A stretch of DNA of 36,122 nt from Candidatus Bathyarchaeota archaeon (GTDB lineage: Archaea > Thermoproteota > Bathyarchaeia > RBG-16-48-13 > JAGTRE01): positions 1 through 36,122 of the forward strand of contig JAGTRE010000012.1 of NCBI GenBank assembly GCA_018396415.1. The letters are read 5' to 3'. A model generated the notes under the pieces. It ran no database searches. It saw nothing but the letters and a program-made list of their open reading frames with translations, and was not told where the DNA came from. Positions 1-36,122 of the stretch are shown piece by piece. The translations under genes and the position numbers were made by a program. How positions within the stretch are numbered: the first letter of the stretch is position 1; every line of letters starts with the position of its first letter.

Positions 1-73
1 GGAACGTAAGCCTCCGGAGAAATCTAATTTCAGGGTAAGCCGAAGGTCGGGGGTTCAAATCCCCCCGGGCCCG
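1..73 (+). tRNA. 3' part of an interrupted tRNA (anticodon outside window)
   Basis: Positions 49-53 and 61-65 form a perfect G5/C5 T-stem around the loop TTCAAAT. They are followed by the acceptor strand CGGGCCC (66-72) and discriminator G73; no CCA is encoded. GCCGA at 39-43 followed by AGGTC fits the 3' anticodon strand and a five-base variable loop. Bases 1-37 do not supply the matching acceptor, D arm or 5' anticodon strand. The gene is therefore interrupted by an intron reaching past the window edge, or this is a tRNA 3' half left by an integration event. The isotype cannot be read. Confidence 0.75.
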
Positions 74-141
74 CTCTTTAATAACACTCGTATATTTTGG
101 AGTCTATAGTAGCGTAAAGGATAGGATAAAAATTTAGAACA

Positions 142-170
142 CTTAAGCGCTTAAGCTAATATCTTTATAA
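142..170 (+). promoter_or_regulatory. 14-bp perfect palindrome abutting a TATA box
   Basis: CTTAAGCGCTTAAG at 142-155 is a perfect palindrome. A TATA-like TTTATAA follows at 164-170, and the first strong ribosome site (AGGTGA) is about 45 bases further on. The palindrome overlaps the usual BRE position, so a dimer bound there should block TFB/TBP loading. Ribbon-helix-helix proteins bind such inverted repeats, and one is encoded at 334, so autoregulation is a reasonable inference. Confidence 0.6.
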
Positions 171-221
171 GCTACTAAACACATAACATAATATGTAAAT
201 AAGCAAGTTAAGGTGAAAACG

Positions 222-332
222 ATGATAGCGCAAATAAAGGGAATACGGGGATCTGGCAATTTGCTTACTGGAAAGACATCTAGCACGTGCGAATCGTGTA
301 AAGTAAAAATATCAACTCAATTTGGTGATTAA
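222..332 (+). CDS. 36-aa orphan peptide with a CxxC pair, first gene of a mini-operon
   Basis: I do not recognise this short frame. ATG at 222 is preceded by AGGTGA at a six- to seven-base spacing and lies about 50 bases past a TATA box. The product begins MIAQIKGIRGSGNLL and has a single CESC pair near residue 23, with no membrane segment. Its TAA (330-332) sits one base before the ATG of the ribbon-helix-helix gene, inside that gene's ribosome site, so translation would be coupled. The context argues for a real peptide; the sequence alone proves no function. It could also be a leader peptide. Confidence 0.4.
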   Translation: MIAQIKGIRGSGNLLTGKTSSTCESCKVKISTQFGD

Positions 333-333
333 A

Positions 334-477
334 ATGGGCCGGATCTATGTAGAGCTCCCAGACGAGTTGGAAAAGAAGCTGAGACTCAAGACCATCGAAA
401 GGTTGGGCGGGAAAAAGGGCGACCTATCCAAAGCTGTTGAAGAAGCCATAAGAGAATGGGTTGCTAAAGAAACCTAA
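334..477 (+). CDS. Ribbon-helix-helix DNA-binding protein, VapB/CopG-like
   Basis: A 47-residue protein with the layout of small archaeal ribbon-helix-helix regulators: a beta strand (RIYVELP), a first helix (DELEKKLRLKTIERLG), then KGDLSKAVEEAIREWV as the second helix. ATG 334 is used because GGTGA lies five bases upstream; an in-frame GTG at 325 would add three residues. No PIN or other toxin gene follows, only a 26-residue basic frame, so it is not a standard VapBC pair. The palindrome at 142-155 is its likely operator. The fold is recognised from pattern; the partner is unknown. Confidence 0.7.
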   Translation: MGRIYVELPDELEKKLRLKTIERLGGKKGDLSKAVEEAIREWVAKET

Positions 478-502
478 GTATATAGGAAGAGAAGACAAGT
501 TG

Positions 503-583
503 GTGAACTCTAAGAAGTCTAAGAGGCGTCGCGAACTCAAGGCCGCGAAACAACGGAAAAGGAGATTCAAAAGAAAAAAATAA
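503..583 (+). CDS. Possible 26-aa highly basic peptide
   Basis: GTG 503 (or TTG 500) opens a 26-codon frame ending TAA 581-583. It begins MNSKKSKRRRELKAAK, and about 60% of residues are Lys or Arg. It lies 25 bases after the ribbon-helix-helix gene and has only weak ribosome-site support. Such a composition could bind nucleic acid, but purine-rich spacer DNA also yields it by chance. I list it because its position would complete a three-gene transcript. Confidence 0.25.
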   Translation: MNSKKSKRRRELKAAKQRKRRFKRKK

Positions 584-744
584 TGCAATGAGGAAACCTC
601 TATTCCTAATTTCATTCGAAAAAGCACTCAAAGAAATTCAAAGTTTTAGGTACACTAAGGGATCTCTGAGAAGGATGGCATCTCCTGGAACCCATAAAAT
701 AAGTTTAAATGTTTTTGTATTTTCTTGAAGTGTCGGGAGCTATC

Positions 745-1152
745 ATGAAAAAGTTTACCATAGCAGACGTGAAAGCTAGCAAAATTATGACTAAAAATTT
801 GATTACAGTTTCTCCCCAGACCACGGTAGAGAATGCTGTGAGGAAGATGGTTGAGCATGATGTCGAATGTCTTCCCGTCGTTGATTCAGAAGGAATCTTA
901 TATGGCTTACTTACTTTTAGAGATATAGTGACGAAGGCTGTCTATTCGGGAGTTGATGTGAGAAGGTCAAAGGTTGAGGAAATAATGGCTAAGGATTTAG
1001 TGACTTGCGACCTTAATTCTACGCTTCTCGACGTTGTGAAAAAAATGAAGAACAAACATCTCAGGCGCATTCCAGTTGTAAACGATAAAAATAAGCTCAT
1101 GGGATTGATTACTGATTTCGACTTGGCACTGTTTGGATGGAGCTTCGAATAG
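745..1152 (+). CDS. Tandem CBS-domain protein
   Basis: The protein has 135 residues forming two CBS motifs and little else: the first from IMTKNLITVSPQTTV to about residue 66, the second from IMAKDLVTCDLNSTL to the end. Paired CBS motifs form a Bateman module that binds adenine nucleotides or SAM and usually regulates a partner. No effector domain is attached. ATG 745 is chosen over an in-frame ATG at 709 because the latter lies within the promoter (TTTAAA near 704-709, expected start about 730). The partner is not evident from neighbours. Confidence 0.9.
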   Translation: MKKFTIADVKASKIMTKNLITVSPQTTVENAVRKMVEHDVECLPVVDSEGILYGLLTFRDIVTKAVYSGVDVRRSKVEEIMAKDLVTCDLNSTLLDVVKKMKNKHLRRIPVVNDKNKLMGLITDFDLALFGWSFE

Positions 1153-1277
1153 GCTTCGTTCCCTTAGGTGCGAGCGGTGGAATTTCTATTCACCATTACA
1201 CTTAATCTTAAATCCGCTTCGAACCGCCACCAGTGAGTTAAGGTAGAATTCAAATTTCGAATTTATAGGTGAGGCTA

Positions 1278-2375
1278 ATGGTAACCTTTCATGTTAGCAG
1301 ACAACTCTTGGATCCTGCGATTATCGTAATGCGTGAGGTTCTAGATGTTAAGCCAGAGGAAAGAATGTTAATAATTACAAATCCAACTCCCGATGTCTAC
1401 TTAATTTCTCAAGCACTTTTTCTCGCCGCCCAGAAATATAAAGCCATACCGACATTGGCGGTTCAATCAGTTAAAGGAAGCTTCGATTATGCTGAACCTG
1501 CGATTATTGGCGCAATAAAATCGGCTCCCGAAATCGTCTTGTCCATCAGTGCTCAACGATTAGGAAAGGATAGGGAAGCGTTGGCTAATCCCTACAAAGC
1601 ATCCGATGGAAAGTCGTATCACCACATTTTTGATTTCCTTCTATACGGAGAGAAGAAGATCCGAGCCCTTTGGACACCAACTATAACCACTAAAATTTTC
1701 ATCAAGACAATTCCGATTGATTACAGGGAGCTTCGCGCACGATGTGGAAGAATCCTTCGCATGATGACTGAAGCAAAAGAAATTCACATCAAGACCGAAT
1801 TGGGCACTGATTTACTAATTGGGGTTGAAGGTAGAAAACCCTTCGTTGATGACGGCGACTTCCGCGTCCCCGGGCGAGGAGGCAACCTGCCGGCGGGAGA
1901 GGTGTTTATCTCCCCCCAACTTGGCTCCTCCAATGGCACCCTAGTCTTCGACGGCAGCATCGGCCTTGATAAGACCTTAATCATCAAGCAACCAATCACC
2001 CTTAAAGTGAAAGACGGTCTTGTTACCCATATTGAAGGCGGCTACGAAGCAAGTATCCTAGAAAGCTTCCTCAGGAAAGCGGAGAAAACACCCTTTGAAT
2101 TAGCTAAGGAAGGAAAACTTGAGAAAAATAAGGCATCCGAATACGCGGCAAACGCCCGAAATCTTGGTGAATTCGGAATTGGATTAAATCCTAGGGCAGA
2201 GGTTATTGGCAATGTACTTCAAGACGAAAAAGTTCTCGGTACAGCTCATGTCGCGCTTGGCGAAAATTACGATCAAGATGCTCCAGCGCTAATCCACTGC
2301 GATGGGATCATCAAAAAGCCCACTATCACGCTTAACGGGAAAACAGTAATGGAAAAAGGGCAACTTCTGATATGA
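1278..2375 (+). CDS. M29-family metallo-aminopeptidase
   Basis: A 365-residue cytosolic aminopeptidase of the AmpS/thermophilic M29 family, which removes N-terminal residues from peptides using a two-metal site. The metal-ligand motifs are all present: LPAGEVF (Glu near 208), GEFGIGLNP (Glu near 298), GTAHVALG (His near 324) and HCDG (His near 340, Asp near 342). ATG 1278 is preferred since AGGTGAGG ends just upstream; GTG 1269 lies inside that site. A C-rich patch at about 1840-1990 encodes the LPAGEVF region. It converges tail-to-tail with argS. Confidence 0.92.
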   Translation: MVTFHVSRQLLDPAIIVMREVLDVKPEERMLIITNPTPDVYLISQALFLAAQKYKAIPTLAVQSVKGSFDYAEPAIIGAIKSAPEIVLSISAQRLGKDREALANPYKASDGKSYHHIFDFLLYGEKKIRALWTPTITTKIFIKTIPIDYRELRARCGRILRMMTEAKEIHIKTELGTDLLIGVEGRKPFVDDGDFRVPGRGGNLPAGEVFISPQLGSSNGTLVFDGSIGLDKTLIIKQPITLKVKDGLVTHIEGGYEASILESFLRKAEKTPFELAKEGKLEKNKASEYAANARNLGEFGIGLNPRAEVIGNVLQDEKVLGTAHVALGENYDQDAPALIHCDGIIKKPTITLNGKTVMEKGQLLI

Positions 2376-2424
2376 ATTATTTCCCACTTCCAGAGGGTAA
2401 TTCCAGCTGATAAATTCTCTAAAT

Positions 2425-4380
2425 CTACATCCTCGCAGGCGCTTCAATTCCAAGAAGTTGAAGAGCATTTCGTAATGTAATTCGAATCGCATCAACTAAA
2501 GCCAGTCGAGCTACTCGAAGTGTTGGCGTCTCCGCTTGGATGACCGGGAGAGCTGCATAGAACGAATTAAAGCAGCTGGCTAAGTCGTTGGCATACTCTG
2601 CAATTGCATTAGGCTTCAGATTTTCAGCCGCTTCTATAAAGACTTCGGGGAATCTTCCAATTTTTAATATGAGACTCCACTCCAAGGGATGAATTAAGGT
2701 GCTTAGGTCTGCTTCACTGGCATCCACTTCTTCGCCTGCCTTCCTCAATATGTTACAGGCTCGGGCGTAAGCATACTGTATAAAGGGTGCACTATTTTGC
2801 TCGAAGTCTAACACTCGCTCCCAGTTGAAAATGACGGACTTTATCGGTTCAACTGAGATCAACGAATATTTAATGGCTCCAATGCCTACTATGTCAGCTA
2901 TTCTGCGGCGTTCCTCCTCAGGTAAATGCGGTGAACGTTTTGCCACCTCATTATATGCCCTCTTAACCGCTTCGTTAATGACATCGTCAAACGTTATGTA
3001 CCTTCCACGGCGACCAGACATCTTATACCCAGGCAGTTCAACAAGTCCAAAAGAGAAATGAATCTGGTTCTGAGCCGCTTTGACGTAACCAAGAACACAT
3101 AAGGCGATTTTGAGTTGCAATTGTGCCAGCGATTGCTCCGCGCCAATTACGTTGATCACTTGATCACTCTTTTCAAATTTTTGAAGGCTGTAAGCGATGT
3201 CGCGTGTTGTGTACAGGGTTGTACCATCAGCTCGGGTTAGAGTAAGTGAAGGCACGCTGTAGCCTTTCATGATATTTAAAACCGGCCTCAGTCTAAGTTC
3301 ATTGACAGCTTTCTCAGCATCTAACTCAAGAACTCCCCCAGCTTCAAAAACAAAGGGCGTCCGCTTAAGTTGTTGCACAATTTCGTTTACTTTGCCACTC
3401 CATACCAAGTCGCTTTCCCAGTCCCACTGGTCAAATAAAATTCCGACTCTACTCAAAGTTTGTTTAAACCCTTCTAGGCAAAGATTACTTACTTTTCTGA
3501 AGAGTTCCTTTGTGCTTGCCTTTCCAATCTCATATTCTTGTATTAGCCTGTTGATGCTCGCCTCTGGATTCGGATCCTTGTTTATCTCATCGAGCAGTTT
3601 GCTAAACATATCTGGATATTTCTCTTGGAGTTCCGCAGCTGCTGCAATCCAGTCATCAAGTTCAAATTTCAATCTTTTGACGGTTTCTTCTTGATCTTGC
3701 ATTGCTTCGCGTTGCTTAATTTGTTCTTTAAGGTTGCGAATTTCAGTTAGACAACTGGTTATGGCGTAAATCCAGCCGATAAAGTGGTCAGGCTTAACAT
3801 GTGGGTCGATCTCTGGACTTCCAAGTTTTTGATAGCCATATGCAATAATCGCAATTTGGCGTCCCATATCGTCAATGTAAAAGTGTCTTGAAATCTTGTG
3901 ACCACGAGCCGCCAATATTCTTGCTAAAGCATCCCCCAAAATTGGATTTCTGGCGGTTCCTATGTGTAATGGATGAATAGGATTTGCACTCGTGTGCTCT
4001 ACAATAATCCTAAGCGGATGATCTGTTTTAACGTATCCATAATCTTCATCTAATCTTCTTGCGGACTCTACCGTTAACTTAGCAAATTTCGATCGGTTTA
4101 AATGGAAATTAATGTAGCCTCCTACTGCCTCAGCTTTCTCACATATTTTAAAGTCAGTCATCTCAATCGTTGAAGAGATTCTTTTTGCCAGTTCCGTTGG
4201 GGTTGTCTTCAGAGTTTTAGCTAATTCGAAACAGATAGATGAAGCCAGTTCCCCGTATGCTGGGCTTGGGGGGACTTCGAGGGACCTTTTAACTTCAACT
4301 CTTTCAGTAAGCTTTGACAAGGACTTCATAAGAATACGTTCGCACTCTTCTCGAAACTCTCCAAAGGGATTGGTAGACAA
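2425..4380 (-). CDS. argS: Arginyl-tRNA synthetase
   Basis: A class I synthetase of 651 residues that charges tRNA-Arg with arginine. In order: an N-terminal Add-1 domain (PAYGELASSICFELAK), the HIGH motif as HPLHIGTARN (HIGT at 139-142), a long helical insertion at about 190-300, the signature KMSGRRG near residue 460, and a C-terminal anticodon-binding DALR domain (SAPFIQYAYARACNI onward). The TTG start at 4380 gives the expected N-terminus (NPFGEFREECERIL); GGAGG lies about eleven bases upstream. It is about 100 residues longer than compact ArgRS, chiefly from the insertion. The gene stands alone. Confidence 0.96.
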   Translation of the reverse strand: MSTNPFGEFREECERILMKSLSKLTERVEVKRSLEVPPSPAYGELASSICFELAKTLKTTPTELAKRISSTIEMTDFKICEKAEAVGGYINFHLNRSKFAKLTVESARRLDEDYGYVKTDHPLRIIVEHTSANPIHPLHIGTARNPILGDALARILAARGHKISRHFYIDDMGRQIAIIAYGYQKLGSPEIDPHVKPDHFIGWIYAITSCLTEIRNLKEQIKQREAMQDQEETVKRLKFELDDWIAAAAELQEKYPDMFSKLLDEINKDPNPEASINRLIQEYEIGKASTKELFRKVSNLCLEGFKQTLSRVGILFDQWDWESDLVWSGKVNEIVQQLKRTPFVFEAGGVLELDAEKAVNELRLRPVLNIMKGYSVPSLTLTRADGTTLYTTRDIAYSLQKFEKSDQVINVIGAEQSLAQLQLKIALCVLGYVKAAQNQIHFSFGLVELPGYKMSGRRGRYITFDDVINEAVKRAYNEVAKRSPHLPEEERRRIADIVGIGAIKYSLISVEPIKSVIFNWERVLDFEQNSAPFIQYAYARACNILRKAGEEVDASEADLSTLIHPLEWSLILKIGRFPEVFIEAAENLKPNAIAEYANDLASCFNSFYAALPVIQAETPTLRVARLALVDAIRITLRNALQLLGIEAPARM

Positions 4381-4569
4381 GCGACTATGAGCCTCCAGTA
4401 GTAATCACTAGCCAGATAAAATAATATTTCTGAACCACTATTTGAGTCGACAGCACCAATAACCCTATGTCTCAACCATATTTTTACAGGGCTACCATAA
4501 ACTACCAATGAAATAAAGATTCAAGTAATGTAGTAAAGAATCGACAAAGAAAAAATGAAGGGGAGGGTT

Positions 4570-5175
4570 TCACTCAACCCTACTTAGAAACTCGTCATGA
4601 GTCAATACTTCCCCTATAAGGGGGAAAAACTTCTCCTCCACATACTTCTGCTCCATAGCCGACATTGCCGCGGTACAATCCTTTAACAAGAATACCTTGT
4701 ATCCCTTATCGTATGCAGATCTAGCCGTCCCCTCAACACAAACATTCGTTAGAAAACCAGCGAATGCCACATTCTTTATGCAAGCCACTCTTAGCAAGAA
4801 GTCTATGTTGGTTGAATGGAAAGCATCCAATGTCCGCTTTCCTTCTACTACAATATCCTTATCAGTTGGCTTAAGCTCATCAATAATAGCTCCTCCCCAT
4901 GTGCCCTTTTTGAAAGCCCCCGCCTTAGCCGCGTTCATGTGAATAGGACCTAGCACACCCGGGCAGCCCGCATCACGATAGTCCTGTTCAAAGAGGATTG
5001 GAACTATCAATGTCATGATTCCCTTTTCCCGTGCCTTCTTGATGCAATCGGCAGCGTTTTTGATAGTTCCCTGTGCCGCGATTTGTTCCTTCACAGCGCC
5101 GTAAAGAGCTCCCCCTTCCTTGCAGAAGTCGTTTTGAAACTCAATAAAGACAATCGCAGTCTCATTAGCTTTCAA
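4570..5175 (-). CDS. Isochorismatase-like cysteine hydrolase
   Basis: A cytosolic 201-residue alpha/beta hydrolase of the isochorismatase/nicotinamidase superfamily. The catalytic triad is visible: Asp16 (IEFQNDF), Lys113 (VEGKRTLDAF) and Cys146 (TNVCVEGTAR). Members hydrolyse isochorismate, nicotinamide, N-carbamoyl compounds or ureidoacrylate; sequence alone does not choose among them. The start is TTG 5175, because a near-perfect GGAGGAGG occupies 5181-5188. The longer frame to 5271 would run through the promoter and add a false hydrophobic N-terminus. Neighbours give no pathway hint. Confidence 0.88.
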   Translation of the reverse strand: MKANETAIVFIEFQNDFCKEGGALYGAVKEQIAAQGTIKNAADCIKKAREKGIMTLIVPILFEQDYRDAGCPGVLGPIHMNAAKAGAFKKGTWGGAIIDELKPTDKDIVVEGKRTLDAFHSTNIDFLLRVACIKNVAFAGFLTNVCVEGTARSAYDKGYKVFLLKDCTAAMSAMEQKYVEEKFFPLIGEVLTHDEFLSRVE

Positions 5176-5338
5176 AATTTCCTCCTCCAAATAAAACAAG
5201 AAAACTAGTAGATATTTAGGTATTGTTTTTAACATGGTTTTACAGAATCCGATGAAATCCAAAAGCATCAAATTCTTTATCTAAAGAAAAACTTCAAAAA
5301 TTCCATGTTTCCGTACCAGTATAATACTCGGCAATCCG

Positions 5339-5511
5339 TCAGACTGAGCTCCAGTTTCTGTCCACTTCGAGAACGATGATAGATTTTGAGGTTAGGATCG
5401 CTTCACCAAGTTCGACGGCAGCCCTCTGATTGCGTGTTCTCATCCTACACGTTGTAACTGCCTCGTTAACTATGTAACGAGGAATGGCCAACTATCTATG
5501 AAGAGCTTCAT
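5339..5511 (-). pseudogene. Decayed VapC (PIN-domain toxin)
   Basis: On the minus strand ATG 5511 begins MKLFIDS, the usual start of a PIN ribonuclease. The frame stops after 13 codons and the family pattern resumes in another frame: YIVNEAVTTCRMRTRNQRAA, then VELGEAILTSKSIIVLEVD, ending at TGA 5339-5341. About 40 residues between the first catalytic Asp and the Glu segment are missing, as is the C-terminal acidic half. It lies just after a VapB-like remnant on the same strand, the normal vapBC order. Confidence 0.7.
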
Positions 5512-5558
5512 TTTATCGTTACTTGTAGACTATTTCATCCACCTTCGTGGAAGCCTTC

Positions 5559-5748
5559 TTATCTCCGGTAGAAGATTGGGGTGAGATTAAATATCGGATC
5601 CCTAGGTTCGATCTCAGACTTTTCCTCAGTCCACTTCAGAATAGCCTCCCTAACTGCTTTCCGAATACTCATATCAAACTTCTCTACAGTTTTCATCAGT
5701 CTTCTATATTCATCCTGTGAAAGGATTGTTTGAACAACCTTTTTACAT
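5559..5748 (-). pseudogene. Decayed VapB-like antitoxin
   Basis: The minus strand reads KKVVQTILSQDEYRRLMK and then FDMSIRKAVREAILKW, the strand-helix-helix pattern of archaeal RHH antitoxins. It stays open for about 60 codons to TAA 5559-5561. There is no usable in-frame start: ATG 5748-5746 is followed directly by TAA because of one extra base. Deleting that base joins the ATG to the frame. With the vapC remnant downstream this is a dead toxin-antitoxin locus. A sequencing error could mimic the antitoxin lesion but not the toxin deletion. Confidence 0.7.
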
Positions 5749-5935
5749 CAAAAAGGGAATAATAGCACATGTAAAAGTCTTACTTCACAATCTCCCATCA
5801 AGCGAAAGCAATCATTGTCTCAACTCTTCACTTGGCAATTCCGGCACGCTTCACGGCTCAAATCTTAAAACGTAGTTACCCACTCATAAATTGAACGGAT
5901 TATTCTTAGGCAAGTTTACCTGGGGGCAATCATAA

Positions 5936-6253
5936 ATGTTAGCTGACCTTTTGCCCACCCTATTCATCATCGCATTTTTCTCAGTCTTTATTTTAGTAGC
6001 TGCATTTATGCTCATAATGATGGTAAAGACCCTGAGAGGTCCAAAGGCCACCCAGACCATAAGCCCAGCTAAGGAACTTAGCAGTCAACTAGCCTGCCCA
6101 AAATGTGGCTCCCGCGACCTGGAACCAGTAGGTTTTTACACAATCAGATGCCGCATATGCGGTTTCACGTTCAGCGTTGGATCCGTAGAGCGGCCCATTT
6201 ATCACTTATTTTGGTGGTTCTGGTGGCCATTCGTGTGGTCAATTTTTCCATAA
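5936..6253 (+). CDS. Membrane-anchored zinc-ribbon protein with a Trp-rich tail
   Basis: 105 residues. An N-terminal membrane helix covers about residues 6-33, followed by a short basic/polar linker. A rubredoxin-like zinc ribbon follows with paired CPKCG and CRICG motifs (about 59-62 and 77-80). The last 18 residues are strongly aromatic (HLFWWFWWPFVWSIFP) and could insert at the membrane interface. ATG 5936 follows TGGGGG at about ten bases. It stands alone between two debris fields. Function unknown; the tail on such a short ribbon protein is unusual. Confidence 0.7.
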   Translation: MLADLLPTLFIIAFFSVFILVAAFMLIMMVKTLRGPKATQTISPAKELSSQLACPKCGSRDLEPVGFYTIRCRICGFTFSVGSVERPIYHLFWWFWWPFVWSIFP

Positions 6254-6524
6254 ATGGGAGATTAAGCTCAGAATAATTCTTCTATCTGCATTTGAAGGAA
6301 ATCCAACAGATAAGCTTGAAAGACCAACAAAGAAGTGATAATTAATCCTAAAGAGCTGAAGCATTCAAGAAACTTAGTGAATACCGACTGCGGGAAAAAA
6401 GAAGGAAGCGGTTATCGAGCTTCACCTGGCAAAGGGTTTCCCCTTGAAAACCTAGATGTTTTTGAATTTTTCTGAAGCAGGTCTCCACCAATTCCCTCAT
6501 GCGATTTAGGTATTTAGTGGATGA

Positions 6525-6690
6525 TCACTTCTGCTGTCCAACGGCAAAGGCGACATAGACATAGTAATCCTCGATCAAAAAGGTAAAAGACCAATTATAG
6601 GATACGAAGTAAAACTGGGAGAACTCAAAAGCAACGAAGCGAAAAAGTCAGTTGAAACAATACATTCTTACGGAATCCCAAAGGCTGAAC
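6525..6690 (+). pseudogene. C-terminal remnant of an archaeal ATPase with nuclease-like (DUF234) domain
   Basis: An open frame with no start, following TGA 6522-6524. It encodes NGKGDIDIVILDQKGKR, then IIGYEVKLGELKSNEAKKS and SYGIPKAELISLS. The D...ExK spacing (DIDIV ... GYEVK) is the restriction-endonuclease-like core found at the C-terminus of archaeal AAA+ ATPases. No Walker motifs remain upstream, and no intact gene is visible from 6254 to 6524. The frame runs on without a stop into sequence resembling an insertion-element end, so the true 3' part was probably replaced. Confidence 0.5.
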
Positions 6691-6905
6691 TTATAAGTTT
6701 AAGCTCCAAACCCCCAAGGTTCCAGGAGCCCACGAGAGCCTCGTTTACTCGGAATTTCCTAGACAGTTCAGCAGCTAAACTTAAGAGTGGATGGGGCAGC
6801 CCTGAATCGCTTGCTGAGACAGAGCCTCTACTGGTAGAAATACCAGCAAGCTCCATCATTAAAGCAGGAAGCCCACAGGCTTCAACCGTGGGTAGCTCAC
6901 AGGGC
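6690..6905 (+). mobile_element. Remnant right end of an IS200/IS605-family element
   Basis: The forward frame contains ETEPLLVEIPASS and IKAGSPQASTVGSS, which resemble the tail of archaeal TnpB proteins read through the element end. At 6872-6892 lies a hairpin, CCCAC-a-GG / CC-GTGGG around CTTCAA, followed by TAGCTCAC. This matches the subterminal hairpin typical of this family, with one bulged A as a lesion. No catalytic TnpA or TnpB sequence and no left end are visible, so it is a solo fragment. Confidence 0.5.
6872..6892 (+). repeat. Subterminal hairpin of IS605-like end
   Basis: A seven-pair stem (CCCAC+GG against CC+GTGGG) with one bulged adenine at 6877 and a six-base loop. IS200/IS605 transposases recognise such imperfect hairpins at element ends. 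It may instead act as a terminator just upstream of the antitoxin promoter. Confidence 0.5.
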
Positions 6906-6961
6906 ATTGTGAGCTATAAGGCTTAAATTCATGGTATTATTATTCCCATGTGGTGAATAAC

Positions 6962-7237
6962 GTGGAAGATGCGGTTACTGTCGACAAGCAGGGAAGACTG
7001 GTATTGCCTTCCCACATTCGCGAGGTTCTGGGTTTAAAGGAGGGGGGGCATGTGTCCATTAGGCTAGACGGCTCACGGATAATTCTTGAGCCTGTGTCTA
7101 AGGACCTTAACGAGAAGGTTCGAGAATGGGCAAGTTTTGCCCTAAGCCTTAAGGCAGAAGCCTTTACGGAGGAGTTAAAGGAAGGCTGGAAGTGGATGAG
7201 CCGTGAATACGCGAGGAGAAAGCTTGGCCTATCCTGA
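6962..7237 (+). CDS. AbrB/SpoVT-type antitoxin
   Basis: A 91-residue DNA-binding antitoxin. Residues 1-47 form the swapped-hairpin AbrB fold (VTVDKQGRLVLPSHIREVLG, then GGHVSIRLDGSRIILEP). The remaining helical region (ASFALSLKAEAFTEELKEG) would bind and neutralise the toxin. GTG 6962 is preferred because GGTGA precedes it by five bases; two earlier GTGs (6950, 6953) lie within or before that site. It overlaps the PIN toxin gene by 14 bases, the usual coupled antitoxin-toxin order. Autoregulation is expected for the family. Confidence 0.85.
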   Translation: MEDAVTVDKQGRLVLPSHIREVLGLKEGGHVSIRLDGSRIILEPVSKDLNEKVREWASFALSLKAEAFTEELKEGWKWMSREYARRKLGLS

Positions 7238-7700
7238 GGGAGTTCTAGACGTAAGCATACTCATACCTGCATGCTTCGAAAACCCACTAAAAGAGTATAG
7301 CATAGCCTTCCTTTCTGAAGTGTTAACTCAAAAGAAGCGGGTTGCATTACCTGTCTCCGCTGTACTGGGGACTTACCACATAGCTACACGATATCTCCGA
7401 GTACCTAAGATAGCTGTAAAGAAAATACTGGAGGGGATTCTAAGATCAGGGTCACCTGCCCTCTACCCGCACATCACCCCTCAAATTGCATTGGACGGGA
7501 TAGATTATGCGGCGGCCTATGATATTGAGTCCTGGGATGGATACCTAATCGCGCTCACAAGAAGTCTAGGGACCACGGTGATATATTCGCTCGACCAAGA
7601 ACTCTCAAAAGTCAAAGAGATAATTGTAGCCAACCCATTTCCCGAAGACAAGGTTAAACAATACCATGAATTTATAGACGCGAAGCTACGTGAGGGATAA
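7224..7700 (+). CDS. PIN-domain toxin (VapC-like ribonuclease)
   Basis: A 158-residue PIN protein. Acidic residues of the metal site are Asp9 (VLDVSIL), Asp105 (SWDGYLIAL) and Asp124 (YSLDQEL). The usual helix-2 Glu is not where expected: the segment reads PVSAVLGTYHIATRYL, so a nearby residue must substitute or activity is altered. TTG 7224 is chosen because GAGGAG at 7213-7218 has ideal spacing; an upstream GTG at 7203 would overlap the antitoxin more. It is translationally coupled to the AbrB-type antitoxin. Intact, unlike the vapBC remnant 2 kb away. Confidence 0.8.
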   Translation: MAYPEGVLDVSILIPACFENPLKEYSIAFLSEVLTQKKRVALPVSAVLGTYHIATRYLRVPKIAVKKILEGILRSGSPALYPHITPQIALDGIDYAAAYDIESWDGYLIALTRSLGTTVIYSLDQELSKVKEIIVANPFPEDKVKQYHEFIDAKLREG

Positions 7701-7705
7701 CGTTC

Positions 7706-7952
7706 GACATCGCCGACTCTGAAGCCAAGGCCGAGCTCCACCTGACGCTGTGAGAGGTATTTTCGTGAAGTTGAGGAGTTGTTGGCGGGAAAGGACTACA
7801 CTCAAGCATCCAAAAAAGCCTAGGGAGCTGCTTCCTAGCTGATTAAGACATTAGCCGCCAAAGAAGGTAAGGAGCTGAGAAGTCATGCCAGCCTATGGAA
7901 TACGTGGGCAAACCAGTTGAAAAATCGAGGAGACGAGCAAAGGCACTTATAG
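7706..7952 (+). pseudogene. PaREP1-family (HEPN-like) pseudogene
   Basis: Reading DIADSEAKAELHLTL, a frame shift, then YFREVEELLAGKDYTQASKK, two TAG codons (7821 and 7836) and LIKTLAAKEGKELRSHASLW gives the helical pattern of the PaREP1 family, small proteins common in thermophilic archaeal accessory regions. The first TAG stands where the family has Trp (KAWGAAS). With one frameshift and two in-frame stops the gene is dead. The stretch 7953-8136 after it holds no gene I can support. Confidence 0.65.
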
Positions 7953-8136
7953 GAGGAGAGCGAATAACCTCCAGCTCGCCAGAGTGAGACGGTGTTCAAG
8001 CTAAATAGATAATATGTTTATTATAATGAAGAAGGCTATCTAGAACAAGTTTCCACTAGATAGAATGTAATTGCCCTTGGATAGAAGGAATCATCAGGGA
8101 AGAGAAGGTTAAGCACTTGGAGGATGAAGCTACCTA

Positions 8137-8667
8137 ATGAGTGAGCTTTTGCTGCATTTTGCTGTGCCTTTTGCGGTTTTCTCTTATTTTAGGCGACCCA
8201 AGGAGGCTTTCCTCCTCTCTCTAGTAGCCCTTTTGCCCGACTTGGACGTGTTGATCGGTATTCATAGATCTTGGACACACTCGGTTATCGTCGTTCTAGC
8301 CTTTTGCGGAGTTGCACTTTTGCTTGTTAGGGTTTTAAGACCTAAACTGCTTGGCTTAGGCTTTCTTGCCGTGTTAGCTTTGATCAGTCATCTATTGCTT
8401 GATTTATTTACAACTTACACGCCCCTTCTTTGGCCATTAATTTCCCAGTCCTTCTTCGTAAGCTTCAATCTAGGAGTGAGAATGGGTGAAAGCATGCGGG
8501 TTTACGTGCTTCCAAAGGTTTTGGTTATGCCCACAAGTTTTGCACACTTCCAGTATTTAGATGCCCCGGTATTCACGAGCGAGGGCTTTGTGGTAGCAGT
8601 CATTCTGATTAGCTCGGCTCTTTTGAGCAGATGCCTAAAACCATCAAAGAGATTGTTCAAAACTTGA
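8137..8667 (+). CDS. YdjM-like membrane-bound metal-dependent hydrolase (DUF457)
   Basis: A 176-residue polytopic membrane protein with at least four hydrophobic segments. It carries the polar signatures of the YdjM/DUF457 family: His7 in the first segment, LPDLDVLIG, HRSWTHS and HLLLDLFTTY, thought to form a metal site. Family members are annotated as putative inner-membrane hydrolases; their substrate is not established. ATG 8137 is preceded by GGAGGATG at about ten bases. It lies within the accessory island and has no operon partner. Confidence 0.82.
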   Translation: MSELLLHFAVPFAVFSYFRRPKEAFLLSLVALLPDLDVLIGIHRSWTHSVIVVLAFCGVALLLVRVLRPKLLGLGFLAVLALISHLLLDLFTTYTPLLWPLISQSFFVSFNLGVRMGESMRVYVLPKVLVMPTSFAHFQYLDAPVFTSEGFVVAVILISSALLSRCLKPSKRLFKT

Positions 8668-8675
8668 ACGTTTCG

Positions 8676-8921
8676 ATGGGTTACATTGGAGAGGAAGGTG
8701 AAGCCTTCTCAAAGATCCGAGATAAGCTTGGTCATGATCCAATTTACACTGGAAAGTCCGTTGCCGTTTTTTAACGCGTCATTGTGGGACGCGACGAGGA
8801 TAAGGTGAGGCTCGCGGAAACCGTTTATGAGAAATATGGTACGTTTCAATCTATATTGATAAAGTGGTTCCCCAACATGCGATTGCAGAAGAGGCTGAAG
8901 GTAAAAGAGGTAAAGAAATAA
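8676..8921 (+). pseudogene. Unrecognised 81-codon frame broken by one stop
   Basis: ATG 8676 opens a frame reading MGYIGEEGEAFSKIRDKLGH, then IYTGKSVAVF, TAA at 8772-8774, then RVIVGRDEDKVRLAETVYEK and on to TAA 8919-8921. Both halves have ordinary protein composition in the same frame, so a single nonsense change in a small gene is the simplest reading. I do not recognise the family. No ribosome site is evident. Confidence 0.35.
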
Positions 8922-8946
8922 AAAGTAAAATTCCTCAGGGATTGAT

Positions 8947-9231
8947 CTAAAGTTTCATGACTCTTCTTATGTACTCTGCTATCTCTCTATTTCTCGTGGG
9001 GTTCAACGATATCCTATTTCCTCCTTTATAGGCTAACACGTAGCCTTCTTCTAGAAGTTCCTTTACGACTTTTCTTATCCTCTTTCCATCGTTCTTAACT
9101 ACGTGAGAAAGCTTATTGACAAGGGTATCCAGTGGAAAATAATGAGCACCCCATCTTCCATGTCTTTCAAGCCAGTCTAGAATTAAGGCTCTGACTTCTG
9201 AGTCTGTGTAGTCGCGTCTCATAGAGTACAT
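8947..9231 (-). CDS. Small winged-helix protein
   Basis: 94 residues with a winged-helix pattern: YTDSEVRALILDWLERHG (helix 1), FPLDTLVNKLSHVVK (helix 2), KRIRKVVKELLEEGYVLAY (recognition helix and wing), then KGGNRISLNP. The last 20 residues form a basic helix. It is divergent from another winged-helix gene at 9288, and the two share a 56-base promoter interval. A start at the second Met (9222) is possible; ATG 9231 would be near-leaderless behind the shared TATA region. Probably a regulator of the integrated element. Confidence 0.7.
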   Translation of the reverse strand: MYSMRRDYTDSEVRALILDWLERHGRWGAHYFPLDTLVNKLSHVVKNDGKRIRKVVKELLEEGYVLAYKGGNRISLNPTRNREIAEYIRRVMKL

Positions 9232-9239
9232 TAATAATA

Positions 9240-9287
9240 CCTTTAGACGGTTAAGTATAAATACCTTTAATTATAAGATATTTTCTG
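9240..9287. promoter_or_regulatory. Overlapping divergent promoters of two winged-helix genes
   Basis: The 56-base gap contains AAGTATAAATA (about 9253-9263), readable as a TATA element on either strand, and a second TTATAA (9272-9277) for the forward gene. Both transcripts would begin within a few bases of their start codons, and either protein bound here would affect both genes. Confidence 0.5.
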
Positions 9288-9626
9288 ATGAAAATGGAAG
9301 AAGATTCGCTCTTGATTAAAGCTCTAGGCAATTCGCCCAAACTCAGAATTCTAGACTACTTGTTAGACTACAAGTTGAACGACTTCACCAAGAAAGAAAT
9401 CGTGGAAGCCTTAGGAATGAGCAAGCTCACATTCTACAAGTACTTCAAGGATTTAGAAGAGCTTGGCTTAGTTACGGCATCAAGGAAAATCGGCCGGGCA
9501 ACACTATACAAGGTTAACTTGAACAACCCAATGGTCAAAATGCTTATTGAATACGAGACAAAGCTTTCGCTCAAGATCGCGGAACAAGAAGCAGAAAAGA
9601 TGAAGAAACCAATAGCGGCAAGATAA
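9288..9626 (+). CDS. Winged-helix transcription factor, ArsR-like
   Basis: 112 residues. A winged-helix domain covers about 8-75: LIKALGNSPKLRILDYLL, FTKKEIVEALGMSKLTFYKY as the helix-turn-helix, then ELGLVTASRKIGRATLYKVN as wing. A C-terminal helix (MLIEYETKLSLKIAEQEAEK) probably dimerises. This compact form is frequent on archaeal plasmids and integrated elements. It faces the 94-residue winged-helix gene across a shared promoter, like a small genetic switch. ATG 9288 or 9294 could both serve. Confidence 0.82.
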   Translation: MKMEEDSLLIKALGNSPKLRILDYLLDYKLNDFTKKEIVEALGMSKLTFYKYFKDLEELGLVTASRKIGRATLYKVNLNNPMVKMLIEYETKLSLKIAEQEAEKMKKPIAAR

Positions 9627-9705
9627 CGCACAATGCGTTTTCAGTTGTGAATGTATAGACCTTTTTGCGATAAAACTGAAAATTTACAATTCCTTTAATC
9701 CCAGC

Positions 9706-10245
9706 TTATAGTATTTCAACAGCATAGCCCATTCTCTTGTACCATTCAGTTCTTTCCAAAAGCCTTTTCTCAAGCTCCCTATCTAACTCGCCTTCAATTC
9801 TAACAGGCTTTCCGAAAAAGTACTTGTCTACTATCGTCCAATTATCCGATATGCTGAAGCGTTTAAGCCTTCCAACATCTAAGTGATTGCCTGTATATCC
9901 CCAAGTCTCCCTAACTCCTTTATGGCATACGTAATCCCCATTCTGGTTTGAAGCTATCTCCTTCTCTGGAAAATAGATCTCAATTATACCTGCATCACAA
10001 GGTTTCTTGCTTGGCTTTGGAGCAAAGACAAACTCCTTTTTCTCGTTAAACTCGAATTCTCCGTCTATACATGAATTTATGCTGTAAACTCCTCTGTCAA
10101 ACTCATAAGCGCTTTTCAGCAAAGATTTGAAATCATTAGTTTTTTCGTTTATTGCACTTACTAACCTACAACCCATTCCATAATGAACAACAAAAGAAGC
10201 CTCTCTACCATTTCCATTCTTAATATAAACTCTAAGATCAGACAT
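9706..10245 (-). CDS. Unknown 179-aa protein of the accessory island
   Basis: I do not recognise this soluble protein. It has mixed alpha/beta composition, five cysteines without a clear metal motif, no membrane segment and an Arg/Glu-rich C-terminal helix (ELEKRLLERTEWYKRM). ATG 10245 follows a TATA-like TTTTATTTTAAG (about 10264-10275) at a distance fitting a near-leaderless transcript. It lies in the lower-G+C section between the winged-helix pair and the integrase, so it is probably cargo of the element. Confidence 0.6.
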   Translation of the reverse strand: MSDLRVYIKNGNGREASFVVHYGMGCRLVSAINEKTNDFKSLLKSAYEFDRGVYSINSCIDGEFEFNEKKEFVFAPKPSKKPCDAGIIEIYFPEKEIASNQNGDYVCHKGVRETWGYTGNHLDVGRLKRFSISDNWTIVDKYFFGKPVRIEGELDRELEKRLLERTEWYKRMGYAVEIL

Positions 10246-10398
10246 GAAAGAAGAAATTAGGCTTAAAATAAAAGTAGGTTATCGAGAGATAAATTTCCGT
10301 AATTACTTTCAAAGAATTTCAGCTTGATTCCAACATGGAGATTGAGGACATTCTTAAGGTAGTAGCAAAAAGCCGATAATTTTGTTAACATAAATGGT

Positions 10399-10644
10399 CT
10401 AGGCGATATAAGGCGTTTTTGAGAATTTTCTCAAATTTCTTATTATAATTTTTGTTGCCTCATTCACGGGTATGCCTATTAACCAAGGCTGTTGCAATAT
10501 ATACGCAATTGCAACATCCATTCCTTTCTCTGCAACCATAGTTGCTAACTGTCCTTTATTTCTCTTTATCCAATTATCAAGTCTTCGAGTCCAGGTAGAA
10601 CGAGGAGCGCTCCGCTGCGTAGGAAATTTGCGTCTCCTACCCAT
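10399..10644 (-). CDS. Small basic protein of the integrated element
   Basis: 81 residues from ATG 10644 (GGAAG just upstream), beginning MGRRRKFPTQRSAPRSTWTR. The N-terminal third is strongly basic. The rest is helical with one amphipathic/hydrophobic stretch (GMDVAIAYILQQPWLIGIP). It follows a 64-codon frame by about 35 bases on the same strand. The composition suggests a nucleic-acid-binding or virion-type protein, but I recognise no family. Confidence 0.5.
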   Translation of the reverse strand: MGRRRKFPTQRSAPRSTWTRRLDNWIKRNKGQLATMVAEKGMDVAIAYILQQPWLIGIPVNEATKIIIRNLRKFSKTPYIA

Positions 10645-10678
10645 CTCAATCTTCCTTATTAACAATGAATAGACGGCT

Positions 10679-10873
10679 TTATTTAAACTTGAACGAAAAC
10701 ACAGATGCTATCTCTTTTATGGCTCTTTCTACTGTTGAGTAGCATTTTTTGAAGTTAGGTCTAAGTTCTTCAAAAGTTTGAGTTACATAATTTTTAGTTT
10801 CAATTGGGCTTATTATCTCAACTTTTATCTCATTAACAGTACGATAAACTCTGCAATCGATTTTTGATGCCAA
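10679..10873 (-). CDS. Small unknown protein (64 aa) upstream of the basic protein
   Basis: A TTG-initiated frame beginning MASKIDCRVYRTVNEIKVEI. Alternating residues suggest two or three beta strands followed by a helix (CYSTVERAIKEIASVF). It is the only candidate start after an in-frame TAA, with GAGG about ten bases upstream and an AT-rich promoter (TATAAATTAAATATA, about 10936-10950) behind it. It probably shares a transcript with the basic protein. Function unknown. Confidence 0.45.
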   Translation of the reverse strand: MASKIDCRVYRTVNEIKVEIISPIETKNYVTQTFEELRPNFKKCYSTVERAIKEIASVFSFKFK

Positions 10874-10939
10874 TGTGGGCCATCCTCGTTATGAAGCACT
10901 TCTACATTCCTATAACCCAGAGTGGTATAAGCAATATAT

Positions 10940-11296
10940 TTAATTTATACAAACAAATTTTTCCTCAAAGCCGAACTGTATTGCTATTCTTTCGGATAAC
11001 CTACTTGTTGAGTTAAACTTCACCAAACAATTTGATGGAATGGTAAATACTTGCATCAGTAGCGGATTAAGAAAAAATAGTTGATAAAAAGTTGAATAAA
11101 ATCGAACGAACTTCAATTCAAACTCCAAAATCAAAACAAAGCTTGAATAAAGTCGACTGTTTTTTACTTATTTATTCTAAATGCATCCTTGGATTATAAT
11201 ATTTATTCAAAATTTTTCAAGCTTAACAAAAGAGGAAAACTAATTGAATTCAATTATTTTCGAGAATCAACCTTTACGTGAAGAGAATTTTCAGCT
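10940..11296. repeat. AT-rich non-coding block with iteron-like repeats and a palindrome
   Basis: No convincing gene here. TTGAATAAARTCGA occurs at 11092-11105 and 11143-11156, 51 bases apart. TTTATTCAA occurs in the opposite sense at 11202-11210. TAATTGAATTCAATTA at 11241-11256 is a perfect 16-bp palindrome. AAGCTTGAA and TTCAAGCTT bracket 11140-11224. The block lies just downstream of the integrase stop and could be a replication origin or a recombinase/regulator site of the element. Confidence 0.45.
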
Positions 11297-12190
11297 TCAA
11301 TTGAAAGATAAGAAAGATGCTTTGAAAGCTTTGCAAGAATGGTAATTTTTCAGTTTCAAAAAGGTAGGCTTGGCTTGCATGGCTTTCATTATTACTCTCC
11401 CATCAGGCAGGGTCATCATAGGTTCCCATCCTTCTTCCACGAACTTCTCAACCTCCTCGGTCTCGGAAACCGTCAGCAGAGGCACAGCCTTGAGGTAATC
11501 TTCCAAAAGCTCCTTTTCAGTTGGGCGATAGTAGCTGTATGATATGCCAGTGGAATGTCCCATTAAAGTCTCAACGTTAATGGGCTTCATCACTTGTTCT
11601 GCCCTAGTTTTGAAGAACTTTCTCAATGAGTGGATGGAGAACTCATGCCTTTTCTTCTTCTCTTTTCGCAAGCCAAACTTCCACAGCATATCCTCGAACA
11701 GCCGCTTAACTCCCGTTACCTGCAACCTCTTTGGCTTAGTAGCTTCGCCATTCTTCTTTTTCGTTGTCTGCCATACATACCTTGCCAGCGGTGAGTCTTT
11801 GTTTATCTTCTCGCCGTGTGCCGCTCTCAATTCCATATATTTCTGAAGTTTTTCATAGGCTTCAGGTGTGATGAACGTAAAGTATTCTTCAGGGTCACCA
11901 GCATAGACCCTTAACTTAGCTGCCACAACGTTGCCTTCACACTTTATAGGTTCAACATGCCCCCAGTTAAGATTCTCCCATGCACCGATTCGAATTCCGC
12001 TGCTTGCTATCGTAAGTAAAATTGCTTGAAACCGTAGGTCAGAGTTGGTGAGCAATAGCCTCAGTTCGTCCATAGTTGGGGCCCTATCTAAAGCATACCT
12101 TCTTGAGCTGGGAAGCATTCGAGATATCTTCTTCCAATTGATGTCAGTAATGTCGTTCATTTCCAGAAGTAGTTTGACTGGTTTCTTCAC
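11297..12190 (-). CDS. Tyrosine recombinase (integrase), catalytic part
   Basis: 297 residues from GTG 12190 holding the catalytic domain of an archaeal tyrosine integrase: Arg67 (SSGIRIGAWENL), His187-x-x-Arg190 (IHSLRKFF), His212 (LMGHSTG) and the nucleophile Tyr220 or Tyr221 (SYSYYRPTEKEL). It catalyses site-specific recombination between element and chromosome. The N-terminal core-binding part is not in this frame; it lies just upstream in another frame after a one-base slip. It reads away from the tRNA-Arg gene beside it, which is the obvious target site. A C-terminal extension of about 70 residues follows the Tyr. Confidence 0.88.
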   Translation of the reverse strand: MKKPVKLLLEMNDITDINWKKISRMLPSSRRYALDRAPTMDELRLLLTNSDLRFQAILLTIASSGIRIGAWENLNWGHVEPIKCEGNVVAAKLRVYAGDPEEYFTFITPEAYEKLQKYMELRAAHGEKINKDSPLARYVWQTTKKKNGEATKPKRLQVTGVKRLFEDMLWKFGLRKEKKKRHEFSIHSLRKFFKTRAEQVMKPINVETLMGHSTGISYSYYRPTEKELLEDYLKAVPLLTVSETEEVEKFVEEGWEPMMTLPDGRVIMKAMQAKPTFLKLKNYHSCKAFKASFLSFN

Positions 12191-12293
12191 ATTGCCACGG
12201 TGCTGGGTTCAATTTCCTTATTTAAAGCCCGTTCCTTCTGCTTCATTAAGTACTCTGTTATAGTCTCCTGAGCCCACTCTAGCTGTAAATTTA
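12187..12293 (-). pseudogene. Frameshifted N-terminal part of the integrase
   Basis: A frame open from inside the tRNA gene reads INLQLEWAQETITEYL, then MKQKERALNKEIEPSTVAM and TGA at 12187-12189. The catalytic frame begins two bases away with KKPVKLLLEMND. Adding one A in GCAAT (making GCAAAT) joins them as EPSTVANVKKPVKLLLEM, a natural integrase linker. The gene has therefore lost one base, or the catalytic part is translated separately from GTG 12190. Confidence 0.6.
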
Positions 12294-12407
12294 TGGCGGG
12301 CCCGCGGGGATTCGAACCCCGGACATCCAGCCGGTTAAACCGGTCTCCGGCTCCGCAGGCCAGCGTCCTAGTCCTGACTTTCCGAACTTCCTCTAGACGA
12401 CGGGCCC
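12294..12407 (-). tRNA. tRNA-Arg (GCG) with two putative non-canonical introns
   Basis: Acceptor GGGCCCG (12407-12401) pairs with CGGGCCC (12304-12298); discriminator G and an encoded CCA (12296-12294) follow. The anticodon stem CTGGC/GCCGG (12363-12359, 12351-12347) encloses CTGCGGA, anticodon GCG at 12356-12354. T-stem CGGGG/CCCCG and loop TTCGAAT are intact. The gene is about 37 bases too long. One insert of about 17-19 bases sits in the D loop (within 12391-12369). A second of about 20 bases (12343-12324) sits in the variable loop, leaving AGA-TC when removed. Extra introns at unusual sites are known in TACK archaea. The 3' half probably also served as attachment site. Confidence 0.85.
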
Positions 12408-12513
12408 ACAATAAGCGAAATAGTTTCCTTGCTAAAAAGGTCTTCCATACATATTAGTTATGCAAAATATTTTTCGGTAGTCTCGAGATTACAAAATAGA
12501 GGCGTTGAACTGA

Positions 12514-14172
12514 TTGAGTGAACCTAAACCAGTCTATAAGCACTGGATTGAAACCGTCGTAGACGACCTCGTTAAAAGAGGAGACGTACCTACCGTTCTC
12601 AGTACTGCTAAAACTCCGAGTGGGCCAATTCACATTGGGATCAGCCGGGAACTTGTCTATTGTAGCGTTTTTGAGAAGCTTTTGGAGGAGAGGGGGGTTG
12701 AAACTGACTTCATTTTTACAGTCGATGATATGGATTCGATTAAAAAGTTTCCGCCGGGTGTTCCAGAGGCTTTCATGAAGCATAGCGAGTATATTGGAAA
12801 ACCTATGGTCGATGTTCCATGCCCGTATGGCGATTGTGAAAACTGGGGGAAACACTACGCTCAAGAGCTTATTGATACCTTCAATGATTTCGGTCTTTAC
12901 CCGAGGGTTATCTGGGCGCATAAATTATACATGACGAAGGAAATGAAGGATGCTATCCGTTTATCCCTAAAAAATGTGGAGACTATCCGTCAAATCCTTA
13001 AAGATATAATGGAACCCACTTTATCAGGGAGTCAACTTGAAGCTTTCCGACGAGAATTACCAACGTGGTATCCCTGTCTCGTCGTCTGTGAACAATGGGG
13101 ACTACTTAAGCCTACCGTGGTAACTGGTTACGATCCGAATCGAGACACTGTTTCCTATAAATGTTCAGCCTGTGGTTATGCTGGTGAAATGTCGATCAGT
13201 AGGGGTAGGGTGAAATTAAGATGGCGGGTTGACTGGGCTGCAAAATGGGCGATTTTTCGGGTGAGCTGTGAACCTGCAGGGAAGGATCACTGTGTAAAAG
13301 GCGGAGCATATGATACGGGTGAAGCCATCTGTCAAAAAGTGTTTGGATGGAAGGGGCCGTATCGGGTGCCATATGAATGGTTCCTCTTGGGAGCTCACGC
13401 GATGAAGACTCATAAGGGCATATCATTCACCTGGCCTGAGTGGTTAGCAATTGCTCCCCCCGAAGTTCTTCGGTACATGGTTCTGCGCGAAGATCCACGG
13501 AAACACATCAGCTTTGAACCCGAAAGAATTCCCCAGCTAATAGACGAGTTTGAACGCGCAGAACAAATCTACTTCGACCGTGCGAAGGCATCCAACTCTG
13601 TTGAGGAGAGAAATCTTAAGTTGATTTATCCCTTCTGTATTCCAAATCATCCCCCGAAAGCATTGCCTGTTAGGCTTCCATACCGTTTTGCGGTAATTTT
13701 ATCCCAACTGGATCCTCTACTTGGCAAGGAGGGAGTTCGTAAAAAAGCAATAGCCGTTACCGAAAAACTCTACAAAAGAGCCGAATTAACTGAAACTGAG
13801 ATCCGTGCCTTAGAGAAAACCCTTGAGAGGGCTAGGTATTGGGTTGGCCATTATGCTCCAGATGAAATGAAAATAGTCATTACCCCAACTGTAAGTAAAG
13901 AAATTATTCAAAAACTGAGTGAAAAGCAACGGCTTGGGATTAAACTTCTAGTTGAACGTTTTGGTTCCAAAGAATGGACTGAACAAGAACTCCAAAACGA
14001 GATCTTCAATATAGGAAACCAAATCGGAATCAAAACGAAGATCTTTGAAGCAGCTTACCTAATCTTCCTCGGGAAGCCCTTTGGCCCACGTCTTGCATCT
14101 TTCCTGCTTTCTCTTGATCAAGATTTTGTAATACAACGGTTAAAACAAGTCACCGAACAAGAGGCAACCTAG
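12514..14172 (+). CDS. lysK: Class I lysyl-tRNA synthetase
   Basis: 552 residues, archaeal class I LysRS. HIGH appears as PSGPIHIGISREL (HIGI at 40-43). A zinc ribbon begins YKCSACGYAG near residue 212, then KLRWRVDWAAKWAIF and the CEPAGKDH block. The second signature is unusual: where most enzymes have KMSKS-like residues, this has AMKTHKGIS (297-303). The C-terminal helical domain binds the anticodon. It starts at TTG 12514, with GAGG about eleven bases upstream, and lies three bases before guaA. It is divergent from tRNA-Arg. Confidence 0.95.
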   Translation: MSEPKPVYKHWIETVVDDLVKRGDVPTVLSTAKTPSGPIHIGISRELVYCSVFEKLLEERGVETDFIFTVDDMDSIKKFPPGVPEAFMKHSEYIGKPMVDVPCPYGDCENWGKHYAQELIDTFNDFGLYPRVIWAHKLYMTKEMKDAIRLSLKNVETIRQILKDIMEPTLSGSQLEAFRRELPTWYPCLVVCEQWGLLKPTVVTGYDPNRDTVSYKCSACGYAGEMSISRGRVKLRWRVDWAAKWAIFRVSCEPAGKDHCVKGGAYDTGEAICQKVFGWKGPYRVPYEWFLLGAHAMKTHKGISFTWPEWLAIAPPEVLRYMVLREDPRKHISFEPERIPQLIDEFERAEQIYFDRAKASNSVEERNLKLIYPFCIPNHPPKALPVRLPYRFAVILSQLDPLLGKEGVRKKAIAVTEKLYKRAELTETEIRALEKTLERARYWVGHYAPDEMKIVITPTVSKEIIQKLSEKQRLGIKLLVERFGSKEWTEQELQNEIFNIGNQIGIKTKIFEAAYLIFLGKPFGPRLASFLLSLDQDFVIQRLKQVTEQEAT

Positions 14173-14175
14173 CGT

Positions 14176-15735
14176 ATGCGAACTGAGCCTATGTTTAATG
14201 AACCCAACTTTATTGCAGTGCTCGATTTCGGCGCTCAATACGCGCATCTTATAGCTCGGCGTATTCGGGAATGCCAAGTCTACTCAGAATTACTTCCGCA
14301 TAAAACATCCCCAGATGAACTGAGGAAGCTTCATCCAAAAGGTATTATTCTTTCTGGAGGTCCAGCCAGTGTATATGCTAAAGATGCGCCAACTTGTGAT
14401 CCCAAAATATTCAGTTTGGGTATTCCTATTCTAGGTATCTGTTACGGCATGCAACTTATGGCGCATATGCTTGGCGGATCAGTTTCTAAGGCTGAACGAG
14501 GGGAATATGGTAGAGTCCAATTAATAATTGATGATCATTCAGATATCTTCAAGGGGTTGCCGCAGAACCTTAATGTTTGGATGAGTCATGGAGACAGAGT
14601 AATTAAACTCCCGAAAGGTTTTAACATTATTGCACACACCGCTAACTCACCTATCGCTGCAATGGGAGATAAGAAACGGAAACTATATGGAGTTCAATTC
14701 CATCCGGAAGTTACCAACACCGACCAAGGGAAAGAAATTCTAAAAGGCTTTATTTACGCGATCTGCGGATGCGAGCCATCATGGACGATGCAGGGTTTCG
14801 TGGAGAAAACAATTACTAAGCTTAAGGAACAAATTGGAGATGACCGGGTTATTTGTGCTTTAAGTGGTGGCGTAGATTCTTCAACAACAGCAACCCTCGT
14901 TCACAGAGCAGTCGGCAACCGTTTAACCTGCATTTTCGTCGATCACGGTTTTATGCGAAAGAATGAATCTGAACAAATTCTCAAGACTTTCAGGGATAAC
15001 CTAGAGATGAATCTCATTTACGTTGATGCCAAAGCCCGGTTTATGAAAAAGTTGGAGGGTGTTACTGACCCTGAGGAAAAGCGCCTAATTATGGGAGAGG
15101 AATTTGTTAGGGTGTTTGAGGAAGAGGCACGGAAGCTTGGTAAGGTCGAATGGCTGGCACAGGGGACGCTTTACCCCGATGTTATTGAGAGTGCAGGCAC
15201 GGATAGTCCAGCCTCGCGAATTAAAACCCATCACAATGTCGCTGGTTTACCGAGACAGATGAATCTCAAATTGATCGAGCCGCTGCGTGGGCTATACAAG
15301 GATGAGGTGCGGGATGTAGCCCGTCTTTTAGGGTTGCCAGAAGAGATAATCACTCGTCATCCATTTCCTGGACCTGGCCTAGCTGTTCGAATCATTGGAG
15401 CAATTACGCAGGAAAAGTTAACCATCTGTCGTGAAGCCAGCGCTATCCTTGAGGAGGAACTGAAAAAAGCCGGAATATACGACACTGTTTGGCAAGCTTT
15501 CGCGGTTGTAGGCGACGACAAAGCAGTTGGAGTTAAGGGAGATGAACGACAACTCGGCTATATCGTTACACTCCGCATCGTTCAATCTGTAGACGCTATG
15601 ACCGCTGATTGGTTTTGGCTTCCCCGTGAGTTGGTAGAGAAGATTAGCAACCGAATCACAAATGAAGTTCCCAATGTGACCTGGGTGACTTATACGGTAA
15701 GCTCAAAACCCCCCAGCACCATTGAACCTTGCTGA
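14176..15735 (+). CDS. guaA: GMP synthase, amidotransferase and ATP-PPase fused
   Basis: 519 residues, converting XMP to GMP with glutamine and ATP. The N-terminal class I amidotransferase has the nucleophile in GICYGMQL and the His/Glu in QFHPEV. The ATP pyrophosphatase P-loop is ALSGGVDSS, followed by the C-terminal dimerisation domain (RHPFPGPGLAVRI, SKPPSTIE). Many archaea encode the two halves as separate genes; here they are one bacterial-style chain. The usual IEWE ending is replaced by IEPC. It is probably co-transcribed with lysK. Confidence 0.96.
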   Translation: MRTEPMFNEPNFIAVLDFGAQYAHLIARRIRECQVYSELLPHKTSPDELRKLHPKGIILSGGPASVYAKDAPTCDPKIFSLGIPILGICYGMQLMAHMLGGSVSKAERGEYGRVQLIIDDHSDIFKGLPQNLNVWMSHGDRVIKLPKGFNIIAHTANSPIAAMGDKKRKLYGVQFHPEVTNTDQGKEILKGFIYAICGCEPSWTMQGFVEKTITKLKEQIGDDRVICALSGGVDSSTTATLVHRAVGNRLTCIFVDHGFMRKNESEQILKTFRDNLEMNLIYVDAKARFMKKLEGVTDPEEKRLIMGEEFVRVFEEEARKLGKVEWLAQGTLYPDVIESAGTDSPASRIKTHHNVAGLPRQMNLKLIEPLRGLYKDEVRDVARLLGLPEEIITRHPFPGPGLAVRIIGAITQEKLTICREASAILEEELKKAGIYDTVWQAFAVVGDDKAVGVKGDERQLGYIVTLRIVQSVDAMTADWFWLPRELVEKISNRITNEVPNVTWVTYTVSSKPPSTIEPC

Positions 15736-15840
15736 AGGTTAAGTTTGCAAGTGTAATTTGAATTGCCTACTAAAAGGGAGAAAGAAATAAAAATTAAGAC
15801 CCACATTTGAGTGAAGAAATACCATTGGAGACTAAGTAGT

Positions 15841-17211
15841 ATGATTGAAAGAGAAGAGATGCAAGAACTGGTAATGAGATACCGGCAACCCGTAGGCGTG
15901 GTTATTGGTTCGCATTCTGCTCTTGATGCAATGGCTGGTCTGAGAAATTATGGAATAAAAGGGTTAGTATATACAACGAGGGCACGGGCTGCTATTTACT
16001 TACGTGAACCTCGCGTTGGAGACCCAAACGAGGAAGTAGAGGATCTGCCGGCAGTCGTCAGACGGGATCTTATTGTAGCAGATGACATTTCAGATATTCT
16101 TCGAAGAAAGGCTGCTTCTTGGAAAGAGGCGATTTTAATCTTAGATCGATATGAAGATATATTGAAACCTGAGAATCAAAGTGGTCTGATAGAGTTAGAG
16201 GGCATACAAATCCCCAATCGTGCATTTGCCACGTACGTCGGCGGCGAAGCCTGCGCAGAAATCGAGAATAAATTTCATGTCCCGATCTTCGGTTCACGAA
16301 GACTTCTAAAAATTGAAAATCGTGAAGAAGTCGAAAAGAATTATTATTGGTATTTAGAACAGGCTGGCATACCGCATCCTAAAGAGTTTAAATATGAAGT
16401 AGTCAACGATGGCATAAGGTTTCTAGAGAAGGTTTCTCAGCCGGTAGTTCTTAAGGTCCCTCACGCCAGTAGGCGGTTTGAGAGAGGCTTCATTTTCGCC
16501 TCAGATGGTGAAGCCTTGGAAAATGAAGTGAAGAAGGAGCTGGCAAGGGGGCAGATCATCGCGGAAGATCTAAAATTTGGTCGAGCTGAAGAGTATGTCC
16601 CCGGGGTTACAGCTAATTTCAACTTCTTCTATTCACCTATCAACGCTGAGGAAAACTGGGGGGAAATCGAACGTTACGTCAGCCGCTTCAGTTTAGCAAA
16701 TGAATTTCTCTCAATCGACGAGCGACGAGAAACCACCCATGATGGAATTACAAGGATGTTAGCTAGAGATCAGATTACCGCAGATTGGAGTAAAACACCT
16801 TACCCGGTTACCTTCGAGGTTACCGCTCATGCACTCATAAGTCTGAGAGAATCCTTGTTAAGAAAAATATACCCGATTGCTGATGCCTTTGTAGAGCTTA
16901 CCCAGAAATTGGAACCCCCTGGTATGATTGGCGCCTACTGTATCCAAACATTGATAACCTTCGAAGAACTTCCGATGGTTGAGGCTGTCCAACAAGGGGT
17001 TTACGACTCAGCTGGAGCAACTCTTTTCGACTTTGTTCCAAAAACTCAAGATATAGCCGTTCGGCACGGCGGTGGAACCAACGTTCACATGGGTCTCGGT
17101 TCCCAATATGCTAACGCTAAGTACAATCGTCCCCTAAGTACTGGTGACAGAATCGCGTTGGAACTTAGGAGGGCCAAAGAAAAAGGTAAACTAGAACTGA
17201 TCGTTACGTAA
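15841..17211 (+). CDS. PurP-like ATP-grasp ligase, divergent paralogue
   Basis: 456 residues, related to formate-dependent FAICAR synthetase PurP (AICAR + formate + ATP). The N-terminal region has VGVVIGSHSALDAMAGLRNY; the C-terminal region has LRESLLRKIYPIADAF and LEPPGMIGAYCIQTLITF. It is about 100 residues longer than standard PurP. The ATP-loop segment, usually GARGGRGY-like, reads HASRRFERGF. The FExSAR metal segment is replaced by a longer stretch ending GGGTNVHMG. ATG 15841 matches the family N-terminus, and a TATA element near 15787-15795 puts the transcript start beyond GTG 15811. Position after guaA suits purine synthesis, but activity may differ. Confidence 0.8.
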   Translation: MIEREEMQELVMRYRQPVGVVIGSHSALDAMAGLRNYGIKGLVYTTRARAAIYLREPRVGDPNEEVEDLPAVVRRDLIVADDISDILRRKAASWKEAILILDRYEDILKPENQSGLIELEGIQIPNRAFATYVGGEACAEIENKFHVPIFGSRRLLKIENREEVEKNYYWYLEQAGIPHPKEFKYEVVNDGIRFLEKVSQPVVLKVPHASRRFERGFIFASDGEALENEVKKELARGQIIAEDLKFGRAEEYVPGVTANFNFFYSPINAEENWGEIERYVSRFSLANEFLSIDERRETTHDGITRMLARDQITADWSKTPYPVTFEVTAHALISLRESLLRKIYPIADAFVELTQKLEPPGMIGAYCIQTLITFEELPMVEAVQQGVYDSAGATLFDFVPKTQDIAVRHGGGTNVHMGLGSQYANAKYNRPLSTGDRIALELRRAKEKGKLELIVT

Positions 17212-17273
17212 CATTTTCATCAGCAAATCCTTTTTATTACTGTGTTCTTTTTTCTTAGGAAGGAAGCTCTAAG

Positions 17274-17444
17274 ATGTCTTCGCGTAGGAGGCTTATCCGC
17301 TGCCCAAAATGCGGGGATGAATTTGACATTTCCTACGCCCGAACATTCGGCTGTGGAAGTTGCCCCTCCCTTGTGCAATGTGCGATGGTTAAATGTCCAA
17401 CTTGTGGGCACGAATTTCCTAATCCGACGTATCCTCAGGTGTAA
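17274..17444 (+). CDS. 56-aa double zinc-ribbon protein
   Basis: A short gene from ATG 17274 with AGGAAGG upstream. It has eight cysteines: a ribbon with RCPKCGDEF and KCPTCGHEF as outer knuckles, and a middle segment CGSCPSLVQC. All could serve as zinc or Fe-S ligands. The TAA ends three bases before the ATG of the next gene, a membrane protein, so the two are translationally linked. No catalytic motif is present. A role as a metal-binding partner of that protein is a guess. Confidence 0.75.
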   Translation: MSSRRRLIRCPKCGDEFDISYARTFGCGSCPSLVQCAMVKCPTCGHEFPNPTYPQV

Positions 17445-17447
17445 TGA

Positions 17448-17981
17448 ATGGGGAAACGGCAGAGAGTCATTGTTCGGTGGACAGCCCCAAAGGAATTGGT
17501 TGCGCTCACTGTTTTCATCGCCACGATTTCATTGCTTGAAGCTATCTTAGTCACTTACTTTTGGTCACTGGGTATGACGGACTTTATACTCTTACTTCTA
17601 CCATTGATTGGCGTTGTGATCGCCTTAACATTTTCATGGGCTTATCTAACGGAGCAAATCGCAATTGTCCCTCAAAAGGCAAAGGCGAAAGAGAAGCGTG
17701 GTAGGCACTCCTTTTTTAGATTAGGTAAATTATCATCGATGCTTTCAAGCGGCAGAACATCTTGGGAAATAACCTTTCGAAGTACAGCCATCATGGTGGC
17801 AGCCTTCCTTATACCTGTAGGGGCAATTTACATCTTAACATCCCAGTGGATAGTTCAATTCCTCACTTTCCTCAAACCCTTAGTAGAGATTGAAGTTGTT
17901 TGGAAATATCTTCTTGTTCAAGATGTGCCTGCGATGATTGCCGGGTTGTTCGTACTATTAATGGGTCGTCGAAGAGCTTAA
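17448..17981 (+). CDS. Membrane protein, about four TM segments
   Basis: 177 residues: hydrophobic segments at about 15-38, 46-66, 110-130 and 155-172, with a basic cytosolic loop between the second and third (KAKAKEKRGRHSFFRLGK). I recognise no family. It is coupled to the preceding eight-cysteine zinc-ribbon gene (three-base gap), which suggests a membrane complex with a soluble metal-binding partner. Confidence 0.7.
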   Translation: MGKRQRVIVRWTAPKELVALTVFIATISLLEAILVTYFWSLGMTDFILLLLPLIGVVIALTFSWAYLTEQIAIVPQKAKAKEKRGRHSFFRLGKLSSMLSSGRTSWEITFRSTAIMVAAFLIPVGAIYILTSQWIVQFLTFLKPLVEIEVVWKYLLVQDVPAMIAGLFVLLMGRRRA

Positions 17982-18067
17982 TTCTGATATCTAAATAGCC
18001 CTTTTAACCTTGAAAGTTAATCTATTTCTGTCTTGATGGCATATGATTTCATTGGGAGTTGAGAATT

Positions 18068-18919
18068 TTGGCAGATCGCCCTAGGTTTGGCCCAGCTGGG
18101 AAACCCCCTCGTTTTAAAGGGGCTATGTCTGAAATTCCCAAATTCCTTCATGAAGAAGGGTTAGATGCCTTTGAATATCAGGCAGTTCGCGGTGTCAGAA
18201 TCAGCCAAAATGATGCTAAGAATCTTGGATCTAACGGGACAAAATATGATGTTTGGCTTACCTTACATGGACCTTACTTCATCAATCTATGTGGGGAAAA
18301 AGCGGTTGTGGACGCTAGTAAACAACGCCTTATCGACAGTTTAAAAGCCGCCAGTTGGATGGGGGCTCATCAAGTAGTCTTCCATCCAGGCTATTATGGT
18401 ATGAGATCGGAGCAAGAGGCCCTTGATCTATGTGTTCAAGCCCTACAGGAAGTAGTTGAATTAGCGGAAAGGCTGGGTATTCATGGGGTAAGACTTGGAC
18501 CGGAAACTACTGGAAAGCCAACGCAGGTCGGTAGTTTAGATGAAATTTTAACTATCTGCACTAAGGTGGAGGCCACTTCTCCGACTATTGACTGGGCGCA
18601 CATTCACGCCCGAGGCAACGGTGTAATCAAAAGTCGGGAAGACTATGTTAAGCTAATTGATCTCATTGAGAAGAAACTTGGTTCAGAGGCGGTTAAAAAC
18701 ATGCACTGTCATTACACTCCGGTAGAATTTACTTCCAAAGGGGAGAGATGTCATCATACTATGGATGAACCGGGTTTTGGACCGGACTTCAAACCATTAG
18801 CCGAACTTATCGTCCAACTTGGTCTTAAGCCAATCATAATCAGTGAGTCGCCTGTGCTAGATCTTGATTCAATAAAAATGCAAAAAATGGTTAAGGAGGC
18901 TTTAAACGCAAAGAAATAG
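18068..18919 (+). CDS. nfo: Endonuclease IV-type AP endonuclease
   Basis: A TIM-barrel enzyme of about 283 residues (xylose isomerase-like fold) that cleaves DNA 5' to abasic sites in base excision repair. Trinuclear zinc ligands are recognisable: LHGPY, VFHPGYYG, LGPETTG, IDWAHIHARG, MHCHYTPVEF and IISESP. TTG 18068 follows GGGAG by nine bases; TTG 18059 would be too close to that site. Monocistronic, converging on the ModE-like gene. Confidence 0.92.
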   Translation: MADRPRFGPAGKPPRFKGAMSEIPKFLHEEGLDAFEYQAVRGVRISQNDAKNLGSNGTKYDVWLTLHGPYFINLCGEKAVVDASKQRLIDSLKAASWMGAHQVVFHPGYYGMRSEQEALDLCVQALQEVVELAERLGIHGVRLGPETTGKPTQVGSLDEILTICTKVEATSPTIDWAHIHARGNGVIKSREDYVKLIDLIEKKLGSEAVKNMHCHYTPVEFTSKGERCHHTMDEPGFGPDFKPLAELIVQLGLKPIIISESPVLDLDSIKMQKMVKEALNAKK

Positions 18920-18932
18920 CTTAGCTACACGT

Positions 18933-19292
18933 TCACTTCAGTGAAACTTTCCTACCTAGGGCTGCTAGAATGAGGTTTTCCCCATTTTTATACTCCTCAA
19001 GTAAGATTTTTCCCGTTTCTGTAAGTCGTGCACCTCCACCACCCTTAAAACCGCCTTTGAATGTCTCAACCGGGGGCTCTCCTAAGCGTGCCCGCATTTT
19101 TTCCAGATAGTTCCATAAAAATCTGTAGGAGATGGATAGACTATTAGCCGCTCCGCTAATGGATTTATTTTGGTTGATCGCCGCGAGAATTTCTGCTCCA
19201 CCCCTTCCTATTACCGGTTTCCCATTATATTCCAGCCATAAACGTACTCTTGGAACAAGTTTGTCTCTATTAATTGTCAACTTTCTCACCAA
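18933..19292 (-). CDS. ModE-like winged-helix regulator
   Basis: 119 residues matching the N-terminal DNA-binding domain of ModE (LysR-like winged helix): PVIGRGGAEILAAINQNKSI, GAANSLSISYRFLWNYLEKM, ETFKGGFKGGGGARLTETGK. The molybdate-binding MOP domains of bacterial ModE are absent, as in many archaeal forms. The start is either TTG/GTG at 19292/19289 or TTG 19280, which has GGTGAG four bases upstream. It faces two moeA genes over a 170-base interval, so control of molybdenum or tungsten cofactor genes is likely. Confidence 0.85.
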   Translation of the reverse strand: MVRKLTINRDKLVPRVRLWLEYNGKPVIGRGGAEILAAINQNKSISGAANSLSISYRFLWNYLEKMRARLGEPPVETFKGGFKGGGGARLTETGKILLEEYKNGENLILAALGRKVSLK

Positions 19293-19346
19293 TTACTAGT
19301 CTTAAACCCTTATCCATTGCAACTACAACTCTGATTTATTAAGTAG

Positions 19347-19391
19347 TAGGCATCGTCAACTATAAAAGTTCGACTTGTACAATTATGCCTA
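19347..19391 (+). promoter_or_regulatory. moeA promoter: TATA box inside an inverted repeat
   Basis: TAGGCAT (19347-19353) and ATGCCTA (19385-19391) are inverted 7-bp arms bracketing the TATA element CTATAAAAG (19360-19368). The right arm falls near the predicted transcript start. The divergent ModE-like protein is the natural candidate to bind here. The arms do not match the bacterial ModE operator, so the assignment is inference. Confidence 0.4.
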
Positions 19392-19463
19392 ACGATATTC
19401 TATGCCATACGTTAAAAACCTGTTAAAATAAAAATTAGGAAGCATACTTGAGATGAGCTGCCA

Positions 19464-20699
19464 ATGGCTAAACTGAGAGGTTTTACAAAACTAACTAACG
19501 TCGATGAGGCTCTGAGAAAATTAGTTAGTCACGCCAAGGTATCGGTGTTAGAGCCTGAAACCGTTACGTTAAACGAAGCGCTTGGGCGAGTGCTTGCCGT
19601 AGACATCATCGCTCCGCGTGACCTCCCAAATTTTGATCGCTCAGCTGTTGACGGGTATGCTGTATTCGCCTCAGACACATTTGGGGCTTCAGAATTTAAT
19701 CCGAAAAAAATCCGCTTGGTAACTGGTGACCAAATTAAGCCTGGTACAGCTGTGCGAGTATGGACTGGTTCGGCAATGCCAGCTGGAGCGGATGCCGTAG
19801 TTATGCTTGAGTTCGTACGCCCCCATGAAGATTCAATTGAAGTTTTAAAGCCAGTAGTTCCAGGTCAGAATGTATCACCTAAGGGCGAGGACATTCCTCA
19901 GGGGGAAATAGCGCTAAAGAAAGGACAGAGGCTTCGTCCTCAAGACCTGGGACTAATTGCTGCTCTAGGTTTTGTTCAAGTGAAGGTTGTTCGAAAACCC
20001 AAGATAGCTGTTCTTTCCACAGGGGATGAACTCGTTGAACTCGGTTCCATCCCGAAAAAAGGTCAAGTGATTGACACCAACCGGCTAATTCTTCAAGCAA
20101 TGATCAAGGAGCTTGGAGGAGCTCCTCAAGATCTAGGCATCGTCAAAGACGAACTAAACGAGATCACTGAACGAATTGCAGCTGGATTAGCAACTACGGA
20201 CATGGTTATTACAACTGGCGGAACAAGCGTGGGAAAGTTAGATCTCGTTCCAGATGCGATAAACAAACTTGGCAACCCAGGCATGCTCGTTCACGGGATT
20301 GCCATGCGTCCTGGTAGACCAACCGGTTTAGCCGTGGTGGATGGGAAGCCGATTTTAACCTTTCCGGGAAACCCAGTTGCTGCAATGTTTAGTTTTGAGG
20401 TTTTTGCTCGCCCTTTAATTTTAAAAATGCTCGGAATCGCCGCGGAGCCCCGTCCGACGGTTAACGCAAAATTGACGCGAAGAATTGCATCTACACTTGG
20501 AACAAAAGTCTTTCTTCGGGTATGGGTCTTCGAGAAAAATGGGATGTTGTTTGCTGAACCCATTCGGACAACGGGTTCGGGTATACTGACAACGATGACC
20601 AAAGCCAATGGATACGTAGTGATTCCTGAAACACGAGAATTCTTAGAGGCAGATGAAATGGTTACAGTACACCTACTCAATCCAGTCGGGGGAGGCTAA
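19464..20699 (+). CDS. moeA: Molybdopterin molybdenumtransferase, copy 1
   Basis: 411 residues. It inserts molybdate or tungstate into adenylylated molybdopterin. Visible: FDRSAVDGYAVF near residue 55, the SGAMPAGAD-like block (TGSAMPAGADAVVML), VKPGQNV-like VPGQNVSPKGEDIP, the MogA-like TTGGTSVGKLD, RPGRPTGLAV and FPGNPVAA, then the C-terminal beta-barrel. It overlaps the next moeA by a TAATG junction. Two copies are usual in archaea that use both molybdenum and tungsten or two pterin forms. Confidence 0.94.
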   Translation: MAKLRGFTKLTNVDEALRKLVSHAKVSVLEPETVTLNEALGRVLAVDIIAPRDLPNFDRSAVDGYAVFASDTFGASEFNPKKIRLVTGDQIKPGTAVRVWTGSAMPAGADAVVMLEFVRPHEDSIEVLKPVVPGQNVSPKGEDIPQGEIALKKGQRLRPQDLGLIAALGFVQVKVVRKPKIAVLSTGDELVELGSIPKKGQVIDTNRLILQAMIKELGGAPQDLGIVKDELNEITERIAAGLATTDMVITTGGTSVGKLDLVPDAINKLGNPGMLVHGIAMRPGRPTGLAVVDGKPILTFPGNPVAAMFSFEVFARPLILKMLGIAAEPRPTVNAKLTRRIASTLGTKVFLRVWVFEKNGMLFAEPIRTTGSGILTTMTKANGYVVIPETREFLEADEMVTVHLLNPVGGG

Positions 20700-21937
20700 T
20701 GTCTCGGCGCTTACTCTCACTAGAGGAAGCAACTGCGGTAATTCAACAATATTATAAACCGGAGCAGATCGGTAGAGAAAGAGTTCAGTTGGAATTTGCG
20801 TATGGGCGAGTATTAGCCGACGATATCGTTTCGCCGATTAACGTCCCCCCATTTGATCGATCAACAGTCGATGGGTATGCTGTTCAAGCCTCAAGCACAT
20901 TTGGGGCTGAAGAGGATAAACCCATCACTCTAACTCTTTTAGGAAGGATAAGCGCCGGACAGGTTTCACAGGTAACGGTTAAACCCGAAACCGCTGTCGG
21001 AATCGCAACTGGGGCTCCCTTGCCAGCTGGGGCAGATGCTGTGGTCATGCTCGAGCACACAACAGTTTCAGCTGATAAAGTAAAAATTTACCGACCCGTA
21101 GCTCCAGGTGAAAATGTTCTACGTGCTGGAGCTGACATAAAGGCTAAGGAAGTGGTTCTGAAAAAAATGCAGCACCTCGGCGCCCGGGAACTCGGGGTCT
21201 TGGCTGCAATCGGAATGCCGTCAGTGATGGTCTACAAGAAGCCGAGGGTGTCGATTCTATCAACAGGGGGCGAACTAGTCAGACCAGGTAAGCCGCTTGA
21301 ACCCGGCAAGATCTATGACATAAATCAGAGTACGTTAGTTGCCTCAGTTATCGAGTGCAATTGTAAACCAATTCCTTTGGGAATAATTCCAGATGATCCT
21401 CAAGGGATGAAGTCAACGCTGAAGAACGCTTTAATCGTTGCTGACGTCGTGATCACGTCAGGGGCAACCTCCGCCGGAGCTGAAGACATTCTACCGCAAA
21501 TTCTAAATGAGCTAGGTAAGCCAGGAGTTATCGTTTGGGGTCTTGCAACTAAGCCGGGTAAGCCGACGACCGTCGCCGTAATTAATGGCAAGCCAGTTTT
21601 CGCTCTGCCGGGTCATCCAACATCAGCTTTAACCATTTTTCTACTTCTCGTTCGTCCATTTCTACTTCGAGCTGCAGGTTTCCAACCTAAACAACCTATA
21701 ATTACTAAAGCCCATTTGGATGCGAAAGTTTTCTCAGCAGCTGGAAGAACGACATTCATTCCTGTAAAACTTGTATCCAAGGGAGAAGGTGAAACTATTG
21801 CGCAGCCGATTCCATCGGAATCTGGAGCAATAACTACGCTTGCTTCAGCTGACGGCTTCATTGTTATACCTTCAAACATACAGTTTATCGAGCAAGGGGA
21901 AATGGTTGAAGTTCACTTATTCTCTCCGTGGGATTAG
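20699..21937 (+). CDS. moeA: Molybdopterin molybdenumtransferase, copy 2
   Basis: 412 residues, paralogue of the preceding gene and translationally coupled to it (ATG overlaps the upstream TAA). It has FDRSTVDGYAVQ and GAPLPAGADAVVMLEHT. The TGGTSxG loop has become TSGATSAGAEDILP and FPGNP has become LPGHPTSA. These changes in the MPT-binding loop suggest a different metal or pterin substrate from copy 1, such as tungsten against molybdenum; which is which cannot be told. Same transcript, probably under the ModE-like regulator. Confidence 0.93.
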   Translation: MSRRLLSLEEATAVIQQYYKPEQIGRERVQLEFAYGRVLADDIVSPINVPPFDRSTVDGYAVQASSTFGAEEDKPITLTLLGRISAGQVSQVTVKPETAVGIATGAPLPAGADAVVMLEHTTVSADKVKIYRPVAPGENVLRAGADIKAKEVVLKKMQHLGARELGVLAAIGMPSVMVYKKPRVSILSTGGELVRPGKPLEPGKIYDINQSTLVASVIECNCKPIPLGIIPDDPQGMKSTLKNALIVADVVITSGATSAGAEDILPQILNELGKPGVIVWGLATKPGKPTTVAVINGKPVFALPGHPTSALTIFLLLVRPFLLRAAGFQPKQPIITKAHLDAKVFSAAGRTTFIPVKLVSKGEGETIAQPIPSESGAITTLASADGFIVIPSNIQFIEQGEMVEVHLFSPWD

Positions 21938-21955
21938 TGACTAGGCGATAATTCT

Positions 21956-22351
21956 TTAACTGAAGATTTTTCTTTTAACACAAAGATAGAGAAGAGTAAT
22001 GATATTCAACGCAGTATATCCGAGTAAAATAACGTTTAGAAGTACTAAGTCTCCGCCTGAAATCATCACCGAAGCATATAATGTTACAATTCCGACGGTA
22101 ATACTTAGAATCGAAACTGAGACACCAAGCCAGAGTCCGAAGCGCTTCAGCTTGAATAACCCGTATGTAGCCAATAACCCCAGCGCTCCAAGTACTACTA
22201 AGTAAACGAGACGGAAACTGGAGGACGCGGCAAAACCTATGTTGAACGCGCTTACTAAGACATAGCACGCCATCACTAAGAAAAGACCGCGTGACCTCAC
22301 TGGTTTAACTTCAACCTCAGGTTTTTCTGCAACTCTTCTACTCTTCGCCAA
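21956..22351 (-). CDS. Small four-TM membrane protein
   Basis: 131 residues. A charged N-terminal tail (about 20 residues) precedes four hydrophobic helices at about 23-42, 46-64, 72-92 and 100-122, ending in a short basic tail. TTG 22351 is supported by AGAGGA six bases upstream. No polar signature inside the helices and no recognisable family. It converges on moeA copy 2 and is divergent from the ureohydrolase gene. Confidence 0.7.
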   Translation of the reverse strand: MAKSRRVAEKPEVEVKPVRSRGLFLVMACYVLVSAFNIGFAASSSFRLVYLVVLGALGLLATYGLFKLKRFGLWLGVSVSILSITVGIVTLYASVMISGGDLVLLNVILLGYTALNIITLLYLCVKRKIFS

Positions 22352-22488
22352 ACTGGAATCCTCTGATGACCATAATCGGCATCAATTTGATATTAATTTC
22401 TTTTCAATCCTCGGAAACTCTTAAAGACCATACAATTAACTAACCATATGCATAGTGTTTACACAATACTCTTGAGAACGGTGTTGCC

Positions 22489-23391
22489 TTGGAAATGAGC
22501 TTTATTAATTTTCATGTAATTCCACAACGCGTTTTCTCCGGCGTCTATAAACCGTTCGACGAAGCAGATTATGTTGTTCTTGGAGTTCCATATGATGGAA
22601 CCAGTACCTATCGCGCGGGATCGCGGTTCGGCCCGCAAGCCATCCGGGAGGCATCACTCAACATTGAAACTTACAGTTTACGGACAGGGCTTGACGTTGA
22701 GGATTTAAAAATCTGTGACCTAGGTGACTTAAACATTGCAGAAGGTTTAACGGAAACTCTGCGAAGGCTTGAAAAGGTTTTAGGCAATATCATTGTTGGC
22801 AAGAAACTTCCAGTGATACTCGGCGGGGAACACTCCCTAACGCTCGGCGCAGTTAAGGCATTTGGAACTAATGTTGCAGTCCTTGATTTTGACGCTCATA
22901 TGGATCTAAGAGACGAATATATGCAAAGTCTGTTATCTCACACTACCTTTATGCGTAGGTTGGCTGAACTGATTGGTCCTGAGAGGATTATTGAAGTTGG
23001 TGTACGAGCACTCTGTAAAGCAGATTTGGAATATGCAAATAAAACTGGTCTCACTTATATAACTGCGCATGAACTACATCATGTTAGCGCAGAGAAAGTA
23101 GTTCAAACGATTCGAGATAAACTAGCTAACTTCAATAAAATCTATTTAACAATCGATATCGATGTCCTCGACCCGTCTGTAGCTCCAGCTGTAGGAAATC
23201 CAGAACCCGAGGGAATAAACACTCACATGCTTCTCGATTTGCTTCAAGGTGTCTGCGACACGCGGTTTTGCGGCTTCGACCTAGTTGAGGTATCACCACA
23301 CTACGATTCAGGTGGAACTGCTACTCAAGCAGCTCGCATTATCTTTGAAACGCTCTGTTTTATTGAGAAAAGCCGCCGAGAAATCGTGTAA
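22489..23391 (+). CDS. speB: Agmatinase-like ureohydrolase
   Basis: 300 residues of the arginase/agmatinase family, hydrolysing a guanidino group to urea. All manganese-ligand motifs are present: GGEHSLT, DFDAHMDLR and IDIDVLDPSVAP. Agmatine to putrescine is the commonest archaeal reaction, but guanidinobutyrase and related activities share these motifs. TTG 22489 has GGTG five bases upstream; ATG 22495 is the alternative. No polyamine gene is adjacent. Confidence 0.88.
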   Translation: MEMSFINFHVIPQRVFSGVYKPFDEADYVVLGVPYDGTSTYRAGSRFGPQAIREASLNIETYSLRTGLDVEDLKICDLGDLNIAEGLTETLRRLEKVLGNIIVGKKLPVILGGEHSLTLGAVKAFGTNVAVLDFDAHMDLRDEYMQSLLSHTTFMRRLAELIGPERIIEVGVRALCKADLEYANKTGLTYITAHELHHVSAEKVVQTIRDKLANFNKIYLTIDIDVLDPSVAPAVGNPEPEGINTHMLLDLLQGVCDTRFCGFDLVEVSPHYDSGGTATQAARIIFETLCFIEKSRREIV

Positions 23392-23538
23392 CTATTTCTA
23401 TTCATCGTGCCAGTTAGTTGAACCTGTTTTGCTGAAGCGCAAAGTTTTAGTCTTTCGAATGTGTATGAGCAAGAAATCCCGCGGGCTTTCAGCCTTGGAT
23501 AGCTCGCATTTACAGACAACAACAATCTTGGAGGATGT

Positions 23539-24237
23539 TTGAACTTAGCCTCAACTACCATAGTTGAAGCCATGGATTCTCGATGTGATTCGATGAATGG
23601 TCGAGTTCCGCAGGGATCCGGAGATTTCTTTCTTGATGGCCTACGTGTTCTTAAAGCTAATTGGATTAAAATCTTGATTTTCAACATTCTGTATTTCGGG
23701 GCATTCACTGTCGGAGTCATCTATGGGTTAAGCAATCCTGCACAACAACTCACGTTAGCTCGACTGGTTCAAATAGAACTTCGAAATAATCCCACAAGCC
23801 GAATTGTGCTCGATGCTCTCATGCGTCGAGACATGTTAACAGCTACAGTATTTACATTTATTCACAATCTCATTTATCCAGCGCTTTTAATTTCGACTTG
23901 TGGCGGGCTGCTAATTCTTCCATTAATCCTCAATATATGGCAGTACTTCATACTCGGAGTCATTTTTAGCCCGACTACCATGGCTCACGTTTTCGTATTA
24001 ACTCTATCTTTCCCAGTGCTTCTCATGGAAACTGAAAGCTACGTCTTCGCATCTATAGTGGGATTAAACTTAACACTCGGGTTAATCAAACCAAATCTTT
24101 TGTACAAAGACATGAAATTAACGAGAAAACAAGCCCTTAGGCAATCATTAAATGCTTGCGTAGCGGTCTATATTTGGATAATTACCATTTTACTTGTTTC
24201 AGCCGCAATCGAGATTTTCACTTTAACAGCAATTTAA
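23539..24237 (+). CDS. Multi-pass membrane protein, possibly SpoIIM-like (DUF95)
   Basis: 232 residues. TTG 23539 is preceded by GGAGG at four bases. About 35 soluble residues lead into membrane segments at about 43-62, 108-135, 138-155, 165-180 and 205-228. The pattern (KANWIKILIFNILYFGAFTV, a long loop, then a re-entrant central part and ETESYVFASIVGLNL) resembles archaeal SpoIIM/DUF95 proteins, whose role outside sporulation is unknown. It could be an unrelated integral membrane protein. It follows the ureohydrolase by about 150 bases that hold no supported gene. Confidence 0.55.
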   Translation: MNLASTTIVEAMDSRCDSMNGRVPQGSGDFFLDGLRVLKANWIKILIFNILYFGAFTVGVIYGLSNPAQQLTLARLVQIELRNNPTSRIVLDALMRRDMLTATVFTFIHNLIYPALLISTCGGLLILPLILNIWQYFILGVIFSPTTMAHVFVLTLSFPVLLMETESYVFASIVGLNLTLGLIKPNLLYKDMKLTRKQALRQSLNACVAVYIWIITILLVSAAIEIFTLTAI

Positions 24238-24249
24238 AGTTGCACTTCG

Positions 24250-24618
24250 TCACTTGAATGAACCTTTATCTAGAGTATCCTCCATTTTTCGATACCATTC
24301 TTCGACGATATCTCGAATGAGTTTTTTCACGCGCTCAGCTGGGGTAGCTTCATAGACAAAAAAGTAGCCGCCACGATCAATAATCCTTTCCTTTCTATGG
24401 GCTAATCCTTTACCGACAAGGTTGCCGAGTATTCTTTGCGCCGTCGGGCGGCTTCTTCTAGTTTTCTTAGCCAGATCTTTCACGGTCATTGGTCCACCCT
24501 TCAGTAAGGTAAGGTAAGCACTCAACTCCACTTCTTGAAGTCCCAAAGCACATCGGGCTAAATCTCTTAGCTCAATTCGTGTCGCGGCTAAATGTGACCG
24601 CATTTCCTCCAGAACCAT
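24250..24618 (-). CDS. TrmB-like winged-helix regulator
   Basis: 122 residues: an N-terminal helix, then a TrmB-type winged helix (LGLQEVELSAYLTLLKGGPM, VKDLAKKTRRSRPTAQRILG, LVGKGLAHRKERIIDRGGYF) and a C-terminal helix (ERVKKLIRDIVEEWYRKM) likely to dimerise. There is no sugar-binding domain. It faces the thioredoxin-like gene over a short AT-rich promoter containing an imperfect palindrome, so it probably controls that redox locus and itself. Confidence 0.82.
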   Translation of the reverse strand: MVLEEMRSHLAATRIELRDLARCALGLQEVELSAYLTLLKGGPMTVKDLAKKTRRSRPTAQRILGNLVGKGLAHRKERIIDRGGYFFVYEATPAERVKKLIRDIVEEWYRKMEDTLDKGSFK

Positions 24619-24632
24619 AAAATCAACCGTTT

Positions 24633-24649
24633 GTTTACAATTGATAAAC
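24633..24649. promoter_or_regulatory. Candidate operator of the TrmB-like regulator
   Basis: GTTTACAATTGATAAAC has 5-bp inverted arms (GTTTA/TAAAC) around a seven-base centre. It lies 15 bases before the regulator's ATG and upstream of the TATA elements (24662-24668, 24675-24683) of the divergent thioredoxin-like gene. Autoregulation is inferred from position only. Confidence 0.4.
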
Positions 24650-24703
24650 TACCGTGATAAAGTATAAAAGCATCTTATAAATAAATCTTCCGTCAAAAGG
24701 GGG

Positions 24704-24989
24704 TTGCAAAACGCCAACCATAAAAATTGAAGTATTTTACACCCCTATTTGTCCCCACTGTCCTCACGCAATCGAAGTTGTACGCAAGGTTACTCCACAA
24801 TTCGGCGATAAAGTTCAAATCGAAGAAGTAAATGCCTGGACGCTAAATGGGCAACTCCGCGCGGCAAAGTACCACATTTACGCTGTACCAGCGATCGCGA
24901 TCGATGGGCAAGTGCGTTTTGTCGGGACTCCAAGTGAAGATAAATTAGCTAAAGTCTTGAAAGAAGAGTTTAAGAAGCTAAATCAGTGA
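24704..24989 (+). CDS. Thioredoxin/glutaredoxin-like CxxC protein, start unclear
   Basis: The frame encodes TIKIEVFYTPICPHCPHAIE, a thioredoxin-fold start with the CPHC active site. Then QIEEVNAWTLNGQLRAAKYH, the cis-Pro loop YAVPAIAIDGQ, and a final helix to TGA 24987-24989. It is about 85-90 residues, the size of archaeal mini-thioredoxins. No ATG, GTG or TTG lies in frame after the upstream stop. TTG 24704 joins the frame only if one A in the run 24708-24711 is removed. ACG 24711 or ATA 24720 would be non-standard starts. It could be a recent pseudogene. Confidence 0.65.
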
Positions 24990-24993
24990 AAAG

Positions 24994-25167
24994 ATGTTTA
25001 CTGGGCTTACTGTTGTCATAGTTGCAATAATGATCGTTGCTCCCTTTACCGCTTCATTTGTATCACACCAAGATTAGGTCTATCTGAGCAAGAGCTACAT
25101 TGATGGAAATGCATTCGAGTAAGTTATTAAGAAAGTTATCGAAAACTCAGAGGAGATGAAGGTATAG
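24994..25167 (+). pseudogene. Broken membrane gene of the redox locus
   Basis: ATG 24994 opens MFTGLTVVIVAIMIVAPFTA, a membrane segment, and meets TAG at 25075-25077. The same frame continues as VYLSKSYIDGNAFE, TAA at 25120-25122, then VIKKVIENSEEMKV and TAG. The reading stays protein-like across both stops, so a small secreted or membrane-anchored protein has decayed. It follows the thioredoxin-like stop by four bases. The family is not identified. Confidence 0.4.
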
Positions 25168-25169
25168 CA

Positions 25170-25334
25170 ATGTTGTGTCCGCTATGCAACCCTTGGACTC
25201 TCCTGCTTCTAATAGTAGGTTTGGTTCTAGTTCTTATAGGGGGATACTGGTTTCTCTCACTTGGGATAGTTTTCGTAGTTTTAGCTTTTCTCCTTCCTAT
25301 CCTTCTTCGTTTGAAGTATACAAAAACTAGATAA
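25170..25334 (+). CDS. 54-aa membrane peptide with an N-terminal CxxC
   Basis: From ATG 25170 (AAGG upstream) the product starts MLCPLCNPWT and continues into one long or two short hydrophobic helices (about 11-46), ending in a basic tail KYTKTR. The CPLC motif at the membrane face, directly behind a CPHC thioredoxin-like gene and a broken membrane gene, suggests an electron-relay or disulfide role. That is inference; no family is recognised. Confidence 0.5.
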   Translation: MLCPLCNPWTLLLLIVGLVLVLIGGYWFLSLGIVFVVLAFLLPILLRLKYTKTR

Positions 25335-25606
25335 TGCCGTGATTTACATGTTCTTGAAAGTTTATCTATATACGAGAGTTATCTCAATGATCGAAACTGT
25401 GAGCATCATTTTTTCAGTATTACAATGACGGATAGATGCTCAGAGACTACTAATTCAAAGGCTTACCATTTTTAAGTCGTCGTGTGAGGTTGGTAAATTT
25501 GCCCTCGATTCTGGGTTGGATATAGGTTTGGGTACATCGATATAATCATGAGAGGTATAACTAAATATCCCAATTATAATCTACCAACTAGACGAGGTGG
25601 GGCATC

Positions 25607-25945
25607 ATGCAAATCACTACAAAGGCCGATGTTGAGAAGGTTGAGGTAATGAAAGGTGTAACCCGATGGGTTCTGTTAAGCGGAGAAAAACTAATGGTAG
25701 TACTCTACGAAATAGAACCTGGAGTGGTTTTTCCAGAACATAGCCATCCACATGAACAGATGGGTTACATCATTAAAGGAAAAGCGGAGTATAAGGGTGG
25801 TGGAAAAGTACAGATCGCAGGAGAGGGGGCCGCCTATTATTTTCCCTCAAATGAAAAACATCAAATAACAACACTAGATGAGAAAAGCGTATTCATCGAT
25901 ATTTTTAGCCCGCCAAGGGAAGACTTCCTCGTGAAGAAGAAATAG
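25607..25945 (+). CDS. Single-domain cupin protein
   Basis: 112 residues forming one cupin barrel. The first motif is PGVVFPEHSHPHEQMGYIIKG, giving His, His, Glu-type ligands; the second ends FPSNEKHQI with the final His. It therefore probably binds a metal. It resembles the KdgF/cupin_2 group, but substrate and reaction cannot be read. ATG 25607 follows GAGGTGGGG closely, with TATA-like elements at 25555-25580. It stands alone. Confidence 0.82.
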   Translation: MQITTKADVEKVEVMKGVTRWVLLSGEKLMVVLYEIEPGVVFPEHSHPHEQMGYIIKGKAEYKGGGKVQIAGEGAAYYFPSNEKHQITTLDEKSVFIDIFSPPREDFLVKKK

Positions 25946-26366
25946 CATCATCCCTAACATTCTATCTTTTTTCTAAAACTGTATCCACGGAAGCTTATGG
26001 AAGCTCTTTAAAGCTCAACCAAGGATTGAACTCTGATAAAATTATGTTTTCGCGTAACTCTTTAATCGAGGAAGCCAGCTTTGCTCGCCCCAGAGGTATT
26101 TCCTACTATGGCAGAAGTACCGGAGGCTCTCACGGTAAACTAGAATCGGAAGTTCGGACATCTCTCCCTTAGGCTCCATAAATAATTACACGGTCGCGAA
26201 AAATAAAAATAACCGTGGAGTAAGCTGGCAGACTGAAATACGCTGGTGTACCTTTAGATGTATTTATGTCAGCCAGAGCTTGCCATTTTTTCGGCAAAAT
26301 AGAGATCAATATTTGTTTTTCTTAACACGTTTCTCAAAGTTGGAGCTCTCTAAATTTAAATCTCAT
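25946..26366. other. Intergenic, no supported gene
   Basis: About 420 bases between the cupin gene and the end of the ABC ATPase gene. I see no frame with both a plausible start and protein-like composition. An 11-codon frame near 26110 (MAEVPEALTV) is too short to judge. T-rich runs at 26311-26320 could end neighbouring transcripts. Confidence 0.5.
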
Positions 26367-27191
26367 TTACTCCAGGGGATGAAATGTGTATTTGCTGATT
26401 AGCGAAATGATTTTGTCGTGAACCTCAAAAAATGCTGGGTCCTTGAGGTTTCTAGGGCGGGGAATGTCAATTTTTAAATCATCGATCACCGTCCCAGGTC
26501 TCGGCGACATTACAATAACTCTATCAGCCATATAAACTGCTTCTAGTACATTATGGGTTACCATTAAACATGTCTTTATTGGGAGATTTGGGTCCTCCCA
26601 TAACCGTAATACTTCTTTCCGGAGTGTTTCAGCTGTCATGGCGTCTAGGGATGAAAACGGCTCGTCCATAAGAAGAACTTCTGGTTCAACTACAAGGGCA
26701 CGTGCGATTCCAACCCGCTGCCGCATTCCCCCAGATAACTCTCTGGGATAGCTTTTTTCGAAACCCTCCAACCCAACTAGCTCTATATACTTTAACGACA
26801 ACTCACGACGCTTCCTCGGGTCTTTTGGAAACCCTCGGGCGTCTAATCCAATCTCCACATTTTCTAAGACAGTCTTCCATGGAAACAGTGCAAAGGTTTG
26901 AAATATCATACTGATCTTTGGGTTAGGTTGAGAAATTGGTTCTCCATGGAATAAAATTTCCCCTTCTGTAGGCCTATCGATCCCTGCAACCATTCTAAGG
27001 AGGGTTGACTTGCCACAGCCAGATGGACCGACAAGGCAACAGAATTCATCTTCTTTGACACTAAACGTTACATTCCTAATGGCCTCGATGTTTTTCCCTT
27101 CTGCGAAGAACGATTTGGAGACGTTTTTGAATTCCAAAAGTGGCAAGCCTCTCCCCCGATTAGGCGAATCTATACCTTCCCATTCTCTCAT
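26367..27191 (-). CDS. ABC transporter ATPase, NitT/TauT (SsuB/TauB) type
   Basis: 274 residues. Nucleotide-binding subunit with Walker A GPSGCGKSTLLRM, Q-loop MIFQTFALFPWKTV, signature LSGGMRQRVGIARAL, Walker B VLLMDEPFSSLD and switch His in VTHN. The family imports nitrate, taurine, sulfonates, thiamine precursors or similar small solutes. It overlaps the end of the second permease gene by 32 bases, so it is coupled to it. No substrate-binding protein gene is adjacent. Confidence 0.93.
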   Translation of the reverse strand: MREWEGIDSPNRGRGLPLLEFKNVSKSFFAEGKNIEAIRNVTFSVKEDEFCCLVGPSGCGKSTLLRMVAGIDRPTEGEILFHGEPISQPNPKISMIFQTFALFPWKTVLENVEIGLDARGFPKDPRKRRELSLKYIELVGLEGFEKSYPRELSGGMRQRVGIARALVVEPEVLLMDEPFSSLDAMTAETLRKEVLRLWEDPNLPIKTCLMVTHNVLEAVYMADRVIVMSPRPGTVIDDLKIDIPRPRNLKDPAFFEVHDKIISLISKYTFHPLE

Positions 27192-28080
27192 AAAGTCTAT
27201 GCCATATAAACAGGTTAAGCATGATAATAGTTAAGGACATAGTAATTAATGTAACGACGACAAGGGTTGTGCTACCATATTCCCACGCAGCTATAGCAAG
27301 GAAAGATCCGAGTCCAGGAACCTTGTACACATGTCCAGCGTAGATAACATATTCTGAAACGATTAAGGCGTTCCAGCCCCCTCCCCAAGCTTGTACGCTT
27401 CCACTTATTAGCCCTGGATAAATTGCGGGAAGAAGTACGTGTCGAATATACTGAAGTTTGTGGAGGCCAAAAACTTGAGCTGCCTCTTTAATATCTTTAG
27501 GTATAGTCAAAATAGCCCCGATAATGTTGAAAGTGAGGTACCATAGCATACCGGTCATGGCAAGTGCAATGGATGCAAGTTCGAGTCCTAAGAAGCTTCC
27601 GTGGAAAATTCCGATAAGGTAAATTACTATTATCGGGAAGAAAGCGAGTGCAGGTATTGATTGCATAATATCAAAAATTGGAACGAGGATGTGCTCCAAT
27701 GTTTTTGAGTGGGTTGCAATTAGGCTTAACAACAAAGCTAATCCAAGGCTGATAAAATACGCGAGGGTCAGGCGTAATATCGAACGCGCGGCGTAGTATG
27801 GGAGACTATATGCTTCAGGGTGAGTTTGAATAGCTTTGATAGCGTCCAATAGTGAGGGGATAATCACTGCTCCAACCCTTGGGCTTAGACCGATGGCGAC
27901 TATAATTGTAAGAAAAATTAGAACAAGAATGCCGGCGAGAATGTACCATAGTCGATGATGCTTAGGCCTTATATCCCTTCGTGCAGGGCGTAGGTGAGGC
28001 CAGCGCCAGTGTACATTAAGCTTTCTGAATGATCCAATAGGTGAAGAGTGCCATCCGTTCCCAAGCTTGGAGTCACTCAT
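27160..28080 (-). CDS. ABC transporter permease, SsuC/TauC type (second)
   Basis: 306 residues, with a basic cytosolic N-terminus of about 45 residues and six membrane segments. The coupling-helix EAA loop reads KEAAQVFGLHKLQYIRHVLL followed by PAIYPGLISG. It is a paralogue of the permease encoded just upstream (8-base overlap), and the pair would form a heterodimeric channel driven by the ATPase encoded downstream. Confidence 0.9.
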   Translation of the reverse strand: MSDSKLGNGWHSSPIGSFRKLNVHWRWPHLRPARRDIRPKHHRLWYILAGILVLIFLTIIVAIGLSPRVGAVIIPSLLDAIKAIQTHPEAYSLPYYAARSILRLTLAYFISLGLALLLSLIATHSKTLEHILVPIFDIMQSIPALAFFPIIVIYLIGIFHGSFLGLELASIALAMTGMLWYLTFNIIGAILTIPKDIKEAAQVFGLHKLQYIRHVLLPAIYPGLISGSVQAWGGGWNALIVSEYVIYAGHVYKVPGLGSFLAIAAWEYGSTTLVVVTLITMSLTIIMLNLFIWHRLYERMGRYRFA

Positions 28081-28930
28081 ACTTGTACTTCTCCGAATGT
28101 TCCATCAAAGGATGCCAAACCAGCCGATTGATCACTGCTATAACGCTCGCCAAAACGATCAGGCCAAAAATGGCAAGGGTTTCATCTCCGTAGACATATG
28201 CAGCCTTATCTAGAAAGGCTCCAATGCCAGGCAACCAGTATGTCCTATCTCCATATTGAATGTATTCGCAGGCAATTAGGAAATACCAGCCACCACCCCA
28301 CGCTAAGATACTACCAGCGATGAGCGACGGGTAAATGGCTGGAAACACGATGTGGCGGAGATACTTAAAGCCGCGGAGTCCAAAAACTCGAGCTGCTTCT
28401 ATTACGTCGTTGGGAATAGTTTTAACCCCGCTGATAACGCCAAATGCTACCGCCCAAGCCATGCCGGTAAAGATTAAAAGAATTGAGGCTAGTTCAAGCC
28501 CGATCTCACTGCCATGAAACGTTTCAACGAAAAAAATTACAGCTGCAGGCAAATAGCCCAAAACAGGGACAGACTGAAGAATGTCAAGCATTGGTATCAA
28601 CACGTGGGAAAGCCTTCTAAACATGCCGGCAGCAATTCCGTAGGTTAATCCAAAAGCTAAAACAAATATGTACGCCACGGTCATCCTGAGTAATGTACGG
28701 GCAACATAATATGGAATATTCCAGATGTCCGGGTACTTCGCAATGCTAGTGGTAATCTCAATGAATATCCACTTAAGCCAAATGTAAGATGCAAGTGCGG
28801 TTACAATAATGAAAAATAAGATAATCAGGACAACTGTGCTGAGGCGAGACTGTCGCGGCGGTCTACGCTCCGACGTACTGCCAATCCCTTCTACGGTAGG
28901 GTTTAAGAACTTAATCCAACTTGCAACCAT
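28073..28930 (-). CDS. ABC transporter permease, SsuC/TauC type (first)
   Basis: 285 residues with about six membrane segments and the EAA loop IEAARVFGLRGFKYLRHIVF, then PAIYPSLIAG. It is close in sequence to the next permease, implying gene duplication. ATG 28930 is only 21 bases after the RNA methyltransferase stop on the same strand, so the transporter may be read from that upstream promoter. Substrate unknown. Confidence 0.9.
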   Translation of the reverse strand: MVASWIKFLNPTVEGIGSTSERRPPRQSRLSTVVLIILFFIIVTALASYIWLKWIFIEITTSIAKYPDIWNIPYYVARTLLRMTVAYIFVLAFGLTYGIAAGMFRRLSHVLIPMLDILQSVPVLGYLPAAVIFFVETFHGSEIGLELASILLIFTGMAWAVAFGVISGVKTIPNDVIEAARVFGLRGFKYLRHIVFPAIYPSLIAGSILAWGGGWYFLIACEYIQYGDRTYWLPGIGAFLDKAAYVYGDETLAIFGLIVLASVIAVINRLVWHPLMEHSEKYKYE

Positions 28931-28951
28931 CTAGCGATAAAGCTTACGATT

Positions 28952-30313
28952 TTAATTCTCTCGAACCAACTTGGCTACGAAGAATCCATTTGTGTTGTGG
29001 ATGTGGGGGTATAATCTCTGGCACTGGAATAATCCACGCAGCCCGGGAAGCCCAATTTTTGGCTTTGCGTCTACTAGTTTGAATTCAGGGTGCCATTTTA
29101 AGAACCGTTCAATGAGGATTTCATTTTCTTCTAGCGTGATACTGCAAGTTGAATATACTAAGGAACCTCCGTCTTTAACCAAATCAGCGCATGCGTTAAG
29201 CATCATCCATTGAAGCTTCGCCAGTCCACGGACTGCCCGAAGATCAACTCGCCATTTTGCTGAAGGCGTCTTCCAAAAGGCACCTGTACTACTGCAGGGC
29301 GGATCCAAGAGAACTAGGTCAGCTTTAACCTCGATGGGGAGCGTATGGCAAGCATCTGCAATAATTGGGTAGGCGATTTTAACCCCCATTCTAGACAACT
29401 CTCGTTTAAGAATTAGCGTCCTGCGCGGTGAGTAATCGATTGAGTAAATACAACCTTGATTTTCCATAATTTGTGCGAGGTAGGTTGTTTTCGCTCCGGG
29501 TGCTGCGCAAATGTCTAAGACCGTCATTTTCGGTTTGGGATCCGCAATTTCTATGCATAGGCAGCTAGCCAGATCTTGAATGAAAAAATTGCCTTCAGCA
29601 TAGGCATCGGTTTTAACTAGCGGTATGTCGCTAGCGAGGACGCGGTAAAGATGGCGAAGTCCAGTCACGTGTTCCAGCATTATCTTGGCTTGCCTAATTT
29701 TTGCAACTAAATCCTCCTCATTTCCCTTAAGTGTATTAATACGAATGTAGGTCGGAGGAATTTCCAAGCTTTTTCTAAGAAACTTCAATGCCTGGTCACG
29801 CCCAAGAAGGCGGAAACAGTAGCGTACAAACCAAGTTGGATGAAAGGTTTTAAGGCCAACTTTTTCCTCATCACTTAGCCCGATGAAAATTTTGTCAATG
29901 TTAATTGTGGGGATTTTGCCTAAGACGCTTTCAATTTTGTTCATCTCGTGCCAGCCTAGAATCGATCGCCCTAACGCAGCAATTTTAGACGCATGTTGAG
30001 GGTTAGCACTCTTCGAGAAGAGCATCCAATATGTATAGAGTTTAAGAAATGCGCGAATGCCTAATCTAAAATCATGTAATGAGTTAGGGGCTAAAACCGA
30101 ATTTATGATTCTGTCGATTGCATTCTGCCTTCTGAGGGTTTCCTTTACCAGTCTATGAGCTATCCTAAGAGTTGCGCGATCGCTAATTTTTAACTGCTCA
30201 GCAGTTTGGCTAAGGGCTAATCGACCGCTCCAACCTCTCAACTCAACCCAACTCAACGCTTCAATTGCTAAAGTCCACGCATTTCGCAAGACATCCTTAA
30301 CCAAACACATCAA
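28952..30313 (-). CDS. NOL1/NOP2/Sun-family RNA m5C methyltransferase
   Basis: 453 residues. An N-terminal NusB-like helical domain (about 1-140) precedes a SAM-dependent methyltransferase. Motif I is LDICAAPGAKTTYLAQ. The two cysteines of the NSUN mechanism are in LLDPPCSSTGAF and STCSITLEENE. The product is 5-methylcytosine in rRNA or tRNA; the RNA target cannot be assigned. It starts at TTG 30313 or ATG 30310, and is divergent from polB across a 64-base shared promoter (TTTTATCA at about 30331-30338). Confidence 0.93.
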   Translation of the reverse strand: MMCLVKDVLRNAWTLAIEALSWVELRGWSGRLALSQTAEQLKISDRATLRIAHRLVKETLRRQNAIDRIINSVLAPNSLHDFRLGIRAFLKLYTYWMLFSKSANPQHASKIAALGRSILGWHEMNKIESVLGKIPTINIDKIFIGLSDEEKVGLKTFHPTWFVRYCFRLLGRDQALKFLRKSLEIPPTYIRINTLKGNEEDLVAKIRQAKIMLEHVTGLRHLYRVLASDIPLVKTDAYAEGNFFIQDLASCLCIEIADPKPKMTVLDICAAPGAKTTYLAQIMENQGCIYSIDYSPRRTLILKRELSRMGVKIAYPIIADACHTLPIEVKADLVLLDPPCSSTGAFWKTPSAKWRVDLRAVRGLAKLQWMMLNACADLVKDGGSLVYSTCSITLEENEILIERFLKWHPEFKLVDAKPKIGLPGLRGLFQCQRLYPHIHNTNGFFVAKLVREN

Positions 30314-30377
30314 CCTTCTAGAGAGTAACTTTTATCATAGAATCATCTAAAGCCTATGTTGGCGGAGCAGGCAACGC

Positions 30378-33050
30378 ATGAGTGCAAAGACATTAGAAGA
30401 ATTTGGTATATTTAAAAGCGAGAAAGAAGAAGCAAAACTAAGCCCACAATTACCTGAAGAGGCGACGGAAAAACCCTCGGTGAATATTCCCGCTCCAGAA
30501 GCCTCAAAAGAACTCCCCGATTCATACCTAGTCTCCGCAACTTACGACAGTCAAAAGCATGCAGCACTTTTGAAATTATATGAACCCAAAACTAAAACCC
30601 TTCATTTTTGGTATGATAACACAGGTCATCAACCTTACCTTCTTACAAACCTGTCTCCTGAGGAACTGGCAAAAATTTCTAAAGTCGCCAGCCATCCAGG
30701 GCTAGACCATTTTGAATTAGTAAAAAAATATGATCCGCTTAATGATCAGGAAATAACCTTGACTAAGGTTGTTGTTAAGGACCCCCTCGCTGTTGGAGGA
30801 CGAGTTAACAGTCTTCGAGAAGTAATTCCATCAGAGCGTCCGGATGCTAAAGTTTGGGAGGCTGACATCAAATACTACGAATGTTTTATGTATGATCGTG
30901 GGCTCGTTCCTGGGATGCTCTATAAAATAGTTGATGGACAACTTATTCAAGCAGATTTTAAGCCTCCTCTTAAAACCTTGAAAATGGTAAGCTTACTCTT
31001 TAAGGATGAGCATCCAGAAATACGGGAGGCCATAGAGAACTGGGTTAACCTATTAGAATGTCCATTACCTGAGTTCAGACGCGTAGCAGTGGATATCGAG
31101 GTGGGAACCGATGTTCCAACACGTGTCCCAGATCCGCATAAAGCTGAGTATCCTATCATTGCTGTTTCCCTTGTTGGCTCCGACGGCATGAGACGGATCT
31201 TATTGTTAAAGCCACGCCCAAAACCCATTCCAGAAGTTGGAGATGGTTCAGAAAAACTCGCCGTAACACCAGAATACTACTCGAATGAAAAAGAGTTAAT
31301 CATCAAAGTCTACGAGGTTCTTCGCGACTACCCCTTCATCATCACCTTTAATGGTGATGACTTCGACCTCCGTTACCTATGTCACCGCGGAGAAAACCTT
31401 GGCATTAAGGAAGATCAGAATCCGATTGAACTAGGGAAAGAATTCGCCCTAATGAAAACTGGTGTCCACATCGACCTCTACAAATTCTTTTTCAACCGCT
31501 CGGTCCAAACCTACGCATTCGGTCAAAGGTACCACGACATCACCCTCGACGACATTGGCTCCTCCCTTCTTGGTATCGGAAAAATTTTCTCCCAAAAACC
31601 GATTTCCGAACTCACATACACCGAATTAGCCAACTATTGCCTAAGAGACGCGGAGCTCACATATCAGCTCACTGCTTTCAACGATAACCTAGTCATGAAA
31701 TTAATCATGATAATCACTCGAATCGCCAAAATGCCAATGGAAGACGTCACCCGCACAGGGATATCCCAATGGATCCGTAGCCTCCTAAACTTCGAGCACC
31801 GCCGTCGAAACTGGCTCATCCCTCGCCCCGAAGACCTCTTCGAACTTAAAGGAATAACTGCTACAAAAGCGATTATCAAGGGGAAGAAATATAAAGGCGC
31901 AACAGTAGTTATTCCGGAACCCGGTGTTCATTTCAATGTAGCTGTTCTAGACTTCGCATCCTTATATCCCTCTGTGATAAAAAGATATAACCTCTCCTAC
32001 GAGACCATTCTCTGCCGACACGGGGAATGTCGCAATAACAAAATTCCAGGTACTCCACATTGGGTATGCAGCCAGCGACGTGGTATATCCAGCCTCCTAA
32101 TCGGATCACTACGTGATCTAAGAGTGAAATGGTATAAAGTCAAAGCAAAAGATAAACAACTTTCACCCGAACTCCGCAACTTGTACAACGTCATACAGCT
32201 TGTTATGAAGGTTTTTCTCAACGCGGCCTATGGTGTATTCGCGGCAGAACATTTTTCTTTATTTTGCCCTTCACTAGCCGAATCAACCGCTGCTGTTGGT
32301 AGGTTTGCGATTACTCAGACCATCGAGAAGGCTCAATCTTTGAAGATCCCGGTTTTATATGGGGATACTGATTCAGTTTTTCTTGAAAATCCAAGTAAAG
32401 CGCAGGTTGAAAGTCTTGTTTCGTGGTCTGAACAGAGTTTAGGTATGGAATTAGATGTTGACAAGGTTTATCGGTATACGGTTTTCAGTACGAGGAAGAA
32501 AAATTATCTTGGTGTTTTTCCGGATGGAAGTGTTGACATTAAAGGGCTTACCGGAAAAAAGCGGAACACGCCTGAGTTTTTGAAGAAAGCTTTCTCTGAT
32601 ATGATTAATATTCTCAGTAGGGTGAAGTCTCCGGAAGAATTTGAGAAGGCGAAGGAGGAGATCAAGGGAATCGTTAAGACATGTTACTTAAAATTAAAGC
32701 GTCGTGAATATACACTCAATGATTTGGCTTTTACTATAGTCTTGGGTAAAGGAGTCGATGAATATCGGGAAACAACTCCGCAGCATGTTAAGGCGGCGAA
32801 ACTTCTCCCGGAGGAGAAAGTTCAGGGTTTGGGTCGAGGAGATGTTATTCGCTTTGTTAAGGTTATTGGTAGAGAAGGCGTGAAACCAGTGGAGTTAGCT
32901 TCCCTAAATGAGATAGATGTTGACAAATACATGGAATATGTTGAAACTACATTCGAACAAGTTTTAGACGCACTTGGACTTGATTTTCGGGAAATTCTCG
33001 GTTTAACTAGACTTGAATATTTCATGGCCGATCTTGAAGAAAAAACTTGA
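30378..33050 (+). CDS. polB: Family B DNA polymerase with proofreading exonuclease
   Basis: 890 residues. Exonuclease motifs: DIE (239-241), NGDDFDLRYL and YCLRDAELT. Polymerase motifs: DFASLYPSVI (Asp525), KVFLNAAYG (near 611-619) and YGDTDSVFL (661-669), with TRKKNYLGVF after. All catalytic acids are present, so the enzyme should be active. An acidic, proline-rich N-terminal extension (about 10-45) is not part of the core. It is followed after 34 bases by the primase large subunit. Codon choice shifts along the gene: C-ending at about 31300-31850, G/T-rich after 32340. Confidence 0.97.
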   Translation: MSAKTLEEFGIFKSEKEEAKLSPQLPEEATEKPSVNIPAPEASKELPDSYLVSATYDSQKHAALLKLYEPKTKTLHFWYDNTGHQPYLLTNLSPEELAKISKVASHPGLDHFELVKKYDPLNDQEITLTKVVVKDPLAVGGRVNSLREVIPSERPDAKVWEADIKYYECFMYDRGLVPGMLYKIVDGQLIQADFKPPLKTLKMVSLLFKDEHPEIREAIENWVNLLECPLPEFRRVAVDIEVGTDVPTRVPDPHKAEYPIIAVSLVGSDGMRRILLLKPRPKPIPEVGDGSEKLAVTPEYYSNEKELIIKVYEVLRDYPFIITFNGDDFDLRYLCHRGENLGIKEDQNPIELGKEFALMKTGVHIDLYKFFFNRSVQTYAFGQRYHDITLDDIGSSLLGIGKIFSQKPISELTYTELANYCLRDAELTYQLTAFNDNLVMKLIMIITRIAKMPMEDVTRTGISQWIRSLLNFEHRRRNWLIPRPEDLFELKGITATKAIIKGKKYKGATVVIPEPGVHFNVAVLDFASLYPSVIKRYNLSYETILCRHGECRNNKIPGTPHWVCSQRRGISSLLIGSLRDLRVKWYKVKAKDKQLSPELRNLYNVIQLVMKVFLNAAYGVFAAEHFSLFCPSLAESTAAVGRFAITQTIEKAQSLKIPVLYGDTDSVFLENPSKAQVESLVSWSEQSLGMELDVDKVYRYTVFSTRKKNYLGVFPDGSVDIKGLTGKKRNTPEFLKKAFSDMINILSRVKSPEEFEKAKEEIKGIVKTCYLKLKRREYTLNDLAFTIVLGKGVDEYRETTPQHVKAAKLLPEEKVQGLGRGDVIRFVKVIGREGVKPVELASLNEIDVDKYMEYVETTFEQVLDALGLDFREILGLTRLEYFMADLEEKT

Positions 33051-33084
33051 TGTTATTCGAGGCTGTCGATAACCCCTATTCCAT

Positions 33085-34104
33085 GTGGTTTCCACGTTGA
33101 CTGTAAGAGTTTTGGTCGATCCAAACCAGTGTGCACGCTTAGCAAAAAGGCTTAATGGCGTCGTAATCAAGCCTGCTAAAACATTAAAAATCGAGTCCGA
33201 TGAAGATCGGGAAAACGCCATCCGCTTACTTTTCTATTACATGGCTATTTGCCACGATACTCGAGGTCTAGAAGGTAGCTTAGATGGGGTACATCGCCGG
33301 GGCAGTGACTACTTATATTATGCCCTTAAGCGTCAATGGGATCGGAACCCAGATTTATTCTCCCCAAGCAGTATAGCTCACCTTTCAATTCAAGAATTTC
33401 GGTCTTGGTTTTCACCTGATGGAAATCCAAAGAACTGCTTAATTAAACGAGCTGAGGAAAGAGCTCGCCTTCTTCGAGACTGCGGAGCAAAGCTCCTACA
33501 ATATTACGGAGGGAGAGTTACCGCAATTTTTGATAAAAGTGCTGGATATTTATTACGATCAAATGGCAAGGGGCTAATTGACCTCCTCAAAATTTTTGAG
33601 GCGTACAGCGACCCACTTCGAAAGAAAATTATGGTTCTCTTGTTTCTTTTATATGTTGAGGGTTTATTCCAAGTCAAAGATCCAGAAAGTTTAGCCCTAG
33701 GAATCGACTACCATCTTCAGCGCATAGCGTTAAGGTCAGGTATAATCAGTTTGAAAAGCCCAGAATTAGCGCAGAAGCTAAAACTGCGACGTTTTGTTAC
33801 GAAAACTGAAGAATCGGAAATTCGACTTGCGTGTTTGAAGGCATACAATCTCATTGCTAATATCTCCGGGATTTACCCGCTCGACTTAGACGCAGTTTTC
33901 TGGCAGATTGGAAGAAACTGCTGTCACTATGACCATCCCCCAATCTGTGGTGGGCGACCCTGTGTAATAAGAGATTGTACTCTCCTTCGGGACATCCAAT
34001 ATTCTTGTCCAGGAACTTGCCTCTTTGATGACGTTTGCTTAGCTAGTTTAGATGCGGAACGTACAAAATTTTTTGAGCCAAAAATTATCACATTCTACTA
34101 CTAA
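33085..34104 (+). CDS. priL: DNA primase large subunit (Fe-S)
   Basis: 339 residues. The C-terminal quarter has the cysteines that hold the 4Fe-4S cluster in archaeal/eukaryotic PriL: NCCHYDHPPICGGRPC, then RDC, YSCPGTC and DDVC (about 278-318). The N-terminal helical domain contacts the small subunit, which is not in this window. With PriS it makes RNA primers. GTG 33085 or TTG 33097 could start it. Co-transcription with polB is likely; a T-run (34109-34114) follows the stop. Confidence 0.92.
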   Translation: MVSTLTVRVLVDPNQCARLAKRLNGVVIKPAKTLKIESDEDRENAIRLLFYYMAICHDTRGLEGSLDGVHRRGSDYLYYALKRQWDRNPDLFSPSSIAHLSIQEFRSWFSPDGNPKNCLIKRAEERARLLRDCGAKLLQYYGGRVTAIFDKSAGYLLRSNGKGLIDLLKIFEAYSDPLRKKIMVLLFLLYVEGLFQVKDPESLALGIDYHLQRIALRSGIISLKSPELAQKLKLRRFVTKTEESEIRLACLKAYNLIANISGIYPLDLDAVFWQIGRNCCHYDHPPICGGRPCVIRDCTLLRDIQYSCPGTCLFDDVCLASLDAERTKFFEPKIITFYY

Positions 34105-34197
34105 ATGCGCTTTTTTGCCATTTTTCAGATTATCAAGTAAGGTTTTCTTTGGAGATATTATTTCTATGAAAAATCACCTGCACCTAAATGAATGGAC

Positions 34198-34257
34198 GAA
34201 AAGCGTGAAATTCTAGGGTAGTGGACAAACTTTAATACTATTCTCTACACGCTTTTC
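34198..34257 (+). promoter_or_regulatory. Promoter bracketed by a perfect 10-bp inverted repeat
   Basis: GAAAAGCGTG (34198-34207) and CACGCTTTTC (34248-34257) are perfect inverted arms with a 40-base centre holding a TATA-like TTTAATACT (34230-34238). The methyltransferase ATG is 30 bases downstream. This could be a paired operator; as RNA it would be a poor hairpin because the loop is long. Confidence 0.5.
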
Positions 34258-34287
34258 TATCGTTAAGCAGGAGCATCCGTATAATCA

Positions 34288-35148
34288 ATGGTTGAGAAAC
34301 CACTTAGCGGCATAAATGAGGCTTACGACAGTTTAGCTGACGACTACGACGATAAGATAATTAGAGGATCAATATTCTTTCGTCATCTTTACCGTGAACT
34401 TAACGAACTATTTGATACGTGTATTTGCCACGGTTGCAAGGCGTTAGATATCGGTTGCGGAACTGGATACTACTCTTTAAGGCTTTTAAAAATGGGGTTC
34501 GACGTTGTTGGACTAGACATTTCAAGTAAGTCGGTTAAGTTAGCGAAGTTAAAAATTGAATCTCTTGGTTTTCGACATGTAGATTTTAATAGGGCTGACG
34601 CGAGTGCGCTACCTTTTAATGAAAACCTGTTTGATGTAGTTGTAGCTATGGGTAGTGTGTTAAATCATGTTCCAGCACCCGAGCGGATGATCAAAGAAAT
34701 CTCCAGAGTTTTGAAACCTGGGGGGTTATTTTTCACTGACATCGACAACTTTACCTGCCTTGATACTGTTTACAACTTCATTAATCCTAACGCAAACGGT
34801 TGCATTTCAAAACGAAGTGAGATTTTAAACGGATTGCTCTCTGGTCTTCGCCGAGGTATGACTATCGTTTGGGACCTCGGCGGCAAACCACTTCAAATTC
34901 GCCTCTTCACGTATTCAGAAATTCAAACCCTAATGGCAAAATTCCATCTAGCTATCGATAAGGTCTATGGAGTCCACATAGTTACTTCTGTTATACCATC
35001 TTTTGTGCAAGCACATAGCAATTCTCGAATGCTTGAATGTGCAGTTGCCGTGTTAGGTAAGATAGATAGATTTTTACGAGCCCACGTGCCGTTCAACCGG
35101 TTTGGAGTTAGCCTAGTGCTTCTGGGGCATAAGCCTCGTGCGGATTAA
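34288..35148 (+). CDS. Class I SAM-dependent methyltransferase
   Basis: 286 residues. Methyltransf_11-like Rossmann core: motif I ALDIGCGTGYYSLRLL, acidic ribose-binding VVGLDIS, RADASALPFNENLFDVVVAM as motif II/III, and ISRVLKPGGLFFTDIDN. The last 90 residues (including FTYSEIQTLMAKFHL) form the substrate cap. The acceptor is unknown; UbiE-like small-molecule or lipid substrates are common for this group. It has its own promoter with an inverted repeat. Confidence 0.88.
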   Translation: MVEKPLSGINEAYDSLADDYDDKIIRGSIFFRHLYRELNELFDTCICHGCKALDIGCGTGYYSLRLLKMGFDVVGLDISSKSVKLAKLKIESLGFRHVDFNRADASALPFNENLFDVVVAMGSVLNHVPAPERMIKEISRVLKPGGLFFTDIDNFTCLDTVYNFINPNANGCISKRSEILNGLLSGLRRGMTIVWDLGGKPLQIRLFTYSEIQTLMAKFHLAIDKVYGVHIVTSVIPSFVQAHSNSRMLECAVAVLGKIDRFLRAHVPFNRFGVSLVLLGHKPRAD

Positions 35149-35630
35149 CTCTGCGGTTTGCTATAAAGTTCTAATATTTGACTGTGTATATTCTTAACCG
35201 GCTTTTAATCTGAGAGTACCATTGTAGACCAAGAAGTACCTAAACCATTGGAACAAATTGAAAATCAGGGTCAAATCGTCGAAATCGTCTACCTAACGAC
35301 CCAGTAAGAAATGGACATCCTTACATTAACATTCGAAAACAATTAAGTCCCGTAGTCATCCTGGTAAAACGGGTTAGATCGCCACGAATTTCTTTAAGCC
35401 GAGAGACTTCAGGTTCACTGCGTTCAACTACAATGGTCGTAATTAAACAATGCTGCTATAATGACCCTAATTGTCTTCTAAATTCCCTAAGATTCCAGAA
35501 TGGAAAGTAGGCATAATCCGTTTTCTTAACAACTTATGGGATTTCCAGCTCAGGGTGTTAAATCGAGAGATAAACCGCTGTGCGAAATGGAGCTTCTTTT
35601 GGCTTCCGATCGACCTCTGCGTCAATATCC
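35149..35630. other. Intergenic with a possible gene fragment
   Basis: About 480 bases without an intact gene. On the minus strand a start-less frame of about 45 codons (35455 down to TAA 35321-35323) reads HCLITTIVVERSEPEVSRLK and then LTRFTRMTTGLNCFRML. It is protein-like, and might be the C-terminal ACT-like part of a NikR/CopG regulator, but this is weak. A stop (TAG 35456-35458) closes it upstream. The rest shows nothing I can support. Confidence 0.3.
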
Positions 35631-36116
35631 TTAGCCGTTAGTAACTGAGCTCACGTCCCTTAAGATAGGTCCGTATTCCTCTTCGAGATTCTTTATGAGC
35701 ATCATCATCTGTTTATGGTGAAGCTTTTCATCCGAAACTAACCCGAGTAGAAGATTCTTGACCTCTTGGTCACTTGCTCGCTCAGCCACCCTCATATAAG
35801 TTTCCTCAGCATCTCTCTCAATTTTAAGATGGTCCTTAAGGGTTGAGTATAGCTCCCTTATGCCCATCTCAGCAACCGCAGCCCTTGCAGGAAGTAACTC
35901 TTCCGCAACCGTCTCTCTCGGCGCCTCTCCAAGGAGAGTCAGCACCTTCCCTAATATGGAGCAATGTTTCTTGCAATCGTTAGACTGTTGCGTGTAGAAG
36001 GCTTTCGCTATTTCATGGGAGGTTCTTTCGGCAATCTTCCGATATTCCTCAGCAAGCCTTAACTCTTCCCTCTGGCACTTCTTAAGAACCTCTACATCCT
36101 TGGAGACCGACCCCAA
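35631..36116 (-). CDS. Ferritin-like diiron-fold protein, possibly truncated at window edge
   Basis: 161 residues to TTG 36116, six bases from the window end, so a start further upstream is possible. Four long amphipathic helices carry ferritin/rubrerythrin-type acids and histidines: KCQREELRLAEEYRKIAE, NDCKKHCSI, KIERDAEETYMRVAERA and SDEKLHHKQMM. The second helix lacks a clear Glu partner, so a full diiron site is uncertain. No rubredoxin domain. A role in oxidative stress or iron handling is plausible. Confidence 0.75.
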   Translation of the reverse strand: MGSVSKDVEVLKKCQREELRLAEEYRKIAERTSHEIAKAFYTQQSNDCKKHCSILGKVLTLLGEAPRETVAEELLPARAAVAEMGIRELYSTLKDHLKIERDAEETYMRVAERASDQEVKNLLLGLVSDEKLHHKQMMMLIKNLEEEYGPILRDVSSVTNG

Positions 36117-36122
36117 GCTAAA

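Follow-up and report, generated by a model that had tools for sequence, protein, structure and literature searches.

A tRNA-Arg(GCG) gene with two predicted non-canonical introns in an exceptionally intron-dense Bathyarchaeia-class genome

Introduction

Short tRNA introns at many positions, including 45/46, occurring two or three to a gene, bounded by bulge-helix-bulge or relaxed motifs and accompanied by a splicing endonuclease (EndA) of the (alpha-beta)2 type, are described from the Thermoproteales and particularly from Pyrobaculum (PMC4090602, PMC8450103, PMC3218864). The published record for intron density is held by Pyrobaculum calidifontis with 71 introns in 46 genes (1.54 per gene), the figure for the Thermoproteales overall being 0.84 (PMC8450103). 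Archaea that have non-canonical introns carry EndA of the (alpha-beta)2 form (PMC4090602), and a crenarchaeal-specific loop and its lysine have been linked to a broad substrate range (PMC6379350). For a single gene, the precedent is the tRNA-Thr(GGU) of Caldiarchaeum subterraneum, which has non-canonical introns at 24/25 and 45/46 and is the integration site of a mobile element; an SSV-type integrase arrangement at a tRNA gene is described in the same work (PMC3293823). No dedicated paper on the tRNA introns of Bathyarchaeia was found in the literature searched.

The tRNA-Arg(GCG) gene described here has ordinary archaeal tRNA introns of this well-known kind, with a close published precedent, and lies in an exceptionally intron-dense genome. 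It resembles the Caldiarchaeum gene in having two non-canonical introns, one of them at 45/46, and an adjoining recombinase gene, but its other intron is at 15/16 and not at 24/25. The genome shares with the Thermoproteales all of the features listed above, with a density equal to that of P. calidifontis. It differs in belonging to the Bathyarchaeia class and in a recurrent 15/16 site, which is absent from the open-ended list of positions in PMC4090602.

The tRNA-Arg(GCG) gene and its predicted product

The window, that is the whole stretch of 36,122 bp analyzed, is one entire contig (C12) of a genome of 1.39 Mb (G000; 30 contigs, ~96% complete). The tRNA-Arg(GCG) gene was located at 12294–12407, where a preliminary description had placed it, on the minus strand, with its 5′ end at 12407 and an encoded CCA at 12294–12296. 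The Rfam tRNA model gave the unspliced gene 19 bits against a cut-off of 29 bits, while ARAGORN found the gene with a misplaced 5′ end (12298–12388). When both inserts were taken out the arms folded and a complete cloverleaf was obtained, in agreement with the earlier claim that the gene is a standard tRNA only after their removal. An Rfam mascRNA match at the gene was rejected, as it reflects the T arm and acceptor only. The phage records searched in the follow-up gave no match.

On the minus strand, orthologue alignment places exon 1 (tRNA positions 1–15, GGGCCCGUCGUCUAG) at 12393–12407, and it is followed at 12378–12392 by intron 1, an insert of 15 nt at 15/16 in the D loop (AGGAAGUUCGGAAAG) with a relaxed, hBH-like motif. 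Exon 2 (positions 16–45) spans 12345–12377 with the anticodon GCG at 12354–12356. Intron 2 (20 nt, ACCGGUUUAACCGGCUGGAU) occupies 12325–12344 at 45/46 in the variable loop, and exon 3 (positions 46–73) was assigned to 12297–12324 from the fold of the gene minus its inserts. Sequence inspection also indicated a possible TATA-like element (CTTTTTAGC) on the same strand at 12431–12439, with its center lying ~28 nt ahead of the tRNA 5′ end.

The predicted spliced tRNA reads GGGCCCG UC GUCU AGUCAGGACUA GGAC G CUGGC CUGCGGA GCCGG AGGUC CGGGG UUCGAAU CCCCG CGGGCCC G CCA, and the sequences expected across the D and V junctions are GTCTAGTCAGGACTAGGAC and CCGGAGGTCCGG, respectively. In the proposed pathway the precursor would fold locally at each junction, into a strict-like bulge-helix-bulge at 45/46 and a relaxed hBH at 15/16. 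A heterotetrameric (alpha-beta)2 endonuclease would then cut between nucleotides 2 and 3 of the bulges and a tRNA ligase would join the exons. The resulting body would measure 76 nt, or 79 nt once CCA is counted, its D loop being AGUCAGGACUA and its V loop AGGUC. The sequence, the orthologue comparison, the fold and motif analysis and the finding of genes for both EndA subunits are the observations made here; cleavage, ligation and expression are predictions.

This was the sole gene with a GCG anticodon found in the 30-contig, ~96% complete assembly, the existence of another having been named beforehand as a possible refutation. It completes the arginine set beside tRNA-Arg TCG, CCT, and TCT and a partial gene for CCG with which the contig opens. 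In eight window genes, CGU and CGC account for 80 of 4362 codons. The locus is very probably a functional single-copy tRNA-Arg(GCG) gene in which two non-canonical archaeal introns of 15 and 20 nt occupy 15/16 and 45/46, respectively.

Comparison with orthologues

The tRNA-Arg(GCG) genes of relatives from the same class were compared. The D-loop insert is absent in nine orthologues (G002, G016, G018, G021, G043, G048, G050, G051, and G053), all of which have a D loop of 11 nt of the form AGNNNGGA(T/C)(T/C)A; this is AGNNNGGATTA throughout, but AGTCAGGATCA in G048. The V loop has 5 nt in every compared orthologue except the window gene. Removal of AGGAAGUUCGGAAAG and ACCGGUUUAACCGGCUGGAU gives the window gene orthologue-like loops: with the 15/16 insert out the D loop has 11 nt as in the insert-less genes, G18G19 included, and the spliced V loop, AGGUC, is that of G033, G002, and G018, which have no V-loop intron. 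The D-loop insert of the preliminary description is thus real by this comparison, but it measures 15 nt at 15/16 and not 17–19 nt.

Homologous 15/16 inserts were found in two other genomes, with 25 nt in G033 and 37 nt in G014, and both keep CGGAAA beside the 3′ junction despite their unequal lengths. The first of these, Candidatus Hecatella orcuttiae JdFR-11, is of the same class, which its own classification identifies as Bathyarchaeia; its gene differs from the window gene in the length of its D-loop intron and in having no 45/46 intron. The gene of G048, which has no D-loop intron, has a D arm (GTCTAGTCAGGATCAGGAC) identical letter for letter to the one predicted for G014 after splicing. 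The 45/46 intron is absent from all orthologues seen. By inspection, two introns are also present in the tRNA-Arg(GCG) of G014, G018, and G048, partly at different sites.

Structure of the exon-intron junctions

All registers were scored for an exon helix, a central helix of 4 bp between the 5′ exon end and the 3′ end of the intron, two bulges of 3 nt and an inner intron helix. Among the six registers tried for a 20-nt removal at 45/46, a single one gives 4/4 pairs in the central helix with an inner helix of 5 bp, and shuffling of the insert reached the same motif quality in 0.02% of trials (p ~2e-4). The central helix is formed by exon CCGG and intron CUGG, with bulges AG/A and AU/G and an inner helix of the CCGGU/AACCGG type. 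The 45/46 junction is a bulge-helix-bulge in one register only. The outer helix has just 1 bp, and the motif is for this reason relaxed on the exon side. The CCGG-UUUAA-CCGG hairpin previously noticed in the insert is the inner helix of this motif. The insert of about 20 nt first proposed is real relative to the orthologues, with exactly 20 nt, but its register was off by one (12344–12325 is correct), and the V loop left behind is AGGUC instead of AGATC, as only the AGGUC register fits the junction pairing.

The preliminary description had suggested a search for bulge-helix-bulge motifs at both junctions, and that at 15/16 is the weaker. U11C12U13 is paired with GGA, giving 3/4 central pairs with G10-A unpaired, the inner helix has 2 bp, and the shuffle p is ~0.025. 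The 25-nt intron of G033 has the same arrangement with an inner helix of 4 bp (p ~0.002), and the 37-nt intron of G014 is arranged as in the window gene. In the MFE structure of the unspliced RNA the D-arm junction motif is not seen, and one automatic parse scored a different D register higher. A 24-nt removal in the D loop forms a good helix but takes away the D loop itself and was discarded on that ground. The 15/16 junction thus rests more on comparison than on the fold of this single gene.

Splicing endonuclease

The genome codes for two EndA-family proteins. The alpha subunit (193 aa) aligns over its full length with the catalytic subunit of Aeropyrum pernix (3p1z_B, E = 3e-40) and keeps the catalytic His, which is Ala in the aligned 3ajv_B chain; the Lys of its PKPR motif aligns with A. 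pernix K44 in the crenarchaeal-specific loop. The second PF01974 protein is the beta subunit (178 aa), which is without the catalytic His. The genes are unlinked, lying in the regions C10:24216–24470 (alpha) and C2:137318–137575 (beta); the latter is ~1.4 kb from a two-intron tRNA-Arg(CCT) gene. Judged by these alignments, the genome carries a matching endonuclease predicted to be of the (alpha-beta)2 type, with a catalytic alpha subunit bearing the loop lysine and a non-catalytic beta subunit, which answers the earlier call to identify the enzyme type.

Integrase remnant and surroundings

A tyrosine integrase is represented by its C-terminal portion at 11297–12190 on the minus strand, with matches to phrog_1 and phrog_216 and a weak one to XerA_Arch. 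The adjoining 12191–12297 (minus strand) is an out-of-frame stretch that resembles, by weak alignment, a more upstream portion of this integrase, its frame being open through the tRNA gene before a frameshift. Most related integrases in the class exceed the fragment at 11297–12190 in length, with 377–520 aa in many of them. Together the two segments suggest an int(C) remnant of SSV type fused to the tRNA gene at its 3′ end. An integrated SSV-type element would have a split integrase gene, the C part overlapping the tRNA 3′ end and the N part lying with a second att at the far end. As in SSV-type archaeal integrases, the integrase frame here leaves the tRNA gene at its 3′ end. It is frameshifted, however, no N-terminal part was noted and no second att was found: the window has none, the assembly offers none beyond other tRNAs, and searches of both for a displaced tRNA 3′ fragment found none. 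The proposal that the gene served as an integration target is consequently backed by the remnant, but not by a second att site. For the Caldiarchaeum tRNA-Thr, intron gain with the element was shown by strain comparison, whereas the window gene has only the remnant, with no att duplication.

A T arm at 44–65, considered as an att copy, was rejected, as it closes a further tRNA-Arg gene, likewise intron-bearing, that is truncated where the contig ends. The contig starts inside this gene (1–74, plus strand), the anticodon of which is CCG by inspection and the 5′ part of which is missing. An arginyl-tRNA synthetase gene (2425–4380, minus strand) lies ~2.4 kb from it and ~8 kb from tRNA-Arg(GCG); among the matches of its product is phrog_15344 (E = 3e-136), a family annotated with function unknown. 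At 6950–7700 (plus strand) a MazE/AbrB-type antitoxin gene overlaps a PIN-domain gene, a VapBC-like pair. The GC content falls to 0.35 at 10–11 kb, near the integrase remnant.

Alternative explanations

The D-loop insert could survive splicing and give the mature tRNA an enlarged D loop, only the 45/46 insert being an intron. The D-arm motif is weak alone and ARAGORN tolerates odd D arms, both of which would agree with retention. However, the insert has 15, 25, or 37 nt at one site in different genomes and is missing in nine orthologues, its removal restores the orthologous 11-nt D loop with G18G19, and the 15/16 site is used in three further tRNAs of the genome; retention is accordingly considered very improbable. 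Somewhat less improbable, though still quite unlikely, is a splice at other D-loop sites, as in the preliminary description, with 17–19 nt removed, AGAGGACUA left and a junction reading AGTCAGGACTA. This would also leave G18G19 and a legal D loop, and direct AGGA repeats permit several registers, but 17-nt registers give at most 2/4 central-helix pairs and the resulting D loop of 9 nt is seen in no orthologue. Non-canonical introns at 15/16 and 45/46 are the best reading, in keeping with the orthologues, the junction structures, the endonuclease type and the lack of another GCG gene among those found. The earlier suggestion of a double intron therefore holds, with corrected splice sites.

The remaining alternatives involve the mobile element. 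That the gene is a pseudogene, disrupted by or left from an integration, might be argued from the integrase remnant abutting its 3′ end and from scores below the cut-off of standard models. Against this, every stem is intact after splicing, no other GCG gene was found while CGU and CGC codons are in normal use, and low scores are common among the tRNA genes of this genome because of their introns. Pseudogene status is unlikely, and as a full account of the locus it is the least credible of those weighed. A question of origin, compatible with splicing, is whether the 45/46 intron was brought by the integrating element through recombination of an intron-bearing attP with an intronless attB, as in the model published for the Caldiarchaeum tRNA-Thr (PMC3293823, PMC8371274). 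The integrase remnant adjoins the gene on the side that holds the intron and all sequence 3′ of it, and no orthologue seen shares the intron. On the other hand, neither a displaced intronless 3′ fragment nor a second att copy was found in the window or assembly, and the 45/46 intron in the tRNA-Ala(GGC) of the same genome may likewise speak against it. This origin is regarded as unlikely, if the most plausible of the alternatives.

Intron density across the genome

tRNA loci of the genome were retrieved by Rfam search and parsed by a custom search in which up to three introns were removed and the tRNA and junctions were both scored. The survey covered loci L009–L037 and L078–L084 without L029, and L027 was left out of the intron count because its parse failed. 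Approximately 54 introns were obtained in 35 parsed genes (1.54 per gene), the counts for L035, L079, and L082 being uncertain. Two or three introns are present in at least 19 of the 35 genes and none in 3, so two introns per tRNA gene are normal for this genome. The description of double introns as uncommon thus fails locally, and the Caldiarchaeum gene is a precedent elsewhere (PMC3293823).

The introns occupy many positions, including 10/11, 15/16, 22/23, 29/30, 30/31, 37/38, and 45/46, the last of these recurring in tRNA-Ala(GGC). Introns at 15/16 are also found in tRNA-Met, tRNA-Ile, and a probable tRNA-Ser, and in each of these exon positions 11–13 pair with the 3′ part of the intron, with differing base combinations. 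It is tentatively proposed, with the odds judged to be against it, that the 15/16 D-loop introns (Arg, Met, Ile, and probable Ser) form a recurrent set of the Bathyarchaeia class, with a central helix of three pairs (exon 11–13, position 10 usually unpaired).

Several tRNA types went undetected by the Rfam search, among them a long interrupted gene, L095 (C4:109330–109700, minus strand). It is heavily interrupted and has ATGATGA and CTGA boxes in its middle, and on account of these it is probably a tRNA-Trp with an archaeal C/D-box intron.

Significance

What is worth keeping from this analysis is the genome-wide intron density in a lineage of the Bathyarchaeia class together with the recurrent 15/16 site. 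tRNA introns can be as dense outside the Thermoproteales as they are in Pyrobaculum, and many such interrupted tRNA genes are lost or misplaced by standard tRNA finders. The tRNA-Arg(GCG) orthologues, with zero, one, or two introns at four sites, are a natural set for the study of intron gain and loss, and the short relaxed introns of this genome are material for studying endonuclease substrates. If the 15/16 class is real, it would represent a form of EndA substrate relaxed beyond the published hBH motifs, in a lineage matching the top known density.

Follow-up and report, generated by a model that had tools for sequence, protein, structure and literature searches.

OxsR (HVO_2970) of Haloferax volcanii is described as a regulator of 123 amino acids with one winged-helix domain and one N-terminal cysteine, Cys24, which is required for function, forms an intersubunit disulfide and was aligned with Cys17 of MM_1094, the protein of structure 3r0a; both proteins are assigned there to arCOG02242 (PMC9426492). 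According to the same work it regulates widely through a CG-rich motif, has thioredoxin genes among its targets, and acts by activating from sites 5' of the BRE/TATA and repressing from sites 3' of it (PMC9426492). A second described system is MsvR, a redox regulator found beside redox genes, which is presented as an ArsR-family protein with several cysteines, from methanogens only (PMC9426492), and whose DNA binding is restored by a thioredoxin system according to PMC7278568. On the thioredoxin side, the relevant group is that of the MJ0307-type archaeal thioredoxins, represented by TIGR00411 and by the structures 1nho and 1fo5.

The locus described here lies in the window, contig C12 of 36,122 nucleotides, from a Bathyarchaeota genome of 1.39 Mb in 30 contigs that is rated 96% complete with 3.28% contamination estimated. 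This genome is the only representative of its genus and family among the 256 class genomes of the comparison set. The features of the locus are listed in Table 1, and the original prediction placed the regulator gene, the thioredoxin frame and the two frames that follow it in agreement with them. From the sequence, we consider it rather probable that the locus encodes a thiol-switched regulator–thioredoxin pair, in this lineage with an MJ0307-type partner that may start at ACG. Tail-to-tail with the regulator gene is a gene for a SpoIIM-family membrane protein (23539–24237; PF01944, 33.8 bits), the end of which is 12 bases from the regulator stop.

Table 1. Positions of the features of the regulator–thioredoxin locus in the window
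Feature	Position	Strand	Details
Regulator gene, one-domain TrmB/OxsR-like winged helix	24250–24618	-	122-aa ORF; Cys23 in RCALG
Operator-like inverted repeat TGTTTACAATTGATAAACT	24632–24650	.	Same position as the repeats of class relatives
TATA-like box of the thioredoxin gene, TATAAAA	24663–24669	+	By eye from the sequence
Shine-Dalgarno core AGGGGGT	24698–24704	+	Pairs with the genome's own 16S tail GGATCACCTCCT
CPHC thioredoxin	24711–24989	+	92 aa counted from ACG 24711; motif at 24750–24761
Middle frame	24994–25167	+	27-aa hydrophobic peptide, then TAG 25075–25077 and TAA 25120–25122; last stop 25165–25167
CPLC hydrophobic ORF	25170–25334	+	54 aa; N-terminus MLCPLC

In the domain scan, the regulator was found to consist of a single TrmB-family DNA-binding domain (PF01978, E 3.5e-15, 56.1 bits against a cut-off of 25.6, residues 24–94 of 122), with no match to any C-terminal sensor domain; models for Sta1 and Lrs14 also matched, both under their cut-offs. 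The nearest solved structure is 3r0a, in which a cysteine within KCALN aligns with Cys23, and this cysteine was equated with C17 on the assumption that three residues of the chain belong to a tag. The TrmB-like regulator originally predicted opposite the CPHC thioredoxin is thus borne out and can be refined: with one domain, a length within one residue of that of OxsR and one N-terminal cysteine aligned by way of 3r0a rather than with the OxsR sequence itself, it looks OxsR-like and not like a sugar-sensing TrmB, and it probably senses oxidation. Cys23 is kept in all 42 loci examined, which represent 24 distinct regulators, and since these include four relatives with a non-divergent arrangement, the residue is not special to the divergent one.

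To place the regulator among its relatives, class genomes were searched at a threshold of E <= 1e-10, and it was found in 21 of 256, its own included. Loci were analysed for 19 of the 20 class relatives, leaving out the weakest class match (G086, 32% identity). A scan of genome contigs with an alignment of 7 regulators returned 22 loci, 18 of them repeats of class regulators, and the distinct set comprised the window's own regulator, the 19 class relatives (Bathyarchaeia) and 4 of Jordarchaeia type (Jordarchaeum, two Jordarchaeia and Freyarchaeota). A thioredoxin gene was linked to the regulator in all 23 distinct relatives, directly in 22. All 19 class relatives carry it divergently, with the motif WCGPC in 15 and WCFPC or WCAPC in 3 (L039, L051 and L045); in L042 the contig end falls inside the motif after WCG, as judged by eye. 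In the 4 Jordarchaeia-type loci a WCxPC thioredoxin lies downstream of the regulator on the same strand, either as a direct neighbour about 0.2 kb away (L065, L066 and L084) or, in L064, at a distance of about 1.1 kb and separated from it by a 262-aa ORF. The three partners scanned (L036, L038 and L065) score 109–113 bits against TrxA-type TIGR01068, above its cut-off of 96.8. The profile search carried out on seven genomes as part of this analysis gave one strong match each, with weak extras in three, and neither the regulator nor the thioredoxin gene was found in 11 genomes of the same order at the thresholds used. No description of such a regulator–thioredoxin neighbour pair was found in the literature searched, the main text of the OxsR paper included. 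The families are therefore known, the conserved arrangement is one that we did not find described, and this lineage has a different partner, whose gene lacks a standard start codon. The pairing persists though the partner family changed, and it couples, in uncultured archaea, a dedicated thioredoxin with what is probably a thiol-switch regulator, across a conserved operator-like site.

The partner in the window matches Thioredoxin_3 (PF13192, E 3.6e-14, 53 bits against a gathering cut-off of 24.8), and its best family and structure matches are of the MJ0307 type, including 1nho at E 1.2e-20. Against TIGR00411 it scores 87.2 bits, under the curated cut-off of 92.75, and it is therefore called MJ0307-like rather than filed as a member; against TIGR01068 it reaches 17.2 bits, far from the cut-off given above. 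It further differs from the described MJ0307-type proteins in lacking a standard start and in adjoining a regulator. The regulator's partners in relatives are TrxA-like, and the window alone has an MJ0307-like CPHC partner. Only two matches to PF00085 were found in the whole genome, namely the window thioredoxin and a second CPHC protein. Because the genome is rated as it is, a TrxA gene may have been missed, so it is by inference that an MJ0307-type CPHC thioredoxin has taken the place of the TrxA-type partner in this lineage. The second CPHC protein is encoded on another contig (L003, C4, 3–1773), after the gene for the anaerobic ribonucleotide reductase NrdD and overlapping its end, and is perhaps the electron donor of NrdD.

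As the original prediction had stated, the thioredoxin frame is well preserved and has no standard start. It is open from 24681 (after TAA 24678–24680) to TGA 24987–24989, with no ATG, GTG or TTG upstream of CPHC. The frame is intact across 92 codons, retains both CPHC and the conserved VP, and looks constrained, since its differences from a homolog in G043 amount to 0.66 per site at third positions against 0.34 at first and second positions, and since its codon score (0.39) is comparable to that of real genes. Homologs were surveyed at 39 loci, two of them repeats, which leaves 37 distinct ones; ATG, GTG or TTG was present within 25 codons before the motif in 34, at a distance of 10–13 codons in 32 of these 34. 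The three exceptions are the window, with ACG at 13 codons, L019, with ACG at 12, and L026. L019 (genome G197) is an intact thioredoxin gene in which ACG stands at the position of the ATG of L011, its nearest relative, and each of these two codons lies six bases after GGTGA. In the window the Shine-Dalgarno core likewise ends six bases 5' of ACG 24711, and the duplex before this codon (-10.3 kcal/mol) is the third strongest of 28 positions tested. Among 5,000 random 20-mers, drawn from the window generally and not from upstream of genes, 0.9% reach this value and 0.4% do so with a spacing of 4–9 as well. ACG makes up 0.8% of the codons in the counted window genes.

Loss of one A, or initiation at ACG or ATA, had been proposed to account for this. 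Of these options ACG is favoured, because it lies at a suitable spacing behind a strong Shine-Dalgarno core and at a position like that of the starts of the homologs. The other in-frame codons, ATA in the window and ATT in L019, are listed starts of table 11 and are without that spacing. A TTG at 24704–24706, out of frame with the thioredoxin and followed by the A-run at 24708–24711, could serve as the true start if one A had been lost, but this is disfavoured as the TTG overlaps the Shine-Dalgarno core. That two intact genes carry ACG is suggestive, yet it is no proof that the codon is used, because ACG is among the likeliest single changes of ATG. In an E. coli reporter set, ACG is placed in a group giving 0.1–1.5% of ATG expression (PMC6925171), and editing of ACG to AUG, described for plant chloroplasts, is said not to have been seen in bacteria (PMC9845219). 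Nothing in the present analysis supports such editing in archaea, and a literature search on ACG starts in archaea gave nothing useful. Our tentative reading, to which we give a little under even weight, is that translation begins weakly at ACG 24711 behind the strong Shine-Dalgarno sequence. A recent loss of the thioredoxin start is an appreciable possibility. It is improbable that some Bathyarchaeia thioredoxins truly start at ACG as a built-in and possibly regulated means of low expression, shared by two families of the class, or, at the extreme, that ACG is converted to AUG in the mRNA in a chloroplast-like manner.

The locus as a whole may instead be decaying, the thioredoxin ATG having been lost by one transition and the small middle gene carrying two stops, so that little or no thioredoxin is made. 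The two stops predicted in the middle gene are indeed present, and its codon scores on either side of the first (0.45 and 0.41) are coding-like, the reference range for real 54-codon pieces being 0.17–0.48 (5–95%). Thioredoxin homologs that look broken also occur elsewhere, in family f16, where L024 shows CPYR together with an internal stop and L026 loses the frame downstream. Against this, the window thioredoxin has kept its whole frame, with motif and VP, behind an intact Shine-Dalgarno sequence. Another frame of the middle-frame tail scores nearly as high (0.37), and since the middle frame is without relatives, with no match in the other 255 class genomes, it may never have been longer. Decay of the locus is a possible but less likely reading. 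Less probable still is that ACG reflects an error of the assembly or a variant of the strain, the population having ATG (or a normal start through some other base change): the assembly has the contig number and the contamination noted above, and this genome is alone in its genus and family within the comparison set, but the intact gene of L019, in another genome, has ACG at the equivalent place. Translation from TTG 24704 with a +1 frameshift in the first codons, for which the TTG frame would span eight codons, through an A5 run, to a TGA, is very improbable, as a run of five A is short, the TTG and the Shine-Dalgarno core overlap, and the 34 homologs that have ATG, GTG or TTG need no frameshift.

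The candidate operator of the original prediction was compared with the intergenic regions of the relatives. All 19 class relatives have an inverted repeat between the regulator and thioredoxin genes, mostly TGTTCAA-N5-TTGAACA; this TGTT(C/T)A-type repeat lies 4–19 nt from the regulator start and is followed by AT-rich sequence that appears promoter-like by eye. The window copy is 16 nt from the regulator start and has diverged, one repeat pair differing on both sides (T-A in the window versus C-G in most relatives). Among 72,208 window positions it ranks 2 with a matrix built from the two sites of family f7 and 5 with one built from all 19 sites, but only 53 with the matrix of the 17 f27 sites, which is a poor match. 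Taken by itself the inverted repeat is not significant, since 12% of shuffled versions of the 92-bp gap contain at least one repeat of such spacing, and the case for the site therefore rests on its position and its likeness to f7. In the 4 loci of Jordarchaeia type, no repeat of this kind was matched. A sigma-70 scan, with a model unsuited to archaea, gave 3 sites against 2.8 in shuffles.

In the proposed mechanism, a dimer of the winged-helix regulator would bind the intergenic inverted repeat, and oxidation would join the subunits by a Cys23–Cys23 disulfide, as Cys24 does in OxsR, and so alter DNA binding. In the window, the site lies on the 5' side of the TATA-like box of the thioredoxin gene and about where the core promoter of the regulator gene would be expected if that gene is leaderless, and from this position relative to both promoters the most likely outcome of oxidation would be that the thioredoxin is induced and the regulator repressed. 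The thioredoxin could then reduce the regulator and close the loop, a step modelled on what is described for MsvR (PMC7278568). As far as OxsR is described in PMC9426492, the window regulator differs from it in being linked to one thioredoxin and in having an AT-rich repeat of another sequence. Such a pair would make a compact system for redox feedback in archaea and a natural case of possible ACG initiation.

The two reading frames downstream of the thioredoxin had been taken, together with it, as a three-gene redox set. A conserved three-gene order, and with it a conserved redox operon, is unsupported, given that in the 255 other class genomes the middle frame is unmatched and the CPLC peptide has only 4 marginal matches (E 0.003–0.01). 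The predicted CPLC membrane peptide holds as a hydrophobic ORF, with a codon score of 0.22, a fair Shine-Dalgarno sequence (-9.3) and no Pfam match, and not as a member of such a set. It is possible that this lineage has small genes in both frames, but nothing links either to redox work.

In the same genome, 16S rRNA matches were found as partial, overlapping pieces on contigs C2 (174015–175258) and C11 (29–1095), which represent either two copies or a foreign contig. Thioredoxins similar to that of the window occur in 25 of the 256 class genomes, its own included (E <= 1e-10), and a scan of genome contigs with it as the query gave no match. The homologs whose neighbours were inspected all sit in other gene contexts and not beside such a regulator. 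In f27 genomes, a CPHC or CPYC thioredoxin directly follows a thioredoxin-reductase-like gene (L006, 491–1764, and L016, 581–1761; 279 and 301 bits, under the TIGR01292 cut-off of 343). In several Bathyarchaeia families, a CPHC-type thioredoxin lies between SepCysS (Sep-tRNA:Cys-tRNA synthase) and NadA, these neighbours having been scanned in L019 (221–2699) and assigned partly or wholly by eye in L011, L024 and L026, and in L005 the homolog precedes asparagine synthetase A. Three f27 loci of the regulator (L040, L038 and L045) have it tail-to-tail with a glutamine synthetase gene, as found by scan in L040 (1489–3350) and by eye in the other two.
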